Assembly (NCBI GenBank): GCA_958510825.1
Contig: OY294049.1
Span: 8,804,001 to 8,868,000, forward strand
DNA: 64,000 bases
From: Brachypterus glaber
Lineage: Eukaryota > Arthropoda > Insecta > Coleoptera > Kateretidae
Direction: 5' to 3'
This document shows positions 1 through 64,000 of this stretch, in pieces. The number at the start of each line of letters is the position of its first letter. Within the stretch, counting starts at the first letter, position 1. Under the pieces are notes generated by a model. It ran no database searches and was not told the origin of the DNA. It saw only the letters and a list, made by a program, of their open reading frames with translations. Both the position numbers and the translations under genes were made by a program.

Positions 1-2328
1 GAATCTCTAAACATTTTTTTTTAATAAGTTGTTAGAAAAAAGAAAGCTTATAAAATTTTCTGCAAAATATTTGGTCAAAACTTTTATTTAACTTACTTAG
101 TTTTTGAGAAAATGAGAAAATGGTCAAAAGTTGTGCAAATATCTTCATTTTAAGGAACACTTTTGGACTTTTTTGCAAATATCTTCTTAACGGCTAATAT
201 TTAAAAAAAATAAGTTGTGATAAAAAAATAATGCCTATGAAATTCTCTACAAAAATAATTGCTTACTTTCTCCCAGCTAACTTGATAAAGATGATATAAA
301 TTCAATATTTGCTTAAACTAGATGTAGAAAACTAAGTAAGATAGAAAAAAGTTTTTAATGTGTATTTTGTAGATAATTTTAAAAGCTTTTTTTTATAATA
401 ACTTATTTTTTCATTAAGTTGACCATATAGAAGATATTTGCAAAAAACTCCAAACGTGTACCTTAAAATCACTGTATCGGACGATTTTTGACCATTTTCT
501 GGTATTCTCAAAATCTAAGCAAGAAAAAAAAAATTAAACAAGTATTTTATAGGGAATTTCATAGGCTTTCTTTTTTCTTATAACTTTTTTTTTAATTGAC
601 TGTTTAGAAGTTATTTGCAAAAAGTGCAAATTGTACCTTTAAATCAAGATAGCGGCGCGAGCTCCACTTCAATCGATGAGGACTTTTGGGAAGTTTATCA
701 GAAAGGTCTAAACTACATTTCTACCAATTTTAAAAACTGTTGGATTTTTTTGTGGCAAACGGTGATTTTTGTACTTCGTTGCTGGGACTAATAGTTTTAA
801 ATAAAGCACTTAATATCCTAGGAAGTTTGATTATCATAAACACTTCATTATTTTCCTAGAAAAATAAATCATTAACAGAACACTTGGCAAAAAATAATCG
901 TTGTTATTGCAAATGAACGCTTTATAAATGAGATGATGGGAAAACTGACAACTGAGTTTTCCTGCTAAGGAAAATATAAAAATAAAAATATATTTTTCTC
1001 ATTTTTTATTCTTTTCTTTTGTTCGTAAAAATGCAGACTAAACGAGAAAAAAATGTGTGTTACAGATTATAAAGACGTAAAAGAAAAATTATGCCTTAAA
1101 ACCTTTTCATTTAGATTCCAATTTTGCTATAAACGCTTGATCTATCTTGCTCACAGATTACGATTACCTACTGCTTCAAGGCGTTAGTAAAGATATCTTG
1201 TATTAAAGACCAAAAATAAAATCTACAGGATTTGATGTATTCAGTGTGGATTTTTTAGACTGATAAAATTGATAGCAACAATTTTTAGAAAAATTTCTCG
1301 GATAGGTTGATTTTTATTTTGAGCGGGGCATCTTTTTATTTTACTAGCAAGAGTGACGTCATTTTTTGGTGCGGCAGAAACAAAAACCTCTCAACTTAAG
1401 ATTGGGATTTTCCATTTTTTACAACAAGATGGAGATGTTTCCATTATGCCCAGGGCCGGATTCAGGGGGGAAAAGGGGGCAATTCCCTGGGGCCCGGGCT
1501 CGATGGGGCGGGGGTGGCGTCGGAAGTTTCTTTAAGTTTAAAATAAACAGTTTATTTATACTCCTTCAGAATGATAAAGGCGTCAAAACGAGCAAATACG
1601 CAGATACTTTTCCCTCAAATTCGTGAAAATTTTCGCCTGCGGCGATTGTAAAACTTAAACGTAAACGCCAACGGTGAAACGGCGGCGCTTAAGCTTTCTT
1701 GCATTTTTGTAAAACTTTATATTGTAGTGCACTTGCATTAATATGAAACTTAAAATTGTAACACTGCAGTGTTACAGATTTGATACCTAGTCTATTCTAA
1801 TTTTAGAACAGTACACAAATGGACTATCAAAGTTGTAAATTTTTTCGCCTGCGGCGCTAAGGCTTTCTCATTTTTTTTTCATGTAAGATTGTAAAACAAA
1901 GTTAAGTTTCAAATATAAAATTAAAAAAAGTCAAAAATTAACACAATTCCACAGATTTCACATGTGAAATCTGTGCACAATTCGCAAAAAAAATTCCTGC
2001 GGGGCTAACTTAGTTAATAAAGGGGGGCGCCACTTCAGCCCCCTACTGTACAATTGTACAGTGGGGGCACTTAAGTGCCTTATAAGGCTATAGCTACGGG
2101 CCTGCGCGTGACAACTTTTTTTTGGAAAAATGGGGGCCCGAATAAAAAGTTTCCCCGGGGCCCAGGCCGGCTCTGTCCGGCCCTGATTATGCATTATTTA
2201 TGCCGACAAAAAGTTAATAACCTGAAAACAAACTTTTCCAACTCGTCAGTTTATTTTACCAACTTGAGAGTGGTGGAGGTTTGGTTTGGGGCCAATTTTT
2301 GATTTAAGTATCCTTTTCTCTTTCTGTG
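1..2328. other. AT-rich non-coding stretch with diverged inverted repeats
   Basis: No convincing gene is seen. A block around 100-190 (phrases such as CAAATATCTTC) reappears inverted around 420-480 and 600-640, so the first 650 bases look like an old, decayed inverted-repeat element. Around 1440-2190 there are several G/C-rich patches (GGGGCCCGGG-like near 1490 and 2150, GCCTGCGGCG near 1635 and 1850) of the kind found in decayed transposon ends. The short open frames here are interrupted and show no recognisable domain. Confidence 0.5.
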
Positions 2329-2330
2329 TA

Positions 2331-3351
2331 CATTAGGGTGATTTTTTTTTCGACTATTTTTTTTTTTCGGTTCCATCACGAATTTTTGTTGGAAGTACCA
2401 TAAAAAAATTCCCTCAAAATTTTAGCCCTTAATATTAATATTAAGTAGTGGACCAAGGCATGTAAAGATTTCCCATTGAAAATACACGTAAACTTTGATT
2501 TTTTTTCTTTAAATTTCTATAGCTTAGCGGCATTTTATGGTATTGCTTCGACCATAGACAGATATTTCTCAAAATTAAATACTCTATAAAAGTGCCCATT
2601 GCGGCATAATCATAACTCGTACTGGTGAGGTAGTTTGGGCCACCAAACCCAATTTTTTTCATAAAATTTACGTTTTTCTGTCCTTAACTCGTAATTGACA
2701 AGAGCTACGAAAAATATTCAAATGACAAACTTGTAGGAAATTTAATTTTCTACAAAAATGGTCCTTGGCATTAAATCGCTAACATTAATATTTCTTGAGA
2801 TAGTGATGTATAATGAAATAACGATTTTTTTATAATTTGACGTGATACTCGATAATAATTTGAAATAACAAAAACTTTAGAATTTAATATCTCAAGAAAT
2901 ATTGATGTTAGCGATTTAGTGCCAAGGACCATTTTTGTAGAAAATTAAATTTCCTACAAGTTTGTCATTTAAATATTTTTTGTAGCTCTTGTCAATTACG
3001 AGATAAGGACAGAAAACGTAAATTTTATGAAAAAATTGGGTTTGGTGGCCCAAACTACCTCACCAGTACGAGTTATGATTATGCCGCAATGGGCACTTTT
3101 GTAGAGCATTCAATTTTGAGAAATACCTGTCTATGGTCGAAGCGATGCCATAAAATGCCGCTAAGCTATAGAAATTTAAAGAAAAAAAAGTTTACGTGTA
3201 TTTTCAATGGGAAATCTTTACATGCCTTGGTCCACTACTTAATATTAATATTAAGGGCTAAAATTTTGAGGGAATTTTTTTTAGGGTACTTCCAACAAAA
3301 TTTCGTGATGGGACCGAAAAAAAAAATAGGCGAAAAAAAAGCACCCCAGTG
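2331..3351. mobile_element. Palindromic MITE, about 1.02 kb, TA target duplication
   Basis: The two halves are near-perfect reverse complements: the block at 2430-2700 returns inverted at about 3000-3250, and the fold centre is near 2815-2880. The ends read CATTAGGGTG on the left and CACCCCAGTG on the right. TA flanks both sides (2329-2330 and 3352-3353), as for Tc1/mariner-type insertions. Open frames inside the arms are by-products of the palindrome. No transposase is present, so it is non-autonomous. The superfamily is inferred only from the TA duplication. Confidence 0.75.
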
Positions 3352-3641
3352 TACATATATTTGTAAACATGTAACTAAAAATAAATTTACCCAATCGTAC
3401 AAGTGTATTATGATCAGTTGCAAATCTCGGCTCACGCCCCCATTTGCAATATCAGCTAACATAACTAAATGTTATAACAAATAAAATATAGTAAGGACAG
3501 AAATTTTTAATTTTAAACAAAATTATAAAAATATTAATTTATTATTCCATCAATCTATTTTCTAATCATCGTACAGAGTGATATTGGTAGACTGACAGTT
3601 TCGGGCTGCTGGCCCTCTTAATCAGCGTGCAGAGTTGACTC

Positions 3642-3686
3642 TTGGTACTGAAGAGGGCCAGCAGCCCGAAACTGTCAGTCTACCAA
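3642..3686 (+). ncRNA. Type I hammerhead ribozyme, copy 1 of element 1
   Basis: All core elements are visible. Stem I is TTGGTA (3642-3647) pairing with TACCAA (3681-3686). The core is CTGAAGA (3648-3654). Stem II is GGGC/GCCC around the loop CAGCA (3655-3667). GAAA is at 3668-3671. Stem III is minimal: the last A of GAAA plus CT pair with AGT around a three-base loop. The cleavage triplet is GTC, so self-cleavage is expected after 3680. Every conserved core base is intact. Activity is inferred, not shown. Confidence 0.88.
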
Positions 3687-3995
3687 TATCACTCTGTACG
3701 ATGATTAGAAAATAGATTGATGGAATAATAAATTAATATTTTTATAATTTTGTTTAAAATTAAAAATTTCTGTCCTTACTAATTTTACGTCTAACCACCC
3801 GTTAGTGGTACTATGTGCTTGAGACACACAAGTCTTCAACTTGCTACCATTCAAAGTCTCCAGATAAGGAGAGGTATGAGTAGTTGTCTACATCTAGAAA
3901 TAGATGGCGCACAAGTCTACATCAATCTAATGGCTATATTCCTTTTGCGAGTAAAGTCTAAAAACGTTTTCTTAATCAGCGTGCAGAGTTGACTC

Positions 3996-4040
3996 TTGGT
4001 ACTGAAGAGGGCCAGCAGCCCGAAACTGTCAGTCTACCAA
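3996..4040 (+). ncRNA. Type I hammerhead ribozyme, copy 2 of element 1
   Basis: This copy is identical to the one 354 bp upstream: TTGGTA 3996-4001, CTGAAGA 4002-4008, a GGGC/GCCC stem II to 4021, GAAA 4022-4025, GTC ending at 4034, and TACCAA 4035-4040. Cleavage at both copies would release a 354-nt RNA with ends suited to circularisation, as described for retrozymes. Confidence 0.88.
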
Positions 4041-4285
4041 TATCACTCTGTACGATGATTAGAAAATAGATTGATGGAATAATAAATAAAATATAAATTA
4101 AATTATTAAAATTAGTATTCATTTTATTTTTTTCTAGTCGCATATGACAATTTTATTGAGCAAAATAGGAAAACACTTGTTGTTGCAATTAGTTGCCATA
4201 ATACATATAATAAAAATGTGTCTATTTCAAATAAAATGAAAAGGTCAATAAAATGTTAAAAATAACTAATTACATTATATTATAT

Positions 4286-4503
4286 GTTTGTTTAACCTTG
4301 TACTATTTTACCTAATTAGGCATCCCCTAAGTCCAGGACTTGTGTGGGCTAGTAGTACAGGGAACCACCGGCTTATACTGACTTTCGAACCAGTTTATAG
4401 GGAGTGTCTGTGTCACCTGTCGCCTTCGCAAAATTTCAATTATTAATTAACTGAAAAAAGCAATCGGTCCGAATGAGAATCGAACCGCTCGACTAAATCT
4501 TCC
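4286..4503 (-). mobile_element. tRNA-derived SINE, diverged copy
   Basis: Its body (GGCATCCCCTAAG, GGGAACCACCGGCTT, TCAATTATTAATTAACTG) matches the better copies at 9014-9250 and 24747-25006. On the minus strand the head shows a B-box-like GGTTCGATTC, with sequence missing between A and B boxes. The 3' tail on the minus strand is AAAC-rich (4286-4294). It is an old copy, not a functional tRNA. Confidence 0.7.
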
Positions 4504-5197
4504 ATGATATATGAAGAGTTCAACTAACATAAGGGTCTAAGGGAACGTTCAAGTATTACGTAAAGCAAATTTTGATCATTTTGGACAATATCTTATAATA
4601 AACGTGTGGGTAAGGCTTTTTTTACCAATTTGCTTTTTTGCTCCACCCAAAAATTTACCTTAACTATTCTTGATTTAAAAAGTAGCAAAGAGAAGATTTT
4701 ATTCAAAAACAACCTTATAAGAAATGTGTAGGTTAGGCACTTTTCATAATTAAGGGCAATGTTTAGGCCCTTATTTCAATTAAATACTATTAAAATATAA
4801 TTAATATTAAGTATAAATAACATTGGAAAGAAAATTAATCACATTTTTGCTTCTCTTGTAAAATAATAATTTTGTGAGTTATGTTATAGTTTGACGCACG
4901 GATCTGTGGCTACGGGAAATATGTTTGGAATGTGCGTGCAAGTGGAAGGCCCGTTGTAAGCACGCACGCCTTATAACGCTTGACGGAAAGAAGAGAGCGC
5001 GAATGATTCCTCCCCCTTACGTCGGAGACTCTCTATATTGATCTCTCTTAATATCTAGACCTTTAATTCGTTAAGGGTCGCAAAAGTACTTTCGCGGGCC
5101 TCAGACCGCCAAAGTGAAACAAAAGACGAACACGTAAAAACGTGTCACTTTTCATTTGACATTCCCAAGTCACAGTAGCTGTAAAGTATCTCTTGAC

Positions 5198-5251
5198 GCT
5201 CTTTCGCAGCAAAATTACAGCCTTAGGGCTGCAATTTTGCTACGAAAGAGC
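5198..5251. repeat. Compact 54-nt hairpin
   Basis: 5198-5222 folds back on 5227-5251 with about 23 paired bases, two C/A mismatches and a TTAG loop. The outer stem is GCTCTTTCG/CGAAAGAGC and the inner stem is CAGCC/GGCTG. It could be a tiny foldback element or a small structured RNA. Nothing shows that it is transcribed. Confidence 0.5.
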
Positions 5252-6159
5252 GGTTAGAAATAATTTTCAGCTATTGTGTTACTTGGGTTGGCTAACCAAA
5301 ACATGTCACTTTGGAATACAAGAAATAAAAAAGCATTTATGCGGTTATAATCGAATATACTCCTTGTATTCAAATAAACACAAAAACCAAACGCATTTTA
5401 GAGCCAATTAAAATAAATCATATCTGAAAATATGTCATAAATAATTACCAAATTGACTCTGTATTCTGCAAATAACAATATAATCCTATTAATTTACCGT
5501 TCAATATAATTTTCCAACATGTTTTCCATGCACGAATTCACTATCAAAAATAAACTTGACACAATCTCGTGCGAAAAATGGCATAGAAATATTAATTAAA
5601 ATACAGATAGGAAAAAATTAAACAAAATAGGACTTTAAATGTAGCAAGTAATTTTAAGCTTTTTCCTCACTAAAAATTCACCAAAATAAATAATTATATT
5701 CAAATGATACAAACAAAACGCGCCGCAGGTAAAATATATCGAACACAGATAGATCTACAATTCTAACTATTTTTTAAAATTAGTTTTTAATCGAGATTTA
5801 ACAGAAAAACAAAAAAAGGCGCCGCAGGCTAACATTTTTCGCGTGTTAAGGTAAAATGCTTGAAACAAAAAAATTTAAATTCTTGTTTATTTTTGTTCAG
5901 ATGAGCATTTAGCAAATTTTGCTTTTAAAGAAACCTACAATATTCTTCAAGGTCAAAAAAATTTAAAACCTTTAAAAAGGCTAAAATACGAAAAAATTAT
6001 ATTTATTTAATCCAAATTTCCCACTACACGTTTAAATTCCCTACTGCACATTTTGAGTCCAGCTGCACTTTAAAGTAACCTTTTAAACTTCAGAAGCTTT
6101 TCTATAGACATTTGGTACTAGGGTGGACCTTAAATTTTTTTATTATCTTAAAACTTTTT

Positions 6160-6370
6160 TAAGCTAATGGGGACCTAAATTCGTAAAATTACCATAAATC
6201 GTAAAAAATCTTTGAAAATTGTATGTAATTTTTGTTTAAGTGAAAAATTTAAAGGGCTTGAAATCTTATTTTTTTGAGCATACAAAATTATGTGCCAAAT
6301 TTCAAAATGATCAAAAGATTATAACCCGTACCGAAAATCCGCCAAAGTTGCCCCTAACACTAAAATTTAT
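6160..6370 (+). repeat. Dispersed repeat, inverted copy at 58480-58690
   Basis: Shared phrases with the inverse of 58480-58690 include CCAAATTTCAAAATGA, AAAATCCGCCAA and ACCATAAATCGTAAAAAATC. Both copies are diverged and non-coding. The element type is unknown. Confidence 0.55.
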
Positions 6371-7081
6371 GAATTTCTACCATAAATGTGAAAAGTCCAA
6401 ACAGTAAAAAAAATGTCCTATAAATATACCTATATCCAGAAACGAGTTGTAAAAGAGCTCCTTTATAGTATAGCTCCTAGGAGCTATACGCCCCTTTAAA
6501 AGGGGCTTCAAAAAACTCAGAAACCATGTGATCTAACCTTAATAAGGCCCATCTATGCTATTTTCATGTGCTTGTTTCGAAAAGTGGCGTCCGAAACAGC
6601 CCTTTTACTTTTTGCCCTAAACTTTTTCTATGTTTTATGACCCCTTCTAAGCACTTATAAACAAAATTTGTCTCTACTCAAAAGTGAGCACATAAATGTA
6701 TTTAGATCCTGGACGATTATGTATCCAAAGTTATTTAATGGGTTCATTTTTGTAAAATTTATATTTTCCTTTTCTGGTAAAACAATTTATGTGATTTGTG
6801 TAAACTTTTAAATTTCTGTTTTAAAAGAACAAATTTGTGTAGAGTATTTTTATTTAAATTACTGTCTGATTTTGAATTGAGTACATGGTATAATGTTTTA
6901 TAAGACTCTTTAAATAAAACTAGCATTCGTAACAAAAAGTTTTAATTAAAAACCCACTTTAATTTAATACATCTGACAGTCCACTTTATCGATATGATGA
7001 AAACAGTATCGTCTGGCTTCAATGCTCAGAATTTTCTGTACACAGAGAATAATGCTACCAACAAACCTATACCTTCCTCTA

Positions 7082-8906
7082 CACGGTGCGGTGGTGCGAC
7101 AGTTTAAATCAACTTCAAATTACCCCATTTATGTTTCTATACGTCGATTCTATGATACTTTAGGATGATTTTAACCAAAAATAAAAAAAAATCTATCGAG
7201 CACATTTTTTTTATTAAACAAAAACCCCGTATGTTGGACACTTACCTTGTATATGACTTTTCACTAAATAGTTACTCAAATTATTATTATTTTTTTGTTT
7301 CGTTTTGTTTAATATACGTGAACTGCAAAATAATCGTCATAAAAAAATAAAATTTATAATAAAAAACCCCTTATACTGACACAAGAAGTATTGCCTACGA
7401 ATTATCTCCGTAACTATAAAAGATAACTTTTTGAAATTTACAGAACTTGTATGAACCGTAAATACCCCCATTTTAGCATGATCATTATAAAAATATCACT
7501 TCCGGTCTAAGCGGAAGTGATACCAACTTTGATTTTTAAATGAAACCCTTTACATTTGCTTACATATTTAGATTCGTATTTAAATTCTATTTTCATTCTC
7601 AATATTTGTGTTAAATATGGCGCCACAGGAGACATTTTACACAAAAACAACATGGCGGTCCTATGACTTCCATATTAGAATATTTCTCAAACTTTTCATT
7701 TCAAATCTTTTAATAGTAGGCTAAAAATTTACTGTTTATCTGAAACTGATTGTCTTTTGTTTTTATGAAAATGGCGTTATGTTAATTTTTTTTAATCATC
7801 CACTTTAACGCCATTTTGTGCTAATTTTTTAAATGAATCGACCTATTATTGATTTCACTAGATCAAAAACTCAGGTATACTCAAGAAAAACATAGAAATA
7901 CTCTAATAGCGTTGGCCCTTTTCGGGGAAAATGTCCATATTCCCTTGGGATTTAATAAGCTCCCAACGGAATATGGCCATTTTCCCAAACAATTTCCAAC
8001 CCTATTAGGGTGTTTGTACTTTTTTCTTGTAGAGTATATCTGAGTTTTTAATTTAGCGAAATCAAAAAAAGGTCGTTTCCTTTAAAAAATTTAGCACAAA
8101 ATGGCGTTTAAGTTGATGATTTGAAAAAAAAAACTTCAAAATAGCGCCATATCCATAAAAACAAAAGGAAATCAGTTTCAGATCAACAGTAAATTTTTAG
8201 CCTACTATTAAAAGATTTAAAATGTTAAGTTTCAGAAATATTCCAATATGGACGTCATCGGACCGCCATGTTGTGTTTATGAAAAATGGATCCTGTGGCG
8301 CCATCTTTAATGCACATATCGACTTGTGATATGTTAATAAAAAGATAATTTAAATACGCATCTATAAATGTAAGCAAATATATAGGGTTCCATTTAAAAA
8401 TCAAAAGTTGGTATCACTTCCGCTAAGACAGGAAATGATTTTTTTATAATGACCATGACAAAATGGGGGTATTTACGGTTCATACAAGCTCTGTAAATTT
8501 CAAAAAGTTATCTGTTATCTTTTATAGTTACGGAGATAATTCGTAGGCAATACTTCTTGTATCATCCGTTATAAGGGGTTTTTTATTATTAATTATTTTT
8601 TTTATGAAAATTATTACGTAGTTCACGTATATTGAACAAAATAAAACAAAAAAAATAATAATAGTTTGAGTAAATGACTCTGTAGTAAATTATACATAAA
8701 TAAATAAAAAAATAAATAAATAAATATTTAGTGAATAGTCAAATACAAGGTAAGTTTCCAACATACGGAGTTTTTGCTTAATAAAAAAAAATGTGCTCGA
8801 TAGATTTTTTTTATTTTTGGTTAAAATCATACTAACGTCTCATAGAATCGTCGTATAGAAACAGAAATGGGGTAATTTGAAGTTGATTTAAACCGTCGCA
8901 CCAGTG
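7082..8906. mobile_element. Palindromic element, 1.8 kb, TCTA target duplication
   Basis: Essentially the whole segment is one imperfect palindrome. The left arm from GGTGCGACAGTTTAAATCAA matches the inverse of the right end, and matching continues through the middle (7849-8043), where ACTCAGGTATACTC pairs with its inverse. The ends begin CACGG / CACTGG, and TCTA lies on both sides (7078-7081 and 8907-8910). CAC ends with a 4-bp duplication would fit Chapaev-type (CMC) transposons, but there is no transposase, so the class is inferred. Open frames inside are palindrome by-products. Confidence 0.75.
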
Positions 8907-9013
8907 TCTAGGGTTACAAAAAATAATGTAAAAAAAAATAAAAAAAAAACAGGGCTAATTAGTCCAGTCAAATAATGAAAAATTCCTATGTTAAATTGCA
9001 ATAATGCATTAAT

Positions 9014-9250
9014 GGGAGAATTAGCTCAGCGGTCTAAGGCATCGATATAGCATTGACACTGAGCCAATGATCGTGAGTTCAAACCTCACTGGCGCCGATT
9101 GCCTTTTTCAGTTAATTAATAATTGAAATTTGGCGAAGGCGTACTCCCTAGATATATTGGTTCGAAAGTCAATTAAAGCCGGTGGTTCCCTCTACTACTA
9201 GCCCACACAAGTCCTGGACTTAGGGGATGCTTAATTAAGTAGAATAGTAC
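9014..9250 (+). mobile_element. tRNA-derived SINE, best-preserved copy
   Basis: The head is tRNA-like: GGGAGAATTAGCTCAGCGG holds an A box and GAGTTCAAACCTC (9075-9087) a B box, so RNA polymerase III transcription is plausible. The body that follows (GCCGATTGCC to GGGGATGCTTAATTAAGTAG) is shared with the copies at 4286-4503 and 24747-25006. A short A-rich tail follows at 9251-9265. A tRNA gene is excluded because the cloverleaf is degenerate and the body recurs with the head. Confidence 0.85.
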
Positions 9251-9413
9251 ACGGAAAAAAAAATTATAGCTAGGAGCGCTATAACACACATACCAAGCAA
9301 ATTATAATCGCTTATTATATAAATACAAGGCTTTCTCTTACAATTATGGCAGTCAGTGTAAAAATTTATATGAAATACTTTAATTGTTTAGTGAATAATA
9401 AAATATAACAAAT

Positions 9414-9416
<3 letters not shown>

Positions 9417-9446
<30 letters not shown>
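9417..9446. repeat. Homopolymer run of 30 A
   Basis: An uninterrupted A tract lies immediately before the apparent 5' end of the LINE. It may be the tail of an earlier insertion, or part of the LINE's target site. Confidence 0.9.
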
Positions 9447-9447
<1 letters not shown>

Positions 9448-9601
9448 ATGGCGGCGTGTAAATAAACTTAAGATTTTGCTGCTTAAAAAGTTGAAATATA
9501 AACAAAATAATACTATTTTTTAAGTATATTTTCACAAAAGTGTGTTATTTAGTGGCTGTGTAGAATAAAATATTACGTCTAAAGTGCAAATATTATTAAT
9601 A

Positions 9602-10240
9602 ATGGTTGTTAGCAGACAGTTGCAAGTGGATGTAGAAAGCATCTTACAAGATGCATTCAAAAAACCCGAATTTGTGGAGCTTATATGTAAGTCAATAGCA
9701 AAACACGTGTGTGAAAATATAAATAAAGAAATGGAGAAAATGAAGAAAAGTATGGAAGAAATAATAGCAGAAAACAAACTACTGAAAGACCAGGTCAATA
9801 AACTCGAATCTGAAATCATAAAAAAAACCGATAATATTGAACAGTGTACAAGAAGAAAAAACTTAAGGATTTTCGGTATACCAGAGACAAAAAACGAGAA
9901 CACTGAAAATACAATTATAGATTTCTTTTATACTAATTTAAATATAAAACTTGAACCAAAGGATATCGATAGATGTCACCGTGTGGGTAAATTGGAAAAT
10001 AATAGAAACCGAGGTATTTTTGTTAGTTTTGAAACCTATAAAACTAAATGTAAAATATACGAAAATAAAAAATGTTTAAAAGGAAAAAGACAAACAATAA
10101 CTGAAGACCTTACCAAGAACAAATTAGCACTATACCAGGAAGCTATTTTAAAATATGGTATTAAAAATACTTGGACGAAGAATGGTCAAATCTTCGTAGC
10201 CACCAATGGAAGAGCAAAAATATACGATGAAAGTCAATAA
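9602..10240 (+). CDS. LINE ORF1 protein (coiled coil plus RNA-binding-type domain)
   Basis: This is the ORF1-type protein of the LINE, expected to bind the element RNA and chaperone retrotransposition. The first ATG is at 9602 (AATAATGG context). An in-frame GTG lies 18 bases upstream, but ATG is the natural start, giving 212 residues. Residues about 35-90 are charged and heptad-like (INKEMEKMKKSMEEI, then KLLKDQVNKLESEI), predicting a coiled coil. The block after it (RRKNLRIFGIPE, later IDRCHRVGK and GIFVSFETYKTK) resembles the RRM-like and C-terminal parts of ORF1 proteins with this layout. No CCHC knuckle is present. The frame is intact. The stop lies about 180 bp before the ORF2 start region. 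Confidence 0.8.
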   Translation: MVVSRQLQVDVESILQDAFKKPEFVELICKSIAKHVCENINKEMEKMKKSMEEIIAENKLLKDQVNKLESEIIKKTDNIEQCTRRKNLRIFGIPETKNENTENTIIDFFYTNLNIKLEPKDIDRCHRVGKLENNRNRGIFVSFETYKTKCKIYENKKCLKGKRQTITEDLTKNKLALYQEAILKYGIKNTWTKNGQIFVATNGRAKIYDESQ

Positions 10241-10419
10241 AAATATTTATTTTTTTTTATTCGTTGTTGATTTAGTTTTTTCTCTAATCTAATTTCTCTA
10301 AATTAACCCTTATTAACAAATACTCACTTTTTTATTTTTTTTTTTATTTCCAGTTTTGGGTAAAAGTAATATAACTGATTTTTTATTTTTATTTTGGAGG
10401 CAGCAAACTTTGGCTTATA

Positions 10420-13395
10420 TTGGACGAAATCGATCTAGTTTCAGATGAGGACTGCAATGGAGTTTTTACTAAACAAATTGTTAACAATGAAGAGTGTAAA
10501 TTATTTTTAGGAAAAACAAAAGGTATTAATATTTTAGCTAAAAACATCCGTAGTATAAATAAAAATTTTGAGGAATTAATTGTGCTTTTAGAATCGTTAG
10601 ATTTAAATAATATAGATATTTTAATTTTGTCAGAGTGCTGGCAACAGTTAGACGTTGACAGGTTTAATATACCAAATTTCCAATTATATTATAATTATGC
10701 AAACTTTAATCAAAATGATGGGCTCATTATATATATTAACAATAAACTAATAACTAATACCAAACATTTTAAAATAAATAATGTAACCTACTCAAGAACA
10801 CTTTTCAAATACGATACGGTTAATTTTGGAATAACTAGTTTATATAGATCACCATCAATAAACGACTCTCAGTTTATAGAAGATTTTAAAAATTTTATAC
10901 CACGTCATTGTAACCAAATGTTAGAGCTTATTATCGGTGATATAAACGTTGATATTTTGGATAAACAAAATAAAGATGTAAATAATTATATGAATTTTCT
11001 CAGTTCTCTAGGTTATGTTTCGTATATAAATAGACCTACTAGAATACTTCAAAAAAAATCATGTATTGATCATATATTTATCAAAGGGGCTACAACAAAG
11101 CACATTAAAAATATTTCCTCGGCAGTTTATTGTAGCACTGTTACAGATCATAGAACTACTCTAGTAAAAATAGAAACAACTAAAACAACTAACACAACCA
11201 AACAAGAAAATTCTTTTACTAAAACAGAAATTGATTATAATAAAATAAAAAGTCTATTAGAAGTAGAGAACTGGGAAAGTGTGTATAATGATGATAATGA
11301 TATTGACACGATAACTGAAAATTTTATAAATAAATTAAAAAATTGCATACAGAAGTCAACAAAAACGGAACAAAAAAAAATTAAATATAAAAAAATACAA
11401 CCTTGGATAACAACAGGTCTTATAAAGTCAATAAATACGAGAAATAACTTAAAAAGGGAATGGGGTAAAAATAGAAACAATATCGAATTGGAACAAAGAT
11501 ACAAAACACATAGAAATCTTGTCACAACACTATTAAATAAAACTAAATCAGACTATTTTTCGAGTAAAGTAAATAAGGCAGAAAAAGATTCAAAAAAACT
11601 GTGGGATATAATTCGGGAGGTGGAAAATAAAAATAAAAAAGAAAATAAAAAAATTGTAATACAAAATGAAAACGGCGTTATGTTGGAAAATGATCAAGAG
11701 ACGGCTGATGCAATGAATGAATATTATGCAAAAATCGGTAAAAAAATGGCAGATAAAGTATCTACCAACAATCTTAACGTAAAATATAAGAATAAAAATA
11801 CAAATCAATCACTGTTTTTAGAAAAAGTTACAAGAAGTGAAATTATATTAAACATTTCCGAGTTAAAAAATAATAGCGCGCCTGGTAAAGATGGAATAAG
11901 CACCAAAGTTTTAAAACACATTAATCAACTCATTGCATCGCCTTTGTCTTACATCATAAATCGCATATTTAAAAATGGTGTTGTTCCGAAAGCATTTAAA
12001 GAAAGCGTAATTGTGCCCATTCATAAAGGAGAGAGTCGCCTAGAAATGTCAAACTATCGACCAATATCATTGATATCAAATGTAGCAAAAGTATTTGAGA
12101 AGTGTTTGAAAAGTAGAATATTAAACTTTCTAGAGAAATTTGAATTACTATCGTCAAACCAATATGGATTTAGAAATAACAAAAATTCTGAGCTAGCAAT
12201 ATATAATTTAGTAACTAATATATATAAATCCCTAGAAAATAGTGACAAATGCCTAGCCATATTTTTAGACTTAGCCAAGGCTTTTGATACTGTGTCGCAC
12301 AAAATTTTATTACAAAGAGCTGAAAAAATTGGTATAAGAGGTACTCCCCTAGATTTATTAAAAAGTTATTTAGCTGAAAGACGGCAATTTGTAAAAATAA
12401 ATAATAGTCTAAGTAAGTCTCAGTTAATTGAAACTGGTGTTCCACAAGGCACAGTGCTAGGTCCAATATTATTTTTAATTTACATTAACGATTTAACACA
12501 AATACAAAACATAAACTGCACAATAATATCGTACGCAGATGATACTGTTTTAATTTTTACAGCAAAAACATGGATTAAGGTCAAGAAAATGGCGACGATT
12601 GGACTTAGCACTGTAAATTGTTGGTTAGATAACAGTCTACTTACACTAAACTACAAAAAAACCAAATTTATAACTTTTTCTATCACAAATGCCACAAACA
12701 GTTATATTGACACAATTAAAATACATACATCCAACTGTTTACAAAACAATATGATGTGTTGTAATTGCACAAAAGAAATTTGTTCTACAGAAAATATCAA
12801 ATATCTTGGCATTGTGATAGATGAAAATTTAAAATGGAAAAAACATATTGAAGTATTAAATTCTAAAGTTCGTAAATACATATACCTCTTTTACCAATTA
12901 AAGAAATACTTAAACAAAAATATATTAAAAACAGTTTACAAGGCCTTGGTTGAGTCTATACTGCAGTATGGTATTATTGCATGGGGCGGTTTGTACGATG
13001 ATGCTGCAAAATCACTTAATGTTACCCAAAACACAATTTTAAAAATAATTTATAATAAAAATAAAATATATTCAACTAAGGATTTATACAATGAAGCGGA
13101 ATTATTTAATGTTAGACTCTTATATGCAAAAAAATCTATAATCTTTATCCAAAATGAGAACATACTTTTTAAACACATAAACCATTCCTATATGACAAGA
13201 AATAAAGCCAAAAATAATTTAACAACACAAAAATGTAAAAAAACCCACACACAAAAGTTTGTCGACTATCTTGGTCCAAAATTGCACAATTTACTTCCTG
13301 AAAATTTAAAGTCAATAGATAAAATTCACCTCTTTAAAAAAAAATTAAATACATTTATTTTTGAAAACAAAGAAATTATTATTAAACTATTTTGA
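10420..13395 (+). CDS. LINE ORF2: endonuclease and reverse transcriptase
   Basis: This is an apparently intact 991-residue polyprotein. The N-terminal part is an APE-type endonuclease: NIRSINKNFEEL near residue 42, ILSECW near 70, SLYRSP, IIGDINVDI near 170, and SCIDHIF then TDHRTT. The RT follows: NYRPISLISNVAKVFEK near 545, FLDLAKAFDTVSH near 620, GVPQGTVLGPILFLIYIND near 675, catalytic SYADDTV near 705, and KYLGIVIDENLKW near 795. A Cys-rich stretch (MMCCNCTKEIC) precedes that last motif. Together these carry out target-primed reverse transcription. The frame opens at 10375 with no ATG; the quoted start is a TTG, and the first Met codon lies about 165 residues in, inside the endonuclease. 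Initiation is therefore unexplained. Confidence 0.88.
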   Translation: MDEIDLVSDEDCNGVFTKQIVNNEECKLFLGKTKGINILAKNIRSINKNFEELIVLLESLDLNNIDILILSECWQQLDVDRFNIPNFQLYYNYANFNQNDGLIIYINNKLITNTKHFKINNVTYSRTLFKYDTVNFGITSLYRSPSINDSQFIEDFKNFIPRHCNQMLELIIGDINVDILDKQNKDVNNYMNFLSSLGYVSYINRPTRILQKKSCIDHIFIKGATTKHIKNISSAVYCSTVTDHRTTLVKIETTKTTNTTKQENSFTKTEIDYNKIKSLLEVENWESVYNDDNDIDTITENFINKLKNCIQKSTKTEQKKIKYKKIQPWITTGLIKSINTRNNLKREWGKNRNNIELEQRYKTHRNLVTTLLNKTKSDYFSSKVNKAEKDSKKLWDIIREVENKNKKENKKIVIQNENGVMLENDQETADAMNEYYAKIGKKMADKVSTNNLNVKYKNKNTNQSLFLEKVTRSEIILNISELKNNSAPGKDGISTKVLKHINQLIASPLSYIINRIFKNGVVPKAFKESVIVPIHKGESRLEMSNYRPISLISNVAKVFEKCLKSRILNFLEKFELLSSNQYGFRNNKNSELAIYNLVTNIYKSLENSDKCLAIFLDLAKAFDTVSHKILLQRAEKIGIRGTPLDLLKSYLAERRQFVKINNSLSKSQLIETGVPQGTVLGPILFLIYINDLTQIQNINCTIISYADDTVLIFTAKTWIKVKKMATIGLSTVNCWLDNSLLTLNYKKTKFITFSITNATNSYIDTIKIHTSNCLQNNMMCCNCTKEICSTENIKYLGIVIDENLKWKKHIEVLNSKVRKYIYLFYQLKKYLNKNILKTVYKALVESILQYGIIAWGGLYDDAAKSLNVTQNTILKIIYNKNKIYSTKDLYNEAELFNVRLLYAKKSIIFIQNENILFKHINHSYMTRNKAKNNLTTQKCKKTHTQKFVDYLGPKLHNLLPENLKSIDKIHLFKKKLNTFIFENKEIIIKLF

Positions 13396-13680
13396 ACTAA
13401 AATATAAAAATGCCTCTTACGTAGTCCTCGTTTGAAACCTAATGTTTTAGTTACTTTTAAATAATTATTAAAATCTCAATTACAATTAATATATTATTTC
13501 ATACCTATATGTTTTTTTTAAGCTTTCTTTGCTAAAATAAGTTCGAGACACTATACAAGCTGTTCAACAGCTCAGTGTGCCTCATCTTGCGGATTATTAC
13601 TATTATTTTATTATTGTTATTAGTTAGGTTATTCTATATTATATATATTGTAAACTTAATTATTTATAAATAAATAAATC

Positions 13681-13997
13681 TCAAATTCAAAAAGTATGGC
13701 ATTTATAGCTTAAATAGATTTAATTATTGTCCGTGCTAATAATTTTTATAATATAATAAAATTTCTGTAAATTTATAATAGTGCCTGTAATAAATATAAT
13801 CGTGTCTGTAATATATATAATCGTTTCCAATTTATTTTTAACATTATTAGTTATTGTGTCCCTTATAATCTATAGCTTAAATCACTATAATTTGCCACTG
13901 TTACCAAATATCTTATAATGTATAGCGCAGAGCCCACTAATTTCTTTCCGTGTACGAGGTTAAAAACAAACAACAAAATAAATATATAATATAAATA
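13681..13997. other. AT-rich spacer
   Basis: No gene is seen. Short imperfect direct repeats of a TGTCTGTAATATATATAATCG type occur at 13780-13830. Confidence 0.5.
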
Positions 13998-14818
13998 AAT
14001 GCACACGGGCTGATATTTTAAAGCGTAGTAGTGGATGGTAACAGAACACTCCTGTTAGTTTTTCACCGGGTGATTTGCTTAAGGAGTGTCCGCTATCTTG
14101 AATTTTAGGGGTAAGTGCGGTTATCTCGCCAAATATGCATCTTACGATAAAAATGCGTATAACTAATTTTGCTAAGGAGAAAATTTTCAACAATTTTTGT
14201 ATGAATCATTTTTTTACTTTAATAATAACAATCGAGTTATAAATATTCAAAAATGACCAAGTTGGGGGTGAAATTGGTTTTTTATATATTTCAGCCAAAT
14301 TATTCTTCGGAGGATAAAAGTGGTAATGAGCAAACTTTTAGCTCTTGAAATTCTCTATAATTGTTAGATATTATGCGTTTTCATAAGTATTTTGTTACGG
14401 TTACAGTAGGCGGTGAAAGTCGAGTTGCGCCCTCTGTAACCGTACCAAAGTAATATTTATAGTATAAAACTTATTTAGAATTTCAAGAGCTACAAGTTTG
14501 CTAAAACCCACTTTTATCGTTCGATGAATAATTTGGCTGAAAAATGGAAAAAACCAATTTCACCTCCAACATGACTATTTTTAAATTAACTCAATTGCTA
14601 TTAATATATTAAAAAAGATTATCTCAACAAAAATTGTTGGAAATATCCTCCTTAACAAAATTGGTTATATGTATTTTTATTGTAAGATACATATTAAGTA
14701 ACTCAACCCTAAAATTCAAGATAGCGGACACCCCTTAGGCAAATCACCCGGTGAAAAATTAACAGGAGTGTTCTGTTATCATCCACTACTACCCTTTAAA
14801 ATATTAGCCCGTGTACAT
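13998..14818. mobile_element. Palindromic MITE, about 0.82 kb
   Basis: The left arm (ACACGGGCTGATATTTTAAAG from 14003) matches the inverse of the right end (14795-14814). The arms continue through CACCGGGTGATTTGC and GATAGCGGACA to a short GC-rich loop near 14398-14450 (TACGGTTACAG / CTGTAACCGTA). No transposase is present. The duplication at the edges is not clear; AAATG and CATTT at the rims belong to the palindrome. Confidence 0.7.
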
Positions 14819-15389
14819 TTAACGGAATTTACATTTATTATTTGACTGAACTAAATCTAGTTCCAACACTGTGAGAAATAAAATTCACTATGTGAATAAT
14901 GTGCAAGAAAAGAAGGTATAAACACTGTAATGTTTATAAACCCTGGAAAATGGAATAGTTTTATTTAGGGTCTCTTCATCTTAGTCTTACTTTATTTTTT
15001 TTTTCTAGAAGAAAAAACCAAAACCAGAGCAAAAACAGACCTATTACAGAAGAACAAAATAAACCCAGATGAAGTGACCATAGTTAAATTTATTAATATA
15101 ACTACGGTCACTTAAGATGGAAAGCACCGAACTTTGTAGTTACTTGAACACTTATTGTTATTGTCCCTAATGAGTATAAATCGATATAATCGGTATAAAT
15201 AAATAAATAAATAAAATAAGATTTTAAGGAACACTATAGAGAATTAAATCAGAGTGGGTAGGTAAGTGCTCCCTTAAAAAAAGGATCAAATAATTCTCTA
15301 AAAAAAATTCATTGCAATTTTGAGCTACGACTAAAATTCCTGAATGAGAAAAAGAAAAACATTCGGGTAAAAACCTAGATATGGAACTC
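14819..15389. other. AT-rich spacer with a small hairpin
   Basis: No gene is seen. 15072-15112 is a short hairpin (AAGTGACCATAGTTA against its near-inverse). A (AAAT)n run is at 15199-15214. Confidence 0.45.
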
Positions 15390-16115
15390 TGAATAAGCAA
15401 GTCTAAAAAATTTAATAGTTACTGTTTTGCCTTAAAAAGAATAAGACAAATTATAAATGCTGAAGCTTCTAAAAAAGTCTATTATAATTATTCATGTATT
15501 GAATCTGTATTACGCTATGGCATAGTCTGTTGGGGCAATAGCTCTTCAGTTAAACGTCTGTTTGTAATTCAGAAAAGATGAATTAGGTGTCTTTTTGGTT
15601 TAGGGTGGAATGAATCTTGTGTAAGTGCTTTTCAAGAAAATAATCTATTAACTCTTCCTTGTCTCTACATTTTTGAGCTGCTGTCCTATATTCATTTAAA
15701 TAAACATAATATTCCTACTTTAAACCAAAATCACCAATACAATACTAGACACGGTAACAATTTTGATCAGCAAATTCATAGGCTTACTCTCTATGAAAAC
15801 AATGCTTTATATATTGGTGCTAAGCTTTATAATAAACTTCCTCTTGAACTTAAATCAATACAAAGAATTAATATTTTTAAAAACAAAGTCAAAAATCTAT
15901 TGGTAAAAAAAGCTTTTTACTCGGTAGATGAATATTTAAGCTATCAGTTCTTATAATGTATGTTCATATCTATTTATCTATTTATTGTATATCTACTTTA
16001 ATTGAATCTATTGTATTTATATTTACTATCTTTTATACTGACCTATCCTATATCATGTATGTGATCTATTGGACTAATAAATTACTTTACTTTACTTTAC
16101 TTTACTTTACTAACT
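15390..16115 (+). pseudogene. LINE 3' fragment, RT C-terminal region, degraded
   Basis: Conceptual translation gives C-terminal LINE RT features: ESVLRYGIVCWGNSSS, then LPCLYIFELLSYIH, NTRHGNN, and GAKLYNKLPLELKSIQ. An in-frame TGA at about 15579 interrupts the frame, and the catalytic RT core is absent, so the copy is 5'-truncated and dead. It ends with a (TTTAC)n tail at 16083-16113, a typical LINE 3' simple repeat. It is a different family from the LINE at 9447-13680. Confidence 0.72.
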
Positions 16116-18557
16116 TACACTTACACCATTTTTTTTTGTGTAGATACGGTAGAAAAAGTTTCAGTGGTTAGGCATAAAGCAATTGTTTTTATTTAATCAG
16201 ACTAAATGAATGGGCTAGCGAACTCATCAATGCGGAAACTCGGGTTAATGGGAAAAATCAATCCGTTTTCCCTTGGCCACAATCAGCTTCATTTAATTAA
16301 GTTATTTCAATTTGATGAACTTGTGTAATTACTTCATATAAAGTGCTATATTGAAGTGTTAAACGGTAAAACCACAAATGCACTTACAACGAAATGCTTA
16401 AACTAAACATAATTTAAAGCAAAACGTTCTCTTTGAAAATGTGCTAAATATGAAGCTATTTGTAGAATTTTGATATTTTGCTTCGTTTGGGAGTTATTAA
16501 GGGTCTTCCCGGAGGACAGGCAGTAATGATTCATCACATTGTATTGAGGATCACCAAAAATAAAAATTAGAAAATTTAATATATCACTTTAAATAAACTT
16601 AAAATTAGAAAAACAAATACAAACTTGGATAGACAATTTTAATAGGAATAATATTGTGTAAAATTCTTTTAAAAAAGGTCTTTAAACAAGTATAAATAAA
16701 TAAATAAACAAGCCGTGAAGATATGTAATGCTACGCATTCCAATATATATTATTCACAGTAAATGGTATATTGCATTTCCCAAATACCTACTTAAAAAAA
16801 AATATTTTCAAAAAAATAACAAAAAAATTACATTGTTTTCAAGAGCTTTTTTGAAAAAAAAATATTTTTTTTACATTTTTTCAATTTTATTCATTAAATT
16901 TTATTTTTGAGAAAAACAAAAATTTAAAAAAAAAAATCTAAAAAAAGTTTTTAAATTTTTAAAATTTTTCATTTTTTTTTATTTTTGTAGAATTGGTCCT
17001 TATAATAACGTAATTTTTCCTGAAAAAATTACATTAATGGGAATTTTCTTTCAGCATTTTTCGATTTTTTTAAAAGTTTAACCCCCATAACTTTTTTGTT
17101 TTTGCGAGGATTACTTTCAAATCTTCCTCTCATAGAACTTGATTTTTCCTGAAAATTTCAATACGATCGGATTATTCGTTCTTCAGTTATCGTGTCTACA
17201 AAACTCGTGACATCAGACGGACGGACGGACGGACAGACGGACATTTGAAAAAAAAAGTTGCTTGTTTTTTCATAAAACAAATTTATATCAAGTTGAAAAC
17301 TGGCTCCTTCTGCTATGAAATGCAAGGAGGCGATGTCTACACTATTTTATTCATAACTCGCCAAAAAAAAGTGCTAGACGGGTTCTAAAAACAGAATACA
17401 AACTAAATTCTCACACTAAATTATCTAAAAGTTGAAGTATGATTTGTCTAGTTTCGTCCAAAATTGGATATTTTAATTACAAATGAAACTCTTTCCATCC
17501 CACATGCCAGGAAACATATTTGGTTGGTATATTTGACAAGAAGGCACGCCAATTATGGTGAATTTTCGAATTTGGTTTTAATTTTTATAATAATCGAATA
17601 AGGCAATAAAATACTTATAATTATGCCCCATAAAGACTATAGTCTTTATATATAAATTGTAATTAAATAAATAATCATATCTTTATTATGTCGTTGTTTA
17701 TTTAAAATCAAATTACGATCTAGATGGCTTCAAATCTCGCTCATAGATAATAGCGCTTTTTGGTCAGTACGTAACCAGATCGAACTACAAGTTACCACGG
17801 GTTGGTTAAGAGTCTCGCTCTCTACTACTTTATCCTCGTCTTCATTTTTTAATTAAAATGTTGTCTTGATGTTTTTTTTTTAAATCAAGACAAGACGAGA
17901 AATTCCATGTGAATGTGTGTGATTTTGATATAAAAATAGTGACGAATAATATTTGCAAATGAGTGAATTATATTGAATTACATAACTAATAATAACTGAT
18001 TTTAATATTGTAATCGGATATTAAAGTAAACAGTAGTATTTATGCATAATATTGGGTTGCATATTATTAGTAAAATTACGAGGTAAAAATATTATGGTAC
18101 GTATTATTACAGGTACTCTTTGCAGCGCTAGAAGAGAATACCTAATATTGTAGTTTTGAATTTTCTAAAATCACCAAAAAACATCATAGACAAAACATTC
18201 CTAAATAGAAATTTTTATCGTTAAAAAATAAGTATAACTCTAAAAATGTCCGTCTGTCAATCCATTTAAAATTTACAGGAAAAATCAAGTTCCATGAGAG
18301 GACGCGTCCTAGAAACCGCGATTTCTATTGTTTTTAAAAATAAAAAATTATAAGGGCTTAAACTAAAAAAAATCTAAAGAAGCAGAAGGAAAAGTCAGAT
18401 TGACATATTTTCTTACCAATTAAAAAAAAAATCATTAAAAAATAAAAACCGTTATACGAGGCGCAACTTTTGAAAAAAATACAAAAAATAAAACATCCTT
18501 TTATATTATGGAATAAGAAGTCCGGTAAACTCTAAATTCTTAAAAAAAGTTACTTTA
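16116..18557. other. AT-rich non-coding stretch
   Basis: No gene is seen. A motif at 16715-16745 (CCGTGAAGATATGTAATGCT) recurs, direct or inverted, near 18740-18772, 27330-27360 and 47328-47350, so it belongs to a dispersed repeat. 17050-17290 carries the 'cacgataactc' type dispersed repeat with a (ACGG)n run. Confidence 0.5.
17215..17241. repeat. (GACG)n microsatellite
   Basis: About six units of GACG with one variant unit lie inside a dispersed repeat. The same position holds a GTCGGTCGGTC run in the related copies near 18988 and 28697. Confidence 0.85.
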
Positions 18558-18619
18558 CACGATCATTGGCTCAGTGTCAATGCTATATCGATGCCTTAGA
18601 CCGCTAACCTAATTCTCCC
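18558..18619 (-). mobile_element. SINE head fragment (tRNA-like part only)
   Basis: On the minus strand it reads GGGAGAATTAGGTTAGCGG to ATGATCGTG, matching the first 60 or so bases of the SINE at 9014. The body is missing, so this is a truncated SINE copy and not a tRNA gene. Confidence 0.7.
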
Positions 18620-18719
18620 ATATGGTTTCAATATATCCGCAGGGTTACATATTACCACCTAATCTACTTATATTTTTGGAAGTATATATACATATAGAGA
18701 GAGAAATCGCAATACACTA

Positions 18720-19150
18720 CCAATGTGAAGAGTATTCTATCGAATGCAAAGCATTACATATCTTCACGGATTGTTTTCCTTTTTAAAAAGTTATATCAAA
18801 TTTCACCGCAAAATCTGTTAGTTTTGACTGGCACTAATTTGAATATGCAAAACTTGAAATTTAATCATTTTGCTTTCCCATTTCGAAAAGCCTTGTATTC
18901 GTGCAAAAATATTCAAAATTTTTTTTTGCGTATTTTTGCGTTTTATGACGTTTTATGTCGATAAAAATCAAGCAAAAAAAAGAAATTGTCGGTCGGTCGA
19001 TCGGTCTGTTCGGAAAATCTTGTGGGCACGATACCTTAAGAAGGCTTTAAGCTAGAGACTTGAAATTTGGCAAACAGGTATGTTACTTAAAGTTCTAGCT
19101 CGGGATTGTTTTTGGTGAACATTGGGGTGCGGCAAGGGGGGCAAATGGAG
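18720..19150 (+). repeat. Dispersed repeat block, related copies at 28566-28860 and, inverted, 58850-59030
   Basis: All three copies share a region with GTTTTATGACG-like phrases. The first two also share a GTCGGTCGGTC run, a CACGAT...AAG phrase and TTCTAG..GGGATTGTTTTT. The ORFs that cross the block are not conserved between copies. The element type is unknown. Confidence 0.6.
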
Positions 19151-19179
19151 AAAATACATTTTTTTAGAAAAATTTGAAA

Positions 19180-19870
19180 ATTGCTATATAGGGTTTTTGA
19201 GGTTGCTGAAAATTGAATCTGATAATAACATTTTTCCAACTCCACCCCCTAGGGGGTTAGGGGTTAAATATTTTTTAAATATTTTCAATATTTTCGTCAA
19301 AATTGGTATATTTGGGTTTTTGGGGTTGACGAATATCTTATATTTTTTTTCTAATTTTAGCCCCTGAGAGGTGGGGGGTAGTTTTCGTAAAAACTGGTAT
19401 ATTCGGGTTTTTGAGGTTGCTGAAAGTGAATCTGATAATAAATTTTTTTAAATCCACCCTGAGGGGTGGGGTGGGGGTAGTGTTCGTGAAAATTAGTATA
19501 TTGGGGTTTTTGAGGTTGCTGAAAGTGAATCTAATTATAAAAAATACTCCATTCCCAAAGGGGCGGGTACCTCCCGCCCCGAGAGGGCTGGGGGAAAAAT
19601 ATTTTTAAATATTTTCAATATTTTCGTCAAAATTGGTATATATGGGTTTTTGGGATTGACGAATATCAATCTGATTTATAATTTTTTCTAATTTCACCCC
19701 CTAAGGGGTGGGGGTAGTTTTTGTTAAAATTGGTATATTTATTGGGGTTTTTAAGGTTGCTGAAGGAGAATCTGATAATAAAAAGTTGTAACTCCACCCC
19801 CCAAGAGGTGGGGGGTAGTTTTCGTGAAAATTGATATATTCTTAAGGTTGTTAAAAGTAAATCTAATAAT
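19180..19870 (+). repeat. Degenerate tandem array, units of roughly 95-130 bp
   Basis: At least six units share GGTTTTTGAGGTTGCTGAAA, then GAATCTGATAATAA, then a C-rich block CCACCCCCTAGGGG with its own small dyad, then TAGTTTTCGTAAAAATTGGT. A lone related unit sits at 31005-31120. The dyad in the C-rich part gives each unit a hairpin. Confidence 0.7.
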
Positions 19871-20837
19871 AAAAAATCTATTTTACGCGCGAAGGTGTAA
19901 AATGCTGCTACAGCGCAAATTTTGACTGTAATTTAAATACGTTTTCCTAAACATAAAAAGTGCAATTCCAGCTGAAAGATAAAGTTGATTCCAAATTATT
20001 AACATAAGTTATATATAAACTACATTCAACGAAAGAATACGACTCTGACGTCACAGCGCGTAAACAAAATAGCACTCTGTAGGGTAATTGGAACTTTTCT
20101 CTTAATACTTAATAAATAATATAATGCTTAATAAGTCTTAATACACAGATCCCCTGAGCCTACTGTAGGTTTAAAAAAGTTGTTGAAAAAATCTGATGGC
20201 GGATTCTGTTAGTGGGACCTCGATACAATATAAACCCGTTTTTAGTAAAATCCCATCCGCTTCTTTTTGGAAGATAATGTTAACATTTCTTCAGCAGCCT
20301 CAGCAGTACAGCCAAAACAATATTCAAATATTTTCGCGCATGGATCCTAAATGTACTTTTAAGGAGGATTTCGATTCCGTTTCTAGAACAGCTCTATCTA
20401 TTACCGATTTCTAGAAAATAATTATTAAAGTAGACACTACTTTTTTTGGGGGTTAAATTGACACGTATATATGTTTTTAAAGAGAGGTCGTAGAATGTTA
20501 TGCCTGGGACAGAATGAAACCAAAAAACTTCAATTTTCAGTTTATATACAAATCATATTCAGAATTCTCCTCTGAAATATTTATGAACATATTTTTAATA
20601 GGTTAAAATTTGATAAAAAATATTATTTAATTTATTTGTCACGCAGTGTTGAAACTTTTCTTTAAATTCGACATTTTTGTCATTTGACTCCATATAACTA
20701 GCAACGCTAATACTTGTTTACTTATTTTATAACTCATTTTTATAGTTCTAGCAGAATACGTTTCATGTCAAGTGGCTATCAAGTGTTTGAAATATAATAT
20801 ATTAAATTTTTTTATTTTCATATTGTAGAGTATTTTG

Positions 20838-20890
20838 GTAAGTATTTTATTCTTGATAGCTAAAGCACGTTATTAATAAACTTTTTACAG
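20838..20890 (+). other. Predicted 53-bp 5' UTR intron
   Basis: GTAAGT at 20838-20843 is a consensus donor and TTTTTACAG ending at 20890 a consensus acceptor. The ATG of the Cys-rich ORF follows 12 bases later. Its small size suits an insect intron and suggests the transposon gene is expressed and spliced. Confidence 0.55.
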
Positions 20891-20902
20891 GTTTGTAAAA
20901 AC

Positions 20903-21475
20903 ATGTCTGCTCTTGATCATGAGGAAAACAGAAAAAAAGTTTGTGCTCCATGTGGCAAAAAAATTATTTTTGGTAAAAAAGGGGTTAACTATTTCAAAAT
21001 TACGCAAAATTTTGATAATTTATTAAAATTACATGTAAATAGAGATTTCGACTTATTAGACAAAAGATACCCAACATCCATTTGTGGAACATGTCAAGTG
21101 GTGTTAAGAGAATACAATCGTGGTATTACACTTCGATCATTACCTGTAATGCCCGATTATAACACTTTGATAAAAAGAAGTGACATAATAATGAAGTCGA
21201 CCTGTTGTTGTTTTATATGTATACTTGGACGGAATACATGCACTTTAAAACAGACAATCAAAACAGAAGATAAGAATTTAAGTGAAGAAATATGCAAGAA
21301 GTGTTTTAACACAATTGGTAAGGGCAAAAGGCATTCTTGCTCTATCATAAATGCTCAAAAAAATGCAAGCAAAATTGTTGAAAGTCTTCCAGAAAAACAA
21401 CAGGAAAAAATACCTTTCGAATACCAGTTAAATGCTCTTCCAACTAAGTTACCATGGAAGTCAAAAATTTTATAA
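20903..21475 (+). CDS. Cysteine-rich zinc-binding protein of the TIR transposon
   Basis: 190 residues run from an ATG in good context (AACATGTC). Cys pairs are arranged as in paired zinc-binding modules: CAPC near residue 13, ICGTC near 60, a CCCFIC cluster near 98, EICKKC near 130, and HSC near 147. The first module, with about 45 residues between its pairs and a YPTSIC motif, resembles a ZAD-type or treble-clef fold. The tail (SLPEKQQEKIPF) is short and the frame ends before any catalytic domain. Similar Cys-rich N-termini occur in larger proteins of metazoan DNA transposons whose C-termini carry a WSEQAGE motif like the one at 25272-25616. That link is from memory and is tentative. Likely role: DNA binding. 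Confidence 0.6.
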   Translation: MSALDHEENRKKVCAPCGKKIIFGKKGVNYFKITQNFDNLLKLHVNRDFDLLDKRYPTSICGTCQVVLREYNRGITLRSLPVMPDYNTLIKRSDIIMKSTCCCFICILGRNTCTLKQTIKTEDKNLSEEICKKCFNTIGKGKRHSCSIINAQKNASKIVESLPEKQQEKIPFEYQLNALPTKLPWKSKIL

Positions 21476-22272
21476 CTAGTCGGAAAGCCTTTTTACAAAT
21501 AATATTATCAATTTCTTAGTCGAAATTATACAGAAGTTAATTTATCTATATGATAATACTGCGCATAATCTAAAATTACTTTTATCGAGGGGTGTCTCAC
21601 CGACAAAGTTTTGTATATGTATTGTCAAAAATGCCAAATATTGTCAGTAATGTCCTACACGAGGAACAGTTATTGTAAAATTTACATAAAAAATTTGAAG
21701 TTTGGTTACTTATGTTTATTTTTGTAAAAATTCGCATTTTTTAAATCATTACAAAAATATCGCAAACTGAAAACTAAGCCGTCGTAACTAATTTTTTTTT
21801 CAATTTTGAGATTTTGTGCTAAAACGACATAAAGTTATGTTTTTATCGTTTTAGCACAAAATCACAAAATAGAAAACAAAATTAGTTGTGACCATAGATA
21901 AGATTCGTTGTGACGGTTTAGTTTTCATTGTGCGATATGTTTTTTATTGTAAGTTTTGTTGTTAAAAATCTTGTAAAACATAAAAATATACAGGTGTTTA
22001 GTATAAACTGCTCGTTTCATTGTACTATTCAGGGACGATTCAAGGAGGTGTGGGTGTGTCACACCCCCTTACGAGAAGTGGTAGCCGGAAAAATTAGTTA
22101 GCAGTCGGCAAAATCAGTCAGTAGAGGGCAATATTATATATAATATTATATATATTATATATAATAGTTGTGTGGTGTGAAATTTTTTCTTAGCAGAAAC
22201 TGGGAACTGCTCAGGAAAAAAGCTTTTTTTTCAGGCAATTACCTTTTTTTTAGTCGTCAAATTTTTTGGATA

Positions 22273-22311
22273 GTAGTAGTAGTAGTAGTAGTAGTAGTAG
22301 AAGTACTACTA
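22273..22311 (+). repeat. (TAG)n microsatellite
   Basis: About nine TAG units with an imperfect continuation lie inside the TIR transposon core. Confidence 0.85.
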
Positions 22312-23173
22312 GTTCCCTTTTTTTAGTATACATTACATACTTTAAAAGATCACTTTACTGTCTTAGCTTACAAGCTTATAAATAAAAACACTTAGTACTC
22401 AGTACTAGTCAGAATTTACACTATACACTAAAAAGAATGACAGTTTTTTATGAAAATTCTATATAACACTGCGTGACAAATAAATTAAATAATATTTTTT
22501 ATCAAATTTTAACCTATTAAAAATATGTTCATAAATATTTCAGAGGAGAATTCTGAATATGCTTTGTATATAAACTGAAAATTGAAGTTTTTTGGTTTCA
22601 TTCTGTACCAGGCATAACATTCTACGACCTCTCTTTAAAAACATATATACGTGTCAGTTTAACCCCCAAAAAAAGTAGTGTCTACTTTAATAATTATTTT
22701 CTAGAAATCGGTAATAGATAGAGCTGCTCTAGAAACGGAATCGAAATTCTCGTTAAAAGTACATTTAGGATCCATGCGCGAAAATATGTGAATATTGTTT
22801 TGGCTGTACTGCTGAGGCTGCTGAAGAACTGTTAACATTATCTTCCAAAAAGAAGCGGATGGGATTTTACTAAAAACGGGTTTATATTGTATCGAGGTCC
22901 CACTAACAGAATCCACCATCAGATTTTTTCAACACCTTTTTTAAACCTACAGTAGGCTCAGGGGATCTGTGAATAAAGAAGGTTCAATTACACTACAGAT
23001 TACTTTTTAATTTACGCGCTGTGACGTCAAAGTCATATTCTCTTGTTGAATGGAGTATAATAATAAAATATTGTACCATTAATATTGTTGCGTTTTGTTG
23101 TAACATCTAAGAAAGCGATTATTTTCTTTGCTCTCATGGGATTTAAAGTGCCCGTGCACAAGGGGTCACAGGA

Positions 23174-23690
23174 AGTACAAAGTTACTGGGCCCCGTCCTT
23201 TGACGAGCTCAGGCTCAGGAAATTTTAGAAAAGAAGTGAAAAACTAGTTTTTTAGTGGTTCGAAAGTCAGTATAATAGACTTAAACATAACCTTTTGCCT
23301 TTCGGAAATTTTATTTTGCCTATCCTAATAAAAATATATATTAGATTTAGCTAAATTTAAGCAGATCTATGGAAAATTTTAGAACCTTCATGATTGAGAA
23401 TTACCAAATGGAATGGAATGGAATATCCTTGAATTATTTTCTACAAGAAATTTAATATACAGGGTGTCTCAGAACTAACGCACATAAGGATTGATTCTAT
23501 ATAAAAAAATATTAAAAGAGTTCCTATAAATATATGTCCAAAAATGGTTGTAAGAGAGCTACACTCCTTCGAAAGAGGCTCCCAAATTCGGTTTTTATTT
23601 GAGATATAGCAACTAGGTTTTGTATGTAATCTAACCTTAATAAGGCCTATTATCATATTTTATTTTCATGTTCCTATTTTGAGCAAAGGC
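23174..23690 (+). repeat. Dispersed repeat, near-identical copy at 26749-27174
   Basis: The segment from TACAAAGTTACTGGGCCCC through ACAGGGTGTCTCAGAACTAA to CTACACTCCTTC matches 26749-27145 almost base for base. The downstream copy lacks about 35 bp here (CGAAAGAGG to ATATAG). The CAGGGTG motif near 23461 resembles mariner-MITE ends, so this may be a composite. It is non-coding. Confidence 0.75.
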
Positions 23691-24500
23691 GTGCGAAACG
23701 AGGGTGATCGAGCGGTAAACCGCTGACAATTTTTTTTACACCTTTAGGAGGAAATCTCTAGATTACCTCTAAAGATTACCTTGAGTATCTAAAAAATCTT
23801 TTAATATTTCCTTCAGATTACCTCGTAACCTTCAAAGATTTCCTTCACATTACCTCCAACTTGTACACCTGAATTCCTCTGCGGTTTACCCCTTGAGGGT
23901 GATATTTACTGTTTTACCCCAAACTTTTTTCTGTGTGACTTTTTCGTCAACTAAATTTTAGAATATGTTTTCTCAGGTAAAAATACATATACACTGTGCC
24001 CGCGGGGGTATAGTTATATAAAAAATATATAGTTTTTTTTTTAATTTTTTTGAAAAAATATTGTATTTTTTCCTGTTTGGAAAAGCAAAACTTATACTCG
24101 GCGCATTATCTATCTGAGTAACAAATTGGATCAAGGAAGCTATGATTAGTGGTTTAAAAATGACTTTTAGTAATATTTTTGTAGCCCATTGTGCTTTTGA
24201 TAATTTTTAACATTTAGGTTAAATTGACTGTCATTTTACGTCTTACAAATAATAACAAAATCTGTTTAAAAAGTAAAACTTTGTTCAAAATTATAATAAA
24301 AGTAAGTTTTTATTCATAAAGTGCTATTATAAACTTAAATTTAACATTACCTGAATAAAATTACGGATCAGTATTATTTTAACCAAAAAATTCTCTGTTA
24401 TAGTGTTTACTTCAAAAATTTATAGAGCACTGCATTATATTACTTCATTTAAACAAAATGTTTATAGATTGATGCTTTAGTTTTCTTTTTATGTACTTTT
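23691..24500. other. AT-rich stretch with AGATTACCT-like short repeats
   Basis: Between 23750 and 23870 a degenerate AGATTACCT motif recurs several times. No gene is seen. Confidence 0.45.
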
Positions 24501-24746
24501 CACAGGTGTCTTCAGGCAAGCATAGGTTTGACAAAAATGTCACCAATAACTGTTTAGGGGACTTTGTAGTAGACGTACTGGAGATCATAGAAATGCATCC
24601 AACAAAATCGTAGCTGCTCACTTAAGACATTTATTCAATTTTATATATTTAATTACACATGTAGTGATGAAAATTGAACAACAGCTTTCTTTAAATGATT
24701 AATGTAGCTAGGATCGTCTAAACGGTTTATTTTATATCTATTTTAT

Positions 24747-25006
24747 GTTTGTTTGTTTGTTTTTAACCTCGTACTATTCTACTTAATTAAGCATCCCCTA
24801 AGTACAGGACTTGTGTGGGCTAATAGTAGAGGGAACCACCGGCTTTAATTGACTTTCGAACCAATATATCTAGGGAGTACGCCTTCGCCAAATTTCAATT
24901 ATTAATTAACTGAAAAAGGCAATCGGCGCCAGTGAGGTTTGAACTCACGATCATTAGATCAGTGTCAGGCTATATCGATGCCATTGACCGCTGAGCTAAA
25001 TCTCCC
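24747..25006 (-). mobile_element. tRNA-derived SINE with (AAAC)n tail
   Basis: On the minus strand the head runs from GGGAGATTTAGCTCAGCGG with B box GAGTTCAAACCTC, then the same body as the copy at 9014. The tail is AAAC repeats (24748-24772). The inverted arm at 25440-25560 preserves the unoccupied sequence (ATATCTATTCCAATAAG), so the insertion point is known directly. Confidence 0.85.
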
Positions 25007-25271
25007 ATATTCCAATAAGTAAGGATTTTTTTGTGAACAGATTCACCAGCCTGTTCTGACCATAAACCTAGTCCTTTATTTTTCAGCAATTTTAACGAGT
25101 CTTGAAGGTGATAACTTTTAGAGATTAAATTTAGTTTTTTGGGCCACAGTAAGGCTTTATCACGTCCAAGTAGCGGCACAAGACCTACCCAAAATAAATG
25201 ATTGACGAATTCTTGGAGTAGATGGAGTTCTGGGATGATGCACTTCTCGATGACGCAACGCGCTTACCGAT

Positions 25272-25616
25272 ATGGAAATTGTTAATTATGTAGGAGTACT
25301 TCAAGTTATTCCTTTTATATCCGCCTTCCAAATCATGAACAAAATTGTTGAAAAATGCTTCACCACTGGGAAGGTTCCTTCAGATTATGATTGTCAAGCA
25401 GATATAAATATGTTATCGAAATGTTTCAAAGCAACGGGTGTATCTGAAATTTTGAAAAATAAAGGACTAGGTTTATGGTCAGAACAGGCTGGTGAATCTG
25501 TTCACAAAAAATTCCTTACTTATTGGAATAGATATAAAATAAACCGTTTAGAAGATCCTAGCTACATTAATCATTTAAGGAAAGCTGTTGTTCAATTTTC
25601 ATCACTACATGTGTAA
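25272..25616 (+). pseudogene. C-terminal fragment of a transposon protein (WSEQAGE motif)
   Basis: 114 residues end at a stop. The last 50 (KGLGLWSEQAGESVHK, then FLTYWNRYKINRLEDP, ending KAVVQFSSLHV) resemble the C-terminus of large proteins coded by some metazoan DNA transposons. A second inverted copy of the same motif lies at 25010-25095 on the minus strand. The upstream part has no partner frame, so the gene is truncated. The family name is not known to me. Together with the Cys-rich ORF at 20903 it may represent the two ends of one transposon protein type. Confidence 0.5.
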
Positions 25617-25768
25617 TTAAATATATAAAATTGAATAAATGCCTTAAGTGAGCAGCTACGATTTTGTTGGATGCATTTCTATGATCTCCAGTACGTCTAC
25701 TACAAAGTCCCCTAAACAGTTTTTGGTGACATTTTTGTCAAACCTATGCTTGCCTGAAGACACCTGTG

Positions 25769-26690
25769 TTTTCTTGTTATTTCTTCTTGCTAAAGCAAAT
25801 TATTTGGATTTTTTTATAAATGTCAAAATAATGTCTTGATCGACAATAAATTTTAAACAAGATGAAAACCTTACATAAGGAACTAAATATATTCTGCTAA
25901 CCAAATAACAAGAAACAAATGACCATCAACTCAGATAGATAATGCGCGGAGTTTAGTATTTACTCTTTTTTGTATTGTCGAAAATAAAATACGCTTCTAG
26001 TAATGATGAAATCACTGAATTTTTAAGAGTTTGGCGGTAAACGAGACACAGTTGCCGGTAGTACAATACTTTACGATGCCTCATGATTAATCAATTGGGA
26101 AGTAAACAGTTTAAGAAAATGTTGCCCCTTTTTACCATGAAACTTTAACACTCGCAATTGTGAGCCCCTGGAGTCAAAGGGATAAACATCTTGTACATTA
26201 CCTCCGTATATCTATAGTATAGTAGTTCTAAACTACTAAAAAAACTAGTAAATTAGTATTATACTACCTAATAAATATAAACCTACAGGTTTATAATAAT
26301 CCTGCTATATGTCTTCCCGGACTTAAAAATAGTAATAAGACTCATTTTTGGCTTCGTTCTGGTTAGATTTATTTTATGGAGATCCTTTAAAATACTCGCT
26401 TGCCATTTAGAAGAAAGATAAATAATAAAGTTTCCGTCCCCCTTTTATAGGTTTCACTCAATTTTATTATGAACTACTAATATCTTCAATGCACTCATAA
26501 ATTGTCATAACTAAACTTTATTTGGCAAAATCAATAGAGATACCGACTGAAATGTTTATATCTATAAAAATAGGCCTTACGACCTATATGGTCCTTTATT
26601 TATTTATTTTTGTTATTTTTTTTTTCTAAGGTTTTTTTTAATTTTTTTGAAAAATTTTTTTCATTTTTTTTTGTTGTTTTGTTCAAGAAA
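25769..26690. other. AT-rich non-coding stretch
   Basis: No gene and no strong repeat structure are seen. Confidence 0.45.
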
Positions 26691-26699
26691 ATAAAAAAA

Positions 26700-27230
26700 A
26701 TGGCTGAATGACTACGGTCGATGGCCATTTGTACGTTATGCAATAAAGTACAAAGTTACTGGGCCCCGTCCTCTGACGGGCTCAGGCTCAGGAAATTTTA
26801 AAAAAGAAGTGAAAAACTAGTTTTTTAGTGGTTCGAAAGTCAGTATAATAGACTTAAACATAACCTTTTGACTTTCGGAAATTTTATTTTGCCTATCCTA
26901 ATAAAAATATATATTAGATTTAGCTAAATTTAAGCAGATCTATGGAAAATTTTAGAACCTTCATGATTGAGAATTACAAAATGGAATGGAATGGAATATC
27001 CTTGAATTATTTTCTACAAGAAATTTAATATACAGGGTGTCTCAGAACTAACGCACATAAGGATTGATTCTATATAAAAAAATATTAAAAGAATTCCTAT
27101 AAATATATGTCCAAAAATGGTTGTAAGAGAGCTACACTCCTTCCTTAGCAACTAGGTTTTGTATGTAATCTATCTGGCCATTTGTACGTTATGCAATAAA
27201 GAACATTTATTATTATTATTATTATAATTA
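26700..27230 (+). mobile_element. Retroelement 3' end split by a 426-bp insert
   Basis: GGCTGAATGACTACGGTCG then TGGCCATTTGTACGTTATG... CAATAAAG, ending in an ATT-repeat (27206-27228), looks like a LINE or SINE 3' end. A 27-bp piece of it is present twice, at 26722-26748 and 27175-27201, around an insert (26749-27174) that is a copy of 23174-23640. Confidence 0.6.
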
Positions 27231-28565
27231 TTAAAAAAAAAATTGAAAAATATTTTAAGTTTTTTTTTTGAAATATTTTTCAAGTATATGGAAAAATACA
27301 ATATGCCATTTACTGTGAATAGTATATAATAAAATGCGTAGCATTACATATCTTTACGGCTTTGATATATTTAGGTCATGCACAAGTCAAACTACCGATT
27401 TCTTGCAAAAACCGCATATCGTCAGGAATAGCTTATGAAAGGTTCGCTCTTTAAATATAATTTTTTTAATGGAATGTTGCATAACATAAACTTTACTCCG
27501 TTTAATTAAAATGATGTGAAAAAAATTCCTCTCTGAATGAAAATATAAAACTAGGAAAAATGTCAAATGCAGTTTTAATGTTCGTTACCCGAAATATGTA
27601 TGCTCCAATTACAGTTAAATGAAATATTTCATTATATACACAAATTTATTTTTTTTGCTACGTAATATAGCTATTTATATTGTTGCGAAACTGAGGTATT
27701 TACGCACGAGACGTAAAATTTCTCAAAAGGACGATTTTTTAATTAATAATGGAAATTTTCGTCAAAATTTCTTAAAAAAAATCACAGTTTTTGAAAAAAT
27801 AATTAATTTCATGGTGCAAAAACATAAATTATACTTTTAAACTAATTTTAAACCATTTAAACAAAAATTTAAACAAAAATCTTAAAAAATCGCATTTGTT
27901 AGCAAAAAAAAATCAAAAATAAAACCTTAAAGAAAATGTTTAAAAACTAAAAAAAAGCATATAAGTTAAATAGAGAACTTTATTTGCTTTAAATTGTATC
28001 ACACGAACCCCCTTTCTATTTAAAAAAAATCCCATTATGTCTATTAAAAGTTACAAATATCAGATATATTCCAAAGTCCAAATAGATGTATTTGCCCTGT
28101 ATATAGGGCAATTAAGAAATAGCGTTAATAATTGAGATTAGAAAAAACATAACTCAGAGTTCATTGTTTTATAAAAAAATGTAGACTTGCTCCTAGGGGC
28201 CCTTACACACAGAAAAATATTGTCTTAGATCAAGAATATGGTTATTTGTATAACGGAGAGAATATATTATTTTTTTATGCATACCATATTCTTATCCTTT
28301 CATATTTCAGAATATATTTTTTTGCTTTAAGGGAGAATACATTCTCTTCGTTATATCCAAATCATACATTCTTGATTTGGACAATATTTTTTCTGTGCAA
28401 AATTTTATTTCTAAATCACCCTTTACCGGGTGTTTTTCAAAGGTGTCTCGCGTCTATAACTTTTTTTTTCTATTTTGAGACTCTAATAAGCTCATAATCA
28501 CAAGTATTTTGCGTGTTCTTATAGGCCCATAAGAGGTCTCTACTTTTTTTTCTTTTACCACCGGT
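27231..28565. other. AT-rich non-coding stretch
   Basis: 27285-27360 is an inverted, diverged copy of the 16715-16780 repeat. 28200-28400 contains an imperfect inverted pair around GAATATG and CATATTC phrases. No gene is seen. Confidence 0.45.
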
Positions 28566-28860
28566 ATGCTTAGAGTATTTTACTTTCCCCAAGGTAAGTC
28601 TTGCTTTAGTAAAAAAATTTCGAAAACATTTTATTGCTTTTTTACGTTTCTGGACGTTTTATATCCAAAAAATATTACCGTCAAAAAAAAAATTCTGTCG
28701 GTCGGTCTGTCGGTCTGTGTCCGGGAAATTTATAACCACGATAACTCAAGAACGCTTCTGGCTAAAGACTTATTAAGTTTGGACCACGGATTGATTATTC
28801 AAAGTTCTAGGCTGGGATTGTTTTTCGTAAAAATCGGGTTGGGGTAAGGGGGTAAAATGG
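28566..28860 (+). repeat. Dispersed repeat, second copy of the 18720-19150 block
   Basis: It shares GTCGGTCGGTCTGTCGGTCTG, CACGATAACTCAAGAACGC and AAGTTCTAGGCTGGGATTG-type phrases with 18960-19150. No coding potential is conserved between the two. Confidence 0.6.
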
Positions 28861-28949
28861 GTTAAAAACAATTTTTTTTCGTTTTACGAAAAAAGAAAAT
28901 TTTTTGAATTTTTTTTTTTTGAATTTTTTTTTATGGTGGTTTTATATTA

Positions 28950-29219
28950 GTGGTTATACATATATAGTGTGGAGTAAGGTTATTGGGGAGTTATTATTAA
29001 TGTTATGGAGTAGGGACGTTACGAAGTGGGATAGTTATTAGGTTTGTTTTGGTTTTCCCTAATCTCAGTTCTGAACTGATTCTGAACCGGCGCAGTTGCA
29101 ACTGGGCAATGCTCAGTCGTAACTGCGTCCGTTCCAAACCAGTTCAGAATTGTGACTTTCGAGAACCAAAACAAACCTATTAGGGAGTAGTAAAATTAAG
29201 AGTAGGGGTGTTAGTCTGC
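28950..29219 (+). mobile_element. Solo right end of a minisatellite-TIR MITE
   Basis: It reads ATATAGTGTGGAGTAAGG, then several diverged GAGTAGGGAYGTTAYG units, then GGGGTGTTAGTCTGC. This is the same end as at 35080-35203 and 42070-42218. It is broken by a 137-bp insertion at 29041-29177. No matching left end is found upstream, so it is a solo or truncated copy. Confidence 0.65.
29041..29177. mobile_element. 137-bp palindromic MITE, TA target duplication
   Basis: The ends are GGTTTGTTTTGGTT and its inverse AACCAAAACAAACC, flanked by TA (29039-29040 and 29178-29179). The interior is an imperfect palindrome (CAGTTCTGAACTG, CAGTTGCAACTG). It sits inside the older MITE end at 28950-29219, which is continuous once it is removed. 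Confidence 0.8.
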
Positions 29220-30337
29220 TTTAAATACAAGCATTTTGTGGTTTTGTAATGTACATTTGCAAATAGAGTATACTCTAAAGTATAAGTACATTACATAAGC
29301 ATAATGATATGCGTCTGAACGCGTGTTCAGCAGTATGCAGACTACAGTCCTATCGCCTGATGTCCTAAATGTAGATAATAAAAAATCGTAGAACCTTTTA
29401 GAATTTAGTATTCGAGTTTAACGGCGGTCATATTTAATAGTTCACAAATTTTTGACAAGATGGAACTACTCGCAGACAGACTCCGTGTACTATAGAAATC
29501 CAAAATTATATCTACGACCCAAATAGGAAAAATAATTTAAATAACTTTTTCGGAAAGTATATTTCTTGCATTCGAGACGTTTTCGCACTTGCCGCTGCGT
29601 CGATCGTGCTAAACATTCGCTCATGCTAAATAAATCATCTTCGTACGACCTAGTGTACACGAAATAAAGAAAAATGCATGTTCACTATATATCCTCGTTA
29701 GGATATTTTTTTATCGCACGAGTACATAGTGTATATTTGAATGAAATGACAACTATGCACACTCATTTATCCAAACGATTACACATAGCATTCATTTTGA
29801 CAAGAGTCATTTGACGTTAATAAAATTTTGAAATGTCAAAATTAAAAACAGGTAATTCTTTAAAATATACATTTTTAAAGAGTCTAGACTGTAGATCGAA
29901 CGAAAAATGTTGTTCACAACTCATTTGTCAAAAGTCCTTAGTACACTCCAATGATTTTTTCGCTTCGCGTCGTCAAAAAAACTTCATTTTCGTGCATTAA
30001 GGACTAAAGTCGCTTACTCGTTACTACTATTTCCGTACACGTTATGTAATATACTATTTTTAAGCTTATTGGAAACAATATCGTCTTTGCTTTTATGAAT
30101 TTATAAAGTAACCTCAAAAGCATTTTTACGATTTTCAGAAAACGACCCAATACACTTAGCTAATTAATTACATTTTTTACTTTATTTTATTAAGTTTTAA
30201 GCATGGAATTAAATGAAAACCCAGGAGCCGCTCCAGTTTCATAATAATAAAAGTAGATAAGCGCCTTTATAAATATATTTACCTACTTATAAAGAATTTA
30301 ATATACCTAAGCATTTTTATACAGTTTTAATTTAAAA
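29220..30337. other. Non-coding spacer
   Basis: No gene is seen and no long inverted structure is found. Some less AT-rich patches (29570-29620) have no recognisable content. Confidence 0.45.
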
Positions 30338-30339
30338 TA

Positions 30340-30926
30340 CAGCCTGTCCCAGGACTCGCGTACAGAAATTTGAGGGTATATTAAAAACCCTCTGGAAAAT
30401 ATGAAAAAAATGTAAAAAAATCCATCTTCGTTCAATTCAAAAATAAGAACGCTTTAAGTGGACCAATACTGTTGCTGATGTTAAATTACCTTTAAAAGTT
30501 GAATTTGTAGCTATGGAAGCTAATTTAATTATTGCAGGTACAAATTCTGTAGGTTGACATGGTGATTAATGTGACATAAATATTTATTAATGTCAAAAAA
30601 CAACCGCCGGATGAAGTGACCCTATAAAAATTGAATATTTGATAGCCCCTGTCGGTTTTGTCAAAATATAATAACCTAAAAAGATTCTAAAGTTGAAAGT
30701 CTCAAACAATGCACGCGTCAACAATTAAAATGCAACCATAGTTACTAATAAGTAGGGAAAAACTAATTTGTAGGTAATTTAACATCAGGAACAGGATTGG
30801 TCAGATTAAATAGCTTCCGTTTTAATTAGTATTGAAGATGGATTTTTTTTTGAATTTTTTTTCATATTTTCCAGAGGGTTTTTAATATACCCTCAATTTT
30901 CTGTACGCAAGTTCTGGAACAGGCTG
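30340..30926. mobile_element. MITE, 587 bp, TA target duplication
   Basis: The ends CAGCCTGTCCCAGGACTCGC and (inverted) CAGCCTGTTCCAGAACTTGC are flanked by TA (30338-30339 and 30927-30928). Inverted matching continues (AAAACCCTCTGGAAAATATG, then ATGTTAAATTACCT). The interior has no ORF. It is consistent with a mariner-like non-autonomous element. Confidence 0.78.
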
Positions 30927-30928
30927 TA

Positions 30929-32546
30929 TGTAGGTATTACATAATATTTTGGCATGACGAAAACAAGAAAATTATTTTTTAAAAGAAAGCTGAGCTACTT
31001 TTGACAGTTTTTGGGGTCGGCGAAAGTAAATCTAATAATAAATTTTTTATAACTCCACCACTGGTGGGGGATAATTATTTTTAAATGTGTACAGTATTTT
31101 CATAAAAATTGGTTTATAGGGGTTTTTAAAGCCAAAAAGTCCAAATATCCCGGGACATGCGACATTGAGAAGATATCCGGGGGATATTGTATTGTAAACT
31201 ATATTTTGATTATTCTCGAAATCAAGACAAGACAAGGCAAGAAATCTTGACACAATTCTCCAGATATTAAACAAAATTGATTTTTAGGAGCCCTTGACCT
31301 TGTTATAGCAATTTTTTATTTTTTGATTCAGAACTTCTACATAATACACCTGTGTATCGAGAATAGCAGGGGAAACTTCGAACACTTGCTTTAGCAGCCC
31401 GGTCAGCAGTTGTCAAAAGTTTTTAGCATCTTAACCAAAAGAAGGTAATTTTTAAAGTTTTTTTTAGTAAAACATTAAAATTAATGCCAGAAGACCGTAA
31501 ACACCCTGTATGTATTAAATTATAATAAAATTAATCTTTAAAATGTTTTACATAAATATATAGAACATTAATATGCTAAAAGGATATTCTAGCATAATAT
31601 TTTAAAAGGATTTATATTAAAAAATTTAATATTAGTAAAATTAATATTTTTATGAATTTTTAGATTTTACAACCACACAATGTCGGATTGGGGAGCCCGA
31701 GGCTAGTGAGATTTGTAACCTAGGGGCCCCAAGTATAAAATCTTAGAAACAAAATTCCCTCACAAAAATTGATTCGTCATCACTAAAAAAAAGGTCATCA
31801 CCCCCAAAAATAATTTTTACCCCTGCCAGAAATTTCGATGACTAAAGGTCGTCACCCCAAAAACTTTTTTTAGTCCTAAAAAAATATACATCACTCCGCG
31901 GAGGCCCCCAAGGTATGAGGGGCACCCAAAAGTGCCCAGTGAGATTTTTAATAATAATAATAATAATAATAATGGACTTTATTGTCAAACATGGAAATAT
32001 GAACATAAATAAAAGAATTAATATTGCATTGACAAAGGGCGAAGTTCAGCAAGCTGCTCTTCCACTTTCTCACTATCTCACCTGTCCAGTCCGACACTGC
32101 AACCACGCATAGATAATAGCGACCATAACAAACTTTATAGCCTATTTTAAAGTTTATAAAGTTATCTGTTCAAATTACACGGAACTCGTGCTATAAATCC
32201 CTTGGAGGTTAAAAATTATACGACCATATTATAGTCGTCTACGTTATAGGTAGTCTCGAGGTAGTACAAAAAACCGTGATATGTATATTCACAGTGGATG
32301 GTATAGGCAAGCTCAAATTATTATATTTATGAAATATTGCTCTTAACTAAAAATTACTTCACCTGTAGGCCTTGATTTATTAAAAAAAATAATCAAAAAT
32401 GAAATCAAAAAATATCTTTTTTTTACACGCTGTGAATATTATAACAAACAGCATACCTACCTTTATTATTTATTTTTATGTTACTTGTATTAAATAATAA
32501 TGTGTATATGTATGCTGTTTGTATTAAACAATAATGTTAATAAATT
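30929..32546. other. Non-coding stretch with simple repeats
   Basis: It contains a lone unit of the 19180-19870 tandem family (31005-31120) and an (AAT)n run (31950-31973). A C/A-rich block near 31780-31900 has three related phrases of a CCCCCAAAAA type. No gene is seen. Confidence 0.45.
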
Positions 32547-32550
32547 TTAT

Positions 32551-32766
32551 CACCTTGACTGCCGGAACGTTTTTTATGCATTTTACGTTCAGGCCAGGGC
32601 CCCCTGCCGGGTGTATATTCCATATGGGGTCTAAATTTTCATTCTTTGAGCCATGACGTATTGACCGAGCCGACGTAGATGTCAAAAATTATCTCGGTCA
32701 TATAGCCCGCTTCGTCTTGGGGAAAAGCTATTTTCTCGGTCATATTGACCGAGACGGCAGTCAATG
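32551..32766. mobile_element. 216-bp MITE, piggyBac-like ends
   Basis: The ends TTGACTGCCGG and (inverted) TTGACTGCCGTCTC match. TTAA follows on the right (32767-32770) and TTAT stands at the same place on the left. Inside, CTCGGTCATATTGACCGAG is a dyad that also occurs as half sites near 32655 and 32690. The piggyBac assignment is inferred from the TTAA rim. Confidence 0.6.
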
Positions 32767-32770
32767 TTAA

Positions 32771-33272
32771 GGTTTACAAATTGGTGCTAGTAATCTTAGT
32801 GGCTGTTCAAAAATTATGTCATAGAATTTTTTACAATTTTTGGACCCCCTTCCTACATCATTACCAACTAGACTAGACCTTTTTATAATATATTAATATA
32901 ATTAATATAATAATTATAATTGGAATATTTTATATGGGCTGTCACTTTCAGCTTATCGGTGACGTATTTATTTAACAGACCCTTATACAGACTTATTAGG
33001 GTCAGTTGGTAATAATTTAGGTGAAGGGGGTGTACGTGTATTTACCTGTAATGTACACTGTAATTGTTCAGTCTATTGCAAAATTATTTATATTTATTCA
33101 ACACATAAAAAGGTATACTTCAATTAAATATACTAAGTATATAAGTCTTATGTAATATACACATATATACCTACGCATATTTTCGAAAATATATGTTATA
33201 TTTATTACAATAATTTCTAAGAAAAATATGCAATTTTTATAAATATTATGATATCATTGATATCAATCATAC
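32771..33272. other. AT-rich spacer
   Basis: No gene or clear repeat is seen. Confidence 0.45.
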
Positions 33273-33647
33273 GGTAGACTAACATCCCTACTCTTAATTA
33301 GTCTACTTATCCCTATTCTATAACATCTATACTCTACAACAACCCTACTCCGTAACATCCCTACTCCATAACATCTCTACTCAATAATAACTGTACCCCG
33401 CACTATATGGACGCGATTACCCGCTTGACATAAATCAAAAAAATATTTGTCATGGTAAGTCATTGTCAAATATGTATTTTCCTATTAATTACTCATTTAA
33501 TAATACAAGTTGAGAATGCGGGCAAACAGACTATTAAAATAACATATATGCGATTATTTTAAAATATTACGTAAAGACCAGCACTTTCTAGGAAAAATAT
33601 AAAATTATATAGAAGAGAGTTCCTTGTTCTGCAAACCACTCATTTAT

Positions 33648-33681
<34 letters not shown>
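33648..33681. repeat. (AAT)n microsatellite, 3' tail of the LINE fragment
   Basis: This is a pure ATA-phase run. On the minus strand it is the ATT-repeat tail of the LINE that reads from 35063 down. Confidence 0.85.
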
Positions 33682-33977
33682 TTTATTAGTAGATGATGAA
33701 ATTTACATAAAAATTTACCTACAAATGCCTAAGCCGGGCTTGTGTGCATATTATAGGTAAAAACATACATTTATTACTTAAATTATTATATTACATTTAT
33801 CACTTAATTAATATATTAAAGATAATATTAATTTTGAAATTAATTCTGAGATTTTGAGATAATTCTGAGATAGGACGGTAGATGAACGAGACACTAATTT
33901 AGGGGTAAGGTATAAATAATTAAATAATTACCATTAGAAGCATAGACAAAGAAAGATTTTTTTTTTTTCTTCTGAAA

Positions 33978-35063
33978 TTAGAAGGGAAGCTGTAAAGTTA
34001 TTGTACCATTTAATAGGTTCGCTTTAATTTTAGTTTTAAAAGGAGTAAACGCAATAATTTCCCTAATATTGACAGGCAATTGATTAAATAGTTTAGGCGC
34101 TGTGTATAATACATATCTTTGCGTCAAACCTTTGTTAAAACGTGGTACTGGGATTGGATCGGTGTGTGAAAACCTTGTTATTCGCGGAAGATAACTGGGG
34201 ATACGGTGATTAAATGCCCATAATAAGCAACGGTAAATGTAGTGATTTTTTATGTTAAATACGTTGGTTTCTATGTATATTTGTTTCGTGCTAAATAATC
34301 TATCTTTTAAAAGAGAAACTTTTAATATAGAATTAAGCGCGGCTTCTAATGGCTGTACTGAATTTTTAAGTAGAGCCCCCCATACAGTTATGCAATAAGT
34401 GACTATTGACTCCACTAGAGATTTGTAAACGAGTAAAATTTCGTTTTTGTTTATAATTTCACGAAGAATATAAAACTTTGGAATAAGTTGCCGAACTTTT
34501 TTAGTGACATAGTTTACATGTTCATTCCAGCGCAAGTGTTGGTCAACCATTAATCCCAAATATTTAATTTTATCAGTTTTATCAATTGTTGGACATTGAC
34601 AAATTACAAAATTTAAACAATTTTCTTTGTGAATTTTTAACGAATTAAAACCTGGTTGACCACCACTATACGCTGAAAATGAGATAAATTTAGTTTTACT
34701 TTTGTTAAGAGATAGTTTACTTAGGTTTAACCAACTTTGCTTTACCAAAAGTCCAGCTTCACCTTTTTCCTTGACACCCTCCCAAGTTGTATCCGAAAAT
34801 ACAACGGATGTATCGTCCGCAAATGACACCATATGCCCATCAAAATTTATAAGTCTAGAAAAGGAGTTGAGGTATATAAGAAATAAAATTGGGCCTAAGA
34901 CAGTGCCTTGCGGTACACCCATTGTTATTTCGCAGTAGGAACTATAATTGTTGCCAATTCTTACCCGTTGTAGCCTATGTAATAAATAACTTCTTATTAA
35001 TGTGTAAGCCACCCCTCTAATCCCAACATCATATAATCTTTTAAGCAAAACTTTATGAGACAC
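33978..35063 (-). pseudogene. 5'-truncated LINE: reverse transcriptase C-terminal half
   Basis: 361 residues begin within the RT core (VSHKVLLKRLYDVGIRG follows the usual FDT motif). They contain GVPQGTVLGPILFLIYL, catalytic SFADDTSVVF, KSKTKFISFS and IKYLGLMVDQHLRWNEH, with a Cys-containing loop (CLNFVICQC) just before the last motif. It is the same clade as the ORF2 at 10420. The frame is open, but endonuclease and RT motifs before the first Asp are missing. The apparent start is a GTG, and a stop lies two codons upstream at the junction with the MITE (35064). The copy is recent enough to be open but cannot move by itself. Confidence 0.82.
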
Positions 35064-35269
35064 TGGCTAATTGAGTGCATATAGTGTGGAGTAGAGTTTT
35101 TGGGGAGTAGAGATGTTATGGAGTAGGGATGTTATGGAGTAGGGATGTTACGGAGTAGGGTTGTTATAAAGTAGGGAAATTAAGAGTAGATATGTTAGTC
35201 ACCTAATGATAGCGACTTCGCCATAATTATAAATTCCAGATAAGAATTGCACTTTTAGGATAAAATTTT

Positions 35270-36225
35270 TTTATCACTACCAGCTAGGTAAGTTGACATT
35301 ACTTAATCAAAAAGTCGACAGTATGAGTTATGGAAAGTACTATATCGAGCACACTTAGTGATAGATGAAATCAATGCAAACAAAACCGTAACTAAAGACA
35401 GAAAAAACGATTTACCGCACAAGGACACCAAGTGTGCTTACATTTACTGCAGGGGGACATCTAGACACAAAACTACTATTTCTAATTTTATTCCATAAAA
35501 AAATGATTTCTTCAATTGTCACACATATAAATGTCAAAATATTATTAATAAAATAAGATTTTAACTCCTTAGTAGTGAGAAAAACGTAATGCGTAAAACG
35601 TAATACGAGTAGTAGGTAAGTTTTTTCTGTCTTCGGTCGTGTTTATGGACCTCAACTCCGTTTCGGTTCACAAAATACGACCTCACACAGAAAAATTCAC
35701 TTACCTCTACTACTACGCATATAAATATTTCTTACTACCAACTAGGTAAGTTGACATTACTTAATCAAAGAGTCGACAGTAATGGAGAGAACTATATCAA
35801 GCACACTTAGTGATAAATGAAATCAATACAAACAAAACCGTAACTAGACAGAAATAGTTATTTGCGCTTCTAATAGAGGTAAGTGAATTTTTCTTGTGAG
35901 GTACTTTATAAACACGACCAAAGATAGAAAAAAAAATTACCCACGAGTAGTGTATTACGTTTTTCTCACTAACAAGGAGTTAAAATCTTATTTTATTAAT
36001 AATATTTTTGACATTTATATGTGTGACAATTGAAGAAATCATTTTTTTATGGAATAAAATTAGAAATAGTAGTTTTGTGTCTAGATGTCCCCCTGCAGTA
36101 AATGTAAGCACACTTGGTGTCCTTGTGCGGTAAATCGTTTTTTCTGTCTTTAGTTACGGTTTTGTTTGTATTACTTTCCATTACTGTCGAGTAATGTCAA
36201 CGTATTTAGTTGGTAGTGAGAAAAT
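35270..36225. mobile_element. Complex palindrome with an internal direct repeat
   Basis: 35380-35600 is the inverse of about 35930-36165 (GACAGAAAAAACGATTTACC, CACCAAGTGTGCTTAC). In addition the left piece 35278-35402 (GGTAAGTTGACATTACTTAA, CACACTTAGTGAT) recurs directly at 35737-35852 and as an inverse at the right rim. Smaller inverted pairs lie between 35600 and 35720. It looks like one palindromic element inserted into, or recombined with, another copy. Confidence 0.6.
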
Positions 36226-37313
36226 AACTATTTTTCTATTTTACTACTCCCTTTGTCCACGGGACTTTTTTTTAGCGCCGCAGTCAATTTTGAAGTCGAA
36301 ATTTGAAAAACAATTTGTTAAATTTCTTTTTTAAACAAATGGATGCGCCACTGGCTAGACGGATATAAAATATCCGAGTTTTTGCTTACACAAATTTCTA
36401 TTAAAATTTTATGTATATCGATTTAAATATCATTATTGAGTTCATTAGCGAGACTAAAGGGTAGGTACTAGGGTGGGATTTAGGATTTTGAGAATTTTGG
36501 AACCGTGGATTTTAATAATCTTTTGGTAATCAGTAAAAGAAAACAAATAAAAAAAATCAAGCGGCACTAAAATCTTGAAAATTTGACGCAGAGTAAGTTT
36601 TTTTTAAATAAAATGAAAATTTCGCCTCCAAACCACTCTAAAACTTTCGTCTGTTATAAAAAATTATATTTTTATTCACATTCAAGTATATTGATTTCCC
36701 CCTTGTATGTTGGAAAAGCTTTAAATAGGGAACAACACAATTTTCTGCTTTTTAATATACTTAGCATTATGCAAGCGTTAGTTTACTATAAAAATAATTG
36801 ATATTTATGTTAGCCATATTGGATCCGTCATATTATAAAAAATAATTTTGGTTTTAGATTTGTAATTAGATACTAATTTTTGTGAAATATAATCAGAAAT
36901 CCGTCCGTCCATCCGTCATATTTAAGAAAATAATTTTAAGTTTAGGTTTTTTATCAGTAACCTTGAGTACCTACTCCTTATATTTTTATTTATATATATT
37001 TATCTTACGGGTAAACCCAATTTACATATAAATTACAATGTTATAAACTAGAAAACAGTTTATATAATATTATAATAATATCTTAAAGTAAACAGATGAA
37101 TATAATAATATTAAACAAATATATGTTGTCTTAAAGTATTTTTAAAGCTATTTAAGGAACTATTGAAAAAAACAGTTTTGTGAAATTTTATATTTATGTT
37201 TGCCATATTGGATCCGCCATACTGTAAAAATAAATTTGGCTCAGCTGCCGCGGACACGCCCCTATACAAATTTTTGCGATTTTTTTGCTAATTAAAATGT
37301 TTATACAGAGTGA
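36226..37313. other. Non-coding stretch
   Basis: A pair of related phrases (GCCATATTGGATCCGYCAT) occurs at 36810 and 37200. No gene is seen. Confidence 0.45.
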
Positions 37314-37315
37314 TA

Positions 37316-37624
37316 CAGAAATAAGTTACAAAATGTTAAGGGTCGATTCTAGGTTCAAAAGTATGAAAAAAAAATCCTATAAGGGTTGGTCCGGAAATAA
37401 GCCCTAAGGAAGTTACGGCATTCCAAAGAGTACATCTGAAGAGTAGTTTTTATTTAATATCTCTAGAATCCTATTAACGTGCAAAAATTCGTTAATGTGG
37501 TTTATAGGGTTCCAGAGATATTAAATAAAAACTACTTTTCAGATTTTCCCTTAGGGCTCATTTCCGGACCAACCTTTATAGAAACTTGTTTTCATATTTT
37601 TTGATCTATTTCTGAATCACCCTG
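37316..37624. mobile_element. 309-bp MITE, TA target duplication
   Basis: The ends CAGAGTGATACAGAAATA and (inverted) CAGGGTGATTCAGAAATA have TA outside both (37314-37315 and 37625-37626). The palindrome continues inside (AGTAGTTTTTATTTAATATC against its inverse). It is a mariner-type non-autonomous element by its rim. Confidence 0.8.
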
Positions 37625-37626
37625 TA

Positions 37627-38692
37627 TTTATGACCACTATATTGATTTCGCCATTTTGTATTAAAAAATATAAACCACAGATTCTTAATCAGAGACCTTG
37701 GACTTTTTCATACATCTATACTTAATCAAAGTAGTGACTACGTCAATTTTAAATAAAACAAATCCTTTTTGAGATTAAGTCAGCACGGTTTAACAACCTT
37801 CAGTCAATCCAATTTTTAAATGTATTTTAGATCCAAAAGAATATTTTACACGGTTCCCATTAGAATCTAAAACCAGTAATTTTTGCTGCCACCCTAGAGT
37901 ACACGGATCGGTTTTAATTCGAAATTTCCAATTTAGTGTGCTATTAATATAATTATAATCAAGTTAAATCTTTTAATGCCAAATTAATGTTTTATGTATT
38001 TTAGTTTAAACAAATTTTGATTATAAATTAAATAGCTAATAATTATAATTAATAACATCCGCAGAATGTAGTAACACCATTTTCGAAACAAAAAATTTAA
38101 TAACTCTATAAAAGTCAGTTTGTAAAACTGTTTTAACTAAGGTTGCAATCATGGTATCAATTTTAAAGTTTTTTATAATAATTTTTTTCTTTTTTATATA
38201 AGCAAACAGAGATATAATCAAGTGCTAAAATAGATAAGTGTATAATAAGTGATAAATAAGTGATAAAATAAATAAGTGTATAATAAATAACAGCATATAG
38301 GTATTCTCCAATCATGCTAAAATAATGTGAAAATTTTTGCCACTTTTTTTCGTTACATTTGGGCAAAATATTTATACGATACTACGATACAAATTTACGC
38401 AAAATGCCGTTTTCCACCAGAAGATCTACTTACAAAGCTAAACTAAACCTAGTAACTTTTTTAGTTACTAATAATTAAATGAAATAGGGTATATATAGAA
38501 GTACAATTGGTTACCTATAGGTTACTTTAGTAATCTAAAATTTGAAATGCTGGTAAATTGCCTTAACAAGCCTCTGGGCCATCTACCTATTATTTGCACA
38601 ATTTTTTATTTAGAATCACTTCTTACAATTTTCCAACATTCTTCGAATCTTGCTGCAAAAAGGTAATAAGAAGTTGAAATGTAATATATGTA
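37627..38692. other. AT-rich spacer
   Basis: No gene is seen. Short AATAAGTG direct repeats occur at 38230-38290. Confidence 0.45.
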
Positions 38693-38694
38693 TA

Positions 38695-39344
38695 CAGGGT
38701 GATTCCTAAGTTGATACTTCTTTTTTAACTGTGCATAGACGTTATTAAAATAAACAACATTTTCCTATAATTATGCTATACTTTATAAAGGTTGGTCTAA
38801 AAATGAGCCCTAAGGGAGCTACGACCCTCCTAATGGTACATCTAAAAAGTACAATATGGAATACACCGAACATTAACGAATTTTTGCACATGCCTTAACA
38901 TTAACAATGGTTATCATTTTATGTAATTCTGGTTGGTAATTTAACCAGAGACGTGCAAAATGTGGGGGGGGGGGCGATGTCACTTTTTTGCCTCAAACTT
39001 CTTTATCTGTACATTTTTTGACATTTTTTTACTATTATATTAATTTTTAATTAACCGTTCCCGAGAAAATAGCAGTTGAAGAAAAAAATTCACGTTCTGA
39101 GCATCAAAAATATTAACTAAAAAAATCACCAATAAAAATTTGAATACTGCAGGGTGATTCTACATTAAAAACTGTGAAAAAACCTTTATATACAATTTAG
39201 ACAGGACCGTATTAGACGCATTTTGTAATAAATTAATACAAACTTATTATTTTTCAGTTTTCTGAAAAAGTTATTTGAAAATGTTTATTTTAATTACTTC
39301 TATACACAGTTAAAAAAAGAAGTATTAACTTAGGAACCACTCTG
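38695..39344. mobile_element. 650-bp MITE, TA target duplication
   Basis: The left end CAGGGTGATTCCTAAGTTGA matches the inverse of the right end (CAGAGTGGTTCCTAAGTTAA), with about 40 bp of inverted similarity through AACTGTG and TA on each side. A phrase at 38785-38830 (GGTTGGTCTAAAAATGAGCC) is shared with the 37316-37624 element, so the two are related. A G run of ten lies at about 38963. Confidence 0.75.
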
Positions 39345-39346
39345 TA

Positions 39347-41680
39347 AACAGTAATATATTTTTATTTTTATTTTTTTTTTGTATTTATCAATGTCTGCAT
39401 AGAAAAGAAAAAGAAGTAACATTTCAAGTAAAGTGATTCTTTATTTGCTGGAGTTCTTTCCATTTTTTATATTTATTTCTGATTTTGTGAATGTAAGTTA
39501 AAGGACATTAGGTAAATTAAAAAAAAAGTAAATAAACACTGTAATGATGCGTACTTTATGTAAATATCCTAGGGTATCTCTTTAAAAAGATATACAATAA
39601 CAAAGATAGCTTGAAAATATTTCGTATAAAATTGAAGGCTGTTTGGAAAAAGCAAGTCAAAATATTTTATTTATAATCAACTGCTTGACTTTTAGTATTC
39701 ATTTCCCGGGGACCCTCGAAAGTTATCAAGACTATTTTTAAATTAAATCAGCACTTTTATACAATACATACATACATAGATAATAAGACAATTAATAGCT
39801 TTATTTTACCAGCACAATTATCAAATTACTTTCTTATAAATTTCATTATAATTTTTAATAAAAATATGAATTTTCATGCTATTTTTTGGATAAAACTGTG
39901 TATGTCACTCGTGAGTAAACTAGTATTGCCCTCTCTAAAATTAACCCACTCTGTGTCCAGCCTCGTAGGTTATTTTTCTCATGGGCAAAATCCTAGTTTT
40001 CTCTCTTGTACCATAAATAACTATTACTAACTATACCATCATGTCAATGCTGTTATTACATAAGGGGTATAGAATTTACAGTATAGATGTTTATAAACAG
40101 ATATGTCAAATTGGCTATCCCAAAAAGGTACCTACAAATTACACACATCCCCTAAAGGTAAAATGGGTTTCAAAATGAAAGCAACTTTTGTAATTTTGCA
40201 TACAGCTATTTTACGGCTACCTTGGTATTATATAACCACTTTTAGCAAAATCAATACCTTGTCCGTTTCTTAGATAATGGTAAAAGTTCCTTAGCAGAAT
40301 CTGTAATAAACAGTTAAATTATATTGCAACTAGAATTTGACTAATCTTATAGTATTTTTTCCTCTGATTGCAAATCTGTTTAAAAATTATCTGTAGCTTT
40401 TGTCGTTTTCAATAAATATGTTTTTAATTTTTTTTAATTTTCTTAAAATAGTCATATTGGGAGACCCATAAGTAGATAATGAAAGCATCTAAATGTAATT
40501 ATAAAAGTCTAAACTAACATTTATTTTATGATTTAAATAACTAAAGTAAAATTAAATGTCACCTTTTTCTGAATTTCGTTTATTATCCTCTTTTCTACAC
40601 ATATGAAACAGTGTTAAAAAGTGTGAACAAATTTTTTATTGTCTAGTAGCTTGATGTCAAGTCTGTAGACTAGTTTTAGCAGATCCAAAATGTCACAATA
40701 CAACTTTCTATATGGGGGTAATTACCCCCCCCCCATAGGATAAAAAGATTAGTGTTTTTGTACTGCATTTACCTATAAAAAATATATTTATATTCCTTTA
40801 TATTATGATCTCTTATCTCACATTAATCTATTTCAAATGTAAATATTCTACTATATCTATGGCGTCTAGTATAATGTCAATCTAAACTTTCGGATTATAA
40901 AATTATTGTTTTTTTGTATTTTTACCGAAATCCCTTCAATTGTAGGTGGCCTATAAAATATCTTTGTGTCGGATATAATTGTACACGGTTGTTATTTCCT
41001 CAACTTTTATAATCATAATTGCAGACAGGAAAATGTTTTGTTGGGATATTGTCGGTTTGTTGAGTGCAAAAGCGGATATTTCGAAAGAACGCCATGTGCT
41101 CGTAATGTCCACACGTGTGTGGGCGCCGCGGCGCTTCTATATTGATCTGTGATGCCGACGTTGTAGGACTACGCTATTCAACAAAGTTAAAAAATTTTTA
41201 GCAAACGAGTAGATTGTGTTAAAAAGTATCTAGTATAATTATTTTTTTATTCTTTAAAAAGTCCAAAATAATTTTATCATATTATGAATGGCCTTTCAAT
41301 ACACATCTTAGAAATAAATATTAAAGTAAAAAATTAATTTTTTTTGCTATGAAATTTTTAAAAAAGTGTAATTTTTTGTATTTCAGAAATTATGAGAGAT
41401 AAAATTCTGCAATTTCTAGTTTGATTATGAGATCATACCCAATTAATTAAAATATTGATTTTTTTTAGAAATGATCTTAATATTGGGCCAGTCTTTGATT
41501 TAAATAGTCCAGAAGATACACTTCCGTGTTCATTTTTGGACTGGAACAAATTTGGTTCATTAATTTAATTTAATTTAGTGCTTGAAAAGTCTCTACTAGA
41601 CACTCGCTAGCACAAGCTTAAAGCTATTTGGGGCTCTTAATTAAATTGTATTAAAAATGGCAGACTTGTATAAAAACAAG
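39347..41680. other. Non-coding stretch
   Basis: 39880-40030 is related to 53960-54090 (shared ACTCGTGRGT and TACCATAAATAACTATTA). A C run lies at 40729. 41085-41170 is a short GC-rich patch of unknown nature. No exon of the flanking host gene could be recognised. Confidence 0.45.
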
Positions 41681-42218
41681 GGCAGACTAACATCTCTACT
41701 CTAAATTTCTCTACTCCCTAACATCCCTACTTCATAACATCCCTACTCCACAACAACTCTACTCCGTAACATATCTACTCCATAACATCTCTACTCTGTA
41801 ACAACTCTACTCCACACTATATGCACTTTATTAGCCACTTAATAATAAATGAGCAGTTCAAAGAACAAAGAATCTTCTTCTAGATTATTTAATTTTTTTC
41901 CTAGAAAACGTTTATCTTTAAATGTAAATCTAGAACAATCATAAATGAATTATTCTAAAAGCAACAATGACCGCGTACTCTTAACATGCACTAATATGTA
42001 AGTAGTTAATAAACTGAATTCATTTTTGACAGTGACAAATATTCTTTTGAGTTAAGACAAGTGGCTAATCGAGTGTCTATAGTGTGGAGTAGAGTTGTTA
42101 CGGAGTAGAGATGTTATAGAGTAGAGATGTTACGGAGTAGAGTTGTTGTGGAGTAGGGATGTTATGGAGTAGGGATGTTAGGGAGTAGAGAAATTTAGAG
42201 TAGAGATGTTAGTCTGCC
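41681..42218. mobile_element. 538-bp MITE with minisatellite terminal repeats (type copy)
   Basis: The ends are GGCAGACTAACATCTC and its exact inverse. Each end is an array of eight or so 16-17-bp units, (C)ATAACATCTCTACTCYG on the left and its inverse on the right, about 140 bp per side, followed by TCCACACTATATGCACTTTA / its inverse. The interior is about 230 bp and non-coding. No target duplication is evident. It is complete and the best reference copy of this family. Confidence 0.8.
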
Positions 42219-42586
42219 TAAAAAATCACCAATAAATAAATAAATGAATAAATTTTAATTTTGTATTTTTTTTAGAACTGTTTAAAACTGCGTTTTGTAT
42301 TAATTGATACTTAAAATAAAAAATAAAAATGGGATTTAAAATAATCCATTATTGTGTTATGTTTGCTGTTGTGCAGTGTTATAAGTGTTTACGCTTAAAT
42401 ACCAATAAAAAAAAGCACACAAAAAACTAATAGTGATTAAATCACTAAATAAACAAAATCACTCAGACAGAAAACAGTGGTAGTTTTTCGTATATTTTTT
42501 GCGAACTTTTCTTTTACACTTGATTTATAACTTATAAATTATAAGTAAAGACCCGAGTAAAGACCCTTATAGTTTTGCTTTTAATC
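42219..42586. other. AT-rich spacer
   Basis: No gene is seen. Confidence 0.45.
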
Positions 42587-42590
42587 TTAA

Positions 42591-43167
42591 CCCTCTACTA
42601 TAGACACGGCGTAGATTTTATGCCTCGATAGTATGGAATTTGTGATTACTCCCAACTCCAACTAACTACTGCTTTCTGCGTCTCAGTACCTTTCGGACAT
42701 TCAGTTTAAGCCCCATATCCGAGCGTAGAAGTTGGAATGTTGCACAGTGATTTTTCACGTATTTATTTAAAGTTTGGAGGCGTAATAAATAAGCCGTGTC
42801 TGTAAGTACGTAATAATAAAAAGAATAGGGTTTATCTATTGCAAAAAAATATTATTGTTTTTTTATTTTATGCTTATGTTGTTTATGATTAAGTTTTTAA
42901 TTTTATCTTAAAATATTTTTTTCTTTCTTCTACCAAGTTATTTAAATAAATTTCTCTACCAAGTCAAAATTAACAAAAAATAACATTATAGTACAAATTA
43001 TATTATATAAATAACTCATTTAAATATTATGTTCCATTGCATGTATAATTAAATAACTAAAACTATAAAGAACACGTTTAACGACTTTTAAATGTTTTAA
43101 AGGGAGGCGTAATTTTTACGTCGTGTCTGCAGTAACGTTTTATAATTAAGGCGTCTGTGGCAGAGGG
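42591..43167. mobile_element. 577-bp MITE, piggyBac-like, TTAA target duplication
   Basis: It starts CCCTCT and ends AGAGGG with TTAA directly outside both (42587-42590 and 43168-43171). Subterminal copies of GACACGGCGTAGATTTTATG (near 42604) recur as its inverse near 43110 and again in the middle near 42780-42800. TTAA with a CCC start is the piggyBac signature. It has no transposase. Confidence 0.8.
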
Positions 43168-43293
43168 TTAAAAACAAAATCCTTAAATTTTTATTATTCT
43201 CATTTCAGTAAATAAATGTTTATGTGAAGAATATACTATTTTTATTTTAAGAATGTTCTTATTTCGAGCGAACTATTATTGAAACGAGTATAG

Positions 43294-43510
43294 CCCCAGA
43301 CAGCAATAACTAGTAGATATCCAGGGGATGTACTTTCTGGATAATAAGTATATCCAGTGGACATCCTGGATTGACAGTAGATATCACATGGATATCCAAA
43401 TGTTCGCCTATGTCCAGGATATCCACTAGATATCCATTAGAGATCCACCATGGACTGGACGTTCAGTGGATATAGGATGGATATCTAATGGGTTTTATGT
43501 GCTGCCTGGG
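43294..43510. mobile_element. 217-bp MITE built from GGATATCCA repeats
   Basis: The ends CCCCAGACAGCA and the inverse of GCTGCCTGGG are related. The interior holds about a dozen variants of (G)GATATCCA, each itself palindromic, in both orientations. No ORF is present. The class is unknown. Confidence 0.65.
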
Positions 43511-43799
43511 ACTATTTTGAATTTAAGCATTTTTTTTTGTATGTATGTCTCTCATTCCTTACGAGCCAGGTCCATATAGTCGGAGGGCTCGTGACCATTT
43601 TTATTTAATTATTTTCTTCCGGCTGGATTTTATATACATATGTCTCAAAGTAGATTCAACTTAAGTTTCCAGGTTCCGGATCCGGTTCCTTTGGGTGCTA
43701 GAAGCTCCAAAAGATATGAGAATGAGCTACCAAAAAACTATTTTTAACTTGCCGAGTCATATACATTACATTTATTACAGACTAAGCTATTTTCATAGT

Positions 43800-44780
43800 A
43801 AATAAATAAATATAAATAAATAATTCTTTATTTAGCTAAGTAGCTATTTACATATTTACAATAAATTTAATTATTTAAAATGTACATTTAAAGCTGTAAT
43901 ATGTTTTCATAAAGTTTAGTTTTAAATTTACGATATTCACTACAATATTTAACATTATTTGGTAATTCATTAAACCTAGCTAGGCCTTTATAAAAAATAG
44001 TTTTATGCACAAAACCTTTTTTAGTTTTGTCAACATAAAAATCGTTTTTATTTCTGGTATCATGTGAATGAACTTCGTTAATAAATTGAATTTTATCTTT
44101 TAAATATCCAGGTGTTAAATTGTTTTTTATTTTGTATATAAAATCTAATGTTTTAAAATTAATTCTTTGTTTTACCGTCATTAAATTAAGCGCTTGGTGC
44201 ATGTCCTTGATAGAAGTATATTTATTACATTTTAATATAATTCTTAAAGCTTTATTTTGTAACTTTTGTAAAATTTCAATTTCATTTTGATTTAAATTAA
44301 ATAACAATGATGCACAGTAATCTAAATGTGGACTTATCAGAGACTTAAAAAGTAATAATCTTGTATTTAAATTTAAATTGTACCCTATTCTTCTAAAAAA
44401 ATGGATTTTTTTTGACATCTTATTCATAATCATATTACAGTGACTTTTAAAATTAAGATTTTCATCAATATTAACACCTAGGTATTTCATTTCTTGAACT
44501 TTATCAATATTAATATTATTAATTTTTACAAAGCAGTTTGAAGTATTGACTTGTGATAGTTTATATTTTGTTCCTATAAGCATATACTTTGTTTTAGATA
44601 AATTAACACTAAGACTGTTATCAGATAACCATTCAAAAATTTCAGCTAGCTCACTATTAATAATGTCAAATAATTCTTGTATATTAAATCCTGAAATATA
44701 TATCATTGTATCGTCCGCAAATATAGAAATTTTACACTTTTTTAATTTTTTGACAATATCGTTAATATATATATATAGTT
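43800..44780 (-). mobile_element. 5'-truncated LINE, third family
   Basis: It runs on the minus strand from an AT-rich junction at 44780 to an AATAAATAAAT tail at 43800-43826. It contains the C-terminal RT ORF described separately. Confidence 0.75.
43888..44775 (-). pseudogene. LINE reverse transcriptase C-terminal fragment
   Basis: The longest ATG frame starts at 44706, but the reading frame continues upstream and includes the catalytic motif (ISIFADDTMIYISGF) and YIYINDIV, so 44775 is the better left limit. Further features are LSVNLSKTKYMLIG, MKYLGVNIDENLNF, SLISPHLDYCASLLF, and a C-terminal LARFNELPNNVKY. It is open to the stop but lacks the endonuclease and most of the RT palm. A stop codon lies two codons before the retained part. 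It differs in sequence from the two CR1-like copies above. Confidence 0.8.
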
Positions 44781-45471
44781 ATACACGATAATTCTGAGAC
44801 CAAGGGGTAAGAACAGTCTTTAAAAAGTGCCTTTTACATATATCATACTTAATATTTTTAAGAAATGAGAATTTATGAAATGACATTTTGATTAAATGAA
44901 AATTCTTTCGACTTTTTAATATTGAAATACATCAAATGAACTTTTTAAAGCCTTTTTTTACTCCTTGGCCTGGTGAATAATTGTGTAAAAGTGTGAAAAT
45001 GGACTAATTTAAATGTAATGTTTAACTCGGTAAATTTAAATAATTTTTTTCGGGTACCCCATTTCACCACCTTTTCGAGGTTTCTAGTACTCAAAGGAAC
45101 CCGATACAGGATCTGGGGATTTACAGATAGCTTAATTTGAATGTACTTTAAGACATATATAAATTACAGCTGGGAGAAAATAATGAAAGAAAAATGGTCA
45201 CCAGCTCTTAGACTAATAGGCCTTCATTATAGCTATAGCTACAGTAATTTAGGTCCCATTGATCTAATGTGACTTCCGAGACACTTTTACTTACACTGAC
45301 CACTTCCAAAAATAAAATAAAATAAGCCTATCTTAAGGTTTGTATGGGTAATTATTATACACAACATATGTATTATAATACATAAATTGTGTATCTATAG
45401 ATTGTTTTTCTTGAATCACACTTGTTAATAACATGCACAATAAATAAAAATTAAATATAATTTGTACTCAC
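44781..45471. other. Non-coding stretch
   Basis: A phrase near 45188 (AAAATGGTCACCAGCTCTTA) recurs at 49924. No exon is seen. Confidence 0.45.
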
Positions 45472-45562
45472 TGTTTGTGTAACCATAGTCATCTTCTTCT
45501 TCGTTATCAGCAGCAACTTCTTCTTTGGTCCGTTTGACGTTAGCAGCACTAGCTCTATCAAT
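45472..45562 (-). CDS. Patj: Patj-like gene, exon E (linker after PDZ)
   Basis: Minus-strand exon of 30 codons plus one base: acceptor TTTTCTAG before 45562, donor GTGAGT after 45472. It encodes IDRASAANVKRTKEEVAAD followed by an acidic run and DDYGYTN. The IDRASA and acidic-GYT phrases resemble the linker before the last PDZ domain in insect Patj. It joins exon D in phase 0 and leaves phase 1 for the next exon. That next exon should begin a basic segment leading into another PDZ domain, but I could not find it at lower coordinates. Confidence 0.72.
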
Positions 45563-46953
45563 CTAGAAAAATATATTTATCTGTTTGCGTTTTATAATTA
45601 CTTTGTTGTAGTTTTGGTTTGCCTGTTACAATAAGCTTTTTTTAAATAATTGTAAAACAGCTTTGGAGATTTTTTGTTGGTAACAAAAACAAATAAACAT
45701 TATTATAAATTTCTAAAAATTCTGTTTTCTGTATCCGACAGTATCTAAAGATTTAAATAACACTTAAGAATATTATAAAATTTTAATAAATGTGTTTGTT
45801 TTGTATTATTTTGTGTGTGATTTTGGGGTGTGTTTGATTTTGTGTTAAAGTAACTTTCAGGTAAGTCCCATATACTAGAATTGGAGGTGTTCTGCTGGCA
45901 GGATAAAAGCACTTGAGACACCTCTTTACACTGGAGTATATGTTTACTCTTCCTTGTCCATTTTTATTCAAAATAACTATAAAAATATACTTAAAATTTG
46001 AAAGTTTGTAATTTATTATGAATCTGTAATAAACAAAAAAAAAACAAATGAAAAATTTTAAATTCAAGTATCATTGTTACCAATAGAAATACATTAAATT
46101 CCCCAAATCTGTCATATTGAAATTATTTAAAACTAAAGTACTTTGTAAGCAAAATAAAACGCTTAAATTGATAAAATTATGTAAAGAACTCTTTCCATAA
46201 AATATTTGACGCACTCTTCCATGGACGCGTGCAACAAAATAGTGTCTTATGTAACTTGTCCTTTAATATACTATTATATATCCTGTTATACAACCATTCC
46301 ATGATGACGGACGCTACCATTCGTACAATATTTTGTCAAATATTTAAAAAAAGAAGTCCCAAAAACTAAAACTGATATTAAAGCTGGCATTAAAAATATA
46401 AAGCGGTGACGAGCTAAGATAAAATAATAAATACAATAATTATTATTAATTATTATATAATTATAATTATCTGGCATTTAGGGTTTACAAGATTTTATTT
46501 TTTAAACTTTGATGACGGACGCTACAAAAAATGGAAATGGAATAAATCTATTTATGTTGCACCCGAATATTAGCAAATTGATTAAGGAATGAATTATAAC
46601 TTTATTATAGTATGATTGGCATTGGTACTAGATATATATATTTTTTAATTTTATTTTATGTTTAGTTTAATATACAGTATATGCTAATATTAAATGTGTG
46701 ATGACGGACGCTACAAAATTTCCTCCAAAATTGTATTCTTTTATTTTCTAATTTATCTCAAATAAACAAAAAAAAAATTCACCACACACGCGCCGGATTA
46801 AAAGGACTTAGCTCACTTTAGGCTAAATTCTAAACCAACCTTTTTAGGAACTTTTTAAAATATTTTTGAATGTAGAATAACCTCTTAAGTTTTGACACGC
46901 CAGTTACTGATCACCCTATATTTTAAAAACAGTTTCATAATTAATAATCTCAC
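45563..46953 (-). other. Patj intron D-E
   Basis: 1.4 kb, GT-AG. It contains three copies of TGATGACGGACGCTAC at about 46301, 46509 and 46699, spaced near 200 bp. A MITE-like end (GATCACCCTATA) lies near 46910. Confidence 0.6.
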
Positions 46954-47310
46954 CTGGTAACCTTTGGCTGATACAGTCCTTCCTTCCATTTCTATACTAT
47001 CCTCTTCATCATAGTCCTCGTCTTCACTCCCAGATTCATCCCGAGCAGATGGTTTTTTTGGTTGAAGAGTTTTTGAAACATCGGAAACCCCTTCAGAAGT
47101 TGTGGCCGGCTGATATTTGCTCTTAGAGTCTAATTTAATATCAGGAGTTTTAGTCGTTGTATTAGTTGTGGAATTAGTTGTTTGATTTTGGATGACTTCT
47201 TGGGACTTTGATGGTGCTTTATTGGAGGATATTTGAGCTTGAGAGCTGATTGGAGATGGAAATGGCGTGTGATTTTCAGTTTCATCTCGGCTAGTTTCAT
47301 TTTCTATACT
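46954..47310 (-). CDS. Patj: Patj-like gene, exon D (disordered acidic linker)
   Basis: 119 codons, phase 0 at both ends; acceptor TTTTTAG, donor GTGAGA. The product is low-complexity: Ser/Thr/Gln-rich (NQTTNSTTNTTTKTP), then an acidic block (DESGSEDEDYDEEDS), then EMEGRTVSAKGYQ. It is typical of the long linker between PDZ domains in scaffold proteins. The acidic Ser block looks like a casein-kinase-type target, which is inferred. It continues directly into IDRASA of exon E. Confidence 0.75.
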
Positions 47311-47452
47311 CTAAAAATAAAAACAAGTCTTGAAGATATGTAATACTTTGCATTCTATAGTATACTCTTCTCAGTCGATATTATATATTTTTTGGACTTA
47401 TTGTAAATACTTAGTACATTAGGTACCTAATATGGATATTTGTTTTACTTAC

Positions 47453-47578
47453 CCATGGTATTAAAGATTGAACAACAAATGTGACAGGGTTTGGAGCATT
47501 TCTTATGGCTTGGACGGCTTTCTCATGACTGGCTTGCCGAAGATTTACTCCACTTACTTCTAATATTCTATCACCAGT
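47453..47578 (-). CDS. Patj: Patj-like gene, exon C (PDZ domain, second half)
   Basis: 42 codons, phase 0 at both ends; acceptor TTTTCAG, donor GTAAGT. It encodes [19 protein letters not shown], then [20 protein letters not shown] and IPW. This is the beta4 to beta6 part of a PDZ domain, with helix alphaB at [13 protein letters not shown]. The His of ASHE at the start of alphaB marks class I ligand preference. The [15 protein letters not shown] pattern is characteristic of the PATJ/MPDZ family. Confidence 0.85.
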
Positions 47579-47762
47579 CTGAAAATAATAATACTAGTTA
47601 TGATACAAGGACGAAAAACACTTTTTAGAGCGATTACGGAAAAGGAGATTGGCAATCGTAATTGTCCTGAAAAGTTTTTTCGACTGTGTATCAACACTAT
47701 TTTTTATTCGATTCGAATAAATTTGTATTTTTTAATCGATTGACTGTTTTTACAGCGTCTAA

Positions 47763-47937
47763 GAAAAGGTTCAAATATTACGTAAGGCAAATTTTGTCAA
47801 AATTCATACACTTCATACCCCTTTTCTCGCGTTATTAAAGGCTGTAGATATTTCGTGCCTTTAATAACGAGGGAACCGTGTTATGAAGTGTAATAAATTT
47901 GGCACAATTTGCGTTACGTAATACCTGAACGTTCCCT
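47763..47937. mobile_element. 175-bp palindromic MITE
   Basis: Near-perfect foldback: TTCAAATATTACGTAAGGCA against the inverse of GCGTTACGTAATACCTGAAC, and CGCGTTATTAAAGGC against GCCTTTAATAACG around a short loop. One end recurs at 4535-4575. It lies in the Patj intron between exons B and C. Confidence 0.75.
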
Positions 47938-48139
47938 AACTTACAGGGATCTAGTATGATAAACCTGTACGAAAATTTTGATTTTTCGCACTAGTGCGAA
48001 AAGTAAAAGAGTCGACGATTCGATTGATATTTAAACTCAAATTTAATTTATTTTGACAACTATTTTACTGTTATTGTTCAAGAAAAAATTGTCAGGTTGG
48101 ATCGACCTATTTAAACTTTGCTATAGATAAGGTTCTTAC

Positions 48140-48235
48140 CTTAAATTGGCCAGTTTTTCCAGCTGGACTATTTGGGACAACATTTTTAACAAAAATCCCT
48201 AAAATGGCATCTTTATCAGTTTTCTGAAGATCTAC
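48140..48235 (-). CDS. Patj: Patj-like gene, exon B (PDZ domain, middle)
   Basis: 32 codons, phase 0 at both ends; acceptor TTTAG, donor GTAAGA. It encodes VDLQKTDKDAILGIFVKNVV followed by PNSPAGKTGQFK: the beta2-beta3 loop, strand beta3 and alphaA of a PDZ domain (GIFVK.V.P.SPAG..G). It joins exon A at IVGGK and exon C at TGDRI to make one uninterrupted domain. Confidence 0.85.
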
Positions 48236-48379
48236 CTAAAATTAAATTGATTAAAAAAATGTTTTGTAGCTACTTAAAACGGTCGAAACTATAGGGATAT
48301 AAAATTTTAGATTTTATCCGTTCACATATCACATCATCTTATTAAATCTCGAAACAATCGATTTGCGGTTCCTTGCACT

Positions 48380-48408
48380 AATCAACTCTGTTATGTACAG
48401 AGTTGATT
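48380..48408. repeat. Short perfect hairpin
   Basis: AATCAACTCTG and its inverse CAGAGTTGATT enclose a 7-base loop. It stands 15 bp outside the MITE at 48423. Confidence 0.6.
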
Positions 48409-48422
48409 ATTCTGATAATTAT

Positions 48423-49775
48423 CAGCCCCACAAAAAGAAAGTTCAGACCAGCAAACCAGATCCATGTATCTCTATGTATTTTCGGTCGCTGAAAAGAAAT
48501 CGTAAATTCCTAAAATCATTAGCTAGGGTAAAAAAACCCTAAAAAGGGGTAAAACCGTCCCTGGTATATTGAGACAATAAATAGGTAAGTTTAAATTAAA
48601 ATATGGTGTGGTCTGAAAACTGTCAAGTTGCAGCCTTGTTTTACTTTAATCACAAAAAAATCGCGGTTTAAATTTTTGTTTAGATAGGGTTATTGGGGCC
48701 AATGCAAGTTAATGTTTATGTATATTAACACCCACGTTGATGTCTTACTACTACAGTAGAAAAAATGCTAAATAATCACTATCCTAGTATTTTGGAGTAA
48801 AAATAACGCATAAATCACTATTTTCACATAATCCTCAACATCTTTGCAACGAAAAGAGATAGAAACAAAATTAAAAAAATAAATTGTTTAAATTGAACGT
48901 GGTAATTACACTGAATAAGGAAACCGTTTGGAAAATCGGGGAATAATGTTTGGTGCACATCCAAACTTTAAGCAAAAAAACATAGTCACATTTAATATGT
49001 ACACTGTACACTGTTAGGTCTTAGGCCACTCAAAGTACAAAAAAATTAGTCAATAGATATGCATTTCGTTTGAAAAAAAAAATATTAAAATTGGATTCCT
49101 AAATTCGGAGATACTTGACTTTGAATTTATCGAAAAATTCTGGCTGTTCCACTTCAAATATTGATTATTTGAGATCAGGTGGTTATTTTTAAATATTTTT
49201 TACCACTTTTAAAATTAAAAAATAGCAAGTATAATATACCATTATATTTGCAAGCATATATGCTTGCATAAGGTCTATTCAAAACAATCAAAAAATTATA
49301 GGGGTGCTAATTAAAAAAATAAAATTAGGGGTAAGTTGGGGGAGGGGTTCAAGGGGTGGATTTAATTTTTGACTACTTTTTATAGATATTGTTGACCAAT
49401 TTAAGGTGGTTTTCGCAGAACTTGATTATCTCTTTTAGTTTTTAAGAAAATCGCAGCCTAATTAGAGTTGGATCACCCTGTATTTATTTATCGTATTTTC
49501 ATCTAAGGGGTGGCTTAACCCCATTTTAGGGCGATACTCTAGGGTAGTCTGAGGCCCTCACGTGAATTGATACTATTTTTAACAATTCTTTATACCTATT
49601 TATTGTCATAATATGCGAGGGACGGTTTTACCCTATTTTAGGGTTTTTTTGACCCTAGCTAATGATTTTGGGTGTGTAAGATTTTTTTTGACCTCGGATA
49701 AGAATTTATCGACCGAAAATACATCGGGATACATGGGTCTGTTTTCGCTGGTCTTAAATTTTTTTTATGGGGCTG
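48423..49775. mobile_element. 1.35-kb element with ~170-bp inverted ends
   Basis: Left CAGCCCCACAAAAAG and the inverse of the right end CAGCCCCATAAAAAA start inverted arms that run to about 48590 and 49605 (ATTAGCTAGGGTAAAAAAACCC, diverged). The middle kilobase is non-coding and AT-rich. It lies in the intron between Patj exons A and B. Confidence 0.65.
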
Positions 49776-50498
49776 TGTAACTTATACAAACTCAAATTTA
49801 TTATTCCAACAAAACATAAATTATAAACTAATTGAAATAATTCATCAAATATTACAGAATAACTATCAACTATTAAATTAATAAATATATCTTATCAATC
49901 ATCATGAAACCGAAAGGAACCGAAAATGGTCACCAGCTCTTAGACTATTAGCAGAAACAAGGTAAAAGTAGATAACAAATCAGTCGATATTTCTGTGAAC
50001 GGTTATCTAGAAATCGTCTATACTGCAGCTCCTTCTACTGCTAAGCTAAGCAGGGTAGTATTATAGATGCCATAAGGGCAATTGTTGATCATGTGACGAC
50101 CAGCATTCATTGTATAATATAAACTATGTATAACCCTGTAAGGCATCATGTAACCATATGGACACGACCTAATTAAGTTAATCAAAGTATGTTTTTATAA
50201 ACGTTAAACATACTGTTTTAGTATGCAGTAGTAAAGTTTTAGTATAGTCACTTAACCCTAGGATGCCTGCCCTAAAAAATATACACATTTACATACCCTG
50301 GGCCTGGGAGGCCCGAATATAAAAATTAACGGTTTAATGGAGAGCCTCTAGCACAAGCATATTGCTTATTTGTGGCTCTCCATGACAAAGTATGTATGAA
50401 AAATAATAATAAATAAATAGGTATCATATAAAATTAAACTATTATATTTATATATAAAACATTTTACTATTCCTTAAAACGACTTTTGTTTGATTAAC

Positions 50499-50581
50499 GC
50501 AGTCGTCCCTCCGAAGTGACTGATCGATTTCGTGCTTTTTAGCACTCTTCAGAGCCACATATCGGTAGTAGGGACAACTAC
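50499..50581 (-). ncRNA. Hammerhead ribozyme in the inverted arm, sense to Patj
   Basis: This is the exact inverse of the copy at 50929-51011, with full core (TCTTCAG at 50546-50552 is CTGAAGA on the minus strand). Both arms of stem I lie inside the inverted segment, so this copy is complete. Cleavage is expected between 50522 and 50521. It is transcribed in functional orientation if the Patj intron is. Confidence 0.82.
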
Positions 50582-50928
50582 GAAAATCAAATCCTTTCCA
50601 TATATCTCTATATAGAGTTTAAAAATCGTTGTAAGGAAAAGCAAAAACAGCTAGCGACATCTACTGCTAAAAGCAGAGACTAGATAAACCTATCGACAGT
50701 CCAAAAAAGGATTCAATTGGCGGCAATGTCCACCGTGGCATTGATTAATCTGCCCCCTATCGACAGCGTGCAATAGGTTCTTGAAACCAATAACTGCTTC
50801 CTTTTTTGGACTGTCGATAGGTTTATCTAGTCTCTGCTTTTAGCAGTAGATGTCGCTAGCTGTTTTTGCTTTTCCTTACAACGATTTTTAAACTCTATAT
50901 AGAGATATATGGAAAGGATTTGATTTTC

Positions 50929-51011
50929 GTAGTTGTCCCTACTACCGATATGTGGCTCTGAAGAGTGCTAAAAAGCACGAAATCGATCAGTCACTTCGGA
51001 GGGACGACTGC
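50929..51011 (+). ncRNA. Type I hammerhead ribozyme, copy 1 of element 2
   Basis: The core is CTGAAGA (50958-50964), stem II GTGC/GCAC around TAAAAA (50965-50978), then GAAA (50979-50982). Stem III is minimal (ATCGAT) and the cleavage triplet is ATC, ending at 50988. Proximal stem I is GTGGCT (50952-50957) with AGTCAC (50989-50994), one G-T pair. Distal stem I is GTAGTTGTCCCT (50929-50940) with AGGGACGACTGC (51000-51011). The asymmetric internal loop between them is where the usual tertiary contact to the stem II loop would form. Confidence 0.86.
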
Positions 51012-51364
51012 GTTAATCAAACAAAAGTCGTTTTAAGGAATAGTAAAATGTTTTATATAGATTTTTTAAATTTGTAAATATCAAACAATTTAATTTAGTT
51101 TATTAATTCAGATACCACTGTAAAAGGTGACCTCCTAGCGTTTAGGATTCAATTGGCGGCAATGTCCACCGTGGCATTGATTAATCTGCCCCCTATCGAC
51201 AGCGTGCAATAGGTTCTTGAAACCAATAACTGCTTCCTTTTTTGGACTGTCGATAGGTTTATCTAGTCTCTGCTTTTAGCAGTAGATGTCGCTAGCTGTT
51301 TTTGCTTTTCCTTACAACGATTTTTAAACTCTATATAGAGATATATGGAAAGGATTTGATTTTC

Positions 51365-51447
51365 GTAGTTGTCCCTACTACCGATATGTGGCTCTGAAGA
51401 GTGCTAAAAAGCACGAAATCGATCAGTCACTTCGGAGGGACGACTGC
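51365..51447 (+). ncRNA. Type I hammerhead ribozyme, copy 2 of element 2
   Basis: Identical to the copy 436 bp upstream: CTGAAGA at 51394-51400, cleavage expected after 51424. Two sense copies would cut out a 436-nt RNA. Confidence 0.86.
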
Positions 51448-51689
51448 GTTAATCAAACAAAAGTCGTTTTAAGGAATAGTAAAATGTTTTATATAGATTT
51501 TTTAAATTTGTAAATATCAAACAATTTAATTTAGTTTATTATATTTATGTTTTAATATATTTCTTTATGTAATAGAAACTCTAACGAAAATGAAACAAAG
51601 CCCTTAAAAATATCTTAATATATGTCTTAAAATAATCAGTAAAAAATACACGAAAAGAATTAAGTCCTTAGAAAAGCAATTATTACAAA

Positions 51690-52090
51690 TGTTGGTACAA
51701 AGTTCATAGCAAATACATTTTTGAAAGTCATTTTACTTTTCTGTCCAATTTTAAGGGGCACAATAAGCATCTTTTCCTATTACACGGTCCTGGTTGTTCG
51801 TCAGATGGTTTAGGAATTTCTATAAGCTTAACCATGCTGTCAAAAACGTACCGTGACAAACATAGATTTTTAGATCTCTTTAGCATATGACGTATTTTAA
51901 ACTACTTTACTAAATCCTTTAAAAAGATCATCCGTCTGTGGATCCAAACTTGGATTTTCCATTAAAAAACAATAAATGCGTTTGAAGCTGCTACATCAAT
52001 CACATTTAGGAAGAACGCCATTGTCCAACGTTTAGTTTGGACTTTTACAAGTGTAAGTAGATAACATATGTCATGTTCAATGGGTTTATA
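51690..52090 (-). pseudogene. piggyBac transposase C-terminal remnant
   Basis: The minus strand reads TLVKVQTKRWTMAFFLNVID then VAASNAFIVF, the segment after the catalytic domain in piggyBac transposases (RW.M..F...D....NAF). After frame breaks, PGPCNRKRCLLC follows, the start of the C-terminal Cys-rich zinc region. Several stops and at least one frameshift lie between. The DDE part is gone. It supports the TTAA and end-repeat diagnosis of the host element. Confidence 0.7.
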
Positions 52091-52873
52091 TTTTTTATAA
52101 ATCTAACTTAAAATGATTTATCAGCGTTTTTAAATTTTTTTGTGTTGAAAAATACATATTTAAGTATATATGTTAATATGGGGTATCAATAGAAAAGAAC
52201 TTTTTATAACACATGGTGTAAAATTAAAATAACAATTTTGCAAAAATTTTATTCCAAATACTTGAATTGAGGCATTCCCAAAAGGATTTTTTAATAAATT
52301 TATTTTTCTGTAAGATACAGCTAATCATTTAACCTGCCGTTCCTCGGAGGCCCGAGGTATGCATCCTAGGGTTAAACATAACATTATATAAAACCCAAAG
52401 CTTCTGCGCAAATTTTAATATGTCTCCTGACAGATGTTTAGAGTGTGGTGCAACATGCGTTGATGCTTTGACGTTGATGATAAATTTAGTACGTGATTAG
52501 GTGAATATTTCAAGGTAAAATAACTTTAAATGTGAATAACTTAGTTAATAAACAATTATTGCGTATGATGTACATATTTGTTTTAGATATATTATGGCCT
52601 TACGATATATAATAATCTGATAATGCCATATGGTCACACCTATAAATACCACTTTTTGTGTAAAACATGTAAAATTTAATGATAGAACTTGATTTAGGTG
52701 ATCATAATTAGTCGCATACCCTGATTGGGAAATTTAAGTCCTTATAAAAGTACTACAGAACCTTACAGGGATAAACTATGATTATATCAAAGAACATAAT
52801 CTTGTTTCTTAAATTGAGGTAAAAGCAAAAACGCCTAACATTAAAATTTCTCCATTAAGAAGAATTGCTATAC

Positions 52874-53042
52874 CTTTCCTCCTACTATGCTGATTCCCAG
52901 ACTTTTATTTGGTTCCCTATGTATTTTAACAGTGTGTGTGCCACCCCAGTGCTTCTGTAACATATCGTTATATTGATAACCCTTCAATGTACCATACTCG
53001 TTATCAACTTGTCGCATGACTGTCATTTGGGGTATAGTCTCA
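52874..53042 (-). CDS. Patj: Patj-like gene, exon A (PDZ domain, start)
   Basis: 56 codons preceded by one base of a split codon. Acceptor TTTTTTTAG is before 53042 and donor GTATAG after 52874. It encodes ETIPQMTVMRQVDNEYGTLK, a KHWGG segment, then HTVKIHREPNKSLGISIVGG K. SLGI is the carboxylate-binding loop that opens the PDZ domain completed by exons B and C. PATJ proteins organise the Crumbs polarity complex at apical junctions. Upstream exons lie beyond the intron that starts at 53043 and were not found before 64000. Confidence 0.82.
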
Positions 53043-54731
53043 CTAAAAAAAAAAGTACATTAATTTTTTAACATAGAATATGTGTTATGGAGTGAAAAAG
53101 TGATAACTTATTTAGGATGAAAAATCTGTAACAAATACTGTCTGTCTACTCTTTTTTGTCTGCCTGCCTGGTCTGTCCGCCTGGCACTTTTTGTTTGGTC
53201 TCTCTGCCTGATCTGTCTGCTTGGTCTGTCTGCTACCTGGAATACTTACCTGGACTGTTTATCTGATCTGTCTACCTAGTCTGTCTGTCCGATCACTGAT
53301 CGGCGATCAGTCTACCTGGTCTGTCTACCTGGTCTTTCTGCCTGGTCCGTCTACCTGGTCTCTCTGCCTAAATATTTAAAGGCATATCGCACTATGAGTA
53401 CAAGACCACCATAACTCAAAATCGATAAATTTTGAGTTATGGTGTTCTTTTTTACCCCACTCATTTAGAAAAGGCAGTTTTTTCACAAAATACATACATT
53501 TTAGGGATTGGGGTGTGTGCGTTTATCCCGGGATCCCATTTAATTGACCTTACGAGCCAAACGGCTTAAATAAACAGTATCAATGTTGAAATTTTTAAAG
53601 CCATAAACTTGCAATCATAACTTCAATATTGAAATTTCTTCAATTATAATTTTTGATAATTATCAAAAACTTTATACTCGCGTTCGTATTTTTCTTTTGA
53701 TTTGGATGGTGTAGTATTTAAAATAGCCACTTTTGCTTTAGAATGTCCTCAGGGACAAAAACACTATTTTTATCTTTAAAGTCCAATTTTAATTTGAAAA
53801 CGACACCACGCGGTAAAATAAATCTTGATTTTAAACTGTCAAACTTGTAATTGTTTTTTTTTTTGTAGCCGCCTACTGTTTTAGCGGCCATAATGAAATA
53901 AAACATCGTGTGTACATAAAAAAGCATTATTAAAGATCGCATTTTATTATGTTTACAAATTTATTGGATAAAATTTTGTATGCCACACGAGGGTAATTAG
54001 ATATTGTCAACTCAAGAATATTGACCCACTCGTGGGTCAAACATTCTCTCTTGGACAATATCTTACTTTACCATAAATAACTATTATACCGTATGCAACA
54101 TAAAAAAATGTATTTACGTGAATGGAATATGTTTAGAAATTTCTATCCGTGTATGTATTTTTTTATACCTAGTTACATCTCGTAAAAACCCCTTTATTGG
54201 GGTTAAGCCGGTTAAAAACTAAGTAAAACTGTACTAAAATATGCTTGTAATTTTAAAAACATCAAAACACATCGTAAAATTTAACGTCATTATAAAGTTC
54301 TAATTTTAGAAGATTTAAATATGTAGTGGTAGTTAAATTATGGTAAATTATGACCGAATAAAATTTATGCGCGTAAGCGCTAGAATAGTATAATACGGTA
54401 GTTTCGACTTTCCCAGAATCGCAAAAAAACGTTCTAAAAAAAAAATTCTTTTATACAAATTTGTTTCCTGAAAAAATAGAATACTTTGAAAATGTCACGT
54501 TTTTTGTGGACACGATAACTCAAGAACAAATTATCCGATCGAATCGAAAATTTTAGGAAAAAGTTCTAGCGCAGGCGCTGTGAATAATATAATAATAATT
54601 ATAATTATATTTTGCATACGTCTAACCTGGTATATCAGTTATAGATAATAATTTTGATATTAAAAAATAAATAAATAAGCATAAGTCCAAAAATATCATA
54701 TTTTGGGAAGAATATCATTAAAAAACGCAGT
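53043..54731. other. Non-coding, Patj intron side
   Basis: It holds a minisatellite (53142-53378), a dispersed repeat shared with 39880-40030, and a hairpin at 53405-53445 (ACCATAACTCAAAATCGATA against its near-inverse). No exon is seen. Confidence 0.5.
53142..53378. repeat. Degenerate minisatellite, ~12-13-bp units
   Basis: About eighteen variants of CCTGGTCTGTCTA stand in a row, with an imperfect GATCACTGATCGGCGATC dyad near 53310. Confidence 0.8.
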
Positions 54732-55201
54732 ATACTACTATACTATACTATACTATACTATACTATACTATACTATACTATACTATACTATACTATACTA
54801 TACTATACTATACTATACTATACTATACTATACTATACTATACTATACTATACTATACTATACTATACTATACTATACTATACTATACTATACTATACTA
54901 TACTATACTATACTATACTATACTATACTATACTATACTATACTATACTATACTATACTATACTATACTATACTATACTATACTATACTATACTATACTA
55001 TACTATACTATACTATACTATACTATACTATACTATACTATACTATACTATACTATACTATACTATACTATACTATACTATACTATACTATACTATACTA
55101 TACTATACTATACTATACTATACTATACTATACTATACTATACTATACTATACTATACTATACTATACTATACTATACTATACTATACTATACTATACTA
55201 C
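54732..55201. repeat. (TACTA)n pentanucleotide array, ~94 units
   Basis: About 460 bp show no interruption after a short variant start near 54731-54738. The long open frame that translates as YYTIL repeats is a by-product: a five-base repeat gives a five-residue repeat and no frame-shifting stop. Confidence 0.95.
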
Positions 55202-55316
55202 TTTAAAGAGTATGGCTTGTTTTTTTTATTTTCTGTATTTGACATCATGTTTGACTTGATAAAGTATACTAAAAGGTGCTTTTGTTTACATATAAATCAA
55301 ATAAGTCTTATTTAAA

Positions 55317-57657
55317 ATATTTATTTATTTATTTATTTATTTATTTATTTTACGGGACTTCCCCATTACAGAAATAATTACATATTATTAATTATAACAA
55401 AAGAAATACTAAGCTTAAAGATAGCTAAAAATATACTTAAATATAAATGCACATGTATACCAAACTAGAAATTTTATACTAAACTACTGCAGTGTAACTA
55501 AAAGTGAACTTTAAAGTTTTGAAAATTAAATCTAAACAAGTCAATATCAAAGTTGTTTATATAAACCAAAGCTTTATTAAACGGCGTATTTAAAAGATAG
55601 TTTGTATGATAAATATTTAATTGGAAAGTACGACTTTGCCTAATACCGGGTCTTGGGACCGAAAATTTTAACAAATTAAGTAAATCTGGACAATCAATTA
55701 CTCCGTGTACTATTTTATATATAAAACACACATGGGAAAATGTTCTTCTAGATTCCAGTGTTTTCAGATTTAACAGATTTTGAATTGCGTTATAATCGTG
55801 GTTCCTAATAGTAAAGTTTACCTTGAAAGCTAAGTTTCTGAGAATTCTATGCTGTACCCCTTCCAAAAGTTTGATATCAATTTGGTAGTATGGAGCCCAA
55901 ATAATAGATGAATACTCCAAGTTAGACCGCACAAGAGATTTATATACTGTAAGAATAGTTGATGGATTAAATGAAGTTAAATTTCGCACAATAAAACCCA
56001 AGATTTTATTTGATTTTGAGGTGATTGTTTTTATGTGCTCAGAGAAATTGCAACTTTCATTAAATGTTATACCTAGATCCTTAACCGATGATACGTAGCT
56101 TAAGGGCGAGTTATTTAAATTATAAAAAGAATTACATTTTTTTGTACCTGTAAAAAAACTGATATAGCAACATTTACCAATGTTAAGCTCTAGTTTATTT
56201 TTTATCGACCAGTTAAATATTATGTCCAAGTCATACTGCAATAGTAACATATCCTCCCTAGATTTAACTTCGCGAAAAACTTTTAAATCGTCAGCAAACA
56301 TTAAATATTCACTAAAAAGAATGTCATCACCTATGTCATTAACAAATATTAAAAATATCAGAGGGGCGCAATGAGATCCTTGAGGAACACCAGATGTTAC
56401 TTCGATTATACCTGATAGGACACCTCCAAATTTCACACTTTGGGTTCTGTTCATTATGAAACTAACAATCCATTTTATAGTTTTAAGAGAGAATCCAAAC
56501 TTAAAGAGCTTTTCAATTAATAAGGTATGATCAACTCTGTCGAAAGCTTTAGAAAAATCCGTGTAAATCGAATCGAGTTGAGAATACTTGGATAAGTTGT
56601 TTAGTATTTTGGATTTATAAAGAAGTAAGTTTGACGATGTTGAACGCGCAGAGAAGAAACCATGTTGCTGGTGTATAATAAAAGGTTTGCAGGCCCATGT
56701 TAGCTGGTCACAGATAAGACTATCAAAAAGTTTTGAAATATTCGATTGAATTGATACCCCTCGATAATTTTTAATATTGTTGCGGTCTCCCGATTTAAAT
56801 ATTGGGACAATAAAACTGTGTTTCCAGATTACAGGAAATGTGCCTTCATTAATAGATCTATTAAATATAATAGATAACGGTTCCGAGATGGTGCAAACAC
56901 AGTTTTTTAAGAAAAAGTTAGGAATACCGTCAGGTCCAGAAGAAAATTTATTGGGTAATTTATTAATTTTTTTAAAAACGTCCATCACAGTTATATCTCT
57001 TATTGAAATATTACGAGATCCACTCACTACTGGTTCATCAAAGTGCGGAAGGACGTTACCCCTGCTGTAAACTGTGGCAAAATATTCTGCAAATAAATTT
57101 GCAATATCTTCAGCATTGGATGCTGTAGAGTTATCTAGAGACATAACATTGGGAATTGAATTTGTTTGCTTTTTATCATTAATAAACTGCCAAAAGCTTT
57201 TAGGATTTGAATTGAAGTTAAACTCCATTTTTCTTAAGTAATTTCCATAACAAACTTTTGAAAGGTTTTTACATGTAGCTCTTAAATTGGAAAATACTTC
57301 AAAATCAAGTGGACTTTGACTGATCTGGTAGTTTTTATGTGCGGATTTTTTTTGTGTGACTAAACGGCGTAAATCTGAATTAAACCATTTGGGAAAAGTA
57401 TTTTTTACATAACGTTTTGTTGGAACATAAAGAGAAATACCGGTATATAAAATTTCATAAAACAAATTTGTTGCCTCTTCCGCATTTAAGTTTTTCAACA
57501 TCTCGGGCCAGTCAAAATTCGAAAGATAATCGTTAAGATAGATATAGTTTGAATTTCTAAAATCAAGATAAAATTCTTTATAATTTAGGGCGGCATTTTT
57601 TTCTTTTCCAACAAAAATATTAAAAGCGTAAGCAATATGATGATTTGAATAATTTAA
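55317..57657 (-). mobile_element. 5'-truncated LINE, Jockey-like, with simple-repeat tail
   Basis: It runs on the minus strand from about 57657 to an (AAAT)n tail at 55317-55351. The 3' UTR is about 145 bp before the tail. The 5' junction lies within the endonuclease C-terminus. Confidence 0.82.
55498..57657 (-). CDS. LINE endonuclease tail and full reverse transcriptase (open frame)
   Basis: The frame is open from 57657. The first ATG is at 57501, but the upstream codons (SNHHIAYAFNIFVGKE, then NDYLSNFDWPEML) continue the protein and include the end of the endonuclease, so the copy is 5'-truncated. RT motifs are complete: NYRGVSIQSNISKLFD, YTDFSKAFDRVDH, TSGVPQGSHCAPLIFLIFVND, catalytic YLMFADDLKVF, and VKDLGITFNESCNF, with a long C-terminal region of the Jockey type (YKSLVRSNLEYSSIIWAP). 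It has no frameshift over 2 kb, so it is young. It is a different clade from the ORF2 at 10420. Confidence 0.85.
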   Translation of the reverse strand, partial: LNYSNHHIAYAFNIFVGKEKNAALNYKEFYLDFRNSNYIYLNDYLSNFDWPEMLKNLNAEEATNLFYEILYTGISLYVPTKRYVKNTFPKWFNSDLRRLVTQKKSAHKNYQISQSPLDFEVFSNLRATCKNLSKVCYGNYLRKMEFNFNSNPKSFWQFINDKKQTNSIPNVMSLDNSTASNAEDIANLFAEYFATVYSRGNVLPHFDEPVVSGSRNISIRDITVMDVFKKINKLPNKFSSGPDGIPNFFLKNCVCTISEPLSIIFNRSINEGTFPVIWKHSFIVPIFKSGDRNNIKNYRGVSIQSNISKLFDSLICDQLTWACKPFIIHQQHGFFSARSTSSNLLLYKSKILNNLSKYSQLDSIYTDFSKAFDRVDHTLLIEKLFKFGFSLKTIKWIVSFIMNRTQSVKFGGVLSGIIEVTSGVPQGSHCAPLIFLIFVNDIGDDILFSEYLMFADDLKVFREVKSREDMLLLQYDLDIIFNWSIKNKLELNIGKCCYISFFTGTKKCNSFYNLNNSPLSYVSSVKDLGITFNESCNFSEHIKTITSKSNKILGFIVRNLTSFNPSTILTVYKSLVRSNLEYSSIIWAPYYQIDIKLLEGVQHRILRNLAFKVNFTIRNHDYNAIQNLLNLKTLESRRTFSHVCFIYKIVHGVIDCPDLLNLLKFSVPRPGIRQSRTFQLNIYHTNYLLNTPFNKALVYINNFDIDLFRFNFQNFKVHF

Positions 57658-57863
57658 TTACAGTCTTAATTTAAGAAATCGTTGTTTTATGTACCTGCCT
57701 ATGGATAATCTTGAACCAAGAAATTATATCCGTATTTACTTGATTTTTATGTTTTTCTGTGATGTAATTGGTTCAAGGATAATTCAATATATTGAAGGTA
57801 TTGATAGATAATCTTATTTGTAGAATCCTAGGTTTTATGACTTCTAAATATTAACTCCAAATC

Positions 57864-57941
57864 ATGAGTTTTGATGCGACCAATTTTGCTAAGAAATTAA
57901 AGAAAATAATACGTAAGGCCTATGAAGAAAAAACTTTGGAG
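57864..57941 (+). CDS. Possible first coding exon of an unidentified gene
   Basis: ATG at 57864 opens 26 codons, MSFDATNFAKKLKKIIRKA then YEEKTLE, ending at a donor-like GAG|GTACGC. The composition is more protein-like than the surroundings, and the frame stops soon after the putative donor. No downstream exon was found and I do not recognise the protein. It may be chance. Confidence 0.25.
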
Positions 57942-59090
57942 GTACGCTATTTATATTAATTCAATGTTCATATTTTTGTTAGTTCGCCTTATAAGCTTAA
58001 GTGGGCAATCTAAATGAATCGAAATTAATTACTACTACATTTTTTACTACTCTTTGTTTTTACTAAATTTTTAAAAACAACACCTCCAGCGCATATTAGT
58101 ATATTATGTACCTAGTATGCGAACTAAGTCTTTAGTGTTCGAGACAAAAGTTTTTTTGCTGAGACCGAATGAGATAAATATTTTCTACTAGCTAAAGCTA
58201 ACTACAAATATGAGATAAAGAATAGTATATTATTCAATGACTTATTCATTCATTCATTCATTCATTCATTGACAATGAGTGTATAATATTTGCTATTAAT
58301 GGCAGTCAATCTGTTATAGTGGCTTATTTAGGAGCTCTTATTTGGTGCTTAGCTCTTTTGTTTTAGTTAAATCATTTTAATATTATGAACAAGTATTAAA
58401 ATGCTTTAAATAAAAATAAATTCAGTTCGATCTGATACTCTTTAAAATGTTTATATATCGTTTGACTCACGTGATCACATTTATAGCAATTGGCGGATTT
58501 TCAGCACGGTTTAGAATCTTTTTAGTCATTTTGAAATTTGGTACAATTCTGTAGGCTTTTTAAAAGGAAAAAAATAAGATTTCAATCCCTTTTCCACTTA
58601 TAGAAAAACTACAGACAATTTTCAACGATTTTTTACGATTTATGGGTATTTTACGCATTTTAGGGGCCCAATTAGGACCCTTAGAGAAGTTTGATCAATC
58701 TCGTATATTCAAAATTTTCTAGTCACACCTAAATGAAAATTAATAAAAATAATAATAATAATTAATAATAATAAATATATATACAAACATGTAATCAGTT
58801 TCGCCTATCCCAAAATCCCCTATTTACCAAATTTTACGAAATTATTGAAAACATTTTAAAATATTTACCCCTCACCATAAAACGCCATAAAACGCCATAA
58901 AACACAAAAATACGAGTAAAAAATATTGAAAATTTTTGCACGAATACAAGTCCTTAAGGCTTTCTCGAAATTATGAAAATTTCCAAAATGGGAAATCAAA
59001 ATAGCGAAGGCTTACTGATCACTAAAAACAGCACGGGCTTAAATATGAGTTTTTTTGTTAAGAAATAGGCTTAACTGCTAGTAAATTACA
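57942..59090. other. Non-coding stretch with dispersed repeats
   Basis: It contains a (TTCA)n run at 58241-58270, an inverted copy of the 6160-6370 repeat at 58480-58690, and an inverted copy of the 18860-19000 block at 58850-59030. Confidence 0.5.
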
Positions 59091-59763
59091 CAGGACCACA
59101 AAAAAAAGTTAGTTTTTCATAAACCAGACTATATTTTTTCTACGTATTTTTGGGCGCTAAAAACGAATATACCCTTAAAATCTATCGCACGATGTTTTTT
59201 TTATGTATTCAAAGCCATAAAAAATCCGCAAGATTTCAAAAAAAATGCAATTATTGCTAAATAAAAATGATTCATGCCATTACTTGCAGATTTTAAATAT
59301 TTACCCCGCTAAAAAAAAACTTGAGAAAAACAGGCTGGTTTGGACAATTTTATGATATTTTTTCTGTCATGTGCAACCTTAAACGCCCCACAGACTGTCC
59401 ACCACTGGATATAAAAAAAATTGTAAATTTTTATAAAGCATATGTATGTAGAAGTATTACATATATAAACCTTTGGCTGTATCTATATTATTTATATAAA
59501 ATTTTTAATAAAATATATAAAAAAAACACGAAAAAAGTGCCATATTTGGATTTTGTGACCCAGAAAAAAATTAACTAGGGTAGATATTTAAAATCTGCAA
59601 GTATTGACATGAATCGTTTTTATTCAACAATATTTCCATAGAAACTTTTTTTTTAATCTTTCGAATTTTTTTTCGGCTTCGAATGCATACAAAAAACCCA
59701 ATGTGCGCTATATCTCGAGATTTTGAGGGTCAAGAATTTTTTTCATTGCCACATTTGTTTTCC

Positions 59764-60453
59764 GGGGTAACACACATCTCTACTCACACATCTCTTCTCA
59801 CACATCTCTACTCACACACATCTCTACTCACACACATTTCTACTCACACACATCTCTACTCACACACATCTCTACTCACACACATCTCTACTCATTGTCA
59901 TTAGGGTCGATTGACTTTGACATTTATTTGATTGAAACTAGGATACCATGGAGGAATAAAGCACTAACTATATTAATTTAATTTTTTTTTGTAAATCAGC
60001 TTGTTTGGACTGCACAAAAAATCCTATTACTATTAATAGTAATGAACTTCATAATAAATTTTGTTTGCAATACACAAACTTATAAGCTGAATTACAGAAA
60101 AAATATTAAATTAATTTGGTTTAGTCCTTTGTTTCGCCATGGTATCTTAGTTCTAATTAAATAGATGTCAAAGTTAATTGACTTTAATGACATTGAGTAG
60201 AGTTGTGTGTGAGTAGAGATGTGTTTGAGTAGAGTTGTGTGTGAGTAGAGATGTGTTTGAGTAGAGTTGTGTGTGAGTAGAGATGTGTGTGAGTAGAGAT
60301 GTGTGAGTAGAGATGTGTGTGAGTAGAGATGTTTGTGAGTAAAAATGTGCGTGAGTAGAAATGTGTGTGAGTAAAAATGTGTGTGAGTAGAGATGTGTGT
60401 GAGTAGAGATTTTTGTGAGTAAAAATGTGCGTGAGTAGAGATGTGTGTCACCT
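59764..60453. mobile_element. 690-bp MITE with CACACATCTCTACT minisatellite ends
   Basis: The left end is an array of ACACATCTCTACTCAC units (59770-59893). The right end is the inverse array GAGTAGAGATGTGTGT (60195-60448, about sixteen units). Between them GTCGATTGACTTTGACATTT and TACCATGG pair with inverted partners near 60140-60195. The unit resembles the GAGTAGAGATGTTATG unit of the 41681 family. The open frames over both arrays are repeat by-products. Confidence 0.75.
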
Positions 60454-61083
60454 GGAGCAGAAAACGCCCAAAAATACGTAAAAAAATATAGTTTTTATTC
60501 GATTGATTCTAAAAGCGACACTTTTTTTTCATGTTTTACGGGCGAAAAGTTGAACTTTGTGGCCCTAGGGCCAAAAAGTTTTTTTTGCCCGCTAACTAAA
60601 ACTTGTTATTTTTAAGCTTTTTAAAAGAACATGCTTTACCTTTATTGTAATATTTATAAAGAAATATGACCTTTTGGTCTTAAACTATATTTTCTTTTTG
60701 ACCAGATACAGTTATTATAATCAATTCATACAAAATAAAAAAATTTCCATAGCATAACCTCAAAATATATGTCAACTGATTAATCTGTATTCACCCACTA
60801 AAATAAATTAAAAACACAAAATTTAAATTGTAAAATCACTTTCAATATTTATAATATTTATAGAACGGTTTCACAAGTATTATTTTCACAAGAGACACAT
60901 TTTAACAGAAATTAATCACCAAGCTATAGCTTTTTAAATTTAAAAATGAAACAGCAAGCAAAAGAAACGATTCAATTGTTTTTGTAGCGATTTGACTGGA
61001 CAGCAATTTGTCATGGATAACTAGATAAGTAATAAGACAGTAATAATTTATTATAATTAATAACAATCGAATAAAAAATATTG
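60454..61083. other. AT-rich spacer
   Basis: No gene is seen. A partial copy of the 61084-61214 foldback (GGGCGAAAAGTTGAA) lies at 60540. Confidence 0.45.
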
Positions 61084-61214
61084 TATAATACACGGGCAAA
61101 AAGTTAAGTTTCGATTTCGTAGGCTTATTACCCTCGGGCCGGCCCTATCGGCCGGCCCTCGGCTTCTAAAAACCTACTCAATCGAAAAATTTAACTTTTC
61201 GCCCTTGTATTATA
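61084..61214. mobile_element. 131-bp palindromic MITE with GC-rich tip
   Basis: TATAATACACGGGCAAAAAG pairs with the inverse of CTTTTCGCCCTTGTATTATA. The loop region is CGGGCCGGCCC/TATCGGCCGGCCC, a much higher GC content than its surroundings. Confidence 0.75.
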
Positions 61215-62678
61215 AATAACTATTGGTTTATGAAAAACTAATTTAATTTTTTGTGTGATCCTGTGTTACATATTAAATGAAATTACCTTGTTGAAGCTAC
61301 ATTTAAATGTGATCCTTATAGGCAGTGTTATAAATAACAAAATAGAGCGGAGACCGGAATATATGCTAAGGCTTCATTCACAATTAATAGGGAAACAAAA
61401 CTGGAATAATATCACTCTTACATAGCTTGCGGCATACTGAAGCAGGTCTCTATACATTTACGATAGAGATAATCTTGTAAACTTATAAGGGTATAAATAA
61501 AGTGACATGCTAAAAACTATATTGCTCTATGCACATAATTTTGTAATTTTAATTTTTCACTACTAGCTTTAGAACATACCATTATTTATCATGTTTTCAG
61601 ACTGTGAAATCACTTTTCTTCACCTATAGCAATAATAATTTTTTCTCTCCTAGTAGGAGTAAACTTTATAAACAATGGATTTCTGTCACTTTATATGTTT
61701 CAGTTTTTTGTGCAACTTTTACTAATTAAACCCAAGAAAATAGTTTTAAATAACTTTTTATTTATTAAATATAATTAATTATAATTATTACCAATTAATA
61801 CAATCAATAATTAGCTAAATATTGTGAAAAAAAATTTAAAAAAAAAACAATATTTTTAAACGTCAGTTCAAAGTATTTATTTGAGTAAATGTCATTGATC
61901 AAGGCTACTTGATTTTTATGAAAATTTCAAGAAATCATTTCATAATTTATTTTATTATTTGAATAATAGCAATTATATACCAAGGTAGAGAACACATTTT
62001 TTATAGCCAAGCGTATTAAATCCCGAGCTGCGTAGCAGCAAGGGATTTAAGAGTGCGAGGCTATAATAGTCTTCTCTACCGTAGTTTATATATTAGTTTT
62101 TTTCACTATTAGCACTATTTAACTATTATTAATTATCTTTGGAACCCCATGGTCATGTTTTGGTGGTTAAACAAAAAATATACGACCTATAGTCTTTCTT
62201 TGAACATTTGAATATTAAATAATTTTGGATTTCTTAACTATACAAATAAATTTTATTTAATTTTGGATTAATTTAAATTATTTTTTTTTTAATAGCTAGC
62301 TAATATTATTAAATATTAAATATTAAGTATTAAAATGTGTATTATTAAATTATTGATATAGACTTATTGATATTACTATGGCTCTTTATATTTTTTAATT
62401 TCTGATGGTCTAGGAGTCCATTTTTTTTAATTAAATACTAACGAAAAGATTGCTAAATAAAAATATATCTTGTTAACAACATTAAATCTAACGAATAATA
62501 GGATTATTTTCGATTTTATAAGGATTCTTTACTATTTTACTTCTAGCCCTCTATTATAGGACATTTAGTACTTAGTTTTATTCAATAATTAGTTACAAAT
62601 GATGTCACACAGTAAAAAAATATTTTTGCGCTCGCTGCCAAAGTATATTCTGTTCAATTTCATAGTAATTTAATAGTA
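61215..62678. other. AT-rich spacer with one small foldback
   Basis: No gene is seen apart from the MITE at 61984-62080. Confidence 0.45.
61984..62080. mobile_element. 97-bp palindromic MITE
   Basis: GGTAGAGAA...TATAGCC pairs with GGCTATAATAGTCTTCTCTACC around TTAAATCCCGAGC/GCAAGGGATTTAA. The arms enclose GAGCTGCGTAGCAGC. Confidence 0.7.
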
Positions 62679-63478
62679 GGGGAAGTCAGGGTTAACTGGG
62701 CCACAGGGTTAACTGGTCCACCTGGATTTTATCAACTTTTTTTATTAGTATTGGCGCCTTAAGGCAAATTCTGGTGATATTTAGTTAGTAGTATTGTATT
62801 ATGACGGACCGTATTGTCCATGTGTAAGGTGTAGTAAAAAAAGTTAATTATTTTCGATGTAAAGTACCTTAACTTTTATTTTTTAATTAATACTTTTTTA
62901 TTAATAGGAGGATCTAGACTAATATTTTTATACTGAGTATTTTATTAATTATTCTGCATAATTTCCGCCTTCTAATATCTTATTAAGTAATTTTATGATT
63001 TTATTCAGTGGTGTCACTCAGGGTTAACTGGTTTGGGGTTAACTGGACCACTTATGTCAATATTAATTAGTTCGGGGTTAACTGTGCCATGTCCAGTTAA
63101 CCCCGGACCAGTTAACCCTCAGATATATCTAATATTTAACATATTATGTTGTCTATTTTCATGTTAGAATTAAATTTTATTTGATTTCAAATCGATTTTA
63201 TTTTAAATAATTACAATACAATACATTTTTGTTAGTGGAACAGTTAACCCTGAGTAGTGGTCCAGTTGACCCTGCCCTATGGGGTTAACTGGTCCAGCGG
63301 GGTTAACTGGTTTATCGTTAATAACTTTTTTTATATAAATAATATTTGTCTGAAGTATTAATATGTTCTAACTATAGTATTAATCTGCCTATTGCTATAG
63401 AAAATATTTGAAAATTGTTTACTGGTTTTTCAAAAACTCGATATGAAAAAAAGCAGCCCAGTTAACCCCGACTTCCCC
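62679..63478. mobile_element. 800-bp MITE built on GGGTTAACTGG repeats, TA target duplication
   Basis: The ends GGGGAAGTCAGGGTTAACTG and (inverted) GGGGAAGTCGGGGTTAACTG have TA outside each (62677-62678 and 63479-63480). About a dozen copies of GGGTTAACTGGWCCA occur at the ends, in a middle cluster (63020-63115) and near 63240-63310, in both orientations. The spacer sequence is AT-rich and non-coding. Confidence 0.8.
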
Positions 63479-63480
63479 TA

Positions 63481-64000
63481 TTACATAACGTGTGCGGAAA
63501 GTGACTTCTTTCGCATGAGCCAATGTTTAGCACATACCTTGCAATGGCGAGTGCGGAAACATCGAGTATGCAAGAAATATACTTTCGGACAAGTTATGTA
63601 CACTGTTTTCTCTACGACCCTAACAAAAATAAAACTATTGAAAAAAAATGTTTTCTGTAAATGAAAATGAATATAGTTATCATTATTTAAAATTATTCGA
63701 TTGAGTTAAATTAAGTAACTATTAAAAAACACCAGTAGTTCACAGAAAAATAAATAATTTAGCTGCAGTTGTGCTAAAATTATCGCATTTGTATGCGTTA
63801 ACCTTAATAAATCAATTCAAGTTTTCCTTAGTTTTCTTTTTGGGAAAAAAAAAATTTGAAAAAAATAAATTTAAAAAAAAAATCAAAAATTCTTTTTTTT
63901 TGAAAACTGAAAAAGTTTAATAACTTTTTTTTAGAGGAATTAATTTCAAAATTGGTAGAATTAATCCTTAGATAAAAGTTCTTGAAAAAGTTAATCGAAA
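63481..64000. other. Non-coding window end
   Basis: A frame at 63443-63664 crosses out of the MITE and has no recognisable domain. The last 150 bases are A/T homopolymer-rich. No gene is seen. Confidence 0.4.

Follow-up and report, generated by a model that had tools for sequence, protein, structure and literature searches.

A putative retrozyme of Brachypterus glaber with the insertion footprint of Penelope-like elements

In the analysed stretch of 64,000 nucleotides of the Brachypterus glaber genome (the window), we identified a young insertion, termed E2, which we regard, with a probability of roughly 80%, as a non-autonomous animal non-LTR retrozyme, an element of a known kind, mobilised by the machinery of Penelope-like elements (PLEs); cleavage, RNA circle, paired enzyme and driver PLE are the parts of this reading that we infer. 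Judged from its sequence, E2 has the traits of a retrozyme, namely a type I hammerhead in a repeat of 150-450 bp, tandem copies, low GC content, a target-site duplication of more than 4 bp and an RNA predicted to pair with itself. At the level of sequence, a PLE-type footprint with a strict rule of one proximal and one distal end is present in two such putative retrozyme families of one genome, E2 (436-nt unit) and its sister E1 (354-nt unit). A preliminary description of E2 as a self-cleaving hammerhead element is supported by our analysis, but it left the class, animal retrozyme, unnamed, missed the inverted arm and contained no mechanism of mobilisation.

Architecture and hammerhead motif of E2 and E1

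Unit positions are given as u, with u1 as the first base past the cleavage site. The following features belong to the E2 insertion.

50452-51536: E2 insertion, young, 436-nt unit
50440-50451, plus strand: left target-site duplication TATTATATTTAT, directly preceded by AAAC
51537-51548, plus strand: right copy of the duplication TATTATATTTAT, with GTTT after it; 5 nt are shared with the unit
50451-50711, minus strand: left arm, inverted partial unit, from u71 (outer end, proximal site) to u247 (inner end)
50708-51541, plus strand: right arm, 834 nt or 1.9 laps of the 436-nt unit, from u156 (inner end) to u117 (outer end, distal site)
50708-50711: AGGA, 4-nt microhomology at the head-to-head junction of the two arms
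50989-51424, plus strand: one monomer, the predicted self-cleaved 436-nt RNA, from cleavage site to cleavage site
51059, plus strand: proximal reverse-transcription start site of the E2 family, about +71 after cleavage, placed by the outer-end clusters
51102, plus strand: distal reverse-transcription start site of the E2 family, about +114 after cleavage, placed by the outer-end clusters
50940-51010, plus strand: hammerhead motif (Rfam and descriptor), GATC^A cleavage predicted after 50988
51376-51446, plus strand: hammerhead motif (Rfam and descriptor), cleavage predicted after 51424
50500-50570, minus strand: hammerhead motif in the inverted arm (Rfam and descriptor), cleavage predicted after 50522

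The direct copies at 50708-51105 and 51144-51541 are identical in 398/398 positions, which confirms the 436-nt unit with identical tandem copies described before. That description had overlooked, however, that the first copy is inverted and stands head-to-head with the others (50451-50711 against 50799-51059, 261/261 complementary). The duplication, given as 11 bp, is present, but the exact match comprises the 12 bp of TATTATATTTAT, with ATTATATTTAT inside. E2 has a GC content of 36% and contains no open reading frame of at least 120 aa, and thus none with reverse transcriptase and GIY-YIG domains as in an autonomous PLE. When folded as a circle, 67% of the unit is paired (z -6.8), and the antisense strand is low too (z -5.8).

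For identification of hammerhead motifs, we applied Rfam models and a descriptor (CUGANGA, stem II, GAA, stem III, UH, stem I). The Infernal-type check proposed in the preliminary description yielded Hammerhead_HH9 (RF02275) at three sites of E2. The score of 28.4 bits (E 0.006 over the 64-kb window) does not reach the curated cut-off, which is 52 bits; at gathering level, the Rfam scan of the window gave no match. The descriptor found 5 matches in the window, all of them within E1 and E2, and any match at all occurred in 2/100 Markov-simulated windows. A whole-genome search with RF00008 returned 0 matches, but the control genomes were equally silent and this result is no evidence of absence.

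The E2 motif combines CUGAAGA and GAA with a GUGCU/AGCAC stem II and a stem III whose single A-U pair is capped by the palindrome UCGA; AUC precedes the predicted cut, so that the ATC cleavage site proposed earlier is recovered. Also the extended stem I with an asymmetric internal loop is borne out by the minimum-energy fold, where helices of 6, 4 and 13 pairs are separated by a 3x1 loop and a 4-nt bulge, respectively. In this fold, part of the catalytic core is paired and the open core is not drawn. The motif is classified as a type I hammerhead, which is predicted to be self-cleaving. Because stem III has one base pair, cleavage of a single E2 copy may be inefficient; a dimer is described as necessary for cleavage in amphibian retrozymes whose stem III has one pair (PMC7229834). 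In neither family did the ribozyme core turn out to be conserved after insertion, when differences from the window unit were counted. For E2, these amount to 7/1592 in the core and 216/48653 at other bases, the 216 including position 276, where the window unit departs from the majority; for E1, they amount to 6/1124 and 84/28429.

The architecture of E1 in the window is as that of E2.

3479-4095, plus strand: sister element E1, 354-nt unit, duplication AAATAAAATATA, inverted arm at 3489-3619

Its inverted arm is identical in 131/131 positions, with a 4-nt overlap, TCTT, at the junction. An Rfam scan (E up to 1) of a single E1 locus (L032) gave no hammerhead match, and the ribozyme call for E1 therefore relies on the descriptor. 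Part of E1 is scored by Rfam as a miR-196-like hairpin, below cut-off. Both families had been described as unrelated in sequence. This agrees with blastn, which gives no significant match (best E 0.91), but the start regions align better than shuffled sequences: the local alignment of E1 u29-89 with E2 u36-103 scores 47, while Markov shuffles have a mean of 28 and 0/500 score as high. This region contains the proximal site and is possibly a shared recognition element.

Insertions in the genome and their target sites

The assembly of 648 Mb was searched with each unit as query. For E2, 167 matches were obtained from the best 40 scored of 879 candidates, and for E1 183 matches from the best 39 scored of 384 candidates. 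Since only the best-scoring candidates were used, the sample is skewed to young intact copies. From these matches, 68 insertion groups were read; two which end at a locus edge were dropped, leaving 66 uncut insertions (40 E2 and 26 E1, window copies included). The E1 set leaves out at least 14 further E1 insertions among the genome matches.

Two head-to-head arms are found in 58/66 insertions, the outermost arms always minus and then plus, and a few of these carry extra internal breaks or flips. The remaining 8/66 are one-armed. Outer ends fall into two clusters per family, u62-79 and u110-118 in E2 (about 71 and 114) and u48-63 and u93-103 in E1 (about 53 and 98). Both ends lie within these proximal and distal clusters in 56/58 two-armed insertions, L048 and L077 having one end elsewhere. 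The two ends use different sites in 56/56, of which 24 have the proximal site on the left and 32 the distal site. When ends were shuffled among insertions 100,000 times, different sites were reached in 28.6 insertions on average and in 44 at most. The window copies obey this two-site rule as well, E2 with u71 left and u117 right, E1 with u101 left and u53 right. The footprint of priming on both strands at two internal sites downstream of a predicted hammerhead is thus present in both families, whereby "internal" refers to the unit as delimited by the predicted hammerhead cut, and that limit may not be the 3' terminus of the RNA. Arm length is similar for both sites, with a median of 450 nt for proximal and 495 nt for distal arms (49 of each, lengths from 40 to 5016 nt), and the proximal arm is the longer one in 34/56. 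Six inner segment ends of E1 are located at u157-171 (L031, L044, L046, L054, L055 and L057), a pattern that stalled reverse transcription would leave.

A duplication of at least 10 bp, usually 12 or 13 bp, flanks 58/66 insertions, as compared with 13/528 mismatched flank pairs. Read toward the duplication on either strand, AAC stands beside it at 40/116 ends, where about 1.9 are expected (E1 16/44 ends with 0.7 expected, E2 24/72 ends with 1.2 expected). The target consensus is symmetric, AAC|N12|GTT-like, and common to both families, and therefore one machinery probably serves both. Such symmetry is what a dimeric endonuclease would predict. Among 50 simple two-segment insertions, the junction shows an overlap of at least 2 nt in 58% (chance 18%) and of at least 3 nt in 38% (chance 6.4%); 18/50 have 1-11 unaligned nt at the junction instead.

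Mobilisation by a PLE machinery and alternative explanations

E2 resembles the animal non-LTR retrozymes described by Cervera and de la Pena (2020, PMC7229834). Common traits are the type I hammerhead, short tandem repeats of low GC content, duplications of more than 4 bp and a circle predicted to be highly paired, and the one-pair stem III with palindromic tetraloop corresponds to axolotl Amex1 (PMC7229834). With 436 nt, E2 is slightly larger than the 170-400 nt of the RNAs, yet within the 150-450 bp of the repeats reported there. The head-to-head arms, the two start sites and the different-site rule of E1 and E2 were not found described in the available text of that paper. Plant LTR retrozymes share the hammerhead, the circular RNA (predicted for E2) and the non-autonomous state, but they differ by a type III hammerhead, LTRs, a tRNA primer site and a 4-bp duplication (PMC4918200). 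PLEs are discussed as strong candidates for the mobilisation of animal retrozymes (PMC7229834), and elsewhere LINEs or PLEs are proposed (PMC11722881).

In the anole PLE PAc, both DNA strands are cut and extended, and copying begins at two internal sites next to each other (Frangieh, 2024, PMC11167929). It prefers AT-rich ATT targets, and a dimer is predicted (PMC11167929). E1 and E2 have in common with PAc and with bdelloid Penelope elements the tandem and inverted repeats, an upstream hammerhead (predicted in E1 and E2), an AT-rich target, two adjacent internal start sites, an optional tail on one inverted end and, judged by the footprint, the cutting and extension of both strands (PMC11167929, PMC3846280). 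Unlike PLEs, the retrozyme unit has no long open reading frame. The tail on one inverted end of Penelope (PMC3846280) comes nearest to the paired-site rule, of which we found no statement in the accessible text of the open-licence PMC literature. The mutual exclusion of sites is counted here in 56 retrozyme insertions and 12 PLE places, whereas the part of PMC11167929 available to us gives the start sites as the same between strands.

These PLE places come from a resident element. A GIY-YIG search located 31 places in the genome, and one stretch (L081) encodes RVT_1 and GIY-YIG, the pair of domains that marks a PLE. Among the matches listed (120 of 1008), relatives of its protein are found in ladybird, mosquito, fly, ant, tick and coral. 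With the 5' region of L081 as query, 48 matches were obtained from 40 scored of 142 candidates. At 12 places, a minus and a plus arm lie within about 2.3 kb, and in 12/12 the outer ends of the two arms fall one into query 504-519 and one into 543-553; these were taken as single insertions from match coordinates alone. Among the remaining 24 matches, 22 stop in either of the two clusters and 2 continue past them. A hammerhead-like motif was recognised by eye in L081, with U in place of C3 and no Rfam match; its cut would follow query 457, placing the two sites 47-62 and 86-96 nt downstream, close to the spacing in E1 (53 and 98) and E2 (71 and 114). In local alignment, the start region of this PLE resembles those of the retrozymes no more than shuffled sequences do, and the resident PLE may therefore not be the driver. 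Beyond exact distal ends of the PLE, GTT is no more frequent than the control TTG, with 13 pattern matches, 3 of them uninterrupted PLE, versus 10.

The mobilisation of E2 may be envisaged as follows. The repeat would be transcribed and the hammerhead would cut the transcript into 436-nt pieces, which a host ligase would circularise, as inferred from published retrozymes. A paired reverse transcriptase/GIY-YIG endonuclease of a PLE would bind one RNA at about 71 and about 114 nt downstream of the cleavage site and make staggered cuts, about 12 bp apart, in both strands of a symmetric AAC|N12|GTT-like target. The two 3' DNA ends would then act as primers, one at each of the two RNA sites, and the two cDNAs would run round the circle for 0.1 to several laps and stop. 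They would be joined head-to-head, often via 2-5 nt of microhomology, and fill-in would yield the 12-bp duplications. In general terms, retrozymes and PLEs would share an obligate paired priming, in which the 3' ends of a symmetric, 12-bp staggered break are extended on one RNA circle from one proximal and one distal start, never from the same one; we consider this more likely than not, with less confidence than the reading of E2 as a retrozyme mobilised by PLE machinery. If true, hammerhead and two-site module would form a portable signal that gives a small self-cleaving RNA access to a PLE. As to which enzyme mobilises animal retrozymes, the footprint speaks for PLE machinery in two families of one genome, and the two-site rule offers a reason for the puzzling structure of Penelope, with its inverted ends and a tail on one of them.

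Twin priming is a minority outcome in human L1. We consider it unlikely that the retrozyme is moved by a LINE, such as the one with two ORFs at 9584-13395, and that the head-to-head arms are ordinary L1-like twin priming, although LINE frames occur in the window and the 15-bp duplications of an anemone retrozyme have been likened to those of LINEs (PMC4918200). Twin priming does yield 5' inversions with junction microhomology, as seen in E1 and E2, but there the RNA 3' terminus pairs with one of the DNA ends, as it does in a standard insertion, a fixed pair of internal sites was not found mentioned in the available part of the paper, and few 5' inversions occur among trans-mobilised copies (PMC2912911). 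Against it, head-to-head arms are the rule here (58/66), the outer ends lie in two fixed clusters and always in different ones (56/56), the target is symmetric and a resident PLE has the same pairing of ends. Even less probable is that the inverted arm arose by self-priming (snapback) of one cDNA, which was proposed for Penelope palindromes on the basis of inverted junctions (PMC3846280). Snapback has one primed start, and the far end would not reach the other fixed site each time, as observed in 56/56. Moreover, 156/175 variants are confined to a single lap and hence the arms do not generally mirror changes, a count that covers all multiply covered positions. That E2 is a decayed, immobile satellite which merely resembles a hammerhead would fit the tandem organisation and the Rfam score below cut-off, but it is practically discounted by the dispersed near-identical copies, 58/66 with a duplication of their own, and by the paralogous empty sites described below.

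The form of the template is less settled. It was probably circular, and a multimeric linear transcript of a genomic array, with no role of the hammerhead in insertion, is a less probable but serious alternative, the more so as the anole PLE retains insertion in vitro when its hammerhead is mutated (PMC11167929). At unit positions covered at least twice per insertion, we found 175 variants, of which 156 are present in a single lap, 15 in some laps and 4 in all laps. The four all-lap variants, one each in L001, L062, L066 and L074 (that of L001 also in L015), are present in both arms. They support one RNA read repeatedly by both arms, for which one circle would be the simplest form, and argue against a linear multimer. 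The 15 some-lap variants are not predicted by a single unchanged circle, and the same applies to L078, where one variant is shared by the two laps of one arm and missing from the other arm, and to L038_41 (about G000:C4:69220145-69225495), whose 14-lap arm has three variants in irregularly recurring laps. Some-lap variants and this irregular recurrence would fit a linear template, and L038_41 may reflect a mixed template or a later exchange. The E1 insertion L058 carries twelve substitutions in the interval u187 to u334, with ten in its right arm, and they look like a patch from a diverged RNA.

One-armed insertions bear on the same point. Three of the four in E2 start at u434, u4 and u5, the predicted cleavage site, and are 1.3 to 3.2 units long; of these three, L019 has no duplication and L065 one of 6 bp only. 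Their starts would be consistent with run-off at a hammerhead-cut 5' end, as in linear cut RNA, and are a hint of cleavage in life. Inner ends from -10 to +30 of the cut number 12/40 in E1 (4.5 expected) and 9/60 in E2 (5.5 expected).

Host piggyBac relic and other features of the window

E2 is inserted in an older transposon.

50252-52375, minus strand: piggyBac relic, host of E2, with TTAA-CCCTAGGATGC at both ends

To the right of E2, the minus strand carries decayed transposase pieces which we take, by eye, to be of the piggyBac type; Pfam gave no match on four of these pieces. A search with the joined flanks of E2 returned 75 matches from 40 scored of 830 candidates. Among them are 38 main matches outside the window with 80-91% identity, and 33/38, counted by hand, start at or before query 203 and align across the junction (query 220/221) without insert. 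These 33 empty sites are paralogous, not allelic. Together with the TTAA-CCCTAGGATGC relic ends, the uninterrupted sites fit the earlier proposal of a recent insertion into an old piggyBac relic. Inside the relic, at about 50339-50392, a stretch with inverted ends GGAGAGCC/GGCTCTCC is probably a private small insert; query 111-161 is covered by no listed joined-flank match except the window itself.

Several other features were observed in the window. The LINE-like frame pair at 9584-13395 consists of a 218-aa frame and an uninterrupted reverse transcriptase frame of 991 aa. Pfam found no match on the open reading frame at 20903. Three pairs of opposed 16-nt tandem repeats, TGGAGTAGAGATGTTA-like, are located at 33309-35177, 41688-42211 and 59770-60448 and are probably the ends of one DNA-transposon family. 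A near-palindrome of 209 nt at 37375-37583 is scored by Rfam as MIR2670 below cut-off and is more likely a MITE. At 54736-55200, TACTA is repeated 93 times with 100% matches.
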